DNA of 64,000 nucleotides from Candidatus Nezhaarchaeota archaeon (lineage in GTDB: Archaea; Thermoproteota; Methanomethylicia; Nezhaarchaeales; WYZ-LMO8), in the NCBI GenBank assembly GCA_025059375.1, contig JANXDO010000002.1, positions 252,966 through 316,965 on the forward strand, written 5' to 3'. How positions within the stretch are numbered: position 1 is the first letter of the stretch; the number at the start of each line of letters is the position of its first letter. The notes below the pieces were generated by a model that saw nothing but the letters and a program-made list of their open reading frames with translations, was not told the DNA's origin and did not search any database. This document shows positions 1-64,000 of the stretch, in pieces. A program made the translations under genes and the position numbers.

Positions 1-497
1 ATGAAATGTCTCGAGAAAGCCGCAATTAATACGAGTGGGGCGATGGCTAGTATTGAACCCGCTTGGAAGCCTCCTCCAGGAGTTAGATGACCATGAAAGG
101 CTACAGATGCGGATGTTATTACTATTAGAGGGAAGACAATCCTAGACACGGATTTAACTATTATTGATAGGCCTCGCTGTCTTTCCCTCGTAACACTAAT
201 CTTGATTTCTGCTACTCTAAAGATGGCCACTCCGCCGATTACTGCTAGAAAGAAGACGGCGGTTTCATAGTAGGTGTCTATTCCTCTATAGTCCCATAGC
301 ATTGCGCAAACAGCTTCAGGGCTGGCCGCCCAAAGATCCTTGTTAAACACGTTAAAGCAGTTTTCAAGGTAGAATTTAGCTAGTGGACGTATTTCAGTTG
401 AAGGGGTCCAGCCAGTGCCTCCTAGAGTTACTGCTAACATTATGGCGAAGAGGAGGGTGGCGGCCATGATCCCTATTGCTACCTCCCTTAACCTCAT
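1..497 (-). CDS. MnhB-type Mrp antiporter subunit (MbhE+MbhF-like), cut by window edge
   Basis: This frame begins with an ATG at 497 and stays open to position 1, so the gene is partial (about 165 residues seen). It has a hydrophobic N-terminal segment, a polar stretch of about 55 residues and then the hallmark HGHLTPGGGFQAG of the MnhB/MbhF domain. The N-terminal part matches the small MbhE module, so MbhE and MbhF appear fused here. In known Mbh and Mrp complexes this membrane protein is part of the Na+/H+ antiporter unit. It is the last visible gene of an operon and starts by a one-base TAATG overlap with the MbhD-like gene upstream. The rest of the antiporter (MnhC, MnhD) is expected beyond the edge. 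Confidence 0.85.
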   Translation of the reverse strand, partial: MRLREVAIGIMAATLLFAIMLAVTLGGTGWTPSTEIRPLAKFYLENCFNVFNKDLWAASPEAVCAMLWDYRGIDTYYETAVFFLAVIGGVAIFRVAEIKISVTRERQRGLSIIVKSVSRIVFPLIVITSASVAFHGHLTPGGGFQAGSILAIAPLVLIAAFSRHF

Positions 498-754
498 TAT
501 TCAACCTCCTCGTGCCTTTCTGTCTTGCTTATTAAGTAGACAAGTACTACGGTGTAAATTCCTACAGCTACAGCGATGTAGGCTAATACTATGTCGGGGG
601 CCATGAGCATAAAGAAGGCTAAAGCGTAAGCTGCCGATTGACCAGCTGAAAAAACCGCAGCTTTAAGCAAGTCTTTACTTCTAATGGCAAAGTAAGTGAA
701 AATAGCCCCTAATGTTAGAGCAAAAGCTACGAATGAAAATGCAAAGAACGACAT
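497..754 (-). CDS. MbhD-like DUF4040 membrane subunit of Mrp/Mbh antiporter
   Basis: An 85-residue protein with three predicted hydrophobic helices and a charged C-terminal tail (KTERHEEVE). Size and position between MnhG and MnhB modules match MbhD, the DUF4040 subunit of membrane-bound hydrogenase and Mrp complexes. Start and stop overlap both neighbours by one base (TAATG), which implies translational coupling. Function in ion translocation is inferred from family membership; individual proton-path residues were not assigned. Confidence 0.75.
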   Translation of the reverse strand: MSFFAFSFVAFALTLGAIFTYFAIRSKDLLKAAVFSAGQSAAYALAFFMLMAPDIVLAYIAVAVGIYTVVLVYLISKTERHEEVE

Positions 755-1131
755 TAATCTCCCCTTCCCTTGTCCTCTTCAAGAAAGTCACATACCTTAG
801 GCTCTACGGGAAGACCACTTCTATATGCGCCTCTAGCTAGTGCATGAGAGCCTGCTGGAGCCGTAATTATTATTATCAGTGCTGTTATGAAGGAACCTGA
901 AGCAAGTAGCCACCTCCAGTATCCTAGGAAGTCACAGGCAAATGTCATGAGTGTAAGCCCAAATAGTGGATACGCAGCCCCTCCTATAATCCCTACCGTG
1001 GCCGCATGGAGGCGAACAAAGAAGTTTGGAAACCTCAATAGACCCAGCGCCCCTATTAAGTCGCATAAAGCTCCTACGAATATTAGGATTATACCTATGT
1101 AAAGAAGAACTTGCTCGATTATTCCCCACAT
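754..1131 (-). CDS. MnhG/MbhC-type antiporter subunit
   Basis: A 125-residue membrane protein with three hydrophobic helices and the family feature GLLRFPNFFVRLHAATVG in the first half, typical of MnhG/MbhC. The C-terminal 25 residues are polar and probably cytoplasmic. It follows the MnhF gene by three bases and overlaps the MbhD-like gene by one base. In the Mrp and Mbh families it is a small structural subunit of the Na+/H+ antiporter module that links hydrogenase electron flow to ion pumping. Confidence 0.85.
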   Translation of the reverse strand: MWGIIEQVLLYIGIILIFVGALCDLIGALGLLRFPNFFVRLHAATVGIIGGAAYPLFGLTLMTFACDFLGYWRWLLASGSFITALIIIITAPAGSHALARGAYRSGLPVEPKVCDFLEEDKGRGD

Positions 1132-1134
1132 AAG

Positions 1135-1428
1135 CTACTCACCCAGTTCTTTTCGTTCGAGATATTTTGCTATGTACACACTAAATATGTACGTCCAGAG
1201 AGCAAGACAAATAGCACATACTATGAGGAAGGGGGCTTCGAAGTATATGGCCAGGAGGGCCATGAAGAAGCATACGTCATAAGATAAACAGTCGACCGCT
1301 AAAGCCATATCGGGGACCGTGGGTCCCTTTATTATCCTAATAGTGTAAAGAGCTATCGCAACAGCAAAGATTGGCATTGTGGTGATGATAACTGCCTTTA
1401 CTAACTCCTCAACAGGCAACGTACTCAC
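1135..1428 (-). CDS. MnhF/MbhB-type antiporter subunit
   Basis: A 97-residue protein with three hydrophobic helices; the IIKGPTVPDMALAVD segment is the conserved core of MnhF/MbhB. The start is a GTG at 1428 preceded by a GAGGTG-like ribosome site. It is the first gene of the minus-strand operon. In Pyrococcus-type mbh operons MnhF follows MnhE (MbhA), but no MnhE-like frame lies upstream here: the next gene is the divergent hydrogenase small subunit, 135 bp away. Confidence 0.85.
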   Translation of the reverse strand: MSTLPVEELVKAVIITTMPIFAVAIALYTIRIIKGPTVPDMALAVDCLSYDVCFFMALLAIYFEAPFLIVCAICLALWTYIFSVYIAKYLERKELGE

Positions 1429-1563
1429 CTCGTTCTAAATGATGTTGGGTAGGTTACTTTTAGTTCACTTATTAAGCCTTGCGTGTTTTCTACGTTGCTA
1501 GAAGATCCACAGAGCTTAAAACTCCCTCTCCCATTAAACCCTTTAGCGTAAAGGTGTGGATGA

Positions 1564-1998
1564 TTGCTGCTACAGAGAATCGCTACGTGGGCCAGATTGA
1601 GTTCGCCTTGGGTGCTCCATGTTAATACTGGAGCCTGCAATGCATGCGACATTGAGGTTCTAGCAGCATTGGCTCCTAGATTCGATGTTGAGCGTTTCGG
1701 GATTTTACTTAAGCCCTCTCCTAGGCATGCCGATGTTATCGTCATTACTGGTCCTGTTACAAAGCAAGCAGCTGAGAGGATAAAGAGGGTGTATGAACAG
1801 ACCCCCGACCCTAAGTTCGTCATTGCTGTTGGCAGCTGCACAATTAGTGGAGGAGTGTTTCAGGGCTGTTATGGCGTATTGGAGGGGGTTAACAAAATTG
1901 TACCGGTTGATGTGTACGTTCCTGGCTGCCCTCCAAGACCTGATGCTATAATACATGGAGTGATTAAGCTCATTGAGAAGGTGAGTAGGGGTGGCTGA
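1564..1998 (+). CDS. mbhJ: [NiFe]-hydrogenase group 4 small subunit (NuoB/MbhJ-like)
   Basis: A 144-residue protein of the NuoB/MbhJ family. The four ligands of the proximal [4Fe-4S] cluster are visible: C25 and C28 (CNAC), C92 (GSC) and C122 (PGCPPRP). An in-frame stop sits just before the TTG at 1564, so TTG is the likely start. The next gene overlaps it by 8 bases. It passes electrons between the ferredoxin subunit and the NiFe site of the large subunit. It opens a five-gene operon facing away from the antiporter genes. Confidence 0.9.
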   Translation: MLLQRIATWARLSSPWVLHVNTGACNACDIEVLAALAPRFDVERFGILLKPSPRHADVIVITGPVTKQAAERIKRVYEQTPDPKFVIAVGSCTISGGVFQGCYGVLEGVNKIVPVDVYVPGCPPRPDAIIHGVIKLIEKVSRGG

Positions 1999-2440
1999 GA
2001 GGCATCTTGAAGTCCTTAATGTGCTGAGGAATGAGCTCAAAGAGGCTCTTCTAAATGTCGAATACTTAGCTGGAAGGAGGATCCTTGTTATTAAGGTTGA
2101 CAAAGCTTCAATTATTCGAGCAATTGATGCCCTCAATAAGATTAGTGGGGGCGAGGCGCACTTAACGACCATAAGTGGAGCTGATTTAGGTACAGCTGAT
2201 GTTGAGTTAACGTACTTCATGTGGCTTATACCTCAGAGGCTTCGTGTTATCATAAAGACTGTGCTGCCCAAGAGTGAACTGAAGATTCAGAGCGTAGTGA
2301 ATGTGGCGCCCGCTGCAATCCTCTATGAGCGTGAGGTCTATGAGATGCTTGGAGTGGTGTTTAACGGACACCCAAAACTTGAGCGTCTCTTCTTACCTGA
2401 AGACTGGCCTGAGGGGGTGTATCCTTTAAGGAGGGACTAG
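1991..2440 (+). CDS. mbhK: NuoC/MbhK-like 30-kDa subunit
   Basis: A 149-residue protein of the respiratory-chain 30-kDa subunit family. The C-terminal half has the family signature EREVYEMLGVVFNGHPKLER followed by LPEDWPEGVYPLRRD. It starts with GTG inside the end of the small-subunit gene and ends two bases before the large-subunit start. In Mbh and complex I this subunit is structural and docks on the 49-kDa subunit; it binds no cofactor. Confidence 0.88.
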   Translation: MAERHLEVLNVLRNELKEALLNVEYLAGRRILVIKVDKASIIRAIDALNKISGGEAHLTTISGADLGTADVELTYFMWLIPQRLRVIIKTVLPKSELKIQSVVNVAPAAILYEREVYEMLGVVFNGHPKLERLFLPEDWPEGVYPLRRD

Positions 2441-2442
2441 GT

Positions 2443-3606
2443 GTGTCAACAACTGACTTAGTAGTAGGACCCATACATCCCGCCCTTCACGAGCCCGCCA
2501 GGTTCGTCTTTAAAGTTGATGGCGAAGTAGTGGTCGACGTGGAGCCTAGGGTAGGCTATGTTCATAGAGGGATTGAAAAGGCTATGACTGAAAGGACCTA
2601 CATTAAGGGCATATACCTAGTCGAGAGGATATGTGGTATATGCAATGTTGCCCACACATTGACGGCCGTTCAAGCCATTGAAGATGCTTTCGGTGTTGAA
2701 GTGCCTAGAAGAGCTAAATACCTACGCACCTTGGTTCACGAGCTTAATAGAGTGCATAGCCACTTACTGATTTTGGGCATCTTCTCAGAGCTCATTGGGT
2801 TTGAAACTCTATTCATGCTACTTTGGAGAGATCGAGAGGCGGTCATGGACCTCATAGAGATGGTCACCGGAAACAGGGTCATGTCCGCCTACAACATCAT
2901 AGGTGGCGTTAGGAGAAACATACGAGATTTTGAGATGGCTCAAATCAGGAGTACCATGAGCTCGCTCGTAGAGAAGGTTAAGCGCTACAAGGAAGTGTTC
3001 ATAAATGATCCGACAATAAGAGCCCGTAGCGTTGATGTCGGTTATCTAAGTAGATCTAAGGCTATAGCCCTCGGTGCTGTAGGACCCATAGCTAGAGGTT
3101 CTGGTCTTGAAGTGGATGTTCGAGTCGATGAGCCTTATGCTGCCTTTGATGAAGTCTCATGTACTCCGGTCGTGTATAGTGATGGTGATACATGGGCTAG
3201 GTTCATGGTTAGGCTTGATGAAATCCTTGAGGCTATAAACATCATAAATCAGTGTTTAGACAAAATGCCTTCAGGACCAGTTAAGGTACCTGTCCCTGAA
3301 GCTGCCCTTAAGACCTCTGAGGGATTTTCAGTGATTGAAGCCCCCCGAGGAGAGCTGATTCATCATGTGTATGTCAAGGAAGGTAACGACAAGCCGTTGA
3401 GGTATAGAATTAGAACACCCACTTATGCGAACATACCAGCAGTTTGTGAGATGCTAAAGGGAGGTTACATAGCTGATATACCTGCTGCACTTGTCAGTAT
3501 AGATCCTTGCTTTTCGTGCAACGACCGCTTGGCTATAGTCGATATAAACTCAGGGATGGGGAGGATTGTAGACATATTTAGCCTGGCAAGGAGGTTTAAG
3601 AAGTGA
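2443..3606 (+). CDS. mbhL: [NiFe]-hydrogenase group 4 large subunit (NuoD/MbhL-like)
   Basis: A 387-residue large subunit. Unlike complex I NuoD, it keeps all four NiFe-site cysteines: C64 and C67 in ERICGICNVAH and C356 and C359 in DPCFSCNDR. It should therefore be a real hydrogen-active enzyme. About 25 residues follow the CNDR motif, as expected for the C-terminal peptide removed by a maturation protease. The GTG start at 2443 has a strong GGAGG site 8-10 bases upstream. It overlaps the ferredoxin gene downstream by four bases. Confidence 0.93.
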   Translation: MSTTDLVVGPIHPALHEPARFVFKVDGEVVVDVEPRVGYVHRGIEKAMTERTYIKGIYLVERICGICNVAHTLTAVQAIEDAFGVEVPRRAKYLRTLVHELNRVHSHLLILGIFSELIGFETLFMLLWRDREAVMDLIEMVTGNRVMSAYNIIGGVRRNIRDFEMAQIRSTMSSLVEKVKRYKEVFINDPTIRARSVDVGYLSRSKAIALGAVGPIARGSGLEVDVRVDEPYAAFDEVSCTPVVYSDGDTWARFMVRLDEILEAINIINQCLDKMPSGPVKVPVPEAALKTSEGFSVIEAPRGELIHHVYVKEGNDKPLRYRIRTPTYANIPAVCEMLKGGYIADIPAALVSIDPCFSCNDRLAIVDINSGMGRIVDIFSLARRFKK

Positions 3607-3941
3607 GGTTGCCATCCCTAATAAAGGAGGCATGGCTCAACTTACTTAGAAAGCCGGTGACCGTAAAGTACCCGTTTAAGAGGTTGCCAGTATCGCACAT
3701 ATATCGTGGAAGGCATGAGCTGATAAAGGAGAGGTGCACTGGATGCGGTCTTTGCTCTAATGTGTGTCCTGCCTTTGCCATAGTCATGACGCCCATTGAT
3801 GGCAAGGTTTTTCCTAGGATAGATCTAGGTAAATGCATATACTGCTACCAGTGCGAAGATGCTTGCCCGAGAGGAGCTATAAGGCGTGGAAAAAGCTATG
3901 AGCTTGCTTCATGGAGTAGAGAGGAGATGATTTTGAGGTGA
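3603..3941 (+). CDS. mbhN: Hydrogenase 8Fe ferredoxin subunit (NuoI/MbhN-like)
   Basis: A 112-residue protein with two [4Fe-4S] motifs, CTGCGLCSNVCP (C45-C55) and CIYCYQCEDACP (C78-C88). The N-terminal SLIKEAWLNLLRKPVTVKYP region is typical of NuoI/EchF/MbhN subunits and lies along the membrane arm. The GTG start overlaps the stop of the large-subunit gene. Its role is electron transfer between an external donor and the small subunit. Confidence 0.9.
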   Translation: MRLPSLIKEAWLNLLRKPVTVKYPFKRLPVSHIYRGRHELIKERCTGCGLCSNVCPAFAIVMTPIDGKVFPRIDLGKCIYCYQCEDACPRGAIRRGKSYELASWSREEMILR

Positions 3942-3947
3942 CTTTGT

Positions 3948-5012
3948 GTGCAGTTAGCAGGGCTAGGTGCAGCCAGTTTATTTAAAACTCCTAAAGCGTT
4001 CAATAACCTAATGCTTGATGTAATTGGAAAGGGTATATGCACTAAGTGCGGCATGTGCGTCTCTTCATGTCAGGTACACGCCCTATCCATGACTGAAGAG
4101 GGGCCCAGGAAGGTGGGTCCATGCAGACTATGTGAGGCCTGCTATCATTCCTGCCCAAGAAGCCCTGCTCTATCAGAAGAGCTGCTTAAAGCCTCTTTGA
4201 AGTATGAGGGGGTTGAGGATGAAGTTTTGGGGCGCTACATAAATATTATTAGCGCTAGGACAACTCGTGAGGATGTTAGGTCTAGGGCTCAAGATGGTGG
4301 AGTTGTCACGACACTGCTCATCTATGCCTTTGAAAGGGGACTGATTGATGGTGCTATAGTTGCATCGAAGAGCTCAGTAGAGGCTTGGAGGCCTATACCA
4401 AAAGTCGCTTTAGATGTAAGTGCTGCACTAGAGGCTGCAGGAACCAAGTACTCCAGTAGCCCTAACTTGGTGGCTTTAAAGGATGCAGTCTACGGATATG
4501 AGCTTGAGAGGTTATGTGTGGTAGGTGTTCCTTGCCAGGTTACTGCGGCTCAGAATGTCAGGGTTCATCCCAAGGCTGCAAGAAAGATTGGAGATAAGAT
4601 AGCTCTCATAATTGGATTGTTCTGTATGGAGTCATTTCCCCATAAAAGGCTTGTTGAGTACCTTGCACTAAATAAGATAGATGCATCTAGAGTATCAAAG
4701 TTCGATATAAAGGATGGTAAGTTTAGGGTTTATGTAGAAGGCTCTGAGTCTCTAAGCGTTCCAGTAAAGGATCTTAAGGGTTACGTGAATGAGTACTGCG
4801 AAGTGTGCAGGGACCTAACGTCACTCTACGCTGATATCTCTGTTGGTGCTATAGGCTCTCAGCGTGGATGGTCAACTGTAATAGTTAGAAGTAGCAAGGG
4901 CGCTGAACTGTTTAATAATGCTGTCAGGGATGGATACCTCGAGGTTGGGGATATTGGAAGTGGAACTGATACCTTAAAGAAGATAGCTAAGAGGAAAGCT
5001 TCAAAGAAGTGA
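3948..5012 (+). CDS. FrhB-like coenzyme F420 hydrogenase/dehydrogenase beta subunit
   Basis: A 354-residue protein with two N-terminal [4Fe-4S] motifs (CTKCGMCVSSC at 31-41 and CRLCEACYHSC at 59-69) followed by the FrhB N- and C-terminal domains. The segment around GVPCQVTAAQNV and a Cys-rich EYCEVCRDL late in the protein fit the family. In methanogens such proteins bind FAD and oxidise or reduce F420. It starts with GTG six bases after the ferredoxin gene, so it is very likely co-transcribed with the hydrogenase. This suggests F420 (or ferredoxin through a flavin) as the soluble partner; the true substrate is not shown by sequence. Confidence 0.85.
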   Translation: MQLAGLGAASLFKTPKAFNNLMLDVIGKGICTKCGMCVSSCQVHALSMTEEGPRKVGPCRLCEACYHSCPRSPALSEELLKASLKYEGVEDEVLGRYINIISARTTREDVRSRAQDGGVVTTLLIYAFERGLIDGAIVASKSSVEAWRPIPKVALDVSAALEAAGTKYSSSPNLVALKDAVYGYELERLCVVGVPCQVTAAQNVRVHPKAARKIGDKIALIIGLFCMESFPHKRLVEYLALNKIDASRVSKFDIKDGKFRVYVEGSESLSVPVKDLKGYVNEYCEVCRDLTSLYADISVGAIGSQRGWSTVIVRSSKGAELFNNAVRDGYLEVGDIGSGTDTLKKIAKRKASKK

Positions 5013-5023
5013 CCGGGAAAAGA

Positions 5024-7894
5024 TTACTCTAAATATATTGCCGGCTTATATGGGATTGCGTTGAAGCGCCTACCCTTAGGATCATAAACGCCATCCTCTT
5101 CCTCTCTCCAAACCCTAATCTTAAACTTGAATTCTCTCTCCAAGAACTCCATGGCACTTCGCAGTATCTCATACTCATCCAACGTCCCAGCCCTTATAAT
5201 TACCTCTTTCTCATCACCTCCAATGGACGATGCCTCAAGAGCGATCCTTTGGGATATCTTTAGATCTCTCACTTTGAGCATTTTTGAGTACTCCATGACG
5301 CTCCTCAGGGCTTCTTTAGGTGATGGAGCTTCAAGAGCTTTAAGATATACGTTCCACTTCCACTTTGAAGCAACATAAATGTGGGCTGTAGATGGCGTGA
5401 TCTTAGATACCTTCAATATTTCTCTCAAGTCTTCCATCACCTTCATCACAACTAGCTCTGATGCTTCTGCTTTATAGTCGATTTCTTCTTCATTATATGA
5501 TGGCCACTGAGACTTAGAGACAAAGTCTTCCCCACCAAGCATGCTCCATAGTTCCTCACACATGAATGGAGCGAATGGGGCTAGTAGCTTAACCCAAGTT
5601 TTAGCTACTTTCATTAACACTTTCTTGCAAGGTTTCTGTGTTCTTCTGAGGTACCACCTCAAGTCGTTCCATACTTCGAAGAGGGCTATGTTGAGGGCTG
5701 TTCTATTTTTTAGTGACTCAAGTGCGTCAGTTACAGCCTTAACCCTTCTATGAAGCCTGCTTAGGAGCCATTCATCTAAGAGGCTCATTGAGCTCGACTC
5801 TTCCATGGAGACTATGTCCACTATGAGCTTGAAAACCTGGTTTAGTTTATCCTTCATATCCCTGCAAGCCTCAAATCTCCAGTCAGGGTCGTCCATGCCT
5901 TCAGCGGCCATCATTAAAGTGCATCTAACAGCATCAGCCCCATATCTTGCTATCGCATCCCTTAAAGTGACAAAATTGCCCTTAGACTTTGACATTTTCT
6001 CTCCTTCAACCATTACTATTCCATTCACTGTGACCCCACGCGGCCATAGATCTTCAGGAAAGAGGGCTGTGTGATGGAATAGGAAGAATGTTAAGTGATT
6101 TGGTACAAGGTCCTTGCCTGACCCCCTAAGGTCAACGGGATACCAGTAGAGGAACTCCCTCCTTATCTTCTCTATGAGGTCAAGTTCTAAGCCACTAGTA
6201 CTCGATGCTAGCTTTGGATTTCCCTCACCTAAGAAGACGTAGTCAAAGAACTCCTCAGTTAGGTTTTCTGCTTTTATGAGGCCTTGGTTTATGTACTTAG
6301 CTATTATGTAAAAGGCCATGTAGACCGTCGAGTCACTAAGAGTCTCAACTATCCACGATGGATCCCACGGGAGAGGAGTACCTAATCCTGTCCTTCTAGC
6401 GCAAGCCCAGTCTCTAAGCCAATCCACAACTTCAAAAAAGTAATTCCTAGCTACATCAGGGTAGATGTTTAGTTTCGTGATTAGCTTTCTTGTCTTCTCC
6501 TTCCATGCTGGGTCAGAGTACTTAAGGAACCATTGGTCCACCAGAATCTTAACTATGCACCTGGTTCCACACCTACATACCACTCTTTCAGGTAAATCGT
6601 ACATCTGATCTGCCAGACCCAGTTTCTTAAGGTCTTCTGCTATCTTAGCCTTGGCTTCAAGTACTTTTAGCTTAGAATACCTCAAACAATTGTCTTTCAT
6701 AGTGCCTAGATGATACTCCTTCTTGTAAATTAGTTTAGTCGCTTCATCGGCTTTAGGATCAAGCTGGTTCTCGACGCCCATCTTTTCGACAGCTTCAATG
6801 GCTGGGTGTTCACCAAAACCTTCAACCATTATTATTGATATCGGCTTAATGTTTTCTAAGACCTTTGGATTTAAGCCGTATTCCTTAAGAGTTTCTGGTC
6901 TTCTCATTAAATCCCTTAGTGCGAGCCAGTCGTATGGTGCATGTGATGGGACGCTAAATACGACGCCTGTTCCACTTTCAGGGTCTACGAAGCTTGCAGG
7001 TAGTACCACAACTTCTCGATTTACTAATGGTACCTCACAGGATAGTCCTAAGAGTTCTCTTCCAACTTTAGTGTTCACAATCTCTACATTCCTTAGCTGC
7101 TCCTTAAGCTTGAAGGCAGCTTGTTCACTCACTATCCATCTTTCACCATCAATCACTGCTTCAACATAGCTTGCTCTGGGGTTTATCCACACGTTTGTGG
7201 CTCCAAATATTGTCTCAGGTCTAAATGTTGCCGCAAGTAGGTACTTGTCTTCACACCTAAACTTCACTAATACGTAGAGTTCTGGTGAAACGCCTTCGCC
7301 TTCAAGCCTATCATGGTCACCAGTCGGGCTTTGACAATTGGGGCACCACACCACTGGGTGGGTCCCCTTAACAATGTAACCTAGCTTTCTAAGCCTATTG
7401 AACTGCCAAGTTACAAACTTGGAGAAGGCGGGATGGTGACTTGTCGTATGAAACTCTCTTCTCCAGTCCACTGAGAAGCCCATGCTCATTGCTATCTTCT
7501 TATTCTCCCTCATGTAGTAGGTCGCCATGTAGACTGGGTTTGCGAAGTTCCTGATCTCTTCATCGGGAATTCCATCTATAGCCTTTAGTGTTCTTATTAA
7601 CTTCTCATCGCCCTTCCTTATTCTTTCAGCTGCTCCAAGTATTGGCTCTCCAGTCCAGTGCCATGCGAATGGGAATAGGACGTTATAGCCCTGCATCCTC
7701 TTGAACCTTGCATAGACATCTAGCCTAGTTGCCGAGAACCCATGACCAACATGGAGGCTTCCATTGACATACGGGAATGGGAAGGTTATGAAGATCTTAG
7801 GTTTTCCAGGTTGAGGGTCGGCCTCGAACACACCTTCATTAAACCACCTGTTCTTCCACTTATCCTCTATACCCCTCCAGTCGATCTCCATCAT
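5024..7894 (-). CDS. leuS: Leucyl-tRNA synthetase, archaeal type
   Basis: A 956-residue class I aminoacyl-tRNA synthetase that charges tRNA-Leu. The HIGH signature appears as LHVGHG near residue 50 and the KMSKS loop as GEKMSKSKGNF in the last third. The CP1 editing domain follows the first Rossmann half, and a cysteine knuckle (CPNCQSPTGDHD) is present. The long C-terminal region with an anticodon-binding domain is typical of archaeal and eukaryotic LeuRS. Two ATGs in tandem (7894 and 7891) are equally good starts. It ends 11 bp from the convergent FrhB-like gene. Confidence 0.97.
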   Translation of the reverse strand: MMEIDWRGIEDKWKNRWFNEGVFEADPQPGKPKIFITFPFPYVNGSLHVGHGFSATRLDVYARFKRMQGYNVLFPFAWHWTGEPILGAAERIRKGDEKLIRTLKAIDGIPDEEIRNFANPVYMATYYMRENKKIAMSMGFSVDWRREFHTTSHHPAFSKFVTWQFNRLRKLGYIVKGTHPVVWCPNCQSPTGDHDRLEGEGVSPELYVLVKFRCEDKYLLAATFRPETIFGATNVWINPRASYVEAVIDGERWIVSEQAAFKLKEQLRNVEIVNTKVGRELLGLSCEVPLVNREVVVLPASFVDPESGTGVVFSVPSHAPYDWLALRDLMRRPETLKEYGLNPKVLENIKPISIIMVEGFGEHPAIEAVEKMGVENQLDPKADEATKLIYKKEYHLGTMKDNCLRYSKLKVLEAKAKIAEDLKKLGLADQMYDLPERVVCRCGTRCIVKILVDQWFLKYSDPAWKEKTRKLITKLNIYPDVARNYFFEVVDWLRDWACARRTGLGTPLPWDPSWIVETLSDSTVYMAFYIIAKYINQGLIKAENLTEEFFDYVFLGEGNPKLASSTSGLELDLIEKIRREFLYWYPVDLRGSGKDLVPNHLTFFLFHHTALFPEDLWPRGVTVNGIVMVEGEKMSKSKGNFVTLRDAIARYGADAVRCTLMMAAEGMDDPDWRFEACRDMKDKLNQVFKLIVDIVSMEESSSMSLLDEWLLSRLHRRVKAVTDALESLKNRTALNIALFEVWNDLRWYLRRTQKPCKKVLMKVAKTWVKLLAPFAPFMCEELWSMLGGEDFVSKSQWPSYNEEEIDYKAEASELVVMKVMEDLREILKVSKITPSTAHIYVASKWKWNVYLKALEAPSPKEALRSVMEYSKMLKVRDLKISQRIALEASSIGGDEKEVIIRAGTLDEYEILRSAMEFLEREFKFKIRVWREEEDGVYDPKGRRFNAIPYKPAIYLE

Positions 7895-7934
7895 TAACGA
7901 CCTCTCATTAGATGAGAGAGCGGCAGCCTGGACT

Positions 7935-9278
7935 CTAAGCTTTACTTGATACCTGCACGTCTAGCACGAGTAGTGGTGGAGAGTATAAGTTAAAGTATTT
8001 AGCTCTCTCCTTGCCCACTGCTCTTATTTTTCTAGCTAAGTCTAGTAGGTTTATTGCAAAAAGGGTTTGCTTAATCGGTAATGTGACTTCCCCCTTCTCA
8101 ATTATGTATCCATGTGTCACCATAGCTGAAAAATCTCCAGTGGCTATGTTTGGTATGTCATGGGTATCTAGTATCAGTAGCCCGTTATCGACTTCTTGAA
8201 TCATTTCCTGCAAACTCCAGTTTCCAGCCTCAACTACTACATTAGAAGGGGCAATAACAACTTGACCCCTGAAGTCTAAGTCACCACCGCTTCTAGTAGC
8301 ATTACCGGTGCTCTCAACACCAGCTTTTCCGGCTGTGTAAGAGTTGTGGAGAAGACCCTTCACGACGCCGTGTTCAATTAAAACATGTCTTTGCCTCGGT
8401 GCACCCTCAACATCGAATTTACCTGTCAGCGGCCCCCCTTCAATCAATCCATCACTCAATATTGTTAGCTCATCAGGCCCTATGTTAGCATTAAGTCTTC
8501 GCGATAAGTAACTTCTACCTCTCTGAATAAGGTCTGCATTCAATGCTTTAACCACGCCTTCAACTATAATGGCCGATAAGGATTTTTCAGCGAATATTAC
8601 TGGTACCTTCATTGTTTTGTAGCACTTAGCATTTAGCCCCTTAACAGCTTCTTCAGCTGCTCTCATCACAATCCTCTCAGGGTCTAAATCGCTAAGGTAT
8701 CTAACAACGTCCCCTTCATAGCCTGAAGACAGGTTCACGCCCTCCTTGGCTGTTATGTAGGCTATCAAGTATAGAAGGGTGCCGTCCTCTATCCCTTCAA
8801 CGCCATTAGAGTTCACTATAATTCGCCTAAAGACTAAAGATTCTACCGTTATGTTGATGGAGTACACTTTATCTAATTCGGCTTGTTTTGCTAGCGAAAT
8901 ACATAAGTCTATTAGCTCTTCAGGTGTGAGGGATGCTATCCTGCCATCATAAGTCCTTTCTGGGCGTGTGTAGGAGGATGGCCTTGGTAAGTCCTTGAAA
9001 TCTGGATCAGGATTGCCTGCCTTAGCTGCTTCAACCGCTTTTTTGGCTGTGCCGTCTATATCAATATCCAGGCTTGTTGCATAGGAGTAGCCCGTTGATC
9101 CCTTCGATATGGCCCTTACTCCCACACCAACATCGTGCACCATCTTAACTGACTTGATGTTCCTTTTTTCAAGCTCGACCTTGAGGATATTTAAATCCAC
9201 TCCATAAGCTTCAGATACATCTGCACCTAGTTTTAAGGATCTATCGGTGAGCTTTGTGCAGATATCTAGCAGCTCCAC
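7935..9278 (-). CDS. pmbA: TldE/PmbA family protein
   Basis: A 447-residue PmbA/TldE homologue. It lacks the HExxxH metal site present in its partner, as TldE proteins do. The GTG start overlaps the TldD stop codon (TAGTG), so the two are translationally coupled. TldD and TldE form a heterodimeric zinc protease; in bacteria it matures modified peptides such as microcin B17. The archaeal substrate is not known, and no obvious precursor peptide is seen nearby. Confidence 0.92.
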   Translation of the reverse strand: MELLDICTKLTDRSLKLGADVSEAYGVDLNILKVELEKRNIKSVKMVHDVGVGVRAISKGSTGYSYATSLDIDIDGTAKKAVEAAKAGNPDPDFKDLPRPSSYTRPERTYDGRIASLTPEELIDLCISLAKQAELDKVYSINITVESLVFRRIIVNSNGVEGIEDGTLLYLIAYITAKEGVNLSSGYEGDVVRYLSDLDPERIVMRAAEEAVKGLNAKCYKTMKVPVIFAEKSLSAIIVEGVVKALNADLIQRGRSYLSRRLNANIGPDELTILSDGLIEGGPLTGKFDVEGAPRQRHVLIEHGVVKGLLHNSYTAGKAGVESTGNATRSGGDLDFRGQVVIAPSNVVVEAGNWSLQEMIQEVDNGLLILDTHDIPNIATGDFSAMVTHGYIIEKGEVTLPIKQTLFAINLLDLARKIRAVGKERAKYFNLYSPPLLVLDVQVSSKA

Positions 9279-10681
9279 TATGCCATCCCTCCAACTAGGA
9301 TGTCTTTAACTTTTACATGTGGAGCTCCTGTCGTTACCCTTACTAGCTGATCTTCCTTACCACAAAAACCTGGCTTAAAGGTTAAATCGCTTGCAACCGC
9401 ATCGACATTCGTTAAGACATCAAGCGTGTAGCCTGAAAGTGCTGCGTCTCTGCAAAGCTGTTTAGGCTTGCCATTCTCTACTAAGTATAACTTCGAGCAT
9501 TTAAAGACAAACTCACCTTTCGCCGGGTCGACGTAGCCATAGTTACTACCCTTAGCATAAATCCCTCTCTTTAAATCTTCAAATAACTCTTCAACATTCC
9601 AATCGCCCTTATCTATGAAGGTGTTCGTCATCCTAACCAAGGGGATATGAGTATAGCCTTGAGCTCTAGCATTGCCCGTTTGTTTCACTTTCATTCTTGA
9701 TGAGGTCTCTAAGTTGTGTAGGAAGGACTTGAGTACACCATTTTCCACTATAGTAGTTCCATTACCACTTACTCCTTCACTATCTAGCGGTGTGTAGCCG
9801 AAGAGCCCTCTTATTGATGGGTCGTCCTTAACCGTAACTACTGGTGACCCGACTCTTCTTCCTAACATGCCTTCAAGGATTGAGCCGCCTAGGAGAACGA
9901 TATCTGCTTCGCAAGCGTGTCCAAAGGCTTCATGAATGAAGACACCTGCAATCTCTGGATCTAGGATGCATGAGTACCTTCCTGCAGGTGGACTCTTTGC
10001 AGCTAGAAGCTCCAAGGCTTCCCGAGCTGCTTCTCTAGCTAGCTCAAGTGGGTTTCGTGACTTTAGAATTTCGATGCCTCCTGTTCCTCCATGGCTTTCA
10101 CGTCCCCTTTGGACAATGCCAGCTTCACTTGCATATGCCACCGCAGCAATGATTATTGCTGGTACTGATTGCTTGGATTTAGAGCCTAGAGTATTGACTA
10201 CGTAGGTTTCTTCATTGATCTCTGAGTACGTGACGTTGGTGCTCTTGATCCTATCGCTAAGAGATTTCATCTCAACCTCCATGTCGGTGCACATCTTAAG
10301 CTTCTCTTCAACACTCATATCGTGTAATGGCTTGAGAGGGTTGATCATGAATATTGACCTTACTGGGGCACAACTTATCTCCACCGCTCTTTCTCTGGTT
10401 CTTTCACCAATGCTTTTTGCTAACTTGTAAGCCCGAAGGCACGATTTTTCAACTTCGCTTGGCGTTAATAACGATGTTGAAGTGAAACCCCAGCCGCCAC
10501 TAACGAGGCACCTCAATGCTAGTCCTCTCTCACTTATGGAGTTCAATTCCTTTACTCTTCCATCAGCAATCTCAATCCTTAAGCCTTTTAATTCCACGAA
10601 CCTTACATCGGCAAAGTCAACTTTCAATTTTAAGAAAGTGTCTAGAGCGATCTCAACTAAATCCTCATGGAGTGGCTGCAT
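9278..10681 (-). CDS. tldD: TldD metalloprotease
   Basis: A 467-residue TldD. The metal and catalytic motif HEAFGHACEAD sits at about residue 250, with H250, E251 and H255 as expected. It is the upstream gene of the tldD-tldE pair and starts at the ATG at 10681. The active site of the family lies in the TldD subunit and cleaves unfolded peptides threaded into the dimer. An AT-rich stretch of about 125 bp upstream probably holds the promoter. Confidence 0.95.
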   Translation of the reverse strand: MQPLHEDLVEIALDTFLKLKVDFADVRFVELKGLRIEIADGRVKELNSISERGLALRCLVSGGWGFTSTSLLTPSEVEKSCLRAYKLAKSIGERTRERAVEISCAPVRSIFMINPLKPLHDMSVEEKLKMCTDMEVEMKSLSDRIKSTNVTYSEINEETYVVNTLGSKSKQSVPAIIIAAVAYASEAGIVQRGRESHGGTGGIEILKSRNPLELAREAAREALELLAAKSPPAGRYSCILDPEIAGVFIHEAFGHACEADIVLLGGSILEGMLGRRVGSPVVTVKDDPSIRGLFGYTPLDSEGVSGNGTTIVENGVLKSFLHNLETSSRMKVKQTGNARAQGYTHIPLVRMTNTFIDKGDWNVEELFEDLKRGIYAKGSNYGYVDPAKGEFVFKCSKLYLVENGKPKQLCRDAALSGYTLDVLTNVDAVASDLTFKPGFCGKEDQLVRVTTGAPHVKVKDILVGGMA

Positions 10682-10806
10682 TCATGAGCCCCCTAATTAA
10701 CGATAACTATTAAATGTGGAGTATGTGTAACACCACATCTTTGATGTGTACTCACTTAAAAGTCATTATTAAGTAGTGTTTAAGATTTTATTGTCATTTA
10801 AACGCT

Positions 10807-11385
10807 TTAATGAGCATCTAAATGCTTGTTAGCAAATCTGCCACGTCTCGATGATGCTTTTGAAATGAGCACTTCCAGGAATTTTATCCTTTCATCGAGG
10901 ACCGTCTTTAATCTCTCTTTCACAGCATCTTTAGTAACTGTAGTTCTGAGCTTGTTTAATTCTCGAGAGAGAAATGTGTCACCTATGTTGTGCAGCCACC
11001 TCGATAAGCTACTAGTTCTAATGCATCGGTAGAGATCCTCATCCTTGACCCTCTCCACTATTTCTCGAAGTTCACTAAGATTCCTAACCTCCACTTCAGA
11101 GGTATCCATCTTTAACTTTAGAGGCTGCCCGTCACCTCTAAGCACCTCAAGAGCATTCATAGGATCTACCAAACGCTCTGCGAGCATCTTTCCTTTTTCT
11201 GTTAGTTCATACTCTCCTGTTAATACTCTGTTCACAAGGCCGAGCCTAATGAGCTTGTTCATGCAATTATAAAACTTAGTTCTTTTAAAGTTAACTGCTA
11301 ACATGATGGACCTTGTATCTAACTTGCTTTGAGCACTCATAGCTTTAAGTAGTAAAATATCGTCACAATCTAATTCTTCAAGCAA
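10807..11385 (-). CDS. Winged-helix protein with DUF5752-like C-terminus
   Basis: A 192-residue protein. Residues 1-75 look like a winged helix that ends in LTEKGKMLAERL, so DNA binding is likely. The C-terminal half (SELREIVERV, then DLYRCIRTSSLSRWLHN) resembles the DUF5752 type of small acidic archaeal proteins, and the last 20 residues are basic. It stands alone between tldD and tRNA-Gln. The target is unknown. The HTH call is fairly safe; the DUF call is a tentative recognition. Confidence 0.6.
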   Translation of the reverse strand: MLEELDCDDILLLKAMSAQSKLDTRSIMLAVNFKRTKFYNCMNKLIRLGLVNRVLTGEYELTEKGKMLAERLVDPMNALEVLRGDGQPLKLKMDTSEVEVRNLSELREIVERVKDEDLYRCIRTSSLSRWLHNIGDTFLSRELNKLRTTVTKDAVKERLKTVLDERIKFLEVLISKASSRRGRFANKHLDAH

Positions 11386-11619
11386 TAAGGGTCCCTCTGA
11401 ATAATTCTATGATGCCAACTTCACATTTAAAAAATTTCTAAGTTATGACCCTCAAGACTTGGAGTATTGCTAAAATATGTTATGAAATGTGATGTGATTA
11501 ATTAGAGCTCGTCGACATTGCATAGTAAATGAGAGTTCGAGGATCCACCTTTAAATACTTAATCACTTAATAAAACTAAGTTTAAATCATTTAACGTTTG
11601 TAGATACATATATAGAACA

Positions 11620-11626
11620 TTTAAAT
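11620..11626 (+). promoter_or_regulatory. TATA box (box A) for tRNA-Gln
   Basis: The sequence TTTAAAT, within CATTTAAATATTT, lies 34 bases before the first base of tRNA-Gln. Spacing and composition fit an archaeal box A for a transcript starting just before the tRNA. Confidence 0.5.
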
Positions 11627-11659
11627 ATTTGTTAGATGGGTATGTGTGCTAAGCACTAA

Positions 11660-11735
11660 AGCCCGGTGGTGTAGCGGCCAAGCATGGCGGGCTCTGGCCC
11701 CGTCGACGGGAGTTCGAATCTCCCCCGGGCTACCA
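11660..11735 (+). tRNA. tRNA-Gln (anticodon CTG), CCA encoded
   Basis: A full cloverleaf can be drawn. The acceptor stem AGCCCGG pairs with CCGGGCT, the anticodon stem GCGGG with CCCGT around the loop CTCTGGC, and the T stem GGGAG with CTCCC around TTCGAAT. The discriminator A is followed by an encoded CCA. The anticodon CTG reads CAG (Gln), and the acceptor sequence matches other archaeal tRNA-Gln genes. No intron is present. Confidence 0.95.
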
Positions 11736-11887
11736 TAAACAGCCATCTCTAACCTATTCTCATAAGCTATATTTTAGACTGTTTTTCACAAGGTTCAATA
11801 GATATCAAGTCTCACGTTTGAAGGTGAAGGTATCATTGTAAACCAGCTCCTTTAATGTTTCACAAAATCTTCATACTACCTCCAGCC

Positions 11888-12271
11888 TTACTTTTTCCTT
11901 TCATGTAATTGAACAACCCTTCTTAAGAAGGAGCGCACCTCTTTGACTTTGGCCTGGCTCCACCTATCATTATATGTATGATGAAGGATACACTTTAAAC
12001 TCACGTTTAATCCATATTCTTGGTTAATCCTCATTAGTAGCGTGTCAATTAAGATCCTTGTCCCCACACCAAAGATCTCCTTTAAAGCATTAAAGACAGC
12101 TTCAGGATTATCCCAAAGCATCTCGAATGGATCACAACCCAATTCCTTGCGTAAGAGGAACAATATCGCCTCGCTAGCTGACTCTCCGAAGGAGGAGCAA
12201 AGAAGGTTCTTGAAGATAGAGCGAGAAGTCCTAATGACAAAGTTCTTTTCTATAATGCTCACCATGTCCAT
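11888..12271 (-). CDS. Small protein with NitrOD5/DUF3227-like domain
   Basis: A 127-residue mostly helical protein. The core, from ESASEAILFLLRKEL to a PEAVFNALKEIFGVGTRILID segment, resembles the archaeal DUF3227/NitrOD5 type domain, whose function is unknown. It has no signal peptide or membrane segment. It is divergent from the secreted protein that follows and shares about 180 bp of AT-rich intergenic DNA with it. The family assignment is from memory of the pattern and is only tentative. Confidence 0.55.
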   Translation of the reverse strand: MDMVSIIEKNFVIRTSRSIFKNLLCSSFGESASEAILFLLRKELGCDPFEMLWDNPEAVFNALKEIFGVGTRILIDTLLMRINQEYGLNVSLKCILHHTYNDRWSQAKVKEVRSFLRRVVQLHERKK

Positions 12272-12453
12272 GAAATCACCTTAATGCACCTATTAAAGTT
12301 CAGCATGCTCAATGCACCTCGTTTAAATTAAAGATCCGCTTTCTATCATTTTTGCTTTTAAATGCAAATTTATATCTTTCCTTTTTAAAAAATTTGTCAA
12401 TAATAGCAAAAAAGTTAAATTATAGAATGAGCTACACAATAGAGGGAGTGGTT

Positions 12454-12891
12454 ATGCTAAAGAAGAGTATGGCCGGCAGCATTGTAGCTTTTGCTATTCT
12501 TCTTGCAGCGATTCTCCTAAGCTCTGCCTCAGTAGTACTAGCAAGTGAGCCATCGATCATGGTGACTGTACGAGCACAGGCCAAAGGCAATGATATCGTA
12601 GTTAGCGGTAAAGTGTTCCTATCTGGTGTGGAAGGTAAAATAGCCACAGTCCATATTGAAATTGTAGTAGAGAGACCTGATGGTAGCTTTGAAAGAGCGA
12701 CATTTAAGGTTAGTGCGCCGATTAGTGATAGTGGCGTCACAAAACTTCCATACGAGTACGTATTTAGTGATTGCATTAATGAGGGTGGGTTCTACAAGGT
12801 TAAGGTCATAGCCAAATACAAGAAATTGACGGATGAGGCGACCTTTGGGTTCGATCCACCAACTGGCGGAACCCCTGGAATACCTTTCTAA
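12454..12891 (+). CDS. Small secreted protein, beta-sandwich-like, unknown function
   Basis: The ATG at 12454 (MLKKSMAGS) is preferred over in-frame starts at 12352 and 12427 because GGGAG lies about 7 bases upstream and it places a signal peptide at the very N-terminus. That gives 145 residues: a hydrophobic signal of about 28 residues ending in VVLASE, then roughly 115 residues rich in beta strands (SIMVTVRAQA, VVSGKVFLSG). The protein ends in a Gly/Pro tail (GGTPGIPF). It looks like a single Ig- or carboxypeptidase-regulatory-like domain. It was not recognised as a known family. Confidence 0.7.
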   Translation: MLKKSMAGSIVAFAILLAAILLSSASVVLASEPSIMVTVRAQAKGNDIVVSGKVFLSGVEGKIATVHIEIVVERPDGSFERATFKVSAPISDSGVTKLPYEYVFSDCINEGGFYKVKVIAKYKKLTDEATFGFDPPTGGTPGIPF

Positions 12892-12950
12892 CATCGCTCT
12901 TTTCTTTTTACTCAATAAGGTAAGCAGGAGGCTACAAGCGGGGCAATGAT

Positions 12951-14024
12951 ATGGTTGAAGTAGACGTAGCGGCTTTGAAAATTCTTTCTATATTAGGGAG
13001 AAAGCCGAAGGCCTCGTTAAGATCTTTAAGCAAAGAGATAGGTCTCTCTCCAACTTTACTGAGAAGAAAGATTGAAAAAATGTTATCTGACAAAGTGTTC
13101 TATGGCATTTCTGCCAGAATAAACCCTTTTGCCTTAGGCTTAGAGATAGTGTTGACTTTTGTTGAAGTTCCTCCCGAGAAGTTATTGTTGTTTGAGAAGG
13201 TCTGTGACCTACATCCTTACACCCACTATAGGGTGAGATGTTTTGGCCCCATTAATGGAATGTTTGTGGCCTTTCAAATCCCTATTGGCACAACATATTT
13301 ACTTACAAACCTCTTTGAGGAACTCTTAAAGAGAGGTCTAATTGAGAAGTGGGTTTTAGAGAAGCCTACCTCTTTTCCTATAAGTTGTGAAGCTGATTAC
13401 TCATTCTATGAGCCGGGTGTTGGGTGGAGGTTTAATTGGAGGTCATGGGCTGAAAACATAAATAGTCTTGAGCCGTTTGAGCCTAAAAAAGAAAGGAATG
13501 TTCTAGGTTTGCTCAGTAGAGTTGATATGCAAATATTGAGAGAGCTCTCTAAGAATATCTTGAGGAAAAGAGGTGAGATAGCTAAGGCTGTAGGTATTGA
13601 ATTGTACCAGTTAAATAGAAGGTGGAGAAGGCTTGAAGATTTAGGCGTCATCGAGGGTTATAGAGTTCTTGTTGGAACTCATCTCCTACACGTGACGTCT
13701 TATGTACTCTTTAAGTGTAAAAGCTCTACAGGAGAGGCCATGAAACTTGCTTCTGCGGTGAGGAGATTACCTTATCAAAGCATCTTCTTCTTCACGCCCA
13801 ATGGTTTTATCCTATACATTATGATGACGTCGTCCGATTATCCTTTCTTGGCATCTGTGCTACGGAAGTATTGTGAAAAGATGGAGGTTTATTGGTGTGA
13901 CTATCATTCAAGTTTGAGGTACTACTTCTATGATGGAGCCTTTTCAAATGGTTCGTGGAGAAGTGACGTGGACTTCATGGTTAATTACATCCTAAGAGGC
14001 ATTAAGGAAGAAGTGGGGTTATAA
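12951..14024 (+). CDS. Tandem Lrp/AsnC-like transcription regulator
   Basis: A 357-residue protein made of two similar halves. Each begins with a winged helix (residues 5-55, VAALKILSILGRK; and about 190-240, RVDMQILRELSKN) followed by a region of about 100 residues in the place of the Lrp ligand-binding domain. Such tandem-HTH Lrp-like regulators are common in archaea. It starts 60 bp after the secreted-protein gene on the same strand and could control it. The effector is unknown. Confidence 0.75.
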   Translation: MVEVDVAALKILSILGRKPKASLRSLSKEIGLSPTLLRRKIEKMLSDKVFYGISARINPFALGLEIVLTFVEVPPEKLLLFEKVCDLHPYTHYRVRCFGPINGMFVAFQIPIGTTYLLTNLFEELLKRGLIEKWVLEKPTSFPISCEADYSFYEPGVGWRFNWRSWAENINSLEPFEPKKERNVLGLLSRVDMQILRELSKNILRKRGEIAKAVGIELYQLNRRWRRLEDLGVIEGYRVLVGTHLLHVTSYVLFKCKSSTGEAMKLASAVRRLPYQSIFFFTPNGFILYIMMTSSDYPFLASVLRKYCEKMEVYWCDYHSSLRYYFYDGAFSNGSWRSDVDFMVNYILRGIKEEVGL

Positions 14025-14350
14025 TTGGAGTTATCGCCGCTAAAGCTCTTGAGAGTCTGGGAGAGGACTATGTTTACTTAGTTTTACATGGAATCTGAAG
14101 TGTATTGCGCATGGTTGAAGGGTTTGTTTTGGTTAAAGTCATGTTGTGAGTATTATCGTTTGATGATATGTTCAGCCCCAGACTCTCGACTCTCTAAGAT
14201 ATTGTTTAAGAGTTTAAGGAAGCTGTGGTTAATGTCCTTGTCTCCTACAATTTTTAGACCTTGAATCACCAGGCATTGACGCACATCGCTAATCTCGTAA
14301 ATTTCGGAGTAACTCTTTAATTTTTTATTCTCGAGTCACTATGATATATC
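14025..14350. other. Intergenic region with an 11-bp inverted repeat
   Basis: No convincing gene is seen. An 11-bp perfect inverted repeat, GAGAGTCTGGG at 14051-14061 and CCCAGACTCTC at 14177-14187, flanks 115 bp of AT-rich sequence. A T-rich tract and ATATATC-like sequence just before 14351 may be the promoter of the next gene. Confidence 0.4.
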
Positions 14351-14875
14351 ATGGCTGTAAGCATAATTCCAACATCTGCTTCGTGCTACTTTAGCGTCTC
14401 AAGAAATGGTGAGTTCAATCAGTTCTTGGTGTACGATTATTATGACCCTGCGGGTTACTACGCTAGACTCCTTCATAAGCCGAGGAAGTGCAAGACTGAG
14501 ATAAGGACTCTATGTCTAAACATGCAGAGCTTCCTTGATCAAGAGGAGGTTAAGGTTAATGGTGTGAGGGTATATCCGAAGGTTCTGACGGCTTATATTG
14601 GACACAGAGGCTTTATGGACTCACCGTATGTAGCTTGGGTCATAGCGTTCAAGGGTAAGCTGAGGAAAGGTCTAAACGTATTTGAGAACACCACAGAACA
14701 AGAAAAAGCTGAATATGACTTTGAGATAGTTTGGCAATTCCCGGTAAGGAGCAGTATCACGAATGTGAAGATCTCAACAGAGAGTCAAGTTGTAGGTAAG
14801 AATACTTTAATCGTGTGGGCTAGGAAGGGGGAATTAGTTGGAGGATATGAAAGGATAGAGTTCATGTTGTATTAA
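14351..14875 (+). CDS. Conserved-looking hypothetical protein, no family recognised
   Basis: A 174-residue protein starting at the ATG at 14351. It is rich in aromatic residues and predicted beta strands (YDYYDPAGYYARLLHKP; PYVAWVIAFKG; TLIVWARKGEL) and has no signal peptide or membrane span. Length and codon use look like a real gene: no stop over 174 codons and purine-rich third positions like its neighbours. No function is proposed. It stands alone between a tandem Lrp-like regulator and a PfkB kinase. Confidence 0.6.
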   Translation: MAVSIIPTSASCYFSVSRNGEFNQFLVYDYYDPAGYYARLLHKPRKCKTEIRTLCLNMQSFLDQEEVKVNGVRVYPKVLTAYIGHRGFMDSPYVAWVIAFKGKLRKGLNVFENTTEQEKAEYDFEIVWQFPVRSSITNVKISTESQVVGKNTLIVWARKGELVGGYERIEFMLY

Positions 14876-15050
14876 ATTGAGCGTCCTGCTTCATCGTCTT
14901 GGCAGTTACAGGCTACGGGGTAGAGCATGGTAACAATGGTGTGTTCAGACCTTGCTGATTCTAACAGTAATCAGCTTTGCGAGCTGTGGCCGTGAGTAAA
15001 ACTTTCTGCTCTGAGATCTTACTTTATGCTATGGGGTCTCAGGCTTGAAT

Positions 15051-16010
15051 ATGTTAGATGTTGTAGGCTTTGGATCTCTATGCATTGACTTTACCTTCTT
15101 AGTCGAGAAGCTTCCAAGGAAGGGCTTTAGTAGCTTAGCTACTGCCAGTTCCATTGGCTGTGGTGGAATAATAGGGAACTTCCTTGTTGGGTGTTCTAGG
15201 CTTGGACTTAAATGTGGCGTCATAGGCATTATCGGCGAGGATAGCTGTGGAAGAATGTTGCTAGACTGTCTAACTAAAGCTGGTATTGACACATCGATGC
15301 TCATCATTGATACGAGCGGTCCCACAGCTAAAGTGATTTGCATGGTTGATAAGAGTGGAGAGAGGACGTTTATTGTTGATCCAGGCGTGCAAGCTAGGGC
15401 AAAAGTGCTTACTGGTGTTGAGGATTATGTATCTAGGTGTAGGGCTTTTCATACTGATTGCCTTGAAGTCAACCTCGCCATTAAGCTTCTAAAGGCTGCA
15501 AGGTCAAATGGTGCTATCACTAGCATTGATGTTAGTGCATTAGTCGAGCATGCGCTTCATGGAGTTAATGAGAGGTGGATATGTGATGTTCTCAGAAGCT
15601 GCGACGTAGCCTTCATTGCAGAGGCTAATGCCAAGAAGCTATTCCCAGGTTTAAGGCCTATCGAGGTACTCAATAGTATGCTCCAGCATGGAGTTAAGAT
15701 CGCCGTATTAACACTAGGTGAAAGGGGGTGCATCGTTGCTGAGGGAGATAAGCTTATGAGGGTTAAGGCGTTTGAAGTTGATGTTGTTGATACAACAGGT
15801 GCTGGGGATAGCTTTGAAGCTGGCTTTATAAGTTCCCTCTTAAGGGGGTTTAGCTCCAAGGATGCTGCTATAGTTGGTTGTGCGGTTGCTGCATTAAAGT
15901 GCACAAAGCTTGGTGCTCAAGCTGGGCTACCAACTTTAAAGGATTTAATAAACTTCTTGGCTGAGAGAGGCTTTGAGCGTATAGCTTCTCTTCTAACTAG
16001 TTTTCTCTAA
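15051..16010 (+). CDS. PfkB-family sugar/nucleoside kinase
   Basis: A protein of about 320 residues in the ribokinase fold. The N-terminal GFGSLCIDF with a following GG (CGGIIGN) fits PfkB signature 1, and DTTGAGDSFEAGF near residue 245 is signature 2 with the catalytic Asp. It phosphorylates a sugar, nucleoside or similar alcohol; the substrate is not clear. A TTG at 15045 is an alternative start. The last 18 bp overlap the convergent macro-domain gene. Confidence 0.9.
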   Translation: MLDVVGFGSLCIDFTFLVEKLPRKGFSSLATASSIGCGGIIGNFLVGCSRLGLKCGVIGIIGEDSCGRMLLDCLTKAGIDTSMLIIDTSGPTAKVICMVDKSGERTFIVDPGVQARAKVLTGVEDYVSRCRAFHTDCLEVNLAIKLLKAARSNGAITSIDVSALVEHALHGVNERWICDVLRSCDVAFIAEANAKKLFPGLRPIEVLNSMLQHGVKIAVLTLGERGCIVAEGDKLMRVKAFEVDVVDTTGAGDSFEAGFISSLLRGFSSKDAAIVGCAVAALKCTKLGAQAGLPTLKDLINFLAERGFERIASLLTSFL

Positions 16011-16544
16011 GAAGTTCTTCAGTTTGCCCTCAAATATCTTGTAGGTTTCATCATCATAAAGGCAGACTATAACCTCGTTAAGCTTAGTTTCCCCCTTAAG
16101 ATAGTTAATTATCGTCTTTAGCATGATGTCAGCACACCTGTCCTTTGGAAAGCCGAAGACTCCCGTTGATATTGCTGGGAAGGCTATGGACTTTAAGCCC
16201 CTTTCTTCAGCCCTCTTGAGACTATTTAGTGTGGCACTTATGAGTTTGTTCTCTTCGTCTCCTTCACCGTATTTAGGGCCCACAGCATGTATGACGTACT
16301 TTGCCTTAAGTCTACCAGCCACTGTTACAACAGCTTCACCAACTGGGCAGTATCCTATTCTATCGCATTCCTCTTGTATTATCCAGCCACCTCTCCTCAG
16401 TATAGCGCCTGCAACACCTCCTCCAAGCCTTAGCCTCTCATTAGCAGCATTAACTATCGCATCGACTTCGATGTCCGTTATATCTCCCTTAGCTAACTTT
16501 AACTTCTTCCCACTAACGTTGACCTCATACAGAGTTTCCACCAC
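15993..16544 (-). CDS. Macro-domain protein (ADP-ribose binding/hydrolase)
   Basis: A 183-residue stand-alone macro domain. Conserved features are NAANERLRLGGGVAGAI, where the Asn residues and glycine loop contact the distal ribose, and STGVFGFPKDRCA, the diphosphate loop. Proteins of this type bind ADP-ribose and many remove acetyl or ADP-ribosyl groups. The 3' end overlaps the PfkB kinase gene on the other strand by 18 bp. Confidence 0.93.
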   Translation of the reverse strand: MVETLYEVNVSGKKLKLAKGDITDIEVDAIVNAANERLRLGGGVAGAILRRGGWIIQEECDRIGYCPVGEAVVTVAGRLKAKYVIHAVGPKYGEGDEENKLISATLNSLKRAEERGLKSIAFPAISTGVFGFPKDRCADIMLKTIINYLKGETKLNEVIVCLYDDETYKIFEGKLKNFLEKTS

Positions 16545-16617
16545 GAATTCTTCACCACCTCATATGATCGCAAGTTTATTGATAAACTTTATATGACGTG
16601 GCCGTTGGATTTGGGCC

Positions 16618-17769
16618 CTAGATCGATTTCAGTGCATTCTTTAAGTCTTCTATCAAGTCGAATGGATCCTCAGCCCCTATCGACAATCTGATCATGTTAT
16701 CTGTTAATCCTATATTCTTCTTGTAGCTTTCATCCATGGCTCCGTGAGTCATCGAGTATGGGTGGCAGGCCAAGGATTCTAATCCACCGAGACTGACTGC
16801 TACCGTGAATAGCTTTAAGTTCTTTAAGAAGTTAAGCGCTTCGTTAACTCCTCCCTTTATCTTCAACGTCACTATGCAACCAGGACCCCTCATCTGCTTT
16901 AGGATTGTCTTAGTGTAAGGATATGACGAGAGGCTGGGATATATTACCTCTTCGATCTTGGGGTTATTGGCAAGAGTCTCCGCTATTATTGATGCATTAT
17001 CGCACTGCTTCTTAACTCTAAGGTGGAGCGTTCTTAGACCCCTTAATGTTAACCAAGCATCTATAGAGCTCATGATAGAGCCGAGCGTGGCCCTCGTAGG
17101 TGACAGCCTTGATGCTAATTCCTCATCATTCAGTGCTACTAGACCCCCCACGACATCACTATGACCGTTTATAAGCTTTGTAGAACTGTGGATAACAACA
17201 TCAGCTCCATGCTTGAGTGGTTGTTGAAGGATTGGGGTTGCAAACGTGTTATCGACGATTGCAATGGCATCATTTTCGTGAGCCACTTCAGATATCTCGG
17301 CTATATCTATTGCTTTAAGTTGAGGATTTGTGGGGGTCTCAAAGAAGAATACCTTAGCCCCCTTAAAGATGCTTCTTGGAACTTTATTTAATTTAGTCAT
17401 GTCGATTGTTACCACCTCATAACCTAACTTTGGTAGTACGCTTTTCAGTAGTCTATATGTCCCCCCATACATGTCTTCCTCAGCTACTATCTTGCAGGGA
17501 CCCATTGACAGCAGAGTTGTTGCTATTGCAGCCATTCCAGATGAGAAAGCGAAACCGTACTTAGCGCCTTCTAGGTAGGCGATAGCCTTCTCCAAGATCG
17601 TGGATGTAGGGTTTGAGGCGCGAGCATACACAAACCTTCCAGGAGTCTTGGGGTCCTTATAGGGAAAGGTAGTTGAGGTTACTATCGGTGGAACGACCCC
17701 ATCCACATCATTAGGTTCCCAGAAACCTTTTGCTAGTAGGGTCTCTATTCTCACGCTATCATAAATCAA
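16618..17769 (-). CDS. Cys/Met metabolism PLP enzyme (cystathionine gamma-synthase/lyase family)
   Basis: A 383-residue fold type I PLP enzyme. The PLP lysine lies in HSSTKLINGHSDVVGG, and SSGMAAIATTLLSM is the conserved cofactor-phosphate region. The family covers cystathionine gamma-synthase, cystathionine lyases, methionine gamma-lyase and O-acetylhomoserine sulfhydrylase; sequence reading does not separate them safely. The first codons overlap the upstream adenosyltransferase by 4 bp (ATGA type), so the two are probably co-translated. Confidence 0.92.
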   Translation of the reverse strand: MIYDSVRIETLLAKGFWEPNDVDGVVPPIVTSTTFPYKDPKTPGRFVYARASNPTSTILEKAIAYLEGAKYGFAFSSGMAAIATTLLSMGPCKIVAEEDMYGGTYRLLKSVLPKLGYEVVTIDMTKLNKVPRSIFKGAKVFFFETPTNPQLKAIDIAEISEVAHENDAIAIVDNTFATPILQQPLKHGADVVIHSSTKLINGHSDVVGGLVALNDEELASRLSPTRATLGSIMSSIDAWLTLRGLRTLHLRVKKQCDNASIIAETLANNPKIEEVIYPSLSSYPYTKTILKQMRGPGCIVTLKIKGGVNEALNFLKNLKLFTVAVSLGGLESLACHPYSMTHGAMDESYKKNIGLTDNMIRLSIGAEDPFDLIEDLKNALKSI

Positions 17770-18287
17770 TATTCGATGCCCCTCCTAGCCTCAATGCCTT
17801 GTCGGTATGGATGCTTTATATCTTTCATCTCTGTCACTAGATCCGCTACATCAATGAATCGTCTTGGTGCTCTACGCCCTGTTAGTACGACAACTGTCTC
17901 CTCAGGTATGTTTTCCAGCAGCTTTAACACATCCTCAATCTCCACGAGACCTATGGCTGCGGCTAAATTTATTTCGTCTAATACTAAGACTCTTGGCCTT
18001 CTCTTTAAGGCCTCTTTGGCGAACTCGAGGCCCTCCTTCGCTAGCTCATAGTCTATTGGTTCGGGCTTCTCTAGGCTTATGAACGTGGGCCTGCCGAACT
18101 GGTAAATTTCATATTCAGGTTGAAGTCTTTCTCTTATCTTGTACTCACCTATGTCCTTTCTGCCCTTCATGAACTGTATTATGATTGCTTTGTATCCATG
18201 ACCCACAGCTCTCAATGCTAAGCCGAAAGCAGTTAGCGTCTTGCCCTCTCCATCTCCAGTATACAGGTGAATGTAGCCTCTCTTCAT
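17766..18287 (-). CDS. cobO: Corrinoid adenosyltransferase, BtuR/CobO type
   Basis: A 173-residue P-loop protein. GYIHLYTGDGEGKTLTAFG carries the unusual Walker A (GDGEGKT) of CobA/CobO enzymes, and VLVLDEINLAAAIG is Walker B. It transfers the adenosyl group of ATP to cob(I)alamin or cobinamide to make the coenzyme form. It sits 18 bp downstream of the adenosylcobalamin-dependent ribonucleotide reductase, so making the coenzyme next to its user is a plausible reading. Confidence 0.93.
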   Translation of the reverse strand: MKRGYIHLYTGDGEGKTLTAFGLALRAVGHGYKAIIIQFMKGRKDIGEYKIRERLQPEYEIYQFGRPTFISLEKPEPIDYELAKEGLEFAKEALKRRPRVLVLDEINLAAAIGLVEIEDVLKLLENIPEETVVVLTGRRAPRRFIDVADLVTEMKDIKHPYRQGIEARRGIEY

Positions 18288-18305
18288 AGGCCACCACTTA
18301 AGTTG

Positions 18306-21300
18306 TTAAAGTAGACATAGACCTCTGGGGCATTGCTCCAAGTATTCCATGCTTAAGGTGACGTCAGTCTCCTCTCCAGGCTCTAAGCCTACATAGAGGA
18401 CTTGCTCCGGCTTGCTTCCATACCTATAGACAGTTATGCCTTTACACTTCAATTCGTAAGCTAGCATGAAAACCTTTCTAACAGCCTCAAGTCCAGCTTC
18501 ATGCCTTAAATTCACAGTCTTGGCGACTGAATTATCGACGTGTCTTTGGAAGGCTGCTTGAATCTTGACGTGCCATTCAGGGTCTATGTCTAATGCTGTT
18601 GCCATGAGCCTCTTAACATCCTCTGAGACTCCTGGAATTGCTCTTAGGGAGCCCGTCTTTAGTACCTTGACTATTAAGTCTCTGCTGAAGACCCCCCTCT
18701 CTCTTATTAGTCTCTCAAAGACTGGATTTATTTCTACTAGGTTTATTCCTCCAAAGGCCCTCCTAACATAAACGGGAGCGAATATTGGCTCTATGCTGCT
18801 TGAAGTTCCCGCTATGATGCTTATTGTCCCAGTAGGGGCTATTGCTGTCACTGTTGCATTTCTTAAGGCATCATAGCCCTCAGCTACCCATCGGCTCTCT
18901 TCAAATGTTGGGAATACGCCCCTCTCAAGAGCCAGCCATCGTGATGCCTTCTTGCCCTCTGATGCTATGAAACCCATCACTTTGTCGGCTATTTTTAAGG
19001 CCTCATTAGAGTCGTAGGGTATTCCTAGTTTGAGTAGCATTTCAGCAAAGCCCATAACTCCGAGGCCTATTTTTCTATTAAGCTTGACCATGCGCTCTAT
19101 TTGAGCTAATGGATACTTGTTTACATCTATTACATTGTCTAAGAAGTGCACTCCTATCCACACGAGCTCTCTAAGTTTGTCCCAGTCTATGTCACCATTC
19201 TTAACGACCTTGGAGAGATTTATTGAGCCTAGATTGCAAGCCTCAAACGGTAGTAATGGGACTTCACCACAGTTGTGACTTATGAAGCCGCTCGACACAT
19301 AGTTCTTGAAGTATGGGACTGTCAAGTCGTAAACTACCTCTTCGCCGGCATCTGTAACCCTCTTAACAGTAGCAAAGTATGTGCTTTCGTAGCCCTCAAA
19401 GCTGACCTCTAAGCTCTTAAAGTTCCTTAGCCCCACTTTTTCGACAAGATGCTTGGCATCGTAGCTCTTGATGAGCAACTCATAAAAGCCCTTGAGCTTG
19501 TCGTGATCGTTGACGATCTTGATCCTTGAAGGGCCCCCTCTGTGTACTTCAGATCTTATGCCGAAGAGCAGAAGGAGCTCTTGAAGATCTCTTAAGATGC
19601 TCCTGTATTTTGATGCTAATCTTACTGTGCCATCCTCACCCACGTACCCACAAGCCGTGAAGAGTCCTCTAAGGAAGGATGCTAATTCATTGTACTTTAA
19701 CCTAAATACTATCTCAGGAATAGACTTAGCTGTAATAACCTTAACACGTCTCACGTTGGAGCTTAGAGATGCAGCATGGTTATGACGTCCTAATGGAGCA
19801 TTCCCGTTTGAGAGAACAAGGACTTGAGTAGGTTCACCTGAATTTAATTCGGGGGTATTGGAGGTCAATGCGACTCCATGACAGTCCACATGTTCACCAT
19901 CTATAGCTTTTCCCAGCATGAAGGCTAGGTCTTCACCAATGCTAATGGAGCCGTAAGAGTTGTCAAGAACTATTTTAGCTATTAGGAGCTTATCGCCAGG
20001 TTTTAGCTCAGAGACTTTCCTCCAACCATCAATTGTCATCACCTTATGATCTGGCGTAGCTTTAAGTTCATAACCTTCCTTAGTCTCTACTTTAATTATC
20101 CTCTTCTTAGCCAGCTTCCATACGTAAGCCGTGGCTAGAAGGGCTTCACTTAAGGTGACTTGCCTACAATTAACCGTGACGTGAACTGATTGGATGGTAG
20201 ATGGAACTAATATCGGCAGCTTGTAAGCTATGGGTTCCCCATCCCCTTCGACACCACCGCTGGTAGTTAGGAGACCCATATTGAGCTGCTTCGCTATCTT
20301 AAACAGCTCTCTAACCTTGATGTAACCAAATGGGGTTAACACCCTTACATTCCCTGCTATGCAGGGGTTTGTTGCCTCTATTTCACCAAGTTTTGGAGTT
20401 GGGTTCTTCCTATTTATCTCATCTATGAAGAGGAGGCCTGGATCACCCATCCTCCAAGCCATGTCCACTATGAGCTCAAAGATGTCCCTAGCGCTTACGT
20501 TTCCAACAGGCTCATTGGTTCTCGGATTTATGAGATCTATTGAGCCGTCCGACTTTACTGCCTCCATGAATTTATCCATCACAGCAACTGAGATGTTAAA
20601 GTTCCTTAAACTCACTCCATCACTCTTCACGGTTACGAACTCTCTTATATCAGGATGGTCAACCCTCAAGATACCCATGTTCGCTCCCCTTCTCTTACCA
20701 CCTTGCTTTATTACTTCAGTGGCTACATCAAATATCTTCATGAATGACACGGGACCCGATGCGACACCTCTCGTTGACTTGACAATATCACCTTTAGGTC
20801 TTATCTTTGAGAAAGAAAACCCTGTACCCCCACCAGACTTGTGGATGATGGCCATGTACTTTAAAGCATCAAATATGCTATCTATTGAGTCCTCAACTGG
20901 TAAGACAAAGCAAGCAGCTAATTGGCCTATTTCAGTCCCAGCGTTCATCAGTGTTGGGCTATTCGGTAGAAACTCTAGGTTCCTCATAACCTGGAAGAAC
21001 TGCTTCTCACTCTTAGACGGATCAACACCATAAAACGAGTCTGCCCTTGCTACTGCCTTTGAAACTCTCGCAAACATTTGTCCTGGAGTTTCAATTATCC
21101 TACCTTGTTCATCTCGCAGTAGATACCTTTTAGCCAGTACTCTAACGGCATTTATAGTAAGTTTGAGGTCGTCTTCAACACCTATAAGTCTCTTAGTTTC
21201 CCTTATGCTAGTTCTCCACCTCCTATACAGGATGTAGGCCTTTGCTGAGTTAACAAGTCCATACCTTATTAGAGTGTCTTCAACTATGTCTTGAATCTCT

Positions 21301-21494
21301 TCAACGGATGGTATTTGACTTACATACTTCTGGTTTAGGATCCTAACAACCTCACGGCTTAACTTTTCTGCTAACTCGTAATCTCCCTCTCCAGTTGCTT
21401 TAAGTGCCTTTAAGATGGCATTAGTTATCTTTTGAGGGTTGAAGGGCTCTAGTCTACCATCTCTCTTCCTAACGTACTCTATTAGCATTGACAA
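18306..21494 (-). CDS. nrdJ: Adenosylcobalamin-dependent ribonucleotide reductase (class II) with intein
   Basis: A 1062-residue precursor; removing the intein (residues 378-741) leaves about 698 residues. The N-terminus has an ATP cone (residues 5-95). The catalytic domain shows ACFVLPVEDS, NPCGE split by the intein, CNLGS and APTGTISIIAGTSSSIEP. A C-terminal cysteine pair (EQCPRGLCLL) suits redox recycling. It makes deoxyribonucleotides with adenosylcobalamin as radical source. The start is TTG at 21494 or, more conventionally, ATG at 21488. Confidence 0.95.
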   Translation of the reverse strand: MSMLIEYVRKRDGRLEPFNPQKITNAILKALKATGEGDYELAEKLSREVVRILNQKYVSQIPSVEEIQDIVEDTLIRYGLVNSAKAYILYRRWRTSIRETKRLIGVEDDLKLTINAVRVLAKRYLLRDEQGRIIETPGQMFARVSKAVARADSFYGVDPSKSEKQFFQVMRNLEFLPNSPTLMNAGTEIGQLAACFVLPVEDSIDSIFDALKYMAIIHKSGGGTGFSFSKIRPKGDIVKSTRGVASGPVSFMKIFDVATEVIKQGGKRRGANMGILRVDHPDIREFVTVKSDGVSLRNFNISVAVMDKFMEAVKSDGSIDLINPRTNEPVGNVSARDIFELIVDMAWRMGDPGLLFIDEINRKNPTPKLGEIEATNPCIAGNVRVLTPFGYIKVRELFKIAKQLNMGLLTTSGGVEGDGEPIAYKLPILVPSTIQSVHVTVNCRQVTLSEALLATAYVWKLAKKRIIKVETKEGYELKATPDHKVMTIDGWRKVSELKPGDKLLIAKIVLDNSYGSISIGEDLAFMLGKAIDGEHVDCHGVALTSNTPELNSGEPTQVLVLSNGNAPLGRHNHAASLSSNVRRVKVITAKSIPEIVFRLKYNELASFLRGLFTACGYVGEDGTVRLASKYRSILRDLQELLLLFGIRSEVHRGGPSRIKIVNDHDKLKGFYELLIKSYDAKHLVEKVGLRNFKSLEVSFEGYESTYFATVKRVTDAGEEVVYDLTVPYFKNYVSSGFISHNCGEVPLLPFEACNLGSINLSKVVKNGDIDWDKLRELVWIGVHFLDNVIDVNKYPLAQIERMVKLNRKIGLGVMGFAEMLLKLGIPYDSNEALKIADKVMGFIASEGKKASRWLALERGVFPTFEESRWVAEGYDALRNATVTAIAPTGTISIIAGTSSSIEPIFAPVYVRRAFGGINLVEINPVFERLIRERGVFSRDLIVKVLKTGSLRAIPGVSEDVKRLMATALDIDPEWHVKIQAAFQRHVDNSVAKTVNLRHEAGLEAVRKVFMLAYELKCKGITVYRYGSKPEQVLYVGLEPGEETDVTLSMEYLEQCPRGLCLL
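19272..20363 (-). mobile_element. Intein in nrdJ, 364 residues, with degenerate LAGLIDADG endonuclease
   Basis: It is inserted exactly between Pro377 and the Cys of the NPCGE active-site motif. Splicing blocks look intact: N-terminal C378 with CIAGNVRVLTPFG (block A), LKATPDHKVMTIDG (block B), VYDLTVPYFKNYVSSG (block F) and the terminal HN before C742 (block G). Two LAGLIDADG-like helices are recognisable: LAFMLGKAIDGEHV and FLRGLFTACGYVGEDG. In the second the usual acidic residue is replaced by Cys, so the endonuclease is probably inactive. Confidence 0.93.
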
Positions 21495-21565
21495 AAATCA
21501 TCTACCAAGAGTTTCTAGCTGCAGGATCTGTTTAGGCTTATCGGTTTACCTATTCATGAAGTCCT

Positions 21566-22366
21566 TTAAGAGAGCTCTATCCCAGCACTTTCAAAGGCTT
21601 GTTTTATCATCTTGAGTATTTTTGATTTTGCTTGAAGTAGCCTTCTTGGATTAGCAACTCCAATTGCGAGCTGCAGTGTTAAGCTTTGGCTGTTGATTTC
21701 TGTTACGTATACTTCTGGTTCAGGTGGTGTGATAACTTCTTTGCACTGCTTCACAGCATCCTTTATTAATTGTTCAGCCATGTCTATGTCGATACTGCTT
21801 TTAACCTTTATTGTTATCGTCAACTTTGAAGTAATGTCTATGGGCTTCATTAGGAATGGAATCTTTATGAGCCTTGAATTTGGTACGTAGTAGATGCCGT
21901 CTTCCCTCACGATTTCAGTGTACATGGCGGTTATGTCCCTAACATAACCAGGTTTTCCGTCTATCACTACTATATCCCCTCTCTTGAATGGCTTGTAGAC
22001 CATTAGCGCATAGCCTGAAAGGGTATTTAGTAGTACGTCCTTTAAGCCGAAAGCTAACATGAGCACTACTGCGCCCAATATTAAGCCTAGTGCAAAGTAT
22101 ATCGCAGTCGCGACTTCACCAAATAGAGATGCAGATATAGCTCCGGCTATGATCATCACAATGGCCAAGATCGTGTACTTCCAGAATGTGCCTACACCAC
22201 TTTCCACTCCAGACCTTCTAACTATACTATCTATTATCCTAGCTATAATCAGTCTGTACATGGTATAAGCCAAGGCGAATATTATCAATACCATTATTAC
22301 GTTGAGAACTTGCCCTGGTATTGAGAACTGTCCTACAGTTTTAGCCAACAAAAATTCTCTTAACAT
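21566..22366 (-). CDS. Small mechanosensitive channel, MscS family
   Basis: A 266-residue protein with three N-terminal transmembrane helices, a Gly/Ala-rich pore helix region (AIYFALGLILGAVVLMLAFG) and the beta domain typical of MscS (FKRGDIVVIDGKPGYVRDI). It releases solutes on osmotic downshock. The ATG at 22366 overlaps the end of the TrkA gene by 26 bp; a TTG start just downstream would shorten the overlap. It is probably co-transcribed with trkA. Confidence 0.93.
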   Translation of the reverse strand: MLREFLLAKTVGQFSIPGQVLNVIMVLIIFALAYTMYRLIIARIIDSIVRRSGVESGVGTFWKYTILAIVMIIAGAISASLFGEVATAIYFALGLILGAVVLMLAFGLKDVLLNTLSGYALMVYKPFKRGDIVVIDGKPGYVRDITAMYTEIVREDGIYYVPNSRLIKIPFLMKPIDITSKLTITIKVKSSIDIDMAEQLIKDAVKQCKEVITPPEPEVYVTEINSQSLTLQLAIGVANPRRLLQAKSKILKMIKQAFESAGIELS

Positions 22367-23003
22367 CGTCGATTACCTCTACCCTTGCTAACACCAGGAC
22401 CCTGTCTCCCTCTTTAAGCTCTAAATTGCCATTAGGTGGCTTTAGATTTCCATTCTCTATTAAAGCAACTACTAGCCAATCACTACTTGCCGGAAGCTCC
22501 ATTATCCTTCTACCGGCAACTAAGGAGCTTGACGTTATTGTGAACTCTAAGAGGGAAAATGATCCACTTGATGTCGTGGCTTTCACGAACTCTGAAAGTA
22601 ACGACTCCCTCATTATGAGGGCTGAGATATGTTCGGCTGTTATTTCTTCAGGCGTTATCGCCTTAGTTATTCCGAGTCTTTCAGCTATCCCGGCAAGCCT
22701 CTTATTACTAACTCTGACGACTATGTTTGGGACTCTATACTCCTTGGCTATAAGACCTACCAGTATGTTAACCTCATCATGTCCAGTGACGGCAGCTACT
22801 GCATCAGCTTCACTGATTCCGGCACTTTCAAGGATATCAATGTTAGCTGCATCCCCCTTTATGACTGTAGCATCTAGCTCTTCTGATAGAGCCCTACACT
22901 TTACTTCATCTATTTCTATTATAATAACTTCGTGACCCGCGTCCAAAAGCCTCTTAGACAATAGGCTTCCTATCTTCCCCCCACCAATGACTATGACCCG
23001 CAA
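22341..23003 (-). CDS. trkA: TrkA/KtrA-type potassium channel regulatory subunit (RCK_N + RCK_C)
   Basis: A 220-residue cytoplasmic protein. The Rossmann nucleotide site is at the very N-terminus (MRVIVIGGGKIGSLLSKRL) with the acidic ribose-binding end IIIEIDE. A TrkA-C domain covers residues 140-220. It gates the TrkH pore in response to NAD or ATP. The TrkH gene lies divergently, starting 77-137 bp away, so both can share a control region. Confidence 0.93.
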   Translation of the reverse strand: MRVIVIGGGKIGSLLSKRLLDAGHEVIIIEIDEVKCRALSEELDATVIKGDAANIDILESAGISEADAVAAVTGHDEVNILVGLIAKEYRVPNIVVRVSNKRLAGIAERLGITKAITPEEITAEHISALIMRESLLSEFVKATTSSGSFSLLEFTITSSSLVAGRRIMELPASSDWLVVALIENGNLKPPNGNLELKEGDRVLVLARVEVIDDVKRIFVG

Positions 23004-23139
23004 AGAAGATTAACCCTCCAAGTACTAAAGAAGAAATTGTTCTAGTAGATGCATATAAGCGTTAAGGGGGAAGAAGCAAATACCGCTTAGTGCTAGAAAT
23101 ATAGCAAGTGGTCTATCGGCTATACTGATAGCCATAGGC

Positions 23140-24534
23140 TTGGCACTAGCTATCCCCATAGTTGTTGCCATTAGCTACTTCGAGTTTCAAGCGTTACATG
23201 GCTTCCTTATTCCATCCATTACGGGGATAAGCTTGGGTATCTTAGCATATAAGAGGTTTAAATCGCCATCCAAGCTCACTCTCGTAGAGTCCATGACCAT
23301 AGCTGGACTAGGATGGCTCATAGCGGCGGCTTTAGGTTCTATCCCTTACGTATTAGTCCTGGACATGATGCCTCTCGACGCTTTCTTTGAAGCCATGTCG
23401 AGCTTAACGACTACCGGGATGACGATGATGCCCGTACTTGAGGTCGTCCCAAAGTCCATACTGTTTTGGAGAGCGTTGGGTGAGTGGATAGGTGGTGCAG
23501 GCATAATACTTCTAACAACCCTCTTCCTTCTAAGTCGCGAGGGCATCATAGCCTGGAGATTGTATGTAGCTGAGGCAAGGGAGGAGAAGTTAGCTCCAAC
23601 GATGCGTGAGACGTTGAGGGACGTTTGGCTCATATACTCGTTCTATACGGTCTTGTGTGCCATCATATTAATGTTTGTAGGGCTAGAACCCTTTGATGCA
23701 GTATGCCACTCGCTCACATGCATTTCAACTGGTGGTTTTTCCACAAGGACAAATAATGTGGGTGCCTTCAATAGCGTTGTCATAGAGGTCGTGCTCCTAA
23801 TATTCATGGTGATGGGGGCCCTTAGATTCTCTCTACACTATAAGTTATTCTTAGGTGGTCTCAGGCACGTGGTCGGAGACTTGGAGTTCAAGGTGTTCAT
23901 CTCAATCCTACTAGTCTCATCATTGATCGTATCTCTAGATTCAGCGTTCACGATTGGCATTCGCGTCGAGGAGGCTTTTCGCTTAGGCTTCTTCCACACA
24001 ATATCCATTGGGACCACAGCCGGCTTTACCACTACTGATCTCTCAGTTTTCCCACCTCTAAGTAAGGTCATTCTACTGATGTTGATGGTGGTGGGTGGTT
24101 GCATGAACTCTACGGCTGGCGGGATAAGAGTCTGGAGGTTAATTGCTTTGCTAAAGATAGCCAAGTATGAAGTGGAGGGAGTCTTCATGCCCCCCGAAGC
24201 ATTTAGAAGCTTGAAGATCAATGGGAGGGCTTTGAGAGAGAGTGAGATGGTGAGGGTAACCTCCTTCTTCTTCATCTACATCCTCTTCGCATTCATAGCG
24301 ACCTCCATAGTTTTATATTTTGAAAAGGATTTTCTAGGAAGCCTGTCGGGCGTTCTTTCAGCTCTCGCTAATGTGGGTCCATTCTACTCACAACCAATTA
24401 CTTTCTGTCCAGCATCCAAGATAGTCTTGATAATATCCATGTGGGTCGGTAGGCTTGAGTTGATCCCCGTCATCCTACTTTTCGCTCCAAGACTGTGGGC
24501 TGAGTGGAGGAGATCCATGAGGGTGACGAGTTAG
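23140..24534 (+). CDS. trkH: TrkH/KtrB-type potassium transporter
   Basis: At least 464 residues with eight or more membrane helices. The four P-loop filter segments are visible: SSLTTTGMTMMP, TCISTGGFSTRT, SIGTTAGFTTTD and ANVGPFYSQP. It is the K+ pore partnered with TrkA. The first conventional start is the TTG at 23140, but the frame stays open from 23059 and encodes a plausible hydrophobic N-terminus. A strong AAGGGGG site at about 23064 precedes an in-frame ATA at 23080, so the annotated start is probably too short. Confidence 0.93.
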   Translation: MALAIPIVVAISYFEFQALHGFLIPSITGISLGILAYKRFKSPSKLTLVESMTIAGLGWLIAAALGSIPYVLVLDMMPLDAFFEAMSSLTTTGMTMMPVLEVVPKSILFWRALGEWIGGAGIILLTTLFLLSREGIIAWRLYVAEAREEKLAPTMRETLRDVWLIYSFYTVLCAIILMFVGLEPFDAVCHSLTCISTGGFSTRTNNVGAFNSVVIEVVLLIFMVMGALRFSLHYKLFLGGLRHVVGDLEFKVFISILLVSSLIVSLDSAFTIGIRVEEAFRLGFFHTISIGTTAGFTTTDLSVFPPLSKVILLMLMVVGGCMNSTAGGIRVWRLIALLKIAKYEVEGVFMPPEAFRSLKINGRALRESEMVRVTSFFFIYILFAFIATSIVLYFEKDFLGSLSGVLSALANVGPFYSQPITFCPASKIVLIISMWVGRLELIPVILLFAPRLWAEWRRSMRVTS

Positions 24535-24587
24535 GCGTTTAAGTAGAAAAGCTAGAAAACTAACCTGGAATCGTAGTATAATGAAGC

Positions 24588-25358
24588 GTGGTGGCATCCA
24601 TGCCCATAGAAAGGGTTGAGTCAGGCATCACCGGGCTCGATCAGTTACTTAATGGTGGTATACCGAAGAGGAATGTCGTCCTCTTATCTGGTGGCCCTGG
24701 CACCGGCAAGACGATCTTTGGTCAACAGTTCCTGTACCACGGACTGCTCAAGAAGGATCCCGGTGTTCTGGTAGTCCTTGAAGAGCATCCAGTTCAGGTC
24801 AGAATTAACATGGCGCAATTCGGTTGGGATGTTAGGAGGTATGAGGCTGATGGGCTCTTTGCGATAGTTGATGCCTTTACCGCTGGAATAGGTGAAGCAG
24901 CTAAACACGAGAAGTATGTTGTGAGAACTATTGATGATGTGCAAGCGTTAATCGAAGTTTTAAAGAAGGCCATAAGGGACTTGGGGGCTAAGAGAGTAGT
25001 CATAGACTCTGTGAGCACGCTCTACATGACTAAGCCCTCAATAGCTCGAGGCGTTATGATGCTGCTTAAGCGCGCTCTCTCGGGCTTAGGTTGTACGTCA
25101 ATATTAGTCTCTCAGGTTAGCGTCACTGAGCGCGGCTTTGGTGGACCAGGTGTTGAGCATGTAGCTGACGGGATAATTAGGCTTGATCTTGATGAGATTG
25201 ATGGTAGGCTTTACAGGAGCTTACTAGTCTACAAGATGAGAGGAACCGCTCACTCAATGGCACGCCATCCATTCGACATAACTGATAAGGGCATCATCGT
25301 CTACCCCGACAAGACGTTGGCGATTAGTAGGAGCAGGTTAATGGAACTTGAGAGATGA
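24588..25358 (+). CDS. KaiC-like RecA-superfamily ATPase
   Basis: A 256-residue single-domain KaiC/RadA-like ATPase. It begins with [16 protein letters not shown], the family entry motif. Walker A is [20 protein letters not shown] carries the Walker B Asp. Such archaeal single-KaiC proteins are common, often have a signalling role, and mostly have no known target. A GTG at 24588 and an ATG at 24600 are both possible starts. It follows trkH by 53 bp. Confidence 0.9.
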
Positions 25359-25770
25359 GGAAAGAGCAAGAGAGGAACATACCCTAAAACGTAACCCAAC
25401 CCTCACTAATATGGGTGAAATTCTCAAACATAGAGTTGCTACGCTGTTCAGGGTACTCCATAACACCAGGACCATCGAGTTTAAAGGTCCTGAAGGGGAT
25501 CGAGATGTTGATTTACTATTCTGGTGATTATAGCTTATTAAGCTAGAAGAAGGTGTCACGTGATCGTAAGCTCGAGAGCTAAGGGGCTTAAAAGCAGCAA
25601 AGTTACCGGGAGCTACTTCAGCTAAAGTCAGCTAAAGTTGACCAAATAGTATGCAGGCTCATTAGAGTTAAGTCTATCTAAGAGACTATTGAGAGCAGGT
25701 TAGCATGAATTTTTGAAGCTAAGTCTTCAACTTTATGTACATGAAGCATTGAGTTAAGATGCTTTACAAT
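25359..25770. other. Intergenic region, no confident gene; tandem 10-bp repeat
   Basis: There is no frame of useful length. A 38-codon plus-strand frame from about 25410 (MGEILKHRVATLFRV...) is too short to support. A perfect tandem repeat of CAGCTAAAGT occurs at 25619-25638. The region lies between the convergent KaiC-like and metal-permease genes. Confidence 0.4.
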
Positions 25771-26619
25771 TTACATCTCCTTTACTATTCTCCTGAACCT
25801 CGCCATCTCCTTGCACCTCCTCCTTTTCGGAGAGGCTATTAAAGCCAGTAAGTAGGCTGCTGAGACAACTATCCCTATTAGAGCGCTTGAAGCTACGTTA
25901 AAGATTAGTGAGAGGAAGAAGCCTGAGAGACCTGCTATTAGTGAAATAATTAGTGATATAGCGATCATTCGCTCCAAGTTATGTGAAAACTCGTAAGCTG
26001 ATGCAGCTGGTGCTATTAATAAGACTATTGCGAGGATGACGCCAACGACCTTTATGGCTACGATTGAGAATAGCGCTATTAAGAAGACCATGACGTAGTG
26101 GTAAAGTGAGACCCGTAAGCCCATAGCCTCTGCAGCTTCAGGATCAAATGTTATGAACTTAAATTCCTTATAGGATATAATCACTATGCTGAGGGTTGTG
26201 ATCGCAACCGCTATTAACGTGTAGAGGTCGATCCAAGAGACTCCAAGTACATCACCGATTATGAAGGACCACGCAGCGGCTGTATATGTGCTAGCTATTG
26301 ATAGGAAGAGGACGGCAAGCGCTGTTGAGAAGCCAAACATCATCCCAACTACTACGTCAGCCTTACGCTCATTGGATGAGCTGACGTAAGCAGTTAAGCC
26401 GGAGAAGCCTAGGCTCAACGTTAAGGCACCTAGTAGGGGGTTTACACCATAAATCGTAGCTATTGCTGCACCAGCAAATGAAGAGTGGGTTATAGCTGCA
26501 CTTAGAGTTGAGAAGCCTCTTAGAACTGTAAACGTCCCCACTACGCTTGATACAACTGCAGCTATGACTATGGATGCGAGAGCCCTCCACACGAAGGAGA
26601 AAGAGAATACGTCAAGCAT
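25771..26619 (-). CDS. znuB: Metal ABC transporter permease (ZnuB/MntB family)
   Basis: A 282-residue membrane protein with eight or nine predicted helices of the ABC-3 family (GTFTVLRGFSTLSAAITHS near the N-terminus; LLIAPAASAYEF in the later part). It forms the channel for Zn, Mn or a similar divalent cation. It overlaps the ATPase gene by 8 bp and ends in a basic cytoplasmic tail. Which metal it carries cannot be told from sequence. Confidence 0.93.
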   Translation of the reverse strand: MLDVFSFSFVWRALASIVIAAVVSSVVGTFTVLRGFSTLSAAITHSSFAGAAIATIYGVNPLLGALTLSLGFSGLTAYVSSSNERKADVVVGMMFGFSTALAVLFLSIASTYTAAAWSFIIGDVLGVSWIDLYTLIAVAITTLSIVIISYKEFKFITFDPEAAEAMGLRVSLYHYVMVFLIALFSIVAIKVVGVILAIVLLIAPAASAYEFSHNLERMIAISLIISLIAGLSGFFLSLIFNVASSALIGIVVSAAYLLALIASPKRRRCKEMARFRRIVKEM

Positions 26620-27391
26620 GTTGATCTAACCCTGATACTACAACTTTTTCCTCAGCTTTAAGTATTGATATCCTTCTCATAAAGGTCTTGGCCAAGAGGT
26701 TCTCGTTCAAGATTTCATGTACCTTACCAAAGGCTATAACTGTCTTGTTGAGCAACATTACGTAGTCTGATAACTCCATGACCGGATTTAGGTCGTGAGT
26801 CACCATAATTATCGTCATCCCTCCATCAGCCTCCTTCCTTAATAGCCTTAGTATAATTTCTTGAGTTGCAGCGTCAACCCCTGATAGTGGTTCATCAAGG
26901 AGTAGGAGCTTTGGTTCAACAGTTAGGGCCCTCGCGATTAAGACGCGCTGCTGTTGACCTCCTGACAGGTGTGTGTATGGTTCATCCCAAAACCCTTCCA
27001 TTTCGACTGCTCTCAGTGCTCTCTTAGCAGCCTCGTAGTCTTCTCTCGTCAACCTCATGCCCCACCCCCTTCTAGCTATCCTTCCCATAAGGACTACGTC
27101 CTTAACTAACACCGGCTTCGTAGGATCTATCCTCTCCCTCTGTGGCACATATCCTACCAACTTTCTTAACTTGTACTTGTCATGAGGTATCCTATAGCCT
27201 AAAACTTCTATCAGCCCCGCTAAAGGTTCAACTATACCTAAAAGTGCTTTAAGCAAGGTGGTCTTTCCCGATGCGTTAGGACCAATGACGGAGAGAAAGG
27301 CTGGCTTAGGTAGCTCAAAGCTCACATTCTCTAGTACTGGCCTATCTTCATATGCTACTAGTAGATCCCTCACGTAGATTGTAGGCATCAT
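26612..27391 (-). CDS. znuC: Metal ABC transporter ATPase (ZnuC/MntA family)
   Basis: A 259-residue ABC ATPase. Walker A is GPNASGKTT, the Q-loop follows in VGYVPQRERID, the signature is LSGGQQQR and Walker B is LLLLDEPLSGVD, followed by the H-loop MVTHDL. It drives the adjacent ABC-3 permease. It overlaps the permease gene by 8 bp and the binding-protein gene by 4 bp, giving a tight znuA-znuC-znuB order. Confidence 0.95.
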   Translation of the reverse strand: MMPTIYVRDLLVAYEDRPVLENVSFELPKPAFLSVIGPNASGKTTLLKALLGIVEPLAGLIEVLGYRIPHDKYKLRKLVGYVPQRERIDPTKPVLVKDVVLMGRIARRGWGMRLTREDYEAAKRALRAVEMEGFWDEPYTHLSGGQQQRVLIARALTVEPKLLLLDEPLSGVDAATQEIILRLLRKEADGGMTIIMVTHDLNPVMELSDYVMLLNKTVIAFGKVHEILNENLLAKTFMRRISILKAEEKVVVSGLDQHA

Positions 27392-28410
27392 CTCAACCTT
27401 AACCTTAGGATTATGATGCCTTCAATGACGGCTATTGAGGCTAAGAGAATTATTAGAGCTATGTAGACTTCGCTCATTAAGGGCATGGCGAGCCTACTAA
27501 TTGGTTGGTCATGCGTTAGATGCGATGTTAGAATCATCGAGTTGTACTTTATGAACTCCACGTATGTATCGCTCATCGATAGTGGTACACCGTACAGGCA
27601 GGCTATTGGAATACCTGACTCAGCTGAAACTTGGCTAGCATAAGCTCCTTCATAACCTTCAACTTGAAGAGCGGACACCACGATAAGCTTTGAGGTTCTA
27701 GCAGCATTAACAGCCTCCTTAATCTTTTGAGGTCCAGGCAATCCCCCCTCTCCTTTAATTATTATAGAAGAGATGCTAAGGCCCAGCCATTTAACGAAAG
27801 GTTCAAAGTGATCCCCAGCAAGTAGAACTCTTACTTCCTTAAAATTCTCCATGACGCTATCGCGCCATTCTTCAAGCTCGTTAATCTTGCCTTCAAATAT
27901 GTTTGCTCTTAAGAAGTAATAATCTCTATTATTTGGATCCAAGAGCGACATGGCTTTCGCTACCACTTTGGCGATGATTTTGGCGTTTGGTGGATAAAGC
28001 CACAGGTAGTGAGGATTATCATCCTCCACATGTACCCCTTCTTTGATCCAAGAGTCCCAGTTTATGATTAAGCCTCCCCGCGCTCTTAGCTCTTCAATAT
28101 GCCCTTGAAGTTGGCCTAAGAATTCCTCCTTCCCAACACATATAAATAAGTTACACGATGCGACTTTCATGGCATGCTCAGGTGTTGGAGAGTATAGGTG
28201 AGGATCCACACCTGCTGGTGCTAACACGTAAATTTCTGTATTATTGCCTATAATCTCCTTAGCTATTAAGTATAAGGGACTTATCGTTATAACGATGAGG
28301 GGCTTATCATCACCCTCGATCTTAGCATGGATTGGACAAGCTGAGAGACACAGAAATGCTAGGAGTGCAAGGATTGCGAAGAGAGATGGCCTTACTCCAA
28401 GCAGGTCCAC
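27388..28410 (-). CDS. znuA: Metal ABC transporter substrate-binding protein (ZnuA family), membrane anchored
   Basis: A 340-residue secreted binding protein. A signal peptide covers about residues 1-30. Metal-ligand histidines are seen in GVDPHLYSPTPEH and GDHFEPF. Unusually, a C-terminal transmembrane helix (YIALIILLASIAVIEGIIIL) with a basic end follows the binding domain, which should anchor the protein in the membrane in place of a lipid. The start is a GTG at 28410, the first gene of the operon, divergent from the NikR-like regulator. Confidence 0.93.
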   Translation of the reverse strand: MDLLGVRPSLFAILALLAFLCLSACPIHAKIEGDDKPLIVITISPLYLIAKEIIGNNTEIYVLAPAGVDPHLYSPTPEHAMKVASCNLFICVGKEEFLGQLQGHIEELRARGGLIINWDSWIKEGVHVEDDNPHYLWLYPPNAKIIAKVVAKAMSLLDPNNRDYYFLRANIFEGKINELEEWRDSVMENFKEVRVLLAGDHFEPFVKWLGLSISSIIIKGEGGLPGPQKIKEAVNAARTSKLIVVSALQVEGYEGAYASQVSAESGIPIACLYGVPLSMSDTYVEFIKYNSMILTSHLTHDQPISRLAMPLMSEVYIALIILLASIAVIEGIIILRLRLR

Positions 28411-28426
28411 ACCCTTTAATCGCTAG

Positions 28427-28442
28427 AGCTAATATATTAGCT
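28427..28442. promoter_or_regulatory. 16-bp perfect palindrome between znuA and nikR-like gene
   Basis: AGCTAATATATTAGCT is its own reverse complement. It begins 17 bp upstream of the znuA start and lies 78 bp from the NikR-like start. It is AT-rich enough to double as a promoter element of the metal transporter operon. A direct repeat GTGTTAT (28488-28494 and 28501-28507) lies between a TATA-like AATATTTAAATT (28465-28476) and the regulator start. Both are candidate operators. Confidence 0.5.
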
Positions 28443-28519
28443 TTACTTCAAAAAACTTATTAAAAATATTTAAATTCATGCTCTTTAGTGTTATTATATG
28501 GTGTTATGGATTGACTATA

Positions 28520-28900
28520 ATGACATTCTCCATACCGCAGGAGCTTGAAAAGGATTTAAATGATGTTATTAAGTACATGGGGTTTGTCAATAGATCTGAG
28601 GCTATAAGGTATGCTCTTAGACTATTGGTGTCAGAGTTTAAGAGTTTAAGTGGGCTGATTGGTAAGGTGCTGGCTATAGTGGCTGTTGTCTACAAGGAGA
28701 GTGCGGAGAAGACGAGGGTTTGTAAGGTCCAGCACGAGTATGGTGATATAATTGATGCATACTTTCATGCTCACATAGATGGCGAGAAGTGCGTGGAGGT
28801 CATGGTTATTCATGGTGAGGCTGAGAAGGTGCGGTGTTTTCTTAATGGTCTTAGAGCATCAAGAGATTTAGAGCAGATGAGGATTGTGTTTTTAAGCTGA
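28520..28900 (+). CDS. nikR: NikR-family metal-responsive regulator
   Basis: About 126 residues from the ATG at 28520 (MTFSIPQELEKDL), which starts the ribbon-helix-helix cleanly; an earlier in-frame start would add a hydrophobic stub. Residues 1-45 are the RHH DNA-binding domain. The C-terminal ACT-like domain keeps the nickel site pattern: H in VQHEYGD, the HxH in YFHAHIDGEKC, and the Cys in EKC. The divergent metal ABC transporter is its likely target. NikR proteins repress uptake genes when nickel is bound. Confidence 0.85.
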   Translation: MTFSIPQELEKDLNDVIKYMGFVNRSEAIRYALRLLVSEFKSLSGLIGKVLAIVAVVYKESAEKTRVCKVQHEYGDIIDAYFHAHIDGEKCVEVMVIHGEAEKVRCFLNGLRASRDLEQMRIVFLS

Positions 28901-28985
28901 GGTTAAATAGGGCATAAAGCGAATATGCTGGAGATACTTATTTAATTGGGTCCTAAGAAGTAATCATGGAGGATGAAGGACAGAA

Positions 28986-30230
28986 ATGTACGATTACACT
29001 AAGGTGTTAGAGCTTGAAAGAGAACTTATGAGGAAGGAGAGGCAAATAGAGTACCTTCAACTAGAACTCAAGAGGTATCAAGCGGCTCTTGAAGAGCTTA
29101 GGCAGGGCATGAGGCCTCTTGGCTTAGTTCAAAGTGTATTGGGTTCTAATGCTTACGTTAGGCTTGAGGCAGGGCAGGTATATGAGGTAACCATACCACC
29201 TAACTTATCTGGAAAGGTTCAACCAGGCTCACTTGTTGTTTTATCTCCAAATAAGGGGGTTATCCTGAGCATTGTCGAATGCAAGTTTGTAGAGAGGAGT
29301 CTTTGGAGCTTGAAGGTTGAGAGGGATGTGAACGTGTTCTATGAAGATGTTGTGGGTTTAGATAGAGAGTTAAGAGAATTGAGGAAGGCTGTTGAATGGG
29401 TTTTAAGCCCCATTACTAGACGAAGGAGGGAAAGTATAATTAAGGATCCAAGGCTCCTCGAGGAGGCTGGAACTGTTTTGCTATTTGGTCCACCAGGAAG
29501 TGGTAAGACCTACATGGCTAAGGCCATAGCCGGATCCTTGAGTAGGTATGGTCAGAAAACGTCATTCATTAAGGTCGAAGCTTACGAGTTAGTCTCTAAG
29601 TGGCTTGGTGAATCCGCTAAGAATGTCAGGGAGCTCTTTAAGTTAGCTAGAGAGGAAGCTCCATGTATTCTCTTCATAGATGAAGTAGATGCGATAGGTA
29701 GAGCTAGGACTGACGTAACAACTGATGCTGGTAGAGATGTCCAAGGCATGCTCAATCAGTTACTAACTGAGATAGGGGAGGGCTTTCATGTGAACAAGAA
29801 CATTGCTGTCATATTCGCCACAAACCTTCCATCAGTCATAGATCCAGCCCTCATGGATAGAATTAGGAAGATAATATATGTTCCTCCGCCAAGGAGCAAG
29901 GAGGAAGTAAAGAAGCTCTTTGACTTCTATCTGTCGAAGGTCTCTGTCGACCCTGATATCTGGAGTAGTAATGGGTTAAAGCCGGAGGTCTTCGATGAAG
30001 TTTGGAATATAATTAAGAGTAGGAGGATGGTTTATGAGGCAAGCATACACTCAAGGAACATCAAGGTTTTAGATGAGTACTGTATTACACCGAGGGATGT
30101 TAAGAACATAGTTCAGGAAGCTGCTAGTGATGCGGCGTTTGAGGGTAAAGAGTATGTGAGTCTTGACAAGCTCATAGAGTACGTCAAGGGGTTGAGCTCA
30201 GAAAACCTCTATCAAATGTCTATCTTATAA
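28986..30230 (+). CDS. PAN/ARC-like AAA+ ATPase with N-terminal coiled coil
   Basis: A 414-residue protein. Residues 5-45 form a coiled coil, 45-105 an OB-like domain, then one AAA module: Walker A GPPGSGKT (about 168-175), pore-loop region SKWLGES, Walker B ILFIDEVDAIG. This order is that of the proteasome-activating nucleotidase. It departs from PAN in two ways. The C-terminus (LYQMSIL) is not an HbYX motif, and the arginine-finger region reads DPALMDRIRKIIYV, lacking the usual RPGRFD spacing. A docking partner other than the 20S proteasome is possible. Confidence 0.8.
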   Translation: MYDYTKVLELERELMRKERQIEYLQLELKRYQAALEELRQGMRPLGLVQSVLGSNAYVRLEAGQVYEVTIPPNLSGKVQPGSLVVLSPNKGVILSIVECKFVERSLWSLKVERDVNVFYEDVVGLDRELRELRKAVEWVLSPITRRRRESIIKDPRLLEEAGTVLLFGPPGSGKTYMAKAIAGSLSRYGQKTSFIKVEAYELVSKWLGESAKNVRELFKLAREEAPCILFIDEVDAIGRARTDVTTDAGRDVQGMLNQLLTEIGEGFHVNKNIAVIFATNLPSVIDPALMDRIRKIIYVPPPRSKEEVKKLFDFYLSKVSVDPDIWSSNGLKPEVFDEVWNIIKSRRMVYEASIHSRNIKVLDEYCITPRDVKNIVQEAASDAAFEGKEYVSLDKLIEYVKGLSSENLYQMSIL

Positions 30231-31370
30231 CTAAAACCACAAGTTCAATAGATGTATGTTCCCAACGTGGACTCTCTTGAGATGACGTCTAGCTGCAACC
30301 AAGCATTCCTCTACCTGCTTCCTCGGCGTTATCGGCATATCCATCATGTAGTGGTCTGGGTGGAATACTAGGAGCGAGTAGGGTATGTCTGGGTTAAGGC
30401 TTGAAATGAATTCAGCTATCATCTCAACTTCATTGGCGTCAACATAGCCAGGTACGAGTAATGTTGTAGCGGTCAGCACTGGCAATTCAGATCTCTTATC
30501 ATAAAATTCCTTGGCAATCATCTCGAAATTCTCGTAGGCTGCTTTATTTGAAACACCACTAAGGGCATAGCTCAACTCCTCGCTAAAACACTTTAGGTCA
30601 AACTTTATGTTGCCCCCGCTAACTGTAGCAACTTCAGCTGCCTCCCTAACTAACTTGCGGTTCCCGCAACCATTCCACTCAAAACATATCCTGAGGATCC
30701 TACTAGCGGGCTTCTCCTCTAAGAGCCTCCTCGACGCATTAATAGCGAATGGTAATTGTGGTTCCGGCGAGCCTCCAAAGTAGCATATGCATGTATACTT
30801 TTCATTGCCAAGGACGTGATTAATGAATTCATCAATAGTTACTTTGGGGGACTCTGATAATATCTTGTGTGATGCATTTTGACAGAAGAGGCAATCGAAG
30901 TTACAGCCATAGAAGAAGACCGCATAATTTGCATAACCCTTCTCAGGACCTGGTCTCATAGCGTAAATTGGATAGCCAGCTCCCGTTCCAGCTGGGCAGA
31001 ACCATGCAGCACAGCAGTTTGTGACGTGGGGATCATAGTACCCATACATTAGGGCTTCATTGGCTGAAACCTTGGATACAAGCTTCCCGTTCACATTCAT
31101 CCTCAAACCACAGAAACCCATCTCGCCATCAGCCATTGAGCACTCATTTGCACAGATATTGCACTTAATTCCGCCATGGCTCTTTGAAGGCTTTGGAGGT
31201 AAGCCGTAGCGCGATCTTGCTACCTCATGAGCTCGCATTATAAATGGTAGAGCTTCACTGAACTTATTCTTCACACACTTGGCGCATACGCTCAGAACTT
31301 TTGAGACTAAACTCGATTTAATACCACAAATCTTACATTCAACCTCTACTACACCAGGAAATCTCCACAT
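30231..31370 (-). CDS. Radical SAM protein with N-terminal zinc-type cysteine clusters
   Basis: A 379-residue protein. The radical SAM cluster motif is CNFDCLFC at about residues 155-162. Before it are several CxxC pairs (CKICG, CAKC, CNICANEC, CGLR) that probably bind zinc or iron-sulfur clusters. The layout resembles PflA-like and AmmeMemoRadiSam-type activase families. It ends directly against the AAA ATPase gene on the other strand (last base 30231). The substrate is unknown. A second radical SAM gene of similar architecture lies about 110 bp upstream on the same strand. Confidence 0.85.
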   Translation of the reverse strand: MWRFPGVVEVECKICGIKSSLVSKVLSVCAKCVKNKFSEALPFIMRAHEVARSRYGLPPKPSKSHGGIKCNICANECSMADGEMGFCGLRMNVNGKLVSKVSANEALMYGYYDPHVTNCCAAWFCPAGTGAGYPIYAMRPGPEKGYANYAVFFYGCNFDCLFCQNASHKILSESPKVTIDEFINHVLGNEKYTCICYFGGSPEPQLPFAINASRRLLEEKPASRILRICFEWNGCGNRKLVREAAEVATVSGGNIKFDLKCFSEELSYALSGVSNKAAYENFEMIAKEFYDKRSELPVLTATTLLVPGYVDANEVEMIAEFISSLNPDIPYSLLVFHPDHYMMDMPITPRKQVEECLVAARRHLKRVHVGNIHLLNLWF

Positions 31371-31480
31371 AGAGCTCTAACACCAAACCACGTTAGGCTT
31401 AACTCCTCACTCTACTTTTATCTTAGCTCTTCCTTAAGACTCTTGTTTTGTAATAGAATGGAGTAAGTAGGGCGCGGCCT

Positions 31481-32569
31481 CTACATTAATGTTTTAAACG
31501 ATTTTGTTGTTAGTTGGGCTCTTCCAGTTATCGGTATTGGTTTCTTGCAGTGGATGCACTTCTTGTCCTCCGTTAACTTAAGATCATAGACCCCATAATT
31601 AAAGCGCTTTATGATTGGTTTACTGCAGTTTGGACAGTAGGTGTGGTAGCCTGGATGGCCCGGTATGTTCCCAACATAAGGATACAGTATGCCAGCCTTC
31701 TTAGCCATGTTGTATGCTCTATCTATTGTTTCAATGGGTGTTGGAGGGTTCCTAAACCTATAGGCTGGGTAGTATCGTGTGAAGTGTATAGGCACTTCAG
31801 GGCCAGCATGTTTCAAGTGCTCATCTATAACGTTAGATATACAATTCTCATCGTCATTCACACCATTAACTATGAGGAAGACGACCTCAACGTGAAGACC
31901 CATCTTTAAGGCCTCTTCAACGTTTCTCCATACGAGGTCTACCCCCTCATGCCCTATGTATTCACTATACACGTTTTTGTCGCCCTTGACGTCCACCTTA
32001 AGCCCATCAAGACCCGCCTTAGTGAGCATTTTAAGGGCTTCAAGGCTCATGAAGCCATTCGACACAAAGCAACAGTAGAGCCCCTTACTCCTAGCTAATG
32101 GGAAGACGTCGAGGCAGTACTCAAATAGCATTGTTGGTTCATTAAAGCTGACGCACAACCCCTCATCACCACTTCTAAGTGCCATCGTTACTAAGCTCTT
32201 AGGGTCTATGTAATTTGCTAAGTGTGGGTTGGGTCTTGTTCTTGAGAGGTGATGATTTTGACACCAGGGGCAATTGAAGTTGCATGACCATGTAGAGAAG
32301 GTTAATGATGAGGAGCCTGGCCAGTAATGGAAGAATGGCTTTATCTCTATTGGTCTACTTTCAATGGCTGATAGGTCACCATAAGTGGTGGTGTAGAGTC
32401 TGCCGTTTAGGTTGAACCTTGTATGGCAGTAGCCCCACTGTCCATTAGGTACCTTGCACTTCCTATTACATACGCAACAGATAACCTCATCTCCATGCTG
32501 TTCATAGAGTGGTGATAGCTTAATTGTCGGCTTCCTCAGTAATTCATCGAATTTACTGTTCTGCTCCAA
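31481..32569 (-). CDS. Radical SAM protein, AmmeMemoRadiSam/PflA-like
   Basis: A 362-residue protein with the radical SAM motif CNFNCPWCQNHHLSR, preceded by CCVCNRKCKVPNGQWGYC, the cysteine-rich leader seen in AmmeMemoRadiSam-type enzymes. A C-terminal zinc ribbon is present (CPNCSKPI and CIHCKKPI). The 5' end overlaps the DUF4430-like gene by 17 bp, so these two are co-translated. Partner proteins of the AmmeMemoRadiSam system (AmmeMemo family) are not in the window. The reaction is not known. Confidence 0.85.
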   Translation of the reverse strand: MEQNSKFDELLRKPTIKLSPLYEQHGDEVICCVCNRKCKVPNGQWGYCHTRFNLNGRLYTTTYGDLSAIESRPIEIKPFFHYWPGSSSLTFSTWSCNFNCPWCQNHHLSRTRPNPHLANYIDPKSLVTMALRSGDEGLCVSFNEPTMLFEYCLDVFPLARSKGLYCCFVSNGFMSLEALKMLTKAGLDGLKVDVKGDKNVYSEYIGHEGVDLVWRNVEEALKMGLHVEVVFLIVNGVNDDENCISNVIDEHLKHAGPEVPIHFTRYYPAYRFRNPPTPIETIDRAYNMAKKAGILYPYVGNIPGHPGYHTYCPNCSKPIIKRFNYGVYDLKLTEDKKCIHCKKPIPITGRAQLTTKSFKTLM

Positions 32570-32930
32570 TCCTCATGCACCCTCTAGCTAGTGGTGGTCC
32601 TTTGGGTGGAAAGCCTTCGACTCTATGGTTATAGTACCTCCAACATACTGCGTTGCCGCTCTGTAGCTTGACCCTATCACATGTCTTGTCTGGAAAGTAC
32701 CATCCCCCTAACTTCTCATCATAAACGTAAAACACCCAACTATGAGTAAGGTCTGCCTTGACTCCCTCTATTGCTATGATTACCACACCCATGTGACCTG
32801 ACTTTTCGTCAGACGAAAAGTACTCTACGTTGTAGACTCTACGCGTCGCATCTAAGACAGTGCAGTTTGTTTCTACTTTAGCCTCCCTGACCTCCACCCT
32901 GCCCTTACCAAAGTTGACATAAACTGGCAC
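32553..32930 (-). CDS. DUF4430-like small protein
   Basis: A 125-residue protein whose central and C-terminal parts (WVFYVYDEKLGGWYFPDKT and VKLQSGNAVCWRYYNH) match the pattern of DUF4430, a beta-grasp domain related to the C-terminal domain of cobalamin carriers. No signal peptide is seen, which is unusual for DUF4430 proteins. It overlaps the radical SAM gene by 17 bp and is probably first in a two- or three-gene operon with the radical SAM proteins. The family match was made by eye. Confidence 0.6.
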   Translation of the reverse strand: MPVYVNFGKGRVEVREAKVETNCTVLDATRRVYNVEYFSSDEKSGHMGVVIIAIEGVKADLTHSWVFYVYDEKLGGWYFPDKTCDRVKLQSGNAVCWRYYNHRVEGFPPKGPPLARGCMRIGAEQ

Positions 32931-33053
32931 TTTAAAGATCTTGCTAAGAAACCATGGAGACGTGATTTTCGCCTCCCTTGACCCTCTAAAGCACTAAAGG
33001 TATATATGAGTGGTTAGTCATAAACCTTAGCTTAAGAGTGTGAGGGCTAACTT

Positions 33054-34949
33054 GTGCCTTACGCATGGAAGGTCTCCGCTAAGTTGTACTGGTGTTTGAA
33101 CTGCAATGTTCCCCTAATAGCACCTCAATGTGGCCTATGTGGTTCCAAAGCCGTTAAAGCTCATGGATCTCCTCCAAGGGACTTTAGACCTGCCTTTAAT
33201 TACGACATGAGGATTCTGAAGGAGACTATTGAAAAAGAGCTTGGAGCTAAAGCCTGCAAGGTAATAGTTCCGAGCGATGTTGTATTACTAAACAAGATAC
33301 CGTATGTTGACCAGGCGAATGAGGTCATAGTTGATGGATGGGTCATGGGCAACCTTTACTATAACCCCGAAAGGGGGGAATGGAGGTTTAGGCCATCATA
33401 CGAGGGGGCGGCGAGACTGGCCATTGAAGGGGCGGCGTCATGCGTTGAAGTTGACAATGAGAGAGTTAAGCTATGGGAGGTTCTTTCGAGGAGTGATTTT
33501 AAAGGTGAGGTTCCATTAACCGAAGGTAGGTACGTAGTGTTGACGAACTCAAGGCAGATGTCGATTGGAGTGGCTGTGACGTTGGGTGGTGGCAAGATTA
33601 AGGTCATTAAGTCTTGGGATTCTCATAAACCTCACATTAGAGGGGTAAAGCCCACGTGGAGTGATGTAGTAGAGGCTAACAAGCAATATATAGATGCTGA
33701 GGTAGAGAGGTGCACTGCCTTTTTGATCAATGCTGCCAAGTCACCTGATGTTTTCGTTTCATTCTCAGGTGGTAAGGATAGTTTAGCATCTCTCCTCATA
33801 GCCTTAAGGGCTTTGGGTAATAAGCCGATGCTCTTTAATGATACTGGAATAGAGGCTCCAGCAACTGTTGAGCACGTTTGGAATGTAGCTAACAAGTTTG
33901 GACTTGAGCTCATATTAGCCAGTGCAGAAGATGCGTTTTGGAGGTCCTTGCCGACATATGGACCCCCTGCAAGGGACTATAGGTGGTGTTGTAAGGTATG
34001 TAAGCTCGTACCAATAGCTAGGACGATTAAGGAGAGATTTAAGGGAACGGTTTACGCCATCCTTGGTCAGAGGAAATACGAGTCGTTTGCTCGCCTAAAA
34101 GCTTCAGCCATTGAGAAGAGCAGGTGGATCCCCAACCTAGTGGGCTTAAGCCCGATAAGGGATTGGTCTGCACTTCATGTTTGGCTATACTTAATGGTGG
34201 AGAGGGTTGAATCGAATCCACTGTACAAGGAGGGGTTTGATAGGATAGGTTGTTGGCTCTGCCCAGCTTGTGAACTGGCAGAGTTCAAGAGGATTAAGGA
34301 GGTCTACCCTGATCTTTGGCTTTCGTGGGAGGAGAGAGCGTTAGCTTGGTGCAAGGAACGAGGACTTCCTGAGGACTGGTTTAAGCTTGGACTATGGAGG
34401 TGGAGGAGGTTACCGGGTGATGCTAGGAAGTTTGCTTCTAGAATTGGGATTGATGTGAAGGAGCTTGAAAAGAAGTTTAGAGGGCTCAGAGAGGTTGAGG
34501 TTACAGTGTTTACTAAACCCTGCGAGAACATATATGAGGCTCATGGGTCCGTTAAGGCCCCCCTAAACTTAACTAGGTTATCTATGATGCTGCAGTGCAT
34601 AGGTGGTAGAGTAACCTTTAACGAAAATCTTGGCTTGATAGCCCTAAGAGCTGACGAAGGTTTCGCATCCATAAGTTCTAACCGTACGTTCTCAATTAGG
34701 GCTGGAAGTTCGGAAGACTTAACGAGGCTCATCGAAATTGTCGTAAAGAGCTTGTTGAGAGCAAAGTTTTGCAACACCTGCGGGTCTTGTAGGAATTGGT
34801 GCTCGACGGACTCCATAGTCATAGATGGAGGAGTGAAGATTTTGGATTCTTGTGAAGGGTGTAGAACGTGCATTAACGCATGCCCCATTGCAACATACAT
34901 GTATAAGTCATCAACAACGATTAGAGGGGACCTTGGAGTTGAGGGTTAA
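33054..34949 (+). CDS. PAPS-reductase-family protein with zinc ribbon, PUA-like and ferredoxin domains
   Basis: A 631-residue multidomain protein. A zinc ribbon is at the N-terminus (CLNCN...CGLCG), then a PUA-like region (about 150-200). The PP-loop is FVSFSGGKDSLAS near residue 240, with CysH-type cysteines in CCKVCKLV and GCWLCPACELAEF. The C-terminal 60 residues carry two Fe-S motifs (CNTCGSCRNWC and CEGCRTCINACP). PP-loop enzymes of this type activate a substrate with ATP for sulfur or reduction chemistry. Because of the PUA and zinc ribbon, RNA thiolation is as likely as PAPS reduction. Confidence 0.85.
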   Translation: MPYAWKVSAKLYWCLNCNVPLIAPQCGLCGSKAVKAHGSPPRDFRPAFNYDMRILKETIEKELGAKACKVIVPSDVVLLNKIPYVDQANEVIVDGWVMGNLYYNPERGEWRFRPSYEGAARLAIEGAASCVEVDNERVKLWEVLSRSDFKGEVPLTEGRYVVLTNSRQMSIGVAVTLGGGKIKVIKSWDSHKPHIRGVKPTWSDVVEANKQYIDAEVERCTAFLINAAKSPDVFVSFSGGKDSLASLLIALRALGNKPMLFNDTGIEAPATVEHVWNVANKFGLELILASAEDAFWRSLPTYGPPARDYRWCCKVCKLVPIARTIKERFKGTVYAILGQRKYESFARLKASAIEKSRWIPNLVGLSPIRDWSALHVWLYLMVERVESNPLYKEGFDRIGCWLCPACELAEFKRIKEVYPDLWLSWEERALAWCKERGLPEDWFKLGLWRWRRLPGDARKFASRIGIDVKELEKKFRGLREVEVTVFTKPCENIYEAHGSVKAPLNLTRLSMMLQCIGGRVTFNENLGLIALRADEGFASISSNRTFSIRAGSSEDLTRLIEIVVKSLLRAKFCNTCGSCRNWCSTDSIVIDGGVKILDSCEGCRTCINACPIATYMYKSSTTIRGDLGVEG

Positions 34950-36525
34950 GATCCTCTCAACAATTTTAGCCTTGCTTTTAACAGTACTACTATGTTGCTC
35001 TTCAGTTAGTGGTGCAGAAGCTGATAAGGATAAGGTCTTTGAGTTCACGTTCTACGTCGACGATGATGGCGGTACGAGCGTGGTAGTTTCTTTCTATGAT
35101 GTTGCTATCGGCAGCTCATGGCTTCTAATCCCTCGAGGTCAAGAGGGTAATGTGAGCGTAGCAGTTCATCGAGGAAAGCTTGTTAACATTTCTTATGAGA
35201 GCTTAATTGAGGATGGAAGGGAAAGCCCATTCTACGTTAACATGACCTTCACCTATGAGGGTGAGGACTACGTTAACCTATCCATCAAGTACTTCATGGC
35301 GTATGGCTCACTGATTATAGAGCCAAAGGCCATGTTCGTGTCCCCAAGAGTTAAATGTGGAGGGAAGGATTTCATTAAGACAATGACACTATTACCAGGT
35401 TATGCTATCACTAGTAGAAGTGATGTATCCTCCTTCTCGGGCTCCATTAAGGATGTTGAGGTTTCTGCGTTTAATGGGTTTGTGATTGTAGAGGCTTCCG
35501 TACGATCTGATGATAGGGTTGTAATTAGGTATGAAGTTCCCAGTAAGCCAAGCATGGTTAACATAAGTCTAGGCAACCTCGTATTTAGGACCCCCTCAAG
35601 GTATTCTGGCTTTGCTCAGCAGGTTCTTGAGGTATTGAACGAGAGCTACGCCATATGCAGAGAGGTTTTTGGTATCGATCTGAAGGATGTTGAAGTTGTA
35701 TTCTTTGTGCCTTCAATGCCCGACTTGGCTATGGGGTTAATGGGTTATGTGCCCTTCATGGCTGATAAGCTAGGAGCTGTGCATCTCAACTTGCTATACA
35801 TTAGGGGGGTTGAGGGCTTCCTTCACATCGTAGCCCTTCACGAGATAATCCACCACTTCATGTGGGCTATAGGAGTTCCACCACTGAAATTGTGGATACA
35901 TGAGGGGGTAGCTCAGTATTTGAGCTTAACTATCGGGAGGCTATTAGGCTATGAGGGCGCTGTGGACATGCATGAGAGGGGCTTGGTCTTAGCTTGGAGG
36001 GTGCTCGGCGATGAATTAGGATTCATTCAGAGGTGGACTCCCTTCTACACGCCACCTCAAGGATTGGGGCATTGTTATGCTGCTTCATACAAAATTTTCA
36101 AGGAGCTTTGTGATAGGTATGGGGGGCTAGAGTACCTCAAGATACTCCTTAGAGAGTTAAGAAGAGTGGATTGGAGTAATGAGACTCAGGTAATTGAAGC
36201 GTTTGGATTAGCTGCTGGTAATGTCAATGATGTTTTCGTTTCGTTCCATAGATGGGGGTTCGAATTTAAAACTCCTCTTCAAGCATCAATTATTATTGCT
36301 AAAGTTAAGGGTGATGTTTCACGCATGCCTGAGTGGCTTGAACCGCACAAGAGTTTAGCTCAGGTACTAATTCGAGTGGCGGAGCTACTACAAAAGAACG
36401 AGGCTTCTTATCGTGCCACTATATTAGCTGAAGTCGCTCGATCAATTTATGAGTTGAGTCCATATACCTTTGTAGTGAGCCTGGCTATGGTCGTCCTGGC
36501 GATTGTGGTATCGAGGCACGCTTAA
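34939..36525 (+). CDS. Secreted, membrane-anchored gluzincin metallopeptidase
   Basis: Read from the TTG at 34939, the protein is about 528 residues with an immediate signal peptide (MRVKILSTILALLLTVLLCC). The zinc motif HEIIHH is near residue 300, and the third ligand is probably the Glu in WIHEGVAQ, about 25 residues later, as in M1-like MA clan peptidases. A single C-terminal helix (VVSLAMVVLAIVV) should hold it on the outer face of the membrane. The start overlaps the PAPS-reductase-like gene end by 11 bp. A longer frame from 34852 is unlikely because it would bury the signal peptide. Confidence 0.85.
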   Translation: MRVKILSTILALLLTVLLCCSSVSGAEADKDKVFEFTFYVDDDGGTSVVVSFYDVAIGSSWLLIPRGQEGNVSVAVHRGKLVNISYESLIEDGRESPFYVNMTFTYEGEDYVNLSIKYFMAYGSLIIEPKAMFVSPRVKCGGKDFIKTMTLLPGYAITSRSDVSSFSGSIKDVEVSAFNGFVIVEASVRSDDRVVIRYEVPSKPSMVNISLGNLVFRTPSRYSGFAQQVLEVLNESYAICREVFGIDLKDVEVVFFVPSMPDLAMGLMGYVPFMADKLGAVHLNLLYIRGVEGFLHIVALHEIIHHFMWAIGVPPLKLWIHEGVAQYLSLTIGRLLGYEGAVDMHERGLVLAWRVLGDELGFIQRWTPFYTPPQGLGHCYAASYKIFKELCDRYGGLEYLKILLRELRRVDWSNETQVIEAFGLAAGNVNDVFVSFHRWGFEFKTPLQASIIIAKVKGDVSRMPEWLEPHKSLAQVLIRVAELLQKNEASYRATILAEVARSIYELSPYTFVVSLAMVVLAIVVSRHA

Positions 36526-36833
36526 GTCTGACCCTTAAGCTTCTCTTCAACACTCTTAACCTTGTCAAACATGGTTCTCTCAATGTCTCTCCTATCATCT
36601 ATTAGGATCACTGTGTATACTCTCTTTGCACCAGCATTGAAAAGGGCATTGTGACAACTTTCAATAGCTTCGAATAACTCCTTCAGGTTTTTTGCTTCAA
36701 GTATGGTACCCATGGGCGTTATTGTGAAGTTGAGGCCTGACCTCTTCAGTACTCTTACTGCCTCAGCAACGAAGTTACTAATGCTTGTTGAGCCGGTTCC
36801 TATGGGAGATACCGATACTTGAGCTATTATCAT
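36522..36833 (-). CDS. MTH1187/YkoF-family thiamine-binding protein
   Basis: About 103 residues from the ATG at 36833 (MIIAQVSVSPIGTGSTSIS), which has GGTGAG just upstream. Features of the MTH1187 (DUF77) family are the N-terminal beta strand with GTGSTSIS and the ITPMGTILEA segment, with an E/H-rich helix (ELFEAIESCHNAL). Family members are tetramers that bind thiamine or a similar ligand. It converges on the peptidase gene with a 4-bp overlap. Confidence 0.88.
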   Translation of the reverse strand: MIIAQVSVSPIGTGSTSISNFVAEAVRVLKRSGLNFTITPMGTILEAKNLKELFEAIESCHNALFNAGAKRVYTVILIDDRRDIERTMFDKVKSVEEKLKGQT

Positions 36834-36890
36834 TCTCTCACCACACGTAATCAATATATCCCGACTAAATAAAAAGTGTTTAGAGTGTTG

Positions 36891-38129
36891 ATGGCCTCGA
36901 CGAAGTCATTTAAGTATATACGCCTTGAAGAGGCCCTCAAGACTATTGATAACTGCGTAAAGTGTACGACTAGGGTTGAGAGTGTGGATCTTCGAGAAGC
37001 TTGTGGGAGGTTTCTAGCCGAAGATGTTGTTTCTAAAACTGATTTACCCCCTCATGACGTGGCCCACTTCGATGGTTATGCTCTTAGAAGCATTGACGTG
37101 GCGTCGGCCTCCCCCAAGAGTCCTATTAAATTGAGAATTAAGACTAAGGTCTACCCTTCAACTCCAAAGGTTGAAGTTATCGGTCCAGGCGAGGCAGCTT
37201 ATATTACGACGGGATCCTTAATGCCATTGAACAGTGATGGAATATTACCGGTTGAGGCAGCAATAGTCGATGGCGAGTATCTTGAAGTTAAGTACACAGT
37301 TAAGCCTGGAGAGCATGTAGTTAAGGCTGGTAGTGATGTTAGACGTGGAGAAGTAGTGTTGAAGAGGGGGCATAGACTTAGGGCTCAAGATTTATCGTTA
37401 CTAGCATTAATAGGTTATGGGAGGGTGAAGGTACTCTCTAGATTGAAAGTAGGTATACTACCAGTTGGTGATGAATTAACTGATGAGTATGGTGAGATTA
37501 AGCCTGGAAGGGTCCCTTGCAGCCATGTATTAATGGTAAGTTGTTTCGTGGTTAAGGATTGTGGTGAACCCATGTATCTGGGTGTAGTACCGGATAACGT
37601 TGACCTGATAGTCGAAGCTATAGAGAAGGCCGCTAGTGCGTGCGACATGATTATCACCATAAGCGGTGCTTCAAAAGGCGAGAAAGACCTCGTAGATCAT
37701 GCGATCAGTAGAATTGACGGCTCTGAGATTATGTTTCATGGTGTCATGATTAGGCCTGGAAGGCAGACCGGTTTTGCCATGGTTCATGGCAAGCCCATGA
37801 TAATGCTCCCCGGGTTATCGCACTCAACGATTGTGGGCTATCAGTTAATAGCTAGGAGGGTAATGTACAGGCTCATGGGGCTAGAGTCCATTGAGATGCC
37901 GATGAAGGCATCATTGGCTTGTGACTTTAAGTTACCGCCGCCGAAGGGATTCAAGAAGGTAGTGTTTGTGAAAATTGAAGAGGAAGCTAACAGTTACGTT
38001 GCTTGGCCGATAGTCGGGGATACAGCCCTCATGAGCATACCCGTGAAAGCTCATGGATACATAGTCTTTGATGAGGGGGTCGATGAGGTTAAGAGGGGGA
38101 GGATCGTTAACGTTCACTTACTGCTCTGA
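36891..38129 (+). CDS. moeA: Molybdopterin molybdenumtransferase MoeA, copy 1
   Basis: About 412 residues from the ATG at 36891. The MoeA core appears in KTDLPPHDVAHFDGYALRS and the PVGDELTDEYGEI region of the MogA-like domain. A C-terminal beta-barrel domain follows. MoeA inserts Mo or W into the molybdopterin dithiolene. A TATA-like CTAAATAAAA sits about 25 bases before the start, so this may be a nearly leaderless transcript. It opens the Mo/W cofactor island. Confidence 0.93.
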   Translation: MASTKSFKYIRLEEALKTIDNCVKCTTRVESVDLREACGRFLAEDVVSKTDLPPHDVAHFDGYALRSIDVASASPKSPIKLRIKTKVYPSTPKVEVIGPGEAAYITTGSLMPLNSDGILPVEAAIVDGEYLEVKYTVKPGEHVVKAGSDVRRGEVVLKRGHRLRAQDLSLLALIGYGRVKVLSRLKVGILPVGDELTDEYGEIKPGRVPCSHVLMVSCFVVKDCGEPMYLGVVPDNVDLIVEAIEKAASACDMIITISGASKGEKDLVDHAISRIDGSEIMFHGVMIRPGRQTGFAMVHGKPMIMLPGLSHSTIVGYQLIARRVMYRLMGLESIEMPMKASLACDFKLPPPKGFKKVVFVKIEEEANSYVAWPIVGDTALMSIPVKAHGYIVFDEGVDEVKRGRIVNVHLLL

Positions 38130-38180
38130 ACTAGGAAACTTTATAGTAACATTCAATAGCGATAGAGTTTGGTGTGAACC

Positions 38181-38939
38181 TTGAAGATAGCTATAGCCGG
38201 TAAGGGGGGTAGTGGCAAGAGCACTATCACAGCCCTTCTCTCTAAGGTTTTCTCGAGTATGGGGTTTAGGGTAACAGTAGTTGATGCTGATGAATCTAAT
38301 GTTGGTCTTAGTAGGATGCTTGGCTTAACAAGCTTTGGGAAACAGGTTATGGATCTCTATGGCGGTAGGAGGGGCTTTAAGGAGGCTCTTAATAGAGGCT
38401 TGGAGATTTCACCCAATATAGACTTAGTATCGATCATTGATGGTAACATTAGGCTCGTGAAGGTGGGGAAGATAGATAGAGGAGGAGAGGGCTGTGCTTG
38501 CTTAATTGGGATATTAGCCAAGGAGGTTTTAAGCAAGCTTCATGCTAGGGACGAGATAGTCTTAGTTGACATGGATGCTGGCATAGAGCATTTTGGTAGG
38601 GGGGTTGATAAAGCTGTTGATGCTGTGCTATTTGTTGTTGACCCGACCCATGACTCAGTGATGTTAGCTGAGAAAGCCAGTAAAATGGCGGCTGATCTAG
38701 GGGTATCCAAGTTTCTTGTAGTGCTAAACAAGGTTGATGAGGGGAGCGAGAGAATATTGACTGCTAATTTATTGAGGGTTGGCATTAGAGTCATTGGGGT
38801 GGTACGCTATGACCCCGAGGTTGCGCGCTCAATGTTGATTGGCGAAGCATTGAGGGCTACCACCGCAGAAAATGATGTCATCAATCTTGCCAACGCCATC
38901 CTCAAGGAGCTTGGAGGGGCTGATAATGGGAGTGGTTGA
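38181..38939 (+). CDS. CooC/MinD-like ATPase (metallocentre maturation type)
   Basis: A 252-residue SIMIBI ATPase. The deviant Walker A is GKGGSGKST at the very N-terminus, followed by VVDADESNVGLSRMLG. Walker A' DMDAGIEHFGRG suits the CooC branch, which loads metal into CO dehydrogenase. No CODH gene is in the window. It overlaps the DUF364 gene by 14 bp, so the two are a coupled pair inside a Mo/W gene cluster. TTG start at 38181. Confidence 0.9.
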   Translation: MKIAIAGKGGSGKSTITALLSKVFSSMGFRVTVVDADESNVGLSRMLGLTSFGKQVMDLYGGRRGFKEALNRGLEISPNIDLVSIIDGNIRLVKVGKIDRGGEGCACLIGILAKEVLSKLHARDEIVLVDMDAGIEHFGRGVDKAVDAVLFVVDPTHDSVMLAEKASKMAADLGVSKFLVVLNKVDEGSERILTANLLRVGIRVIGVVRYDPEVARSMLIGEALRATTAENDVINLANAILKELGGADNGSG

Positions 38940-39705
38940 TGAGCTTATAGAGGTCCTCGTGAAGGTGACACCTCGAATTGAAGAGGTTGTGGCTGAGAAG
39001 GTGGTTGTCGGCCTAGGATACACAGGTGTATTGACCTCGAGAGGGCACATGGGCCTATGTCAGACGTTACTTGGCGAGATGAATTTGCATTGCTGCAGAA
39101 TATCTGTTAAAGCTGGTACTCTGGCATCTTCAAAGATTATCAACTTATTAATGATGGCTAAGTCGTGGGATTTGAGTGAAAGGATAGTTGGGATTGCAGC
39201 AATAAATGCTCTTTCAGCGCCGTACCTAGATGGTGGTGATGAAGTTAAGGTGTTTAAAGGAAATCTAATTGAACATTTGGACTTAAGAAGAGGAGACCTT
39301 GTGGTTATGGTTGGAAACGTAAAGCCATTTCGAGAGCCCATAAAGGCTAAAGGATGTAAACTTGTGGTGCTTGAGAGGAGCTTGCAATTAATGGATGAGG
39401 AGACTTTACCTGATGTGGCTGGCGATGAGATGATACCTAAGGCTGATGTTGTTGTGGCTTCAGGTACGAGTCTTGCTAACGGTACAATAGATAGAATCCT
39501 GAAATTGGCTGAAAAAGCGCGGGAAGTAGCTCTAGTTGGTCCATCTGCCAGCGCTTATCCTAAGGTCCTCTTTGATCGTGGTGTAACGGTGGTGGGCTGC
39601 ATTAAGGTTCTGAATCCCAGTATGGTATTGAGAGTTATTAGCGAAGGTGGCGGTGTACGTGAGTTCAGGCCTTATGTGGAACAGGTGGTTTTAAGGAGGA
39701 GCTAA
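38926..39705 (+). CDS. DUF364/DUF4213 family protein (putative metal chelation)
   Basis: About 259 residues from the ATG at 38926 (MGVVDELIEVL), a start inside the end of the CooC-like gene. The N-terminal half resembles the DUF4213 domain, and the C-terminal half (LVVMVGNVKPFREPIKAKG, then VVASGTSLANGTIDRIL) is the Rossmann-like DUF364 domain. The family has been linked to heavy-metal handling but its activity is not proven. Coupling to an ATPase of the CooC type supports a role in metal insertion. Confidence 0.85.
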   Translation: MGVVDELIEVLVKVTPRIEEVVAEKVVVGLGYTGVLTSRGHMGLCQTLLGEMNLHCCRISVKAGTLASSKIINLLMMAKSWDLSERIVGIAAINALSAPYLDGGDEVKVFKGNLIEHLDLRRGDLVVMVGNVKPFREPIKAKGCKLVVLERSLQLMDEETLPDVAGDEMIPKADVVVASGTSLANGTIDRILKLAEKAREVALVGPSASAYPKVLFDRGVTVVGCIKVLNPSMVLRVISEGGGVREFRPYVEQVVLRRS

Positions 39706-39734
39706 CTTTTTAAAGTTAAGAAATAAATCTTGGA

Positions 39735-41117
39735 ATGCTGATTATGGAACGTGATGACCTTATATCGTCGCTTAAGCACATTGGTTTAACTGAGTATGAA
39801 GGCAGGGTTTACGTAGCTTTAATAGATCTTGGAAGGGCTAGTGCTAAGGACATTAGTAACATTACGTCAATAGCTTATCCTAAAGTGTACAATGTTCTGT
39901 CTAATCTTAAGGACAAAGGCTTTGTTGAAGAGGAGCTTCAAAGACCTAGACTATTTAGACCTGTTGATCCGGGCAAGGCCATCAGGGCATTCATCGAAGA
40001 GAAGGTTTCCTTATTGAGAGATGAGGCTGAAAAGGCAATTAAGGCTCTATCCTCTAGGTACGATAGGTTAAGGGCAAGTAGTGCTAAGACGTTTATTGTG
40101 CAGAGTAGAAGAAGCGTCATAACCAAGTTGAGGGAACTTATCTCTAGCGCCAAGAGGGAGATACTAGTTTCTGCCCCAGATCTTGAAGTTCTTGGAGTTA
40201 AAGCTCTGCTCCTAGACTTAAATTCTGCTAGAAGGCGAGGTGTTGAGGTAAGGGTCCTCACAACTCCCTCAACATCGAATAGAGAGGTTGAGAGAATACT
40301 AGAGTTTGCCGATGTGAGGTTTAGGGATGGCCTTGAAAGCTATTATGTGATAGCTGATTCTGGCTCCTTGCTTATATCTGGAAGACTTGGCGACTTGCGG
40401 GCGATATTCATAGCTGATGAGAGCAGCATAAAACCTACCAGAGAACATTTTAATTACATGTGGTTCGAGGCTGTTCCAGCAGCCATTAAGCTGGGACTTA
40501 AGAGGGTCAAGAGGGGGATAATAGTTCTAGCTGGTGGCATGAGCAGGCGCATGGGTGAAGACAAGACTCTTCTTCCAGTTAAGGGTGTACCAATGATAAA
40601 GCGGGTCGTGGATGCAGTGCTAAAGGTCTCTGATGAGGTTATAGTGGTTGTTAGTGGTAGGAAAATGATAAGGAAGCTAAGCCATGTGCTTGGTAGTGAA
40701 GTAACGATAACTGAGGATGAAAAGAGGGGGTGGGGTCCCATAATGGGCATAGTGTCAGGTTGCAAGAGATTGCAAGCTGAGTATGTGGCCGTTGTTCCAT
40801 GTGATGCACCCTTCATTAATCCAAGGGTCTTGATTGAGCTCTTTAAGAGGGCTGAGGGTCATGAGGCTGCGATACCTTGCTGGCCAAATGGCTACCTAGA
40901 ACCTCTTCACTCAGTTTATCAGAGGGATGCACTACTTAAAGCTGCTGATGAACTTATTAAGAAAGGTTCTAGGTCAATGCTCCACTTAATAGAGAGGTTA
41001 AGTGACGTCATTTATGTCCCAGTAGAGGAGCTTAAGTTGATAGATGATAGGCTGCTCACATTCTTCAATGTTAATACGCCAAGAGATCTGCTCATAGCTG
41101 ATGCTATGGAGATCTGA
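39735..41117 (+). CDS. mobA: TrmB-type regulator fused to MobA guanylyltransferase
   Basis: A 460-residue uninterrupted fusion. Residues 10-80 are a TrmB winged helix (LTEYEGRVYVALIDLG), 85-115 a helical linker and 120-250 the effector-like domain of TrmB proteins. From about 261 a complete MobA follows: VLAGGMSRRMGEDKTLLPV and VPCDAPFIN. MobA attaches GMP to Mo-molybdopterin to give the guanine dinucleotide form used by the bis-PGD enzyme nearby. It overlaps mobB tail-to-tail by 14 bp. A start at the second ATG (39744) is also possible. Confidence 0.93.
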   Translation: MLIMERDDLISSLKHIGLTEYEGRVYVALIDLGRASAKDISNITSIAYPKVYNVLSNLKDKGFVEEELQRPRLFRPVDPGKAIRAFIEEKVSLLRDEAEKAIKALSSRYDRLRASSAKTFIVQSRRSVITKLRELISSAKREILVSAPDLEVLGVKALLLDLNSARRRGVEVRVLTTPSTSNREVERILEFADVRFRDGLESYYVIADSGSLLISGRLGDLRAIFIADESSIKPTREHFNYMWFEAVPAAIKLGLKRVKRGIIVLAGGMSRRMGEDKTLLPVKGVPMIKRVVDAVLKVSDEVIVVVSGRKMIRKLSHVLGSEVTITEDEKRGWGPIMGIVSGCKRLQAEYVAVVPCDAPFINPRVLIELFKRAEGHEAAIPCWPNGYLEPLHSVYQRDALLKAADELIKKGSRSMLHLIERLSDVIYVPVEELKLIDDRLLTFFNVNTPRDLLIADAMEI

Positions 41118-41640
41118 CGAATATCTCCACGATCCTTAGAAGTTTGTCGCTATCGCGTGGTAGGAGCAAGATGTTAACGTTATTATGGGATAGACCTCTA
41201 AAATCCTCATTGAAAGTGCAAGCTGCTAGTATGGGCGGCTCGGTTCCTTCAAGTCTCTCTTCTAGATCTTTAAGGTCCTTAAATGCTATTACCTTCCCTA
41301 CATCATCTCTCTTAGCTACAAGCCTATGAAAGCCTTCCATCATAAGCACATCCACGTTACTTATCTTAACAACCTCTAGCACATCCTCAAGAGTTTTGGG
41401 TTCATCCTTCAAGTCCGTGATGAAGCCAGCTTCGCGTGGTGATAGATACCCCACAACTTTAGCTCCTGCTCGTCTATGCCTCCAAGTATCGCTACCCTCC
41501 TCATCCATCGTGAAGTCAGCGTGGTGTATGTGTTTTAGTGTGGCGACGGTGAGGCCAAGGTCCGTTAAATTGCTTATTAAAATCTCCGCGATGGTTGTTT
41601 TACCTGACTTCTTGCTACCGATTATAGCTATCTTCTTCAT
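41104..41640 (-). CDS. mobB: MobB-type molybdopterin-guanine dinucleotide adaptor
   Basis: A 178-residue P-loop GTPase. Walker A is GSKKSGKTT at the start; HIHHADFTMDEEGSDTWRHRRAGA is broken here to its parts: a His-rich HHADF and the conserved DTWRHRRAGA. MobB assists MobA in guanine dinucleotide formation. It is transcribed toward the TrmB-MobA gene and ends inside it by 14 bp. Confidence 0.93.
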   Translation of the reverse strand: MKKIAIIGSKKSGKTTIAEILISNLTDLGLTVATLKHIHHADFTMDEEGSDTWRHRRAGAKVVGYLSPREAGFITDLKDEPKTLEDVLEVVKISNVDVLMMEGFHRLVAKRDDVGKVIAFKDLKDLEERLEGTEPPILAACTFNEDFRGLSHNNVNILLLPRDSDKLLRIVEIFVRSP

Positions 41641-41830
41641 TGGGCATCACCTGTCAAGAGCGCAGATATCAGGACTTAACGTTTAGAGCTAAGCATCACT
41701 TTAAGTTACATCACTCTCGCTAACTGTAGATGTTGACTACTTTAGTGTACTGTAGAAAGGTTTATGAAGTTTATTGTAGACCAAAATGGAGAGTACGCAG
41801 ATCTTAAGGATTGAGGAACGTTTAAAGTAG

Positions 41831-42796
41831 GTGAAGGTATTGCTTTACGATAGGTACGGTAGGCCTATAACTAGCTTGAGGGTCACCGTAACTCATAGAT
41901 GTAATTATAGATGTTTCTACTGTCACATGGAAGGGGAGCTCGGCCATGAAGAGCTTAGAGCTGAGGAGATATTTAGGCTTGTTCGTGTTGGTAAGGAGCT
42001 TGGCATAGACAAGGTTAAACTGACTGGTGGTGAGCCCCTTGTTCGAAATGATGTGATTGAGATTATTAGGCTCATAGCTTCTCTAAACCTGTCAGACTTG
42101 GCTATGACGACTAATGGTTCGCTACTTAAGGGGATCGCCTCTAAGCTTAGTGAGGCTGGGCTTAGAAGAGTGAATGTTAGTTTACCTTCTTTAAAGGAGG
42201 GGGTATTTGAGAAGATAACAGGCGTTAGGATGCTGAACAACGTAATTGAGGGGTTGCTTGAAGCTAAGGATTGCAACTTAGACCCCATAAAGCTCAATGT
42301 AGTGTTGCTGAAGGGCTTAAATGATTCTGAGGTATTAGACTTGATGGATTTTGCTAGGAAGCATGAATTCATCCTTCAATTGATAGAGCTAGAACCGGTA
42401 GGCATCGAAGATGAGCTTTATAAGGCGCATCATGTACCCTTAGACGACATCGAGGAATGGCTTAAGGAGAGGGCCGTTAAGGTAGAAGTTAGAAGTTACA
42501 TGCACGGTAGGAGGCAGTACGACCTCGGAGGTCTTAAAGTTGAGGTAGTGAAACCAGTAAATAACCCGTATTTCTGCATGCATTGTACAAGACTTAGGAT
42601 CACAGCCGATGGGAAGTTAAAGCCCTGCCTCATGAGGGGCGATAACCTAATTGACGTACTAGGTGCTATTAGAGGGGGGGATGGTGATGAAGAGCTTGCC
42701 AAGCTGTTCATAAAGGCTGTCGAAGCTAAGGAGCCGTACTTTAAAGATGGAGAAGCAAACAGAAGCAAGAGGGTTAAAGGGTTAAGGATTTGTTAG
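41831..42796 (+). CDS. moaA: GTP 3',8-cyclase MoaA
   Basis: A 321-residue radical SAM enzyme. The N-terminal cluster is CNYRCFYC (C24, C28, C31); the second C-terminal [4Fe-4S] site is CMHCTRLRITADGKLKPC. Together they mark MoaA, the first step of molybdopterin synthesis, converting GTP to cyclic dehydro-GTP. The terminal GG found in many MoaA proteins is absent; the protein ends in GLRIC. GTG start at 41831. Confidence 0.93.
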   Translation: MKVLLYDRYGRPITSLRVTVTHRCNYRCFYCHMEGELGHEELRAEEIFRLVRVGKELGIDKVKLTGGEPLVRNDVIEIIRLIASLNLSDLAMTTNGSLLKGIASKLSEAGLRRVNVSLPSLKEGVFEKITGVRMLNNVIEGLLEAKDCNLDPIKLNVVLLKGLNDSEVLDLMDFARKHEFILQLIELEPVGIEDELYKAHHVPLDDIEEWLKERAVKVEVRSYMHGRRQYDLGGLKVEVVKPVNNPYFCMHCTRLRITADGKLKPCLMRGDNLIDVLGAIRGGDGDEELAKLFIKAVEAKEPYFKDGEANRSKRVKGLRIC

Positions 42797-42802
42797 TAAG
42801 GG

Positions 42803-43540
42803 CTATGGTTTAACGCCTATCATTATCGCGTAACCTATCCTTCCCTCTAAGGCAGATTTAAGCTCGGGATCTGAGGATTCCCAGTCGTAAACTTCTGATA
42901 CATCTCGATAGTAGATGACCTTTAACCCTAACCCTTCCATCAACCTTAAGTAGCTCCCTAATGTTTCTGCTCCGGCTATGCACATACACCAATTAGCTGC
43001 ATCCATAGTCTCCTTGATTGAATTGTCTCTTATGGTGACGTCAGTTATTATCACTTTTCCCCCTCTCTTCACCACCCTAATCATCTCGTTAAGGGCTCCA
43101 CACTTATTTGGGAATAGAGATAATGAGCATTCACACAACACAGCGTCAAAGGAGCCCTCCCTTATTGGCATGAGCTCAGAGTCCGCACGCACTAGCTCAG
43201 TCATGCATCTATAGTGAGGCTTGTACAACGATCTCTTTGCTTTCTTGATGAGTTTGGCTGATAAGTCTAGACCGTAGGCTTGGCAATTGAAGTCCCTTAT
43301 TAATGACTTGATTGTTGATCCCATTCCACAGGCCACGTCAAGAATTCTCCAGCCAGGCTTAACATCAGCTATCCTTAGAACCTCCCTAGTGAGTCTCAAG
43401 CCACCGGGCCTCATAGCTTGCTTGGTCGTAAGCTTAGAGCTCACATTCTCGTAGAACATCGTAACGATTTTCTTGATCACGCAATCAAGTGGTTGTTCTT
43501 GGTCACCTTCAACATAGCCCTCCGTCAAAATCATCACCAC
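42803..43540 (-). CDS. SAM-dependent methyltransferase, possibly DVU_1556/TrsM-like
   Basis: A 245-residue class I methyltransferase. Motif I is ILDVACGMGSTIKSL; the motif II/III region VIITDVTIRDN is clear. The RPGGLRLT stretch just before motif I resembles the DVU_1556 (TrsM) methyltransferase group, known from Mo- or selenium-linked clusters. It is rich in Cys (CECSLSLFPNKC, WCMCIAG). It sits convergently next to moaA within the Mo/W island. The substrate is unknown. The start may be GTG at 43540 or ATG at 43534. Confidence 0.82.
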   Translation of the reverse strand: MVMILTEGYVEGDQEQPLDCVIKKIVTMFYENVSSKLTTKQAMRPGGLRLTREVLRIADVKPGWRILDVACGMGSTIKSLIRDFNCQAYGLDLSAKLIKKAKRSLYKPHYRCMTELVRADSELMPIREGSFDAVLCECSLSLFPNKCGALNEMIRVVKRGGKVIITDVTIRDNSIKETMDAANWCMCIAGAETLGSYLRLMEGLGLKVIYYRDVSEVYDWESSDPELKSALEGRIGYAIMIGVKP

Positions 43541-43595
43541 AAACTTTTATTCAACTCCCCGAGAGTAGGAGGAGGTTGCAGAGTAGCGTGAGGTC

Positions 43596-44867
43596 ATGAT
43601 GTCTCCCGGAGCTGTAAGAGAAGATTGGAAGAGAGTATTAAAGCTTACTTCACCTGAGGAGGCAATTGAAAAGTTATTGAAGAGCTTAGAGATTAAGCCT
43701 AAGATTGAAGAGGTAGACGTAATTAATTGTCTTGGCAGGGTGCTTGCTGAAGATGTTGTTGCTCAGCAAGATATACCACCATATGATTGTGCGTGCTTTG
43801 AAGGTTACGCTATTAAATCTGAGGATACTTTGAGCGCATCAAAGAGCAAGCCGGTTAAGTTAAAGATAGTTGGAAAGATGCTTCCAGGCTTAAAGGAGAT
43901 ACCAAAGGTCGAGAGCGGGCAGGCAGTCTTCGTGGTTACTGGTGCTCCAATGCCGCCAGGTGCTGATGCACTAGTTAGGGTTGAAGAAACGAGATTGGAG
44001 AACGGCTACGTCTTGGTCTTCAGAGCGGTAAAGAGAATGGAGAACGTGGCATCTAAAGGTGAGGATGTGAGAGCTGGAAGTTCAATACTGAAGGCTGGGC
44101 ATGTCATTAGGCCAGTAGATGTTGGCTTACTCATGAGCTTGGGCTACTCTAAGGTTAAAGTGTATGCAAAGCCTCGAGTGGCAATCATATCTGTCGGGAG
44201 AGATCTATACCTCAAGAGTTTAAGTGCTAAAGGGACCCCGCCAAATAACTATGCTTATGTAATTAAGGGGTTCATCGAAGAGATTGGTGGGATTGCTGAT
44301 GTGTTAGGCATAATCCCAGACGACGTGGAAGTCATCAAGAAAACTTTAGGTGAGGCGTTGGATAGATACGATGTTGTACTCACGATGGGTAGCTGTAGCA
44401 TAGGGATTAATGATGCTGTGCCAGACGCTGTAAACAGCCTTGGAGGACCGGGTGTTATAGTCCACGGGCTTAATTTGAGTCCTGGAAAGCCAGCAGGCTT
44501 CGGTATCGTAGGGGGCAAGCCTATTATAATGCTCCCAGCGCACATAGTCTCAGCGGTAGCAGCATTCTATACTTTATGCTTACCTCTATTAGCGACCATG
44601 ACCGGCAGAGAATTAGAAAGAATGTTGCCCTACGTGTACGCCAAGCTTGATGGGCATGAGGAACCGTGGGGCGGTTATAGGTTCCTGAGGCTTGATGTTA
44701 GGGATGTTGATGGAGAATTTGTTGCTAGACCAATGCATGGTGGAGCTAATGTCATGATGACGTTGGTGAGAGCTAGCCACTTTACGATATTACCGCCCGG
44801 GGTCGAGGTTAAGAGGGGTGACAGGCTAAAACTTAAGGCGCTATCACTGTTGCACTTACTACCATAA
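43596..44867 (+). CDS. moeA: Molybdopterin molybdenumtransferase MoeA, copy 2
   Basis: A 423-residue second MoeA. The core motif reads QQDIPPYDCACFEGYAIKS and the second domain SVGRDLYLKSL; MoeA copy 1 has DGYA where this has EGYA, so the two differ at a normally conserved Asp. Archaea often carry two MoeA genes that may be specialised for Mo and W. The start is the second ATG of a run at 43596. It precedes the ferredoxin of the redox operon by about 70 bp. Confidence 0.92.
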   Translation: MMSPGAVREDWKRVLKLTSPEEAIEKLLKSLEIKPKIEEVDVINCLGRVLAEDVVAQQDIPPYDCACFEGYAIKSEDTLSASKSKPVKLKIVGKMLPGLKEIPKVESGQAVFVVTGAPMPPGADALVRVEETRLENGYVLVFRAVKRMENVASKGEDVRAGSSILKAGHVIRPVDVGLLMSLGYSKVKVYAKPRVAIISVGRDLYLKSLSAKGTPPNNYAYVIKGFIEEIGGIADVLGIIPDDVEVIKKTLGEALDRYDVVLTMGSCSIGINDAVPDAVNSLGGPGVIVHGLNLSPGKPAGFGIVGGKPIIMLPAHIVSAVAAFYTLCLPLLATMTGRELERMLPYVYAKLDGHEEPWGGYRFLRLDVRDVDGEFVARPMHGGANVMMTLVRASHFTILPPGVEVKRGDRLKLKALSLLHLLP

Positions 44868-44938
44868 CCCAGAATTAACTTAATTCACGAAAGTGAAAAA
44901 AGCTTATCTACTCAATCAAGGAGCTACTATGGGGGCAA

Positions 44939-45469
44939 ATGATCATGCCAGAGTACGGCATCATGGCCGATCTTGATAGATGCGTTGGTTGCAGGGCTTG
45001 CGAGCTTGCCTGTAGAAATGAAAATCAATTATCTGAGGCTATGAGCTTTATAAGGAATGTTAGAATAGGTCCAGAGATGATGAATGGCAAGATTGTCATG
45101 TACTTCGTGTCTCTACCATGCATGCATTGTGGCCGAGCTCCCTGCGCTGAAGTATGCCCAGCTAAAGCGATTAGGAAGAGGCCCGATGGAATAGTACTGC
45201 TCGATGAAACCAAGTGTATAGGATGTAAGTACTGCATGTGGGTTTGCCCATTCGGTGCTCCTCAGTTCAATGCTCAATTGGGAAGAATGCAAAAGTGTCG
45301 ACTTTGTGTGCAAAGGATTGAAAAGGGACTTGAACCTGCATGTGTAAGGACTTGCCATGTTAAGGCCCTCAAATTTGGAACAATTGAACAATTGTCTGAG
45401 GCTGCTAAGATGAAGGTGGCTAGAAGAGCAGCTGCGCTTAGAATGCCAGGGATCATGACCCCGCTGTAG
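44939..45469 (+). CDS. Four-cluster ferredoxin subunit (DmsB/HycB type)
   Basis: A 176-residue protein with four Cys-rich sites: CVGCRACELAC, CMHCGRAPCAEVCP, CIGCKYCMWVCP and the C-terminal CRLC...ACVRTCH. This is the electron-transfer subunit type of bis-PGD oxidoreductases. It starts with GGGGGC upstream of ATG 44939. It is first of a three-gene run with the TfrB- and TfrA-like genes and points toward the convergent molybdopterin enzyme, its most likely partner. Confidence 0.92.
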   Translation: MIMPEYGIMADLDRCVGCRACELACRNENQLSEAMSFIRNVRIGPEMMNGKIVMYFVSLPCMHCGRAPCAEVCPAKAIRKRPDGIVLLDETKCIGCKYCMWVCPFGAPQFNAQLGRMQKCRLCVQRIEKGLEPACVRTCHVKALKFGTIEQLSEAAKMKVARRAAALRMPGIMTPL

Positions 45470-45489
45470 GGCCTTGAGGAGGTTTATGA

Positions 45490-47085
45490 TTGAACAGTGA
45501 GAAAGATAAACTTACTGTAAAGGTGTTCAAGTATAATCCAGAAGTAGATGAAAAGCCATATTACTCCATCTATGAGGTTCCATGGCGCGAAGGGATGACA
45601 GTCCTAGAGGTGTTAAGGTACATATACGAGGTTTATGAGCCCATAGCCTTTAGATTTCATTGTAGGTCCGGTATATGTGGTGCCTGCGGTGTCATGCTTA
45701 ATGGTAGACCTGTCTTAGCTTGTAGAACTTATGTCGATAAACCCGGAGAGATAGTGATAGAGCCGTTAAAGAACTTTAATGTAATAAGAGATCTTATAGT
45801 TGACAGGAGGCCAGCATTAGAGCAAACTATCAAGCTAGAGCCTTGGTTGATAAGGAGCAAGAGGCCGAGTGATTTTGAAAAGCTTGAGTGGCCTCTTGAA
45901 GAGCGAGAACTGTTTTACCTGCTCTCAACATGTAGGGAGTGCTACTTATGTAGAGCTGCATGTCCTGTGGCTGAAGTGGGCCTTAAGAGGCCGGATATAA
46001 CGAGGTATCCTGGTGCTAAGTTTTACATCAGGGATTTAGCGACGAGATTCTTCGATCCTAGAGATGAGGCTAAGGATGTTAGGTGTGTGAAACTAAGAGA
46101 TGACATAGATGCTTACGCATGCACTACGTGTAAGAAGTGCTGGGAGGTTTGTCCAAGAGAATTTGAGATTCCAGAGGTTATGGAGATCTTAAGGTCATTT
46201 ATTGCGAAGGCTGGAATGGGCCCTCTTGAGGGACACAAGGTCTTTGTCAACTTTATACTGAAAACGGGGAGATCCGTTGAAAGACAGAAAACACCGCTGT
46301 TGGAACAAGTCCCAGAGATAGTCGACGTCTCCAATCCGGTCGATGAGGTATTATTCTTCACCGGCTGCTTAATTGATTATAGGCTTCAGGGGGTTGGTTT
46401 AGGAGTAATAGAGGTACTTAAGAGGAATAATGTTAGGGTCATCATACCCAAGGATCAACAATGCTGCGGATCTCCAGCTATAAGATCTGGTCTCTTTGAT
46501 GTTGGCAAGGCCCAAGCCCTAAAGAACACAGAGGTCTTTGAGAGATACGGTGTTAAAAAGGTTGTAATGGGATGTCCTGGCTGTCTACTAACTTGGAGAA
46601 TAAACTTCCCTAAGTTTGTTTCTCAGGTACGAGGTTACCCCCCACGCCTTGAGGTCTACGAGGTGGTAGAGTATCTGGTCAATGTTATTGGTTTGGACAG
46701 ATTAAATAAACAGCTTGGTAGGATTGACATGACCGTAACGTACCACGACTCGTGCCACTTAAGGAGGGGTTGCGGAATTTGGAAGGAGCCTCGAGAGCTT
46801 ATCAAGCTAATACCTGGTCTGGAATTTAAAGAGATGATGGAGCACGATGTCTGTTGTGGCTCCGGTGGTGGCGTGAGGGCAAGCAGGAGGGCTGTCTCAG
46901 TTGAGGTAGGCAAGAGGAAGGCTGCGAACATCATGGCTGCTGGCGTCGAGGGTGTCATCATGGAGTGCCCCTTCTGCTACATCCAGATAAGTGATATGTT
47001 GCAACAATTCAATGGTGGAAAGGTCAAGGTCTTATACCTAGTAGACTTGATGGCCGACGCCTACAGGAGGGCTGAGAGTAGGTGA
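45490..47085 (+). CDS. TfrB-like protein: SdhB iron-sulfur domain fused to HdrD-type CCG domains
   Basis: A 531-residue protein. Residues 1-105 carry a plant-type [2Fe-2S] site (C58, C63, C66 and C78 in CRSGICGACGVMLNG...AC). Two [4Fe-4S] sites follow (CRECYLCRAACP; CTTCKKCWEVCP). The C-terminal half has two CCG modules: QQCCGSPAIRSG with GCPGC, and DVCCGSGGGVR with CPFC. This is the layout of thiol:fumarate reductase subunit B, where the CCG region handles coenzyme M/B heterodisulfide. TTG start at 45490; overlaps the TfrA-like gene by 4 bp. Confidence 0.92.
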   Translation: MNSEKDKLTVKVFKYNPEVDEKPYYSIYEVPWREGMTVLEVLRYIYEVYEPIAFRFHCRSGICGACGVMLNGRPVLACRTYVDKPGEIVIEPLKNFNVIRDLIVDRRPALEQTIKLEPWLIRSKRPSDFEKLEWPLEERELFYLLSTCRECYLCRAACPVAEVGLKRPDITRYPGAKFYIRDLATRFFDPRDEAKDVRCVKLRDDIDAYACTTCKKCWEVCPREFEIPEVMEILRSFIAKAGMGPLEGHKVFVNFILKTGRSVERQKTPLLEQVPEIVDVSNPVDEVLFFTGCLIDYRLQGVGLGVIEVLKRNNVRVIIPKDQQCCGSPAIRSGLFDVGKAQALKNTEVFERYGVKKVVMGCPGCLLTWRINFPKFVSQVRGYPPRLEVYEVVEYLVNVIGLDRLNKQLGRIDMTVTYHDSCHLRRGCGIWKEPRELIKLIPGLEFKEMMEHDVCCGSGGGVRASRRAVSVEVGKRKAANIMAAGVEGVIMECPFCYIQISDMLQQFNGGKVKVLYLVDLMADAYRRAESR

Positions 47086-48530
47086 TCAAAATAAAGAGAA
47101 TGGAGACTGACGTATTAGTGATAGGTGGTGGCGCTGCAGGTATGAGAGCAGCCATAGCTGCTAATGATACTGGAGCCAAGGTCATGCTGCTAGATAAGGG
47201 CTTAATTGGTAGGAGTGGTATGTCGGGCACCATCCCATACTGGAATGTTCCTGCCCCAATTATTCCTGAAGAGGATGAGTACTTCGAAGACTTAATGAGG
47301 TCTTCGCATGGGCTAGCTGATCCGAGGCTTCTCAAGGTACTAGTTTCTGAGGCTAGAGATAGAGTTATGGAGTTAGAAGAGTATGGTAACATCTTCACTA
47401 GAGACTCGTTAGGGGGAGTATCACCTATTCAAGCTGAAGGTCACTCAAAAGCGAGGGTATTCACGCCAGCCTACTCGTGGATCATGGCTATGCAGTTATT
47501 TAGGAGGGGGGTAATGGTTCACGATGAGACCTTCGTTACGAGCTTATTAAAGGTTGGAGATAGAGTTGTAGGTGCTGTTGCGATTAGTCTCAAGGAAGGA
47601 GTACTCCTTGCCATTAAGTCTAAGGCTACGATAATTGCTACAGGTGGGGCTGGGCACGTTTTTGGTATGGATACGAGGTTATGGCAATCTACGAATCCAG
47701 TCGAGTTGACGGGAGATGGGTATGCCCTAGCCTATAATGCTGGTGCTGAGCTAGTGGACATGGAGTTCAATCAAGTGGTTCTTGAACCACAGTACTCAAG
47801 TGGGCTAGGACAGACGTTTACTAGCTCAGCTTTGGCATTGGCCAGATCTTTAAGGTCCTCAGAAGCGTTTCAAGGAGCACCATCAGTCCATCACATGCTA
47901 GGTGGTGTCGTAATAGATGAGCATGGTAGGACCAGCATACCTGGATTATATGCATGTGGCGAAGTTGCTGGGGGATTACACCTGAAGGCTACAGATCAGT
48001 TCATAGGGTGCTTAGTTTTTGGTAAACGTGCTGGTGAAGCTGCTGCTAAGGAGGAGAGAGGTGGAGATTTATCAATGAATGAGGTGGCGAGGGAGGTGGA
48101 TCGCGTTCTTTCAGTTCTTAACAGTAACCCCGAGAATCCTCTAACTCCACACATCCTGAGGAGGAGGCTGATGAACACCATGTGGAATAAGGTGGGTTTA
48201 GCAAAGAGCGAGAAGAGCTTAATTGAGGCTCTAAATGTAATAGAGGAGGTGAAGAGCTCACTACCTCGAATGCATGTTAGGGACAAAACTAAGATATTTA
48301 ATAAAGAGTGGATTGAGGCGCTCGAGACCTACAACATGGTCATAGTTGCAGAAATGATAGTTAGGGCCTCCCTCCTAAGAAGAGAGAGTAGAGGGGTCTT
48401 TAGGAGGGTGGACTATCCAAAGGCTGATGATAGGTATTTAGGACACATATATGTGAAGAAGAAAGGTAACGAGATGGTCTTGGAGTTCAAGCCTATAGCT
48501 AGAGAAGAGGCTGTAAAGGTTGTTAGGTAG
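47082..48530 (+). CDS. TfrA/FrdA-like flavoprotein subunit
   Basis: A 482-residue FAD protein. The dinucleotide-binding motif is VLVIGGGAAGMRAAIAA; the flavin-site segment HHMLGGVVIDEHGRTSIPGL and ACGEVAGGLHLKATDQ match the fumarate reductase/succinate dehydrogenase flavoprotein family. It is shorter than usual SdhA (about 570-650 residues). GTG start overlaps the TfrB-like gene end. No membrane anchor genes follow, so a soluble complex is likely. Fumarate is only one possible substrate. Confidence 0.9.
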   Translation: MIKIKRMETDVLVIGGGAAGMRAAIAANDTGAKVMLLDKGLIGRSGMSGTIPYWNVPAPIIPEEDEYFEDLMRSSHGLADPRLLKVLVSEARDRVMELEEYGNIFTRDSLGGVSPIQAEGHSKARVFTPAYSWIMAMQLFRRGVMVHDETFVTSLLKVGDRVVGAVAISLKEGVLLAIKSKATIIATGGAGHVFGMDTRLWQSTNPVELTGDGYALAYNAGAELVDMEFNQVVLEPQYSSGLGQTFTSSALALARSLRSSEAFQGAPSVHHMLGGVVIDEHGRTSIPGLYACGEVAGGLHLKATDQFIGCLVFGKRAGEAAAKEERGGDLSMNEVAREVDRVLSVLNSNPENPLTPHILRRRLMNTMWNKVGLAKSEKSLIEALNVIEEVKSSLPRMHVRDKTKIFNKEWIEALETYNMVIVAEMIVRASLLRRESRGVFRRVDYPKADDRYLGHIYVKKKGNEMVLEFKPIAREEAVKVVR

Positions 48531-50772
48531 AGGGCTGATCCTCGGCCTTATATACTTTACAAAGTAATCCTGTGTAATAGTAACATCCATAGGCTTGATC
48601 CAAGGCTTCTGGGTCATCATCCGTTAAGAGGTTCACATTGGATTCGAAGGCGCCAAAGAGTGATGGTTCTGGTCCAGGCTTCTCTGGGTACCACCAGCTT
48701 GCTTCTGCGCATACAACTTGTGGATGCAGGCTCACATTATAGAAAGCTCTCTGCTTTATTCTGCCATTCAAAGTCTCTATCCAAATCCAGTCACCATCAC
48801 TTATGCCAAGTGATCGAGCGGTATCTGGGTTTATGTGACATAATGGATCAGGATGCATTCTTCTTAGAGCTTGAATCTGTCTCTGCTCGGAGTGGTGAAA
48901 AGGCATGAACTTGATCCCTGCAACTAAAATGAGTGGGTACTCTTTAGCTAGTTCTGGATTGCTATACGGTGTCATGGGCGGTTCTTTATAGGTTGGGAGA
49001 GGTTCATAACCCATTTTTTCCAGTATCGTGGAGTATAACTCTACTTTTCCTGTTGGTGTGGCAAACCTGTCGGTGACTTTAGGAAGAGATGAGTGCATCC
49101 TTATGTAGTGAACGAAGTCTGATAAGCTCATACCGAGCCCGAGGGGCTCAAGCCTGTATTCATAAGCTTCCTCGAGTGTCTTCCAAGGCCAGTACTGCTC
49201 TTGTCCTAATCTTATGCCAAGTTCCCTCCAGAAGTCGAAGTCGGTCCTTCTCTCATAAAGCGGTTGTACGGCTCTCTCCGACAGTATCAAGAAGTTTGAT
49301 GTCCCAAAGGAGCTTGTCGCAATGGGTCTCTCAAGCCAACTGGCAGCTGGTAATACGTAATCGGATAGCATTGCTGTAGGCGTTATCCAGAAGTCCATTG
49401 TCACTAAGAGCTCAACGGATTTGAGCGCTTGGTAGACAAGTTTAGAGTTACCGTAGGACAGAAGGGGATTAGACGCTACGACTATTATCGCCTTTATTGG
49501 GTAGGGCTTACCTGTTAAAGCAGCCCTCCAAATGTATGAGGGGTGGGCTTCACAACACCACTCAGCTGGCGGTGTTTTACCCCAAAACTTCTTTGTGTAA
49601 CTGCATATGACCTCGTAAGCTGGCCACGACATCATCTTGAATCTATCTGATCCCAATTGCTTTGCTCTCTGCTCTGGTGGTAGCAGTTCGTTGAGCTCTA
49701 AGTCTGAGTCTATGTAGATTTCAGTGTTAGGACCTAGGATCAGGTTGCCTCCAGCTTTATTTAGATTCCCCGTTATGGCTTTTAGTATTGCTCTAGCTCT
49801 AAGTAGACTCGATGAGCCCGACCCCATGTGTTCGTTCTTTGACCCCCAGATCATGGTGGCTGGCTTTATTGTTGCATACATCCTAGCGGATTCTATTATG
49901 TCGTCCTTGGGTATCCATGTTACCTTCTCAGCCCATTCAGGCGTATACTGTTGAACATGTTCTCTTAGTTTCTCAAAGCCATAGCAGTACTTTTCTACAA
50001 ACTCTCTATCGTAGAGACCTTCGTTAATTATGACGTTAATCCATGCTAGTGCTAATGCTCCATCAGATGCTGGTCTTATCCTTAACCACATGTCTGCTTT
50101 TGATGCTAACTCACTTAGTCTGGGATCTATAACTATGAGCTTGGCATTGTTGTTCTCTTTAGCATCAAGTATGCCCCTCATCTCTGGGAGATTGTTTGAG
50201 CCTGAGTTTCTTCCCCATGCCACTATGAGTTTAGTGTTAGGTATATCTGGCACAGCGTACCAACCATAAGTTACGGTCTCTGCTATGAATGTCGGTAGCC
50301 AGCACACATGAGCTATGTGACATATATTGGGGCTACCAAATAGATTGAAGAACCTTCTTCGGGCCCAATCATCCGTCCTATTAGTCCCACCTACTGAGGC
50401 AACACATTCAGGTCCATACTTCTCCTTAAGTTCTTTCAGTTTAGCAGCTATCTCGTCGAGTGCTTCATTCCAAGATATCCTCTTAAACTTGCCTTCTCCC
50501 CTCTCACCAACCCTCTTAAGTGGGTAATTGACTCTTTGTGGGTGGTAGAGGAACTCTCTCCAAGTGTGTGGTCTAGGGCACATCGCACCTTTGTTAATTG
50601 GATGATCAGGATCACCTTCAACTTTTATTATCTCACCATTCTTGACATAAACTAGCATGCCGCAGTTTTGATAGCAGAACCAGCAGGCTGCTTTTTTGAC
50701 TTCAATACCACCCTTGAGCTCGAAGGACATTTTAACTCTCCCTTCCAGATAGGCAGACCCTTTCAACTTCAT
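48523..50772 (-). CDS. Bis-PGD Mo/W oxidoreductase (CISM family catalytic subunit)
   Basis: A 749-residue catalytic subunit. The N-terminal [4Fe-4S] site uses C30, C33, C37 and C65. The usual molybdopterin domains follow, with PGD contacts such as WGRNSGSNN and VIDPRLSELA. Cys157, in HIAHVCWLP, is the expected metal ligand; formate dehydrogenases and nitrate reductases place a His after it, here it is Trp. No twin-Arg signal is seen, so it is probably cytoplasmic. It converges on the TfrA-like gene with an 8-bp overlap. The substrate is unknown. Confidence 0.9.
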   Translation of the reverse strand: MKLKGSAYLEGRVKMSFELKGGIEVKKAACWFCYQNCGMLVYVKNGEIIKVEGDPDHPINKGAMCPRPHTWREFLYHPQRVNYPLKRVGERGEGKFKRISWNEALDEIAAKLKELKEKYGPECVASVGGTNRTDDWARRRFFNLFGSPNICHIAHVCWLPTFIAETVTYGWYAVPDIPNTKLIVAWGRNSGSNNLPEMRGILDAKENNNAKLIVIDPRLSELASKADMWLRIRPASDGALALAWINVIINEGLYDREFVEKYCYGFEKLREHVQQYTPEWAEKVTWIPKDDIIESARMYATIKPATMIWGSKNEHMGSGSSSLLRARAILKAITGNLNKAGGNLILGPNTEIYIDSDLELNELLPPEQRAKQLGSDRFKMMSWPAYEVICSYTKKFWGKTPPAEWCCEAHPSYIWRAALTGKPYPIKAIIVVASNPLLSYGNSKLVYQALKSVELLVTMDFWITPTAMLSDYVLPAASWLERPIATSSFGTSNFLILSERAVQPLYERRTDFDFWRELGIRLGQEQYWPWKTLEEAYEYRLEPLGLGMSLSDFVHYIRMHSSLPKVTDRFATPTGKVELYSTILEKMGYEPLPTYKEPPMTPYSNPELAKEYPLILVAGIKFMPFHHSEQRQIQALRRMHPDPLCHINPDTARSLGISDGDWIWIETLNGRIKQRAFYNVSLHPQVVCAEASWWYPEKPGPEPSLFGAFESNVNLLTDDDPEALDQAYGCYYYTGLLCKVYKAEDQPST

Positions 50773-50902
50773 TTCGTAAGCTTTTTAACTCTTACTTGTC
50801 GTTAGCCTGACCATAAGCTAATGTGTCACTTAGATGCCGTGTAGTTCTAGTCAATGATCCATGCTCAAACAGTGAGTGCTTTAGAGTGATCTTTGTAGAC
50901 CC

Positions 50903-51724
50903 TCATATCTCCTTAAGGATGGCTTCAATGAGCTCAGCATAGAATTTAAAGCCTACTAGATTAATGCAAGGTGTTAGGCTTAGGCTTATTGGAGATATCG
51001 ATATGTAGCCTCTCCTAACTGCTTCTACATCTGTGTCTTCCGAGTCTTCAGGATATAGTGTGATGTCCCACTTAGCTATCCTATAACCCTCGATGGACTT
51101 CACATAGATGTCAGGATATCCCTTCTTAGATGGTTTAGTTATTTTAACCCCCTTTATGTCCTTACTGTAGCTGGGAACGTTAATTGATATTAGATCAACA
51201 CCATCGGGCATGCCTCTCCTAACTACATCTCGTGCAACGACTCGTGCTATCTTGGCAGCTAGTTTCAGACCTACATCCTCCAGTAACCTATCATTTATGC
51301 TATCATTAAATTCCCTGGCTACGCAGTAAGATATGGCTATTGACGGTATACCGTGGATTGCTGCCTCCATAGCAGCTCCTATCGTTCCAGAGTTTAGGAT
51401 GTCATCCACGCCTAGGTTTGGTCCAAGGTTTATGCCAGCTACGACTATGTCGGGCTTTCTCTCTAAGATTTTGTGCAATGCTATTAGGACGGCATCTGCT
51501 GGCGTTCCATCTAGTGCGTATGCATCACCACAATTCAATGATACCTTTTCGATTCTAATCACGTCGCCTACCGTTAAGGCCTTGCCTATCCCACTCCTTT
51601 CTCTTTTTGGGCCTACTACTACACAATCGAATTCTCCTTCAAGCTCCCTTCTCAAGGCGTGAAGGCCGATGGAGTGAATGCCATCATCATTGACCAGGAG
51701 AGCTAGTAGTCTCTCACTACTCAT
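50903..51724 (-). CDS. surE: 5'/3'-nucleotidase SurE
   Basis: A 273-residue SurE. The signature LLVNDDGIHSIGLHAL holds the metal-binding Asp pair, and GINLGPNLGVDDILNSGTIG follows with further ligands. It dephosphorylates nucleoside 5'- and 3'-monophosphates and acts in survival and nucleotide housekeeping. It overlaps the Sua5 gene by 4 bp. The protein is slightly longer than bacterial SurE, as is normal in archaea. Confidence 0.95.
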   Translation of the reverse strand: MSSERLLALLVNDDGIHSIGLHALRRELEGEFDCVVVGPKRERSGIGKALTVGDVIRIEKVSLNCGDAYALDGTPADAVLIALHKILERKPDIVVAGINLGPNLGVDDILNSGTIGAAMEAAIHGIPSIAISYCVAREFNDSINDRLLEDVGLKLAAKIARVVARDVVRRGMPDGVDLISINVPSYSKDIKGVKITKPSKKGYPDIYVKSIEGYRIAKWDITLYPEDSEDTDVEAVRRGYISISPISLSLTPCINLVGFKFYAELIEAILKEI

Positions 51725-52359
51725 AGTCTCAACACTCTTAGAATCTCCTCCACCCTTATTGCTCCCTCCCTGATAACCTTGACCTCACCATTCACCTCAA
51801 CGACGGTTGAGGGTTGACCTAATGGGCAGATACCACCGTCTATAGCAATCTCGACCTTATCTTTAGCCCATGAATAAGCTTTCTCGAAGTCCCCTGGAGC
51901 TGGCTCACCTGACCTATTAGCACTTGTACCGACTATTAACCCATTTATGCCCTCAGCTAGAATCCTAGCAACTGCGTGTCCAGGTATCCGTAAACCAACT
52001 TTCTGTAGGCCGAGTGTTATTGGGCTTGGAAGGCTTGTCTTTAGGGGTAATACTAGTGTCAGTGCTCCGGGCCAAAATGTTTTAATGAGCTTTTGAGCTT
52101 CCTGCGTAATTTCAGCTACTCGTTTTACTACTTCTATGCTAGATGCCAATAGAGGTAGAGGTTTACCCTCTCTGCCCTTTATTGATAGCAGCTTTGCGAG
52201 AGCCTCTTCATTTAGAGGATCACATCCAATGCCGTACACTGTGTCAGTAGGGTAGATTACTATTCCTCCATGCTTTAAGGCAGCGATAGCTGGCTCCAAA
52301 GTTTTTCTTAAATCGGTCTCATTCTTAATGTCCTTGACGTCTATAATGTGTGTCAACAC
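51721..52359 (-). CDS. L-threonylcarbamoyladenylate synthase (Sua5/YrdC domain)
   Basis: A 212-residue YrdC domain protein: GGIVIYPTDTVYGIGCDP and the KREGKPL-like GREGKPLPLLAS, then SANRSGEPAPGDF. It makes the threonylcarbamoyl-AMP used for t6A37 in tRNAs that read ANN codons. The additional Sua5 C-terminal domain is absent, so it is a YrdC-length form. It is translationally coupled to surE. Confidence 0.93.
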   Translation of the reverse strand: MLTHIIDVKDIKNETDLRKTLEPAIAALKHGGIVIYPTDTVYGIGCDPLNEEALAKLLSIKGREGKPLPLLASSIEVVKRVAEITQEAQKLIKTFWPGALTLVLPLKTSLPSPITLGLQKVGLRIPGHAVARILAEGINGLIVGTSANRSGEPAPGDFEKAYSWAKDKVEIAIDGGICPLGQPSTVVEVNGEVKVIREGAIRVEEILRVLRL

Positions 52360-52416
52360 TCATCAGCCTTATGCCCCTATAAGTAGGCTTTGCATTAAAG
52401 CTTTTCTTGAAGGGCT

Positions 52417-52809
52417 ATGAGGGGGGTCTCATCTTCGCTAGCTCTGCTGGCTTCAGTTATGGTTTTAATGGCTCAAATAAGCGTAAACATCGCTTTCATA
52501 GAAATTTTAGACGAAGAAGTCTTAAGGAGGTTAGACGATAGGGCTCACAAAGTTGAGGGTTTGGCCATGGTCCTAGCCTCTGACGGCTCATCTCTAGTAG
52601 TAGTTAATGGTCACGGAAGGGAGCTCTTCGTAACCGATTTAATCCTATACCATGTTAATGGTAGTGCACTTAGTCTCCAGGTCCCACTTAACATACCGCC
52701 AAATTCTGTGCTTAAGTATGATGTTGGACTACAACTTGCTGGCTACATAGCTGCACTAATCGAAGTCGAGGGTTATGGTCAATTCTTCATTCCAGTAAAT
52801 AGGTTCTAA
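52417..52809 (+). CDS. Small type IV pilin-like protein
   Basis: A 130-residue protein that starts MRGVSSSLALLASVMVLMAQ. This is a short basic leader, then a hydrophobic helix, as in class III signal peptides cut by a prepilin peptidase (probably after RG). The rest is beta-rich (VVVNGHGRELFVTDLIL; YGQFFIPVNRF). Stand-alone archaeal pilin-like proteins of this size are often adhesins. No other pilus genes are near. It ends 6 bp from the convergent TFB gene. Confidence 0.6.
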   Translation: MRGVSSSLALLASVMVLMAQISVNIAFIEILDEEVLRRLDDRAHKVEGLAMVLASDGSSLVVVNGHGRELFVTDLILYHVNGSALSLQVPLNIPPNSVLKYDVGLQLAGYIAALIEVEGYGQFFIPVNRF

Positions 52810-52814
52810 CTGAG

Positions 52815-53792
52815 TCAGGACGCTATCGGTATTTTGAGCTTTCTAATGAGTTCCTTGTACCTGTTCCTAACAGTAACCTCAGTTACTTGAGCTGCTCTAG
52901 CTATTTCCTTCTGAGTCTTTCTCTCACCTGTCTGAAGGGATGCTATGTATATTGCTGCCGCTGCTAAGCCGGCTGGATCTTTGCCTGCAGTTAAACCGGC
53001 TTTCCTTGCTTGTTGTATTATCTCAAGAGCCTTTCTTTGTAAGACGCCACTTAGGCCGAGAGCACTAACTATTCTGGGTACAAAGTCGACTGGATCTGAT
53101 ATGGGTATGCTAAGCCTTGCATATCTTAAGAGCAATCTGTAGCACCTTGCAACATCCTTCCTACCAGCTTTAGTGTAGTCTGCTATTTCATCAAGAGTTC
53201 TAGGTACTTTAAGCATTCTACATGCAGCATATATAGAGGCGGCCATAACAGACTCTATTGAGCGCCCCCTAACGAGTCCTGCTTTAACAGCTGCCTTATA
53301 TATCTTGAGAGACTCCTCCTTAACGTTTTGAGGTAAATTGAGCCTAAATGCTATCCGTTCAAGGTGATTAGCTGCTTGCTGTATGTTCCTATCTTGTGAG
53401 GTTTGAATTCTACTTCTTATCTGCCAACGTCGCCACCTAGACACCTCAAAGGCCTTCTGTGGGCTTAGCTTATGGCCTGTTGCATCCTTCCCAGACCACT
53501 GTATGACTGTTGGAGAGACCCCCTCAACTAGAGTGGAGGATATTGGTGGCCCAACCCTACCTCTCTTCTCCTTCTCTTCAGGTGTAAAAGCCCTCCACTC
53601 AGGTCCTTGATCAATAATCTTCTCATCTATTACTAGGCCACAGTTCATGCAGGTTAACTCGCCACGATCATAACTCCTAACAATATTCATGCTACCACAC
53701 TCAGGACAATGTTCAGTGGTCCTCCCACCAATAGGCTTTCCATTCTTAATAGTTGAGTTAACCTTCTCAACTGGTAACTTCTCTTGTGACAT
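52815..53792 (-). CDS. tfb: Transcription initiation factor IIB (TFB)
   Basis: A 325-residue TFB. The N-terminal zinc ribbon (CPECGSMN...CMNCGLV) at about residues 24-45 is followed by the B-reader and linker and two cyclin-like repeats (about 125-220 and 225-320), each with the expected helical pattern. TFB bridges TBP-bound TATA boxes to RNA polymerase. About 20 extra residues precede the ribbon. The 5' side faces a 1.5-kb gap. Confidence 0.97.
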
Positions 53793-53939
53793 AATTCCTA
53801 ACCTCCAAATAAGTTTAAGATTTTACTTGTAAGCAAGCTAACCACTAATAACCTGGCATGATCGCATATCATAAAGGCCTGGTATTTAAATCTTTTAAGA
53901 GAAGAATTTATATTTAGGATTAATATATTTTTCGCCTCT

Positions 53940-53956
53940 CCCTTCCTAAGGAAGGG
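53940..53956. other. 17-bp near-perfect palindrome/hairpin
   Basis: CCCTTCCTAAGGAAGGG: eight paired bases each side of a single A. It is GC-rich in an AT-rich surround and follows AT-rich TATA-like sequence by about 20-30 bp. It could be the 5' hairpin of a small RNA, a terminator-like stem, or a protein binding site. Confidence 0.4.
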
Positions 53957-54126
53957 ACGGTAAGGTTATGAGACTTTCTTTTAATGCTAAAAGGTTCGTA
54001 GCTGAACAAACTTTAGATCTTTTTAGAGAAACCTAAAGAATAGTAGAGGAAGAACCCGTTCCATCAGGCGGATGCCAGGAGAAACAATCCTTGAAGGGTT
54101 GGTGAGGGCGAAGGGCATTGCCCCCA

Positions 54127-54273
54127 ATGGTGGTTGACCATGTTGTTGCCTATGTTAGGCTGATTGAATCGGCAATCTACGATGAGGTGCACCTTTTAGT
54201 GCCCGGGACGGTTATAACTGCTTTATGCAAAGTTGAAGTGTGGGTAATTAAAGAGGCATTTAAGGATGAATAA
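54127..54273 (+). CDS. Possible 48-residue protein or gene remnant
   Basis: A short frame (MVVDHVVAYVRLIESAIYDE...) with reasonable composition and an ATG start. A frame just upstream (MPGETILEGLVRAKG, ending about 54130) could be its former N-terminal part, so the two may be pieces of one decayed or frameshifted small gene. No family was recognised. Confidence 0.2.
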   Translation: MVVDHVVAYVRLIESAIYDEVHLLVPGTVITALCKVEVWVIKEAFKDE

Positions 54274-55266
54274 CCTAGATTGATGAGAAGGGGTGCTTTA
54301 TCTTTTTGGATGTTATTAATAGCCTACGTCTTAAGAGGTTTTGATGAAGATGTCGCAGGAATCAGTTTACCCATTTTAAGTTAGACTTATGGATGATAGT
54401 TGTTATAGTAAAAAAATAATTCTAACATGCTTCACAATAGTCGTAGGTGATTAGGCAAAAACCTTCAACCTATAATAGATAAATTAAAAGGGAGACTAGA
54501 GGTAAAAGGCGTAACGGGAAACCTCTGGAAAATTCTTTAAAGCAGAATCTTCATAGTAATAGAAAGTTTTTATAAATTTTTGGCTTATAGCCGATTTGCC
54601 GGTACATGTATATACGGTAAGGAGCTTTTAGAAGGTATCACAAGATTTGCAATAGATAATAATCTAAACATTCTTAAACTCGCTTCTTCATGATCCAAGA
54701 ACACTCTTATGTAAACAGGAACTACTTAGCTTTATGGGAAGCTAGAACTAAGGGTTTTGGTATAGGATTCTCTGTGACAGTAATACGCTTATGAGCTGCT
54801 ACCCCCTCCACTAAATATTTCTCAAGTTCCTTCTCATGAAGTTCTAGCCCTTAATCCTTTTAATTCTTTTCCAACTTCCTTATTCTCTGACAATCTTACT
54901 TTTCAGATTTAGGATCTATACTGAGTAGGCTTCTTGCTATATTTTTTAGGATTTTCCTCCTTATTTATGACTAGAGAATCTTTCTAGCTATTTCTGTAAT
55001 TGGAGGAAAAGTTCGCATCTTTTGTATACTTCACACTTCATTGGAAAGTAGCTCGACTAAATCTTTTAGAAGAGTTTTCTAGAGCTTTTAACAAAATTAT
55101 GCAGGTGTGTTTTAAGTAGTTATGACGGTCCTTTTACCTCTCTAAACTTTTAACTCATTAAAAAACCGAATTCTAACCTCTGCACAATCTTCATGTAACA
55201 TCAGGGAACTCTTTTAAAATGAGCATGCTCTATAGCTAAACTCCAAGGCTTATCAAGAGAAAGAGG

Positions 55267-55273
55267 TATATAA
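55267..55273 (+). promoter_or_regulatory. TATA box for tRNA-Arg
   Basis: TATATAA, 27 bases before the first base of tRNA-Arg, at the spacing expected of an archaeal box A. Confidence 0.65.
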
Positions 55274-55293
55274 ATGTCCGGAGAGGAAAAATC

Positions 55294-55393
55294 GGGCCCG
55301 TAGCGCAGCCCGGATAGCGCGGCGACAACCGTTAAAGTTGCCGTAGGCCTCCTAAGCCGTCGGTCGTGGGTTCAAATCCCACCGGGCCCGCCA
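55294..55393 (+). tRNA. tRNA-Arg (anticodon CCT) with a non-canonical intron, CCA encoded
   Basis: The acceptor stem GGGCCCG pairs with CGGGCCC, the T stem GTGGG with CCCAC around TTCAAAT, and the D stem GCGC with GCGC. The loop CTCCTAA gives anticodon CCT. The 5' strand of the anticodon stem is only complete if 22 bases (55325-55346, or one base earlier) are removed. That places an intron at about position 29/30 and not the usual 37/38. The intron arm can fold as GGCGAC/GTTGCC. Mature length is 78 nt with CCA. Confidence 0.92.
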
Positions 55394-55666
55394 CCATAAG
55401 TTTCAGGGTAAATGATTAAACCGCTTTTAGCCTTAGTCAAAGACGTAATTAAATGGGTGTTTGAGTTATGATTTAGTAGCTTGTCGAAAAGCCTCTATTA
55501 CGACTTTAAGACTTTAACTAAGTGCAGAGCCTGAGTAGAGAGTCTACCCTTAATCTATGGGCGTTTAAGCGCGGATGACATTTATTAAAGGTGCTTGCCG
55601 AGGAAGTAGGATCAAGACTTGTTGGTTATCAATCTTGGCGGCAAATAGGTGTGAGAAAAAGAGAGA

Positions 55667-57370
55667 TTAAGTTTTAGTGGCTGTCTTTTTCAGTTCCTCC
55701 TCTCTTAGGACTCTACGAAGAACCTTACCGACAGCGGATAATGGAAGTTCCTTCCTAATCTCTAACTCTCTAATTGCCTTGTATGGTGCGACCCTCTCAT
55801 TTACGAACTTCATGAGCTCCTCGGCTGTTGCTGTCATACCTTCTTTAAGGACTACAAATGCCTTTGGAATTTCACCTGCAACTGGATCTGGTTTACCGAT
55901 TACAGCACATAGCTTTACAGCTGGATGCTCGTATAGTATGTCTTCAAGCTCTCTCGCAAAGACGCTATAGCCTTTGTACTTAATGAGGTCCTTCTTGCGA
56001 TCCACTATGTAGAAGTAACCGTCCTCATCCATTTTTGCAATGTCGCCGGTGTAGAGCCAGCCATTTCTTAAAGTTTGGGCGGTCTCCTCAGGCCTCTTCC
56101 AGTAGCCCTTCATAACTTGAGGCCCTCTAACTATTAACTCTCCCACCTCACCTGGTGGGAGCTCTCTTTCACCTGTTTCTAAGTCAACTATTTTAGCATC
56201 TGTATCGGGCCATGGTATTCCTATGGAGCCTACCTTTACAGTCTTCATGGTTCTATCAAGGGGGTTAGAATGCGTCACAGGTGAAGTCTCTGTGAGCCCA
56301 TACCCCTCAACTAAGACAGCGTTTGTGAGCTCCATGAACTTCTTCTGAATCTCAGGTGGAAGTGGTGCTGCACCGGATATGCAGAATTTTATTGAAGTTA
56401 AATCGTACTTTTTAACGTCTGGATGAGACAACAACATAGCGTACATGACTGGCACGCCACAGAATATTGTTACCTTGTACTTTTCAATGGCTTGCAGAAC
56501 CTGTACAACGTCAAAGCGTGGCAATAAAACTATCGTTCCGCCAAAAGCCATTGGAGCGTTCATAGAGGTTGTCATGCCATAGCTGTGGAAGAGTGGAAGT
56601 ACTGTAAGGACTACTTCTCCAACCTCCTCCTTAGCCTGCAGCCACTCTACACACATTAGAGCGTTTGCAACAAGGTTCATGTGGGTTAGCATAGTCCCCT
56701 TGGGAAGACCTGTAGTTCCACCCGTGTACAGCAAGCAGGCTAGGTCCTCCTTAGGGTTAATCTCAACTTTTAGCGGCTTAGCCTCATAGCGTGCTATCAG
56801 TTCTTTGAAGAAGTAGACGTTGGCCCTGCGCTCAACCTTTTGTGATGGGATCTTCTTAAGTAGTGAGCCTAGGAATGCCTTGAATCTTGGCATGTAGTCC
56901 TTTATGCTTCCAACTATTACATTTCGAAGCTTCGTTCTCCCACATACCTTTTCAACTAGAGGGTATAGTAAATCTAATGTGACGATGGTTTCAGATTCAG
57001 AATCGTTAATTTGATACTCAAGCTCACGCTCTCTAGCAAGTGGGCTAATGGCTGTAATAACGCCACCAGCTTTCAATGTTCCATAGTATGCAATTACAAA
57101 GTTAGGACAGTTTGGTAAGAATAGAGCAACTCTATCTCCCTTATTTACGCCTAGATCAGCTAAGGCTGTTGCAAACTTATCAGTAAGAGCGTCAAGCTCC
57201 TTAAATGTTATCTTGCGATCAAAGTAGATTATAGCCGTTCTGTTCGGGAACTTTCGAGCTGCCTCCCTTAAGAGCTCGTGGAGGGGTTTATCTGGATAAT
57301 CTATGTGCTTCCTGACACCTGGAGGGTAGAACTTGAACCACGGCCTATCTTCAGGTACCTGTCCCCCCAT
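55667..57370 (-). CDS. Long-chain acyl-CoA synthetase (AMP-forming)
   Basis: A 567-residue ANL-superfamily enzyme. Motifs in order: LLYTGGTTGLPKGTMLTH (P-loop, A3), GYGLTETSPVTHSNPL (A5), YTGDIAKMDEDGYFYIVDR (A7/A8) and the catalytic Lys in SAVGKVLRRVL. It activates fatty or aryl acids to CoA esters. It is the most downstream gene of a six-gene minus-strand fatty-acid oxidation cluster. The chain length of its substrate is not clear from sequence. Confidence 0.93.
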   Translation of the reverse strand: MGGQVPEDRPWFKFYPPGVRKHIDYPDKPLHELLREAARKFPNRTAIIYFDRKITFKELDALTDKFATALADLGVNKGDRVALFLPNCPNFVIAYYGTLKAGGVITAISPLARERELEYQINDSESETIVTLDLLYPLVEKVCGRTKLRNVIVGSIKDYMPRFKAFLGSLLKKIPSQKVERRANVYFFKELIARYEAKPLKVEINPKEDLACLLYTGGTTGLPKGTMLTHMNLVANALMCVEWLQAKEEVGEVVLTVLPLFHSYGMTTSMNAPMAFGGTIVLLPRFDVVQVLQAIEKYKVTIFCGVPVMYAMLLSHPDVKKYDLTSIKFCISGAAPLPPEIQKKFMELTNAVLVEGYGLTETSPVTHSNPLDRTMKTVKVGSIGIPWPDTDAKIVDLETGERELPPGEVGELIVRGPQVMKGYWKRPEETAQTLRNGWLYTGDIAKMDEDGYFYIVDRKKDLIKYKGYSVFARELEDILYEHPAVKLCAVIGKPDPVAGEIPKAFVVLKEGMTATAEELMKFVNERVAPYKAIRELEIRKELPLSAVGKVLRRVLREEELKKTATKT

Positions 57371-57456
57371 CTTAATCCCCTAATGTTCAATTATGTAGAT
57401 CCAACCTCAATAAAAAAGGAAGGGTTTGAGGAGTAGTTAAGGTTTCCTTTTATCCT

Positions 57457-57888
57457 CTATGTGGGTTTAGTGAAAACGTATATTGGAGTTCCATCAGGGG
57501 TAGTCGTCGCGGTTAGCTTGGCCTTCATGCCCACCTTAATCTCTGAGGGTCTGAACCCTGTTAACCATGCAAGTACTCGAACACCATCCTTCAGTGTACC
57601 AATGGCTACGGTGTAGGGTCTTTCATGCTGAAAGGTTAGTGGCCTAATCACTACGTGTGTAAATGTTTCGATCGTTGCTTCACCGCTGAGTTCGATCCAC
57701 TCCATGTCTGATGATAGGCACTCACCGCAGTCTGCAGCTGGTGGAAAGTAAATCTTTCCACACTTCTTACACTTCGTAGCCATAACCTTGCCTTGCTTAA
57801 GTCCTTCCCAGAATGGTAAAGTCTTACTTATAGGTATGTCTTGTGCAACTTTTATCTCTCTTGATCTTATTGCCGGCATGGAAGCCAT
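57457..57888 (-). CDS. DUF35 OB-fold acyl-CoA-associated protein with zinc ribbon
   Basis: About 143 residues from the ATG at 57888, which has GGAGG seven bases upstream; an earlier start at 57921 would overlap the thiolase. A rubredoxin-like zinc ribbon (CKKCGKIYFPPAADCGEC) precedes the OB-fold. DUF35 proteins bind acyl-CoA and tie thiolases to partner enzymes. It lies 5 bp after the thiolase gene, as usual for archaeal thiolase-DUF35 pairs. Confidence 0.92.
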   Translation of the reverse strand: MASMPAIRSREIKVAQDIPISKTLPFWEGLKQGKVMATKCKKCGKIYFPPAADCGECLSSDMEWIELSGEATIETFTHVVIRPLTFQHERPYTVAIGTLKDGVRVLAWLTGFRPSEIKVGMKAKLTATTTPDGTPIYVFTKPT

Positions 57889-57893
57889 ACCTT

Positions 57894-59066
57894 TTACCTC
57901 CTCAAGATGGTGACGTAGCAATAGTGACCTGTTCCACCTACATTATGGGCTAGACCGATGTAATTCTTCATGGGTACCTGTCTACTTCTTTCTACAGCTT
58001 CTCCTCTCAATTGCTTTGTTAACTCATATATCATAGCACATCCTGTTGCACCTATAGGGTGGCCTTTAGCCTTTAAGCCGCCATCAACATTCACTGGGAT
58101 TTTTCCACCTATCTCAGTTTGACCTTCTCGAATTAATTTGGCGCCTTCACCCTTCTTGCAGAAGCCAAGATCCTCGTAGGCCATTATTTCAGCTATGGTG
58201 AAGCAGTCGTGGACCAAAGCTACATCAAGTTGATCTGGCGTAATGTTAGCCAGCCTGTAAGCCATTTGAGCAGCCTTAACTGTTGAGTCCAATCCCACGT
58301 AATCGCGCCTCTTGCTTAAATTAGCTGTCCCACAAGCATAACCTACTGCAGAAACCCAAACTGGGTCTTCAACTTTAAGTTCCTTTACTTTATCCTCTGA
58401 TGCAAGGATTACAGCGGCCGCTCCATCAGATATCGGGCAACAGTCATAGAGCTTTAGGGGTGCAGCAATAACTGGCGAGGATAGTGCTTCTTCAACTGTT
58501 ACTTTATTTCGAAGGTGAGCTATGGGGTTCATGGACGCATACTTATGGTTTTTAACGGCGACTAATGCTAGGTCCTCTTCTGTTGTACCGTATTTAGCCA
58601 TGTGAGCAGTTGCGTGTAGAGCATAGTAGCCTGGGAATGTTAAGCCAAAGAGATGGAACTCCCATAAGTAATAGCCGGATCTTCCAATGAACTCGACCAT
58701 TGTTGGTGTGTCGATTTGCCTCATCTTCTCGACGCCAATGGCCAAGGCTATGTCTGCTTGCCCGCTTGCTACAGTCCAATAAGCTGTTGCAAAGGCTGCA
58801 CTTCCAGAAGCACAAGCAGCTTCACTGCGCAGGAGACCTGCACCTGTCAAGCCACAGTACTCTGATACAACTACTGCAGGGAGGTTCTCTTCATACCATG
58901 CTCCTGCTCCAGCAGAAGATAGAGCTACAAACTCTACGTCTTTAGGAGTTATCCCAGCATCTTCAATAGCGGGTTTGAAAGCTTCAAAAGCTAGCTCTGA
59001 AATGGTTACATCACTTCTATTGCCAAACTTTGAGCAACCAACACCAATGACTGCTACCCTCTTCAC
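57894..59066 (-). CDS. Thiolase-family acetyl-CoA acyltransferase (SCP-x-like)
   Basis: A 390-residue thiolase. The nucleophile Cys is in SEAACASGSAAFATA, HDCFTIAEIMAYED follows, and the His of GHPIGATGC is present. The C-terminal region (VGGTGHYCYVTIL) departs from the CxG of bacterial thiolases, as in archaeal enzymes of the SCP-x type. In this cluster it probably cleaves 3-ketoacyl-CoA. In many archaea the same pair feeds HMG-CoA synthase, but that gene is not adjacent here. Confidence 0.93.
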   Translation of the reverse strand: MKRVAVIGVGCSKFGNRSDVTISELAFEAFKPAIEDAGITPKDVEFVALSSAGAGAWYEENLPAVVVSEYCGLTGAGLLRSEAACASGSAAFATAYWTVASGQADIALAIGVEKMRQIDTPTMVEFIGRSGYYLWEFHLFGLTFPGYYALHATAHMAKYGTTEEDLALVAVKNHKYASMNPIAHLRNKVTVEEALSSPVIAAPLKLYDCCPISDGAAAVILASEDKVKELKVEDPVWVSAVGYACGTANLSKRRDYVGLDSTVKAAQMAYRLANITPDQLDVALVHDCFTIAEIMAYEDLGFCKKGEGAKLIREGQTEIGGKIPVNVDGGLKAKGHPIGATGCAMIYELTKQLRGEAVERSRQVPMKNYIGLAHNVGGTGHYCYVTILRR

Positions 59067-59117
59067 TTCACATCACCCCCCAGAGAGATTAAGTTTAGAC
59101 ATGAAAGAGATTTAAGT

Positions 59118-59906
59118 TTATTTTCCTTTGAATGCTGGTTTTCGTCTCATCATGAATGCTTCTATTCCCTCTTTCAAGTCCTCTGTGGAGAAGACTAAGC
59201 CCATGTAGGCTGACTCTAGACGCTGACCTACTTCGAGAGGGACTTGTGACCCGAAGTTTAAGGCTTGTTTAGCATACTTCATAGCTATTGGTGGACCCTC
59301 GCTTAGCCTCTTAGCAAGTTCAAGAGCTTCATCTCTAAGCTTCTCATAGGGTACAACCTTGTGAACTAAGCCCATTTTGAGGGCTTCATCAGCTTTAACT
59401 CGTGTTCCAAGCATTATCATTTCTTTAGCCTTTGCTAAACCTACTACCCTTACAAGCCTTTGAGTTCCACCCCAACCTGGTAGGAGGCCTAGATTTATCT
59501 CTGGCTGTCCAAGCTCGGCATGCTCAGCAGCTATTCTAAAGTCGCATGCTAAGGCTAACTCCAGTCCACCTCCTAAAGCGAATCCATTTATGGCTGCTAT
59601 GACTGGTTTGGACATGGCTTCTATCTTGCTGAAAACCATCTGCCCCATTCTGGAGGCCATTTCAGCTAGTGTTGGTGTAGCTCTCGGGAAGGCAGTAATG
59701 TCCGCGCCAGCGCTAAAGGCTCTGTCACCTTCACCAGTTATTACTACGCACCTTATCGATGGATCTCTTTCAGCAGTATCTAATGCATCTGCGAGCTCCT
59801 CCAGCATGACGTCATTAAAGGCGTTGAGCCTGTGCGGACGATTAAGAACTATCCATAGTATGCTGTCTTCTCTCTCAATCTTTAAGGTCTCATAGGCCTT
59901 ACTCAT
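59118..59906 (-). CDS. Enoyl-CoA hydratase
   Basis: A 262-residue crotonase. The oxyanion-hole segment FSAGADITAF and NGFALGGGLELALACDFRIA are clear. The hydratase glutamates fit: one in GGLELALAC and one in LGQPEINLGLLPG. It hydrates trans-2-enoyl-CoA to 3-hydroxyacyl-CoA. It sits between the thiolase and the acyl-CoA dehydrogenase on one strand, with gaps of about 45-50 bp. Confidence 0.93.
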   Translation of the reverse strand: MSKAYETLKIEREDSILWIVLNRPHRLNAFNDVMLEELADALDTAERDPSIRCVVITGEGDRAFSAGADITAFPRATPTLAEMASRMGQMVFSKIEAMSKPVIAAINGFALGGGLELALACDFRIAAEHAELGQPEINLGLLPGWGGTQRLVRVVGLAKAKEMIMLGTRVKADEALKMGLVHKVVPYEKLRDEALELAKRLSEGPPIAMKYAKQALNFGSQVPLEVGQRLESAYMGLVFSTEDLKEGIEAFMMRRKPAFKGK

Positions 59907-59950
59907 CCATCCTCACCAACATTCTTTCTTAAGTTTAAAACTTTTAAAAT

Positions 59951-61102
59951 TTAGTACTTGCTGAGCAAGTATCTAAGTATTGTTAATTTCTGGATTTCAC
60001 TTGTACCCTCGTAGATCTCAGTTATTTTAGCATCTCTATGATACTTTTCAACGCGGTATTCTGCGAAATAGCCATACCCACCCAATGTCTGAATAGCAAA
60101 GTCGGTGGCCTCCATAGCAACACGACTTGCGTAGAGCTTAGCCATGGATGTTAGCATTGGATCTAGCTTTCCTTGGTCTACTAGCCAGGCAGACCTGTAA
60201 GTTAATAGCCTGGCAGCCTCTATCTTCGTAGCCAGCTCGGCTAAAGTGCAACCTATGAGTTGGTGCTGTATTATTGGTTGCCCAAAAGCTTCTCTCTGCT
60301 TCGCATACTTGAAGGCTATCTCCCACGCACCTTGGGCGATACCAACACCTTGAGCACCCACAGCCACCCGCGTAACATCTAGAAATTGCATTGTATGATA
60401 GAAGCCCTTATTAAGCTCACCAACGATGTTCCAGTCTGTGACTTTAACGTTGTCAAGCCGCACCTCACCAGTAACTGAGCACCTAATTCCCATCTTATTG
60501 CTCAGCTTCGTAGTCTCAAGACCCGGCGTCCCTCTATCAACAACAAAAAGCGTCTGACCTCTATAGGTTGGTCTAACCTTAGTGTCTGTTTGTGCTAGAA
60601 TTATTATGAAGTCTGCTATTGGAGCATTTGTTATGAATGTCTTCGTACCATTTATCCACCACTCGCCTCCATATTTAGAGGCTACTGTATCTAAGCGAGT
60701 AATGTCGCTCCCCCTATTTGGCTCTGTAAAGGCTGCCGCAGAGATGTAATCTCCTCTACATAGAGGTGGAAGGTATTTCTCCTTTTGTTCTTTAGTGCCG
60801 AAAAACTGTATTAACTGACTGCCGAAGGTTCCACTTGTGATTGCCACGCCAAGAGATGAGTCTGCTCTACACATTTCCTCTACTACGAGGCATGTCTCAA
60901 GAACTCCATAGCCTCCTCCACCATACTCTTCTGGCATACCCACACTTGTAAAGCCCAGTTTAGCAGCTTTTCTGTAGAGCTCTAGAGGAAACTCTTCTTT
61001 GCGGTCAAGTTCTAGAGCTATCTCCGGCTTGAACTCTTTTTCGCAGAACTCCCTTACAGCCTTCTTTATCTCTAACTGTTCTTCAGTTAATTCGAACGGC
61101 AT
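59951..61102 (-). CDS. Acyl-CoA dehydrogenase
   Basis: A 383-residue flavoprotein. N-terminal helix LTEEQLEIKKAVREF, FAD-binding AAFTEPNRGSD, and the catalytic Glu in ITEIYEGTSEIQ near the C-terminus. It makes the trans-2 double bond of acyl-CoA and normally hands electrons to electron-transfer flavoprotein. No etfAB gene lies in this cluster, so its acceptor must be encoded elsewhere or be different. Confidence 0.95.
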   Translation of the reverse strand: MPFELTEEQLEIKKAVREFCEKEFKPEIALELDRKEEFPLELYRKAAKLGFTSVGMPEEYGGGGYGVLETCLVVEEMCRADSSLGVAITSGTFGSQLIQFFGTKEQKEKYLPPLCRGDYISAAAFTEPNRGSDITRLDTVASKYGGEWWINGTKTFITNAPIADFIIILAQTDTKVRPTYRGQTLFVVDRGTPGLETTKLSNKMGIRCSVTGEVRLDNVKVTDWNIVGELNKGFYHTMQFLDVTRVAVGAQGVGIAQGAWEIAFKYAKQREAFGQPIIQHQLIGCTLAELATKIEAARLLTYRSAWLVDQGKLDPMLTSMAKLYASRVAMEATDFAIQTLGGYGYFAEYRVEKYHRDAKITEIYEGTSEIQKLTILRYLLSKY

Positions 61103-61118
61103 TTTGGTACACCTTAGA

Positions 61119-62324
61119 TTAATAAGTGTAGAAGCCTTTTCCAGTTTTCTTCCCTAACCAGCCTTTGCTGACGTACTGCTCTAGAAGTGGACATGGCTTG
61201 TAGAGCTCCATCTTGTACTTGTTGTAGAGCTCCCTTAATTTGTTCAACATTACGTCTATGCCCTTTCTGTCGGCATACTCGCATGGACCTGAGGGCCAGC
61301 CCGTTCCAAGCTTCATGCCTGTGTCTATGTCGGCTGGGGTCGCTACATCTTCGTATACGAGCCAGGCAGCTTCATTCACAGCAACGGCCCAAGACCTCTC
61401 AACGTCGTACTCGCCAGCTAGGCTAAATGGTATTCTCGGTCTTCCCTTGCTCCAATCGTAGAATCCCGCCCCGCTCTTTTGACCTAGCTTTCCTGCCCTT
61501 ATGAGGGGCTCAATTACTTCTGGACATGGCTTCATGCGCTCACCGTAAGCTTCGTACATAACTTTTCCAGTTTCATAGACAACATCTAAACCGACGAAGT
61601 CAGCGAGTTCAAACCACCCCATCGGGAAGCCTCCTTCATACTTAATTGAAGCATCTATTCCCTCTTTTGTCGCCTCTCCACGGTTGAGTGCCCAGAAAGC
61701 TTCAACAAATACTGTGCCCAGGACTCTGTTAACTACGAATCCTCGCACATCTTTCTTTACAACTATTGGTGTTTTTCCTAGTTTTTTAACGAGCTCTACA
61801 AGGGTGTTTATTGTGTCTTGACTTGTCTTTTCTCCCTTAATGACTTCAACTAAAATCATCATTTGAGGTGGGTTGAAGAAGTGTAGACCGGCTACTTTAT
61901 CCGGTCTCTTTGTGGCATTTCCTATTTCAGTTATGCTTAGAGTTGATGTGTTTGAAGTTAGGATGGCATGGGGCGGTGCTATACTATCGAGCTTAGTGAA
62001 GATCTTCTTCTTCAGATCAAGGTTCTCTGGAATGGCTTCAACCGCTAAGTCTATGTCCTTAGCTGCCTCCTCGTAGCTTGTTGTTGGCTTTATTCTAGCA
62101 ATTGTTGCATCCGCATCCTCCTGCCTTATTCGCCTCTTCTCCACAAACTTGCCTAAGCTCCACCTAATTCTCTCCATAGCCTTCTTGAGCAAATCGTCAC
62201 TGATATCAACCATAGCTACTTCTATACCGGTCATCGCTAGGATTTGTGCTATACCATGACCCATTATACCAGCACCAATAACAGCCGCCTTTTTCAATCT
62301 TTCTGCCAAGAACAACCCCCCCAA
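61119..62324 (-). CDS. 3-hydroxyacyl-CoA dehydrogenase
   Basis: A 401-residue NAD-dependent enzyme. The Rossmann site is VIGAGIMGHGIAQILAMTG with the Asp of VAMVDIS for NAD. The catalytic His lies in GLHFFNPP. The length exceeds the basic ~285-residue enzyme because a second copy of the C-terminal domain follows (ending KGWLGKKTGKGFYTY). It is the first gene of the cluster. The start is a TTG near 62324 after a G-run that serves as ribosome site; in-frame TTGs lie slightly downstream. Confidence 0.95.
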   Translation of the reverse strand: MGGLFLAERLKKAAVIGAGIMGHGIAQILAMTGIEVAMVDISDDLLKKAMERIRWSLGKFVEKRRIRQEDADATIARIKPTTSYEEAAKDIDLAVEAIPENLDLKKKIFTKLDSIAPPHAILTSNTSTLSITEIGNATKRPDKVAGLHFFNPPQMMILVEVIKGEKTSQDTINTLVELVKKLGKTPIVVKKDVRGFVVNRVLGTVFVEAFWALNRGEATKEGIDASIKYEGGFPMGWFELADFVGLDVVYETGKVMYEAYGERMKPCPEVIEPLIRAGKLGQKSGAGFYDWSKGRPRIPFSLAGEYDVERSWAVAVNEAAWLVYEDVATPADIDTGMKLGTGWPSGPCEYADRKGIDVMLNKLRELYNKYKMELYKPCPLLEQYVSKGWLGKKTGKGFYTY

Positions 62325-62613
62325 AAAAGCTGTGGAATCTCCTCAGAATATAAGCCTTTATGAGGCTCTTGATAGTTTAACTAAGGCTATTAGCATCTGT
62401 AAGCTTATAGGTGCTCTGATTCGTAACCTTCTCAAACTTAATGTCTTCGTGAGCTTTAGTGATTTCTCTTAGAAGATAGGATCATTATTAAGAAGTACCT
62501 TAGTGATCCTTCGTACTCAATTAGGATTTTCGGCTTATTAGCTTGAGGCGAAGTATTCATTAAGAGAGGTTAACTTAAGACTAGTAATGAATGTACTAGG
62601 TTAGTGGTGTTTT

Positions 62614-63156
62614 ATGAGGTTTGCTTGGAGGTTTAGTGGTGTAGCTGCAGCTGTTCTAGCTTGGATTGTGATATTTCTGTCTATTAGTAGGAATTCGTGG
62701 TTCGATTTTTTCAGACATGCTCTAAGCGACTTGGGAGGATCAAGGGCCTCTGACCCATGGGTGTACAATGTTGGTCTAGTGATAACCGGCATTCTTGCCT
62801 CTATTTACGCGCTATACTTGGCTTCAAAATCTACGGGTAAGATTGCAGTTTATGCATCTGCCTTCATTTTCATAGCTGGAATCTTTCTTGCCCTCATAGG
62901 CGTATTCCCAAGTGGAACGCGGCCACACACTTTCGTATCAACATGGTTCTTCATTCAAATGTGGATGGCAGTAATCACATCAGCAATAAGCTTCCTAGTT
63001 GAGAAAGAGGTGAAGCTGGGAGCATTACTGCTAATGCTTTCAGCAGTAGGGTTACTAGGAGCCTTGCTCATTGATTGGCCATCGGTGGCTTTGCTAGAAG
63101 TGTTTGGAATAATCTTGATTGACATATACGTGATTACGTTGACGGTCAAGCATTAA
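62614..63156 (+). CDS. DUF998-family membrane protein
   Basis: A 180-residue protein with six predicted membrane helices. NSWFDFFRHALSDLGG near the N-terminus and a GVFPSGTRPHTFVS loop mark the DUF998 family. The function is unknown; relatives are found next to diverse genes. ATG start at 62614. The stretch of about 290 bp before it has no gene and probably holds the promoters of this gene and of the divergent beta-oxidation operon. Confidence 0.88.
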   Translation: MRFAWRFSGVAAAVLAWIVIFLSISRNSWFDFFRHALSDLGGSRASDPWVYNVGLVITGILASIYALYLASKSTGKIAVYASAFIFIAGIFLALIGVFPSGTRPHTFVSTWFFIQMWMAVITSAISFLVEKEVKLGALLLMLSAVGLLGALLIDWPSVALLEVFGIILIDIYVITLTVKH

Positions 63157-63289
63157 GGTGAGGTATTGAGCGTCATATCCCTCAGCTGCGTTTAAGAAAG
63201 GAGGCGTACCTCTAATGAGTACCTCGATTTAGCTGTTAAGAAAATGCTCAAATGAAATGACTTTATTAATCGAAACTTATGTGAAGTAA

Positions 63290-64000
63290 GTGGTCGTCCT
63301 GAGTAAGCACGTCAAGGCTTTGCTTGAAACGTGTCTCATTGCACTGCTCTTAGCTTTAATTGGGTGGTTTTTGAAGCCTACACAAGGTGGACCGTGGCTT
63401 GGGGTTGGTATGTTAAGACGTGTTATCTACTCATAGCCTTACTCGCCATTCTCCTACCGAGAAGGAGCTTAAAAGTTTACGGCTTCTCGCCTAAGAGCTT
63501 GAGCTTTACTATTAAATGGAGCTTAATGTTCATGATGTTTTTCCACTTTACCCGCTATAGTCTCCATCATGATGTCGATATATCTGGGTATAGCTAGGTC
63601 TGGTTTGCTGTCCCCTCTTAATGTTGTACTGAATGTGATCTTCCTCATGGTCTTCGTTGGATTCGTTGAGGAGACTTGTTTTAGAGGTTATGTGCAGTCG
63701 AGGCCAAATGAGGTCTTCGCGAAGGGCCATAAACAACTTGTTTTTAAGGCTTGGAGAGTCAACTATGGGAAGGGATTGCTCCTCGCCTCCATAATTTTTG
63801 GCTTGCTGCACGTAATTAATTACGCGAACCCACTAATACCCAAATGCGTGCTAACGTGGTGGATGCCGATCCACATCACAGGATGTATTGTTGTAGGATG
63901 TCTGTTTGGTGCTATAAGAGAATCTTCTGGTGATGTCTATGTTTCAGCCTCTTTGCATGGAAGTGTAATGACCACTTACACTTTCTTACTAACATATACG
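63290..64000 (+). pseudogene. CPBP-family intramembrane protease, frame-disrupted and cut by window edge
   Basis: The protein is split over two frames. From GTG at 63290 it reads to a TAG at 63434. The middle part (LLIALLAILLPRRSLKVYGFS) continues in the +1-shifted frame to about 63540. The rest, from MMSIYLGIARSG (63569) with EETCFRG and FGLLH motifs of CPBP glutamate proteases, returns to the first frame and runs off the window. Two compensating single-base changes explain this. Real decay and sequencing error are both possible. Confidence 0.75.

What the first reader, a model, noticed from the sequence alone, without database searches (positions are those of the whole stretch)
25771..28900. 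NikR-like regulator divergent from a Znu-type metal ABC transporter
ABC-3 transporters usually carry Zn or Mn and are controlled by Zur, DtxR or MarR-type proteins. Here the divergent regulator is NikR-like with the His/HxH/Cys nickel site. The transporter may carry nickel, needed by the [NiFe]-hydrogenase in the same window, or the regulator may have changed its metal.
Basis: partly seen in the sequence, partly recalled or inferred. Interest (0 to 1): 0.55.

Follow-up and report, generated by a model that had tools for sequence, protein, structure and literature searches.

The report
NikR-like regulator of a zinc-type importer
In this archaeon a relative of the bacterial nickel switch NikR sits opposite a zinc-type metal importer, and comparison with other archaea suggests that this branch of NikR has moved from nickel uptake to controlling other, probably zinc, importers.

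Summary
In detail: a RHH + NikR_C protein with intact His/HxH/Cys ligands lies divergent from znuA-znuC-znuB. It is no local oddity. It belongs to a NikR subfamily ("NikR2") beside 23 of 31 ABC-3 permease genes of the class (Methanomethylicia), and also found in Bathyarchaeia. Elsewhere NikR2 is divergent from ZIP permeases, an unknown "HPLH" membrane protein and, once, linked to a CbiMQO-like ECF importer. Relatives share an operator, TTATTAA-N14-TTAATAA: exact at N14 in 19 and at N15 in 3 of 22 hold-out loci, none in shuffles. It was not found in the window's own family. The same genomes carry a second, ordinary NikR, and many of their MHIPDG-type Ni/Co importers carry the classical NikR half-site GTGTTAC, so there appear to be two regulons. 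NikR2 has lost the Y-x-H histidine of the solved Ni-NikRs. Best reading: a metal-switched NikR, probably zinc-responsive, repressing a zinc importer. The nickel reading is not excluded: all four ligands persist, and some methanogen genomes show no other importer of the nickel families searched. A NikR-ZnuABC neighbourhood with a zinc suggestion is already in print for Methanothermobacter.

The parts
28511..28900 (+). nikR2: ribbon-helix-helix + NikR_C regulator (first-stage ORF begins at 28478; probable start TTG 28511)
   Evidence: start by comparison with four relatives
27388..28410 (-). znuA-type metal-binding protein of the ABC-3 importer, with a C-terminal membrane anchor
   Evidence: Pfam ZnuA 123 bits; AlphaFold model matches AztC, ZnuA, YfeA, PsaA
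26612..27391 (-). znuC: ABC ATPase
   Evidence: Pfam ABC_tran
25771..26619 (-). znuB: ABC-3 permease
   Evidence: Pfam ABC-3 177 bits
28411..28510 (.). divergent promoter region; AT-rich blocks conserved in five genomes of the family, probably including TATA boxes; no copy of the NikR2 operator of relatives
28428..28441 (.). perfect 14-base palindrome GCTAATATATTAGC, next to znuA; overlaps the likely znuA TATA box; function unknown
   Evidence: read; the block TATATTA is conserved in the five genomes
2443..3606 (+).

Best explanation
The regulator is a NikR paralogue (NikR2) that left nickel control. Inferred mechanism: when its metal, most likely Zn(II), is plentiful, NikR2 binds it at the His3Cys site of the NikR_C tetramer, grips an inverted repeat in the importer promoter and represses the ABC-3 importer; under starvation it lets go and the importer is made. 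Supported by comparison: conserved pairing, a shared operator in relatives, and separation from the classical nickel regulon. Inferred only: the metal, the direction of regulation, and the operator in the window's own lineage.
For: Pairing: 23 of 31 ABC-3 permease genes above 90 bits in the class lie beside NikR2. In the tree all 52 rows linked to ABC-3 or ZIP, plus L054 and L124, fall on one side of a branch with only two further rows, support 86/95. Operator: exact at N14 in 19 and at N15 in 3 of 22 hold-out loci (12 ABC-3, 10 ZIP), none in 100 shuffles; of 9 class genomes with one exact site and no control site, 8 have it before the NikR2-linked importer. Partners are mostly families known for zinc: ABC-3, and ZIP with HNxxD and HExPQE motifs. 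Separation: 9 of 20 CbiM promoters have an exact GTGTTAC/GTAACAC half-site (shuffle mean 0.24, max 2) against 1 of 30 NikR2-linked promoters. No His at the Y-x-H place in any of 50 ABC-3- or ZIP-linked NikR2. The window genome has its own CbiM, ZIP and second NikR.
Against: All four NikR nickel ligands are kept in 37 of 37 ABC-3-linked rows. One NikR2 operon is a CbiMQO-like importer with the operator. G012, G030 and G031 have MCR and hydrogenases but no CbiM, NicO, SBP_bac_5 or ZIP match, so the ABC-3 could be their nickel importer. In the class 16 of 16 MCR-positive high-quality genomes have a NikR2-linked importer and 0 of 5 MCR-negative ones do, which suits nickel demand, though lineage confounds it. 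The operator is missing in the window's family (0 of 6 genomes). The binding protein does not settle the metal: zinc and Mn/Fe proteins tie as structural matches.
Confidence: 0.55

Rival explanations
1. NikR2 is still a nickel sensor, and the linked ABC-3, ZIP, ECF and HPLH proteins import nickel (or nickel and cobalt), so archaea use several undescribed nickel importers.
For: All four nickel ligands are conserved; G025 lacks ABC-3 and has CbiMQO-like genes under the same regulator and operator; G012, G030 and G031 have nickel enzymes and no match to the other nickel importer families searched; NikR2-linked importers track MCR in the class.
Against: Partners are mostly ABC-3 and ZIP; classical NikR half-sites stand at other CbiM promoters; the Y-x-H histidine is lost; the G025 CbiM is atypical (N-terminus MAHIHLPDG, not MHIPDG); FecCD-type systems in G012 and G031 remain possible nickel importers.
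Confidence: 0.27
2. NikR2 answers to another metal or to several (Co, Mn, Fe), and the importers are broad divalent-metal importers.
For: ABC-3 and ZIP families also carry Mn and Fe (established knowledge); the window ZnuA model matches YfeA and PsaA about as well as ZnuA; in f6 and f7 the ABC-3 operon is led by a DtxR-family gene instead.
Against: A His3Cys site is unusual for Mn or Fe sensing; MHIMEG-type (cobalt-type, recalled) CbiM operons of the class show neither motif.
Confidence: 0.13
3. The neighbourhood is inherited and NikR2 does not control the transporter in the window's lineage.
For: The relatives' operator is absent from all 6 genomes of the family and from the window promoter.
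Against: The divergent pair is kept in 5 of 6 genomes of the family, the sixth being near a contig end; promoter blocks are conserved; the DNA-reading strand differs, so a different operator is expected.
Confidence: 0.05

Closest known systems
NikR (E. coli, H. pylori, P. horikoshii)
   Same: RHH + NikR_C fold and the four nickel ligands; the 28-base operator frame of two half-sites resembles E. coli GTATGA-N16-TCATAC (PMC7055735, passages) and GTGTTAC-N13/14-GTAACAC (PMC545781, passages).
   Different: Scores below every NCBIfam NikR cut-off that it matches; no Y-x-H histidine; loop before the first ligand two residues shorter; different operator sequence in relatives; partners are ABC-3 and ZIP.
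NikR homologue beside ZnuABC in Methanothermobacter (MTH603; MTBMA_c09830)
   Same: NikR homologue next to ZnuABC; the authors suggest a zinc-responsive regulator (PMC3087415, passages).
   Different: Not tested here whether MTH603 belongs to the NikR2 clade or has its operator; no experiment was seen.
Zur-ZnuABC of bacteria
   Same: Works-like parallel: metal-dependent repressor beside a zinc ABC-3 importer.
   Different: Zur is a Fur-family protein; NikR2 is RHH + NikR_C. Zinc response not shown.
NikR-NikMNQO
   Same: NikR family next to an importer, operator in the promoter.
   Different: Different importer type and operator; in this class the MHIPDG-type CbiM has the classical half-sites instead.

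Membership tests
NikR family (fold) | RHH DNA-binding domain followed by NikR_C | tested here: met
   NikR_C 53.2 bits against cut-off 22; aligned over residues 15-137 with 2bj1
NikR, nickel-responsive (functional) | Ni ligands His76, His87, His89, Cys95 | tested here: met
   present in the window and in 37 of 37 ABC-3-linked rows
NikR, nickel-responsive (functional) | score over the curated cut-off of an NCBIfam NikR model | tested here: not met
   best 82.2 bits against 111; 72.8 against 83; TIGR02793 63 against 175
NikR, nickel-responsive (functional) | Y-x-H histidine shared by the three solved Ni-NikRs (my criterion, not a published definition) | tested here: not met
   window has VYKES; 0 of 50 ABC-3/ZIP-linked NikR2 have His there
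NikR, nickel-responsive (functional) | Ni(II)-dependent DNA binding | not testable with these tools
   needs protein and DNA
ABC-3 importer | binding protein, ATPase and ABC-3 permease genes together | tested here: met
zinc importer ZnuABC | zinc ligands in the binding protein | tested here: inconclusive
   DPH, NPH and GDH present, but the third His is shifted in the alignment and no fourth acid is clear
zinc importer ZnuABC | zinc selectivity | not testable with these tools
   zinc and Mn/Fe binding proteins tie as structural matches
Zur | Fur-family fold | tested here: not met
   Pfam finds only NikR_C

The most novel reading that the evidence does not exclude
A branch of NikR has become an archaeal stand-in for Zur: it keeps the four nickel ligands but, by changes outside them (loss of Y-x-H, shorter loop, new DNA-reading strand), answers to zinc, and through one operator controls four unrelated importer types, one of them (HPLH) a permease family without a Pfam or NCBIfam match.
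Probability: 0.42. Interest if true: 0.72.

Novelty: new variant of a known kind. Interest (0 to 1): 0.55.

Why it matters
If true, a regulator family that annotation uses as a marker of nickel uptake would mark zinc uptake in many archaea, so importers and metal needs are being misassigned. It would also be a natural test of how a metalloregulator changes its metal while keeping its ligands. If the nickel rival is true, ABC-3 and ZIP become undescribed nickel importers of methanogens; PMC2667541 (passages) lists only three Ni/Co importer families in archaea.

Tried and rejected
First idea: the ABC-3 carries nickel (MCR correlation, missing importers, G025 swap). It was downgraded after ZIP partners appeared in the hold-out set, the G025 CbiM proved atypical and classical half-sites appeared at other CbiM promoters.

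Binding-protein ligands: three His are suggested in the window's family, but the third is shifted in the alignment and the fourth acid is unclear; not used as proof. The structure comparison could not separate zinc from Mn/Fe proteins. The HPLH protein had no significant match in the PDB (best E 0.22). No operator was found in the window's family; the window match nearest the locus lies inside nikR2 with 2 mismatches, and such matches are near chance level (11 against a mean of 6.3). Loci of G012, G017, G031 and others were read for further nickel importers; FecCD-type and peptide-type ABC genes were seen, some beside cobalamin-like genes by eye, and no classical NikR site.

The literature searches cover open-licence PubMed Central only; of papers I saw search listings and passages, no whole text. 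PMC12350162 (passages) names NikR1, MTBMA_c10530 and MTBMA_c10830 as raised under nickel limitation and does not name the ZnuABC genes in those passages; its figures and tables were not seen.

Rows dropped: seven duplicate NikR rows, all among the 30 Bathyarchaeial loci; L273 was also left out of the hold-out count because its contig ends at the gene. Six ABC-3 promoter regions of 30-32 bases (L089, L094, L096-L099) are too short to test and are not among the 30 promoters quoted. One long-branch NikR row (L161) stood unlabelled in the first tree and was relabelled ZIP in the second.

Full report
Observation. The first-stage description is right. The regulator has a ribbon-helix-helix start and a NikR_C domain; the divergent operon encodes a ZnuA-type binding protein, an ABC ATPase and an ABC-3 permease. 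The four nickel ligands are present. The start is probably TTG 28511, shared with relatives. A true [NiFe]-hydrogenase large subunit is in the window at 2443-3606. The genome (1.47 Mb) falls with Nezhaarchaeota: G037 of the same family has the contig that is named Nezhaarchaeota WYZ-LMO8 in public records (same length and gene order). The class is called Methanomethylicia here from the names of its members.

A conserved pair. In the class 38 of 40 genomes have NikR, many with two copies. The window genome has NikR1 on another contig with no importer beside it, and NikR2 here. Of 31 ABC-3 permease genes above 90 bits, 23 lie beside NikR2. Of the other eight, one is near a contig end (G038); four are led by a DtxR-family gene (G003, G004, G006, G008; Pfam run on three of the four); two belong to another ABC-3-like operon type (G033, G039), with FmdE confirmed in G039; and in G002 no regulator was recognised. 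In the window's family and in f8 the pair is divergent; in f9 nikR2 follows znuB. The divergent pair also occurs in five named Bathyarchaeota loci and in one contig labelled Asgard, whose NikR nests in the Bathyarchaeial clade.

Partners outside ABC-3. A search of 256 genomes of G156's class, taken to be Bathyarchaeia because known Bathyarchaeota loci are among its hits, found NikR-like matches in 214 genomes; the 30 best gave loci. Of these 18 are linked to ABC-3, 10 to ZIP (Pfam Zip confirmed on seven; the rest by profile), 1 to HPLH, and 1 is cut by a contig end. ZIP also stands upstream of NikR-like genes in three Methanomassiliicoccales records, read in full for one of them. In G025, which has no ABC-3 above FecCD level, the linked genes are CbiM-, CbiQ- and CbiO-like. 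In Hecatellales B24 the partner is an unknown membrane protein, HPLH, without a Pfam or NCBIfam match, rare in the phylum (4 of 398 genomes).

Operator. The motif GTTATTAA-N14-TTAATAAC was noticed by eye in Bathyarchaeial intergenic DNA. Among 30 full-length NikR2-linked promoters, 25 had a site with at most 3 mismatches of 16, and 16 with at most 2; three of the 25 are weak by shuffling (6, 6 and 12 of 100 shuffles as good), and the window's own falls inside nikR2. The exact 14-letter core occurs at 18 places in 13 of 40 class genomes. Nine places are before a NikR2-linked importer (eight ABC-3, one CbiM). Of the other nine, mostly in very AT-rich genomes, seven were read and lie elsewhere; two were not read. 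The reversed control pattern has 12 places. Nine genomes have one site and no control site: in eight (G010, G013, G014, G018, G019, G022, G024, G025) it is before the importer, in G003 it is not; several of these genomes are close relatives. In 22 hold-out loci not used to find the motif, 19 have it exactly at N14 and 3 at N15, no other spacing from 6 to 22 gives any, and shuffles give none. The perfect core also stands before the HPLH gene in Hecatellales. The window's family has none (0 of 6 genomes). There the DNA-reading strand also differs (T-F-S for S-L-S), so a changed operator is plausible but not shown.

A separate nickel regulon. Of 20 CbiM genes in the class, 9 have an exact GTGTTAC or GTAACAC half-site within 130 bases (shuffles: mean 0.24, maximum 2), including the window genome's own CbiM; G034 has a perfect GTGTTAC-N13-GTAACAC. 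This is the NikR signal described in PMC545781 (passages). Only 1 of 30 NikR2-linked promoters has such a half-site. That NikR1 reads these sites is inferred.

The regulator itself. ABC-3-linked rows keep all four ligands, 37 of 37; ZIP-linked rows keep the last three in 13 of 13 and the first His in 10 of 13. None of these 50 has His at the Y-x-H place, which the E. coli, P. horikoshii and H. pylori NikR have, as do 5 of 7 CbiM-linked and 30 of 38 unlinked rows. None has Arg at the place of E. coli Arg3 (recalled numbering), which 6 of 7 CbiM-linked rows keep. In the tree, importer-linked rows take one side of a branch: support 97/96 with 72 rows, with two unlinked rows on that side besides L057, whose contig ends in znuA; 86/95 with 98 rows, with two extra rows. 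There are few columns, so inner forks are unsure.

Zinc or nickel. For zinc: the partners are mainly ABC-3 and ZIP; the nickel regulon seems separate; Y-x-H is lost; and a zinc role was already suggested for a NikR beside ZnuABC in Methanothermobacter (PMC3087415, passages). PMC7949043 (passages) reports that H. pylori NikR binds zinc but is not properly switched by it, so a zinc NikR would need changes outside the ligands. For nickel: intact ligands; 16 of 16 MCR-positive high-quality genomes have a NikR2-linked importer (15 ABC-3, 1 CbiM-like) against 0 of 5 MCR-negative ones; and G012, G030 and G031 have nickel enzymes but no match to CbiM, NicO or SBP_bac_5. The MCR link is confounded by lineage, and those three genomes also lack ZIP, so their single ABC-3 could import either metal. 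FecCD-type systems exist in G012 and G031. G025, G032 and G034 show neither a true ABC-3 nor a ZIP, so zinc can be had without either. I put zinc at 0.55, nickel at 0.27, another or mixed metal at 0.13, and no control of the transporter at 0.05.

Novelty. The bare neighbourhood is in print for Methanothermobacter. I found no report of the NikR2 clade, its operator, or its ZIP and HPLH partners in searches, which cover open-licence papers only. PMC10617489 (passages) found no NikR and lists no NikM-column hits in two Verstraetearchaeota genomes at a strict cut-off, which the present data would explain by the distance of these NikRs.

Noticed in passing
L124:4096-4749(-), L265:751-1404(-), L247:133-744(-), L036:5235-5957(-); relatives in L246, L248: HPLH family: a small helical membrane protein with conserved H, H..H, SD and PCC..SD motifs, divergent from NikR genes in Hecatellales, G156 and G034; candidate metal permease without a Pfam match.
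   Followed up: partly
L255:3966-6855 (G039); L254:6088-8947 (G033): A different ABC-3-like operon with an FmdE-family gene between binding protein and ATPase (Pfam FmdE in L255; similar order by eye in L254).
   Followed up: no
L250:297-731, L251:3171-3605, L252:3764-4198, L253:4394-4810: In f6 and f7 the ABC-3 operon begins with a DtxR-family regulator instead of NikR2 (Pfam run on three of four).
   Followed up: partly
L203-L213, L219 (class family f9): NikR1 is usually divergent from a pair that looks by eye like large and small aconitase-type dehydratase subunits; no importer beside it.
   Followed up: no
L069:5937-8397, L070:6536-8996: A third NikR type in f6, divergent from a P-type ATPase, with a ZIP gene about 3 kb away.
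   Followed up: no
L161, L166, L173: Methanomassiliicoccales: ZIP gene upstream of a NikR-like gene whose first ligand His is shifted (QAKHEN).
   Followed up: partly
L140: Contig labelled Asgard LC30, but its NikR nests inside the Bathyarchaeial clade; possibly misbinned or transferred.
   Followed up: no
L190:6974-8446: A Syntrophaceae NikR gene next to a lone ZnuA-like gene, with no ABC-3 permease found in the locus.
   Followed up: no
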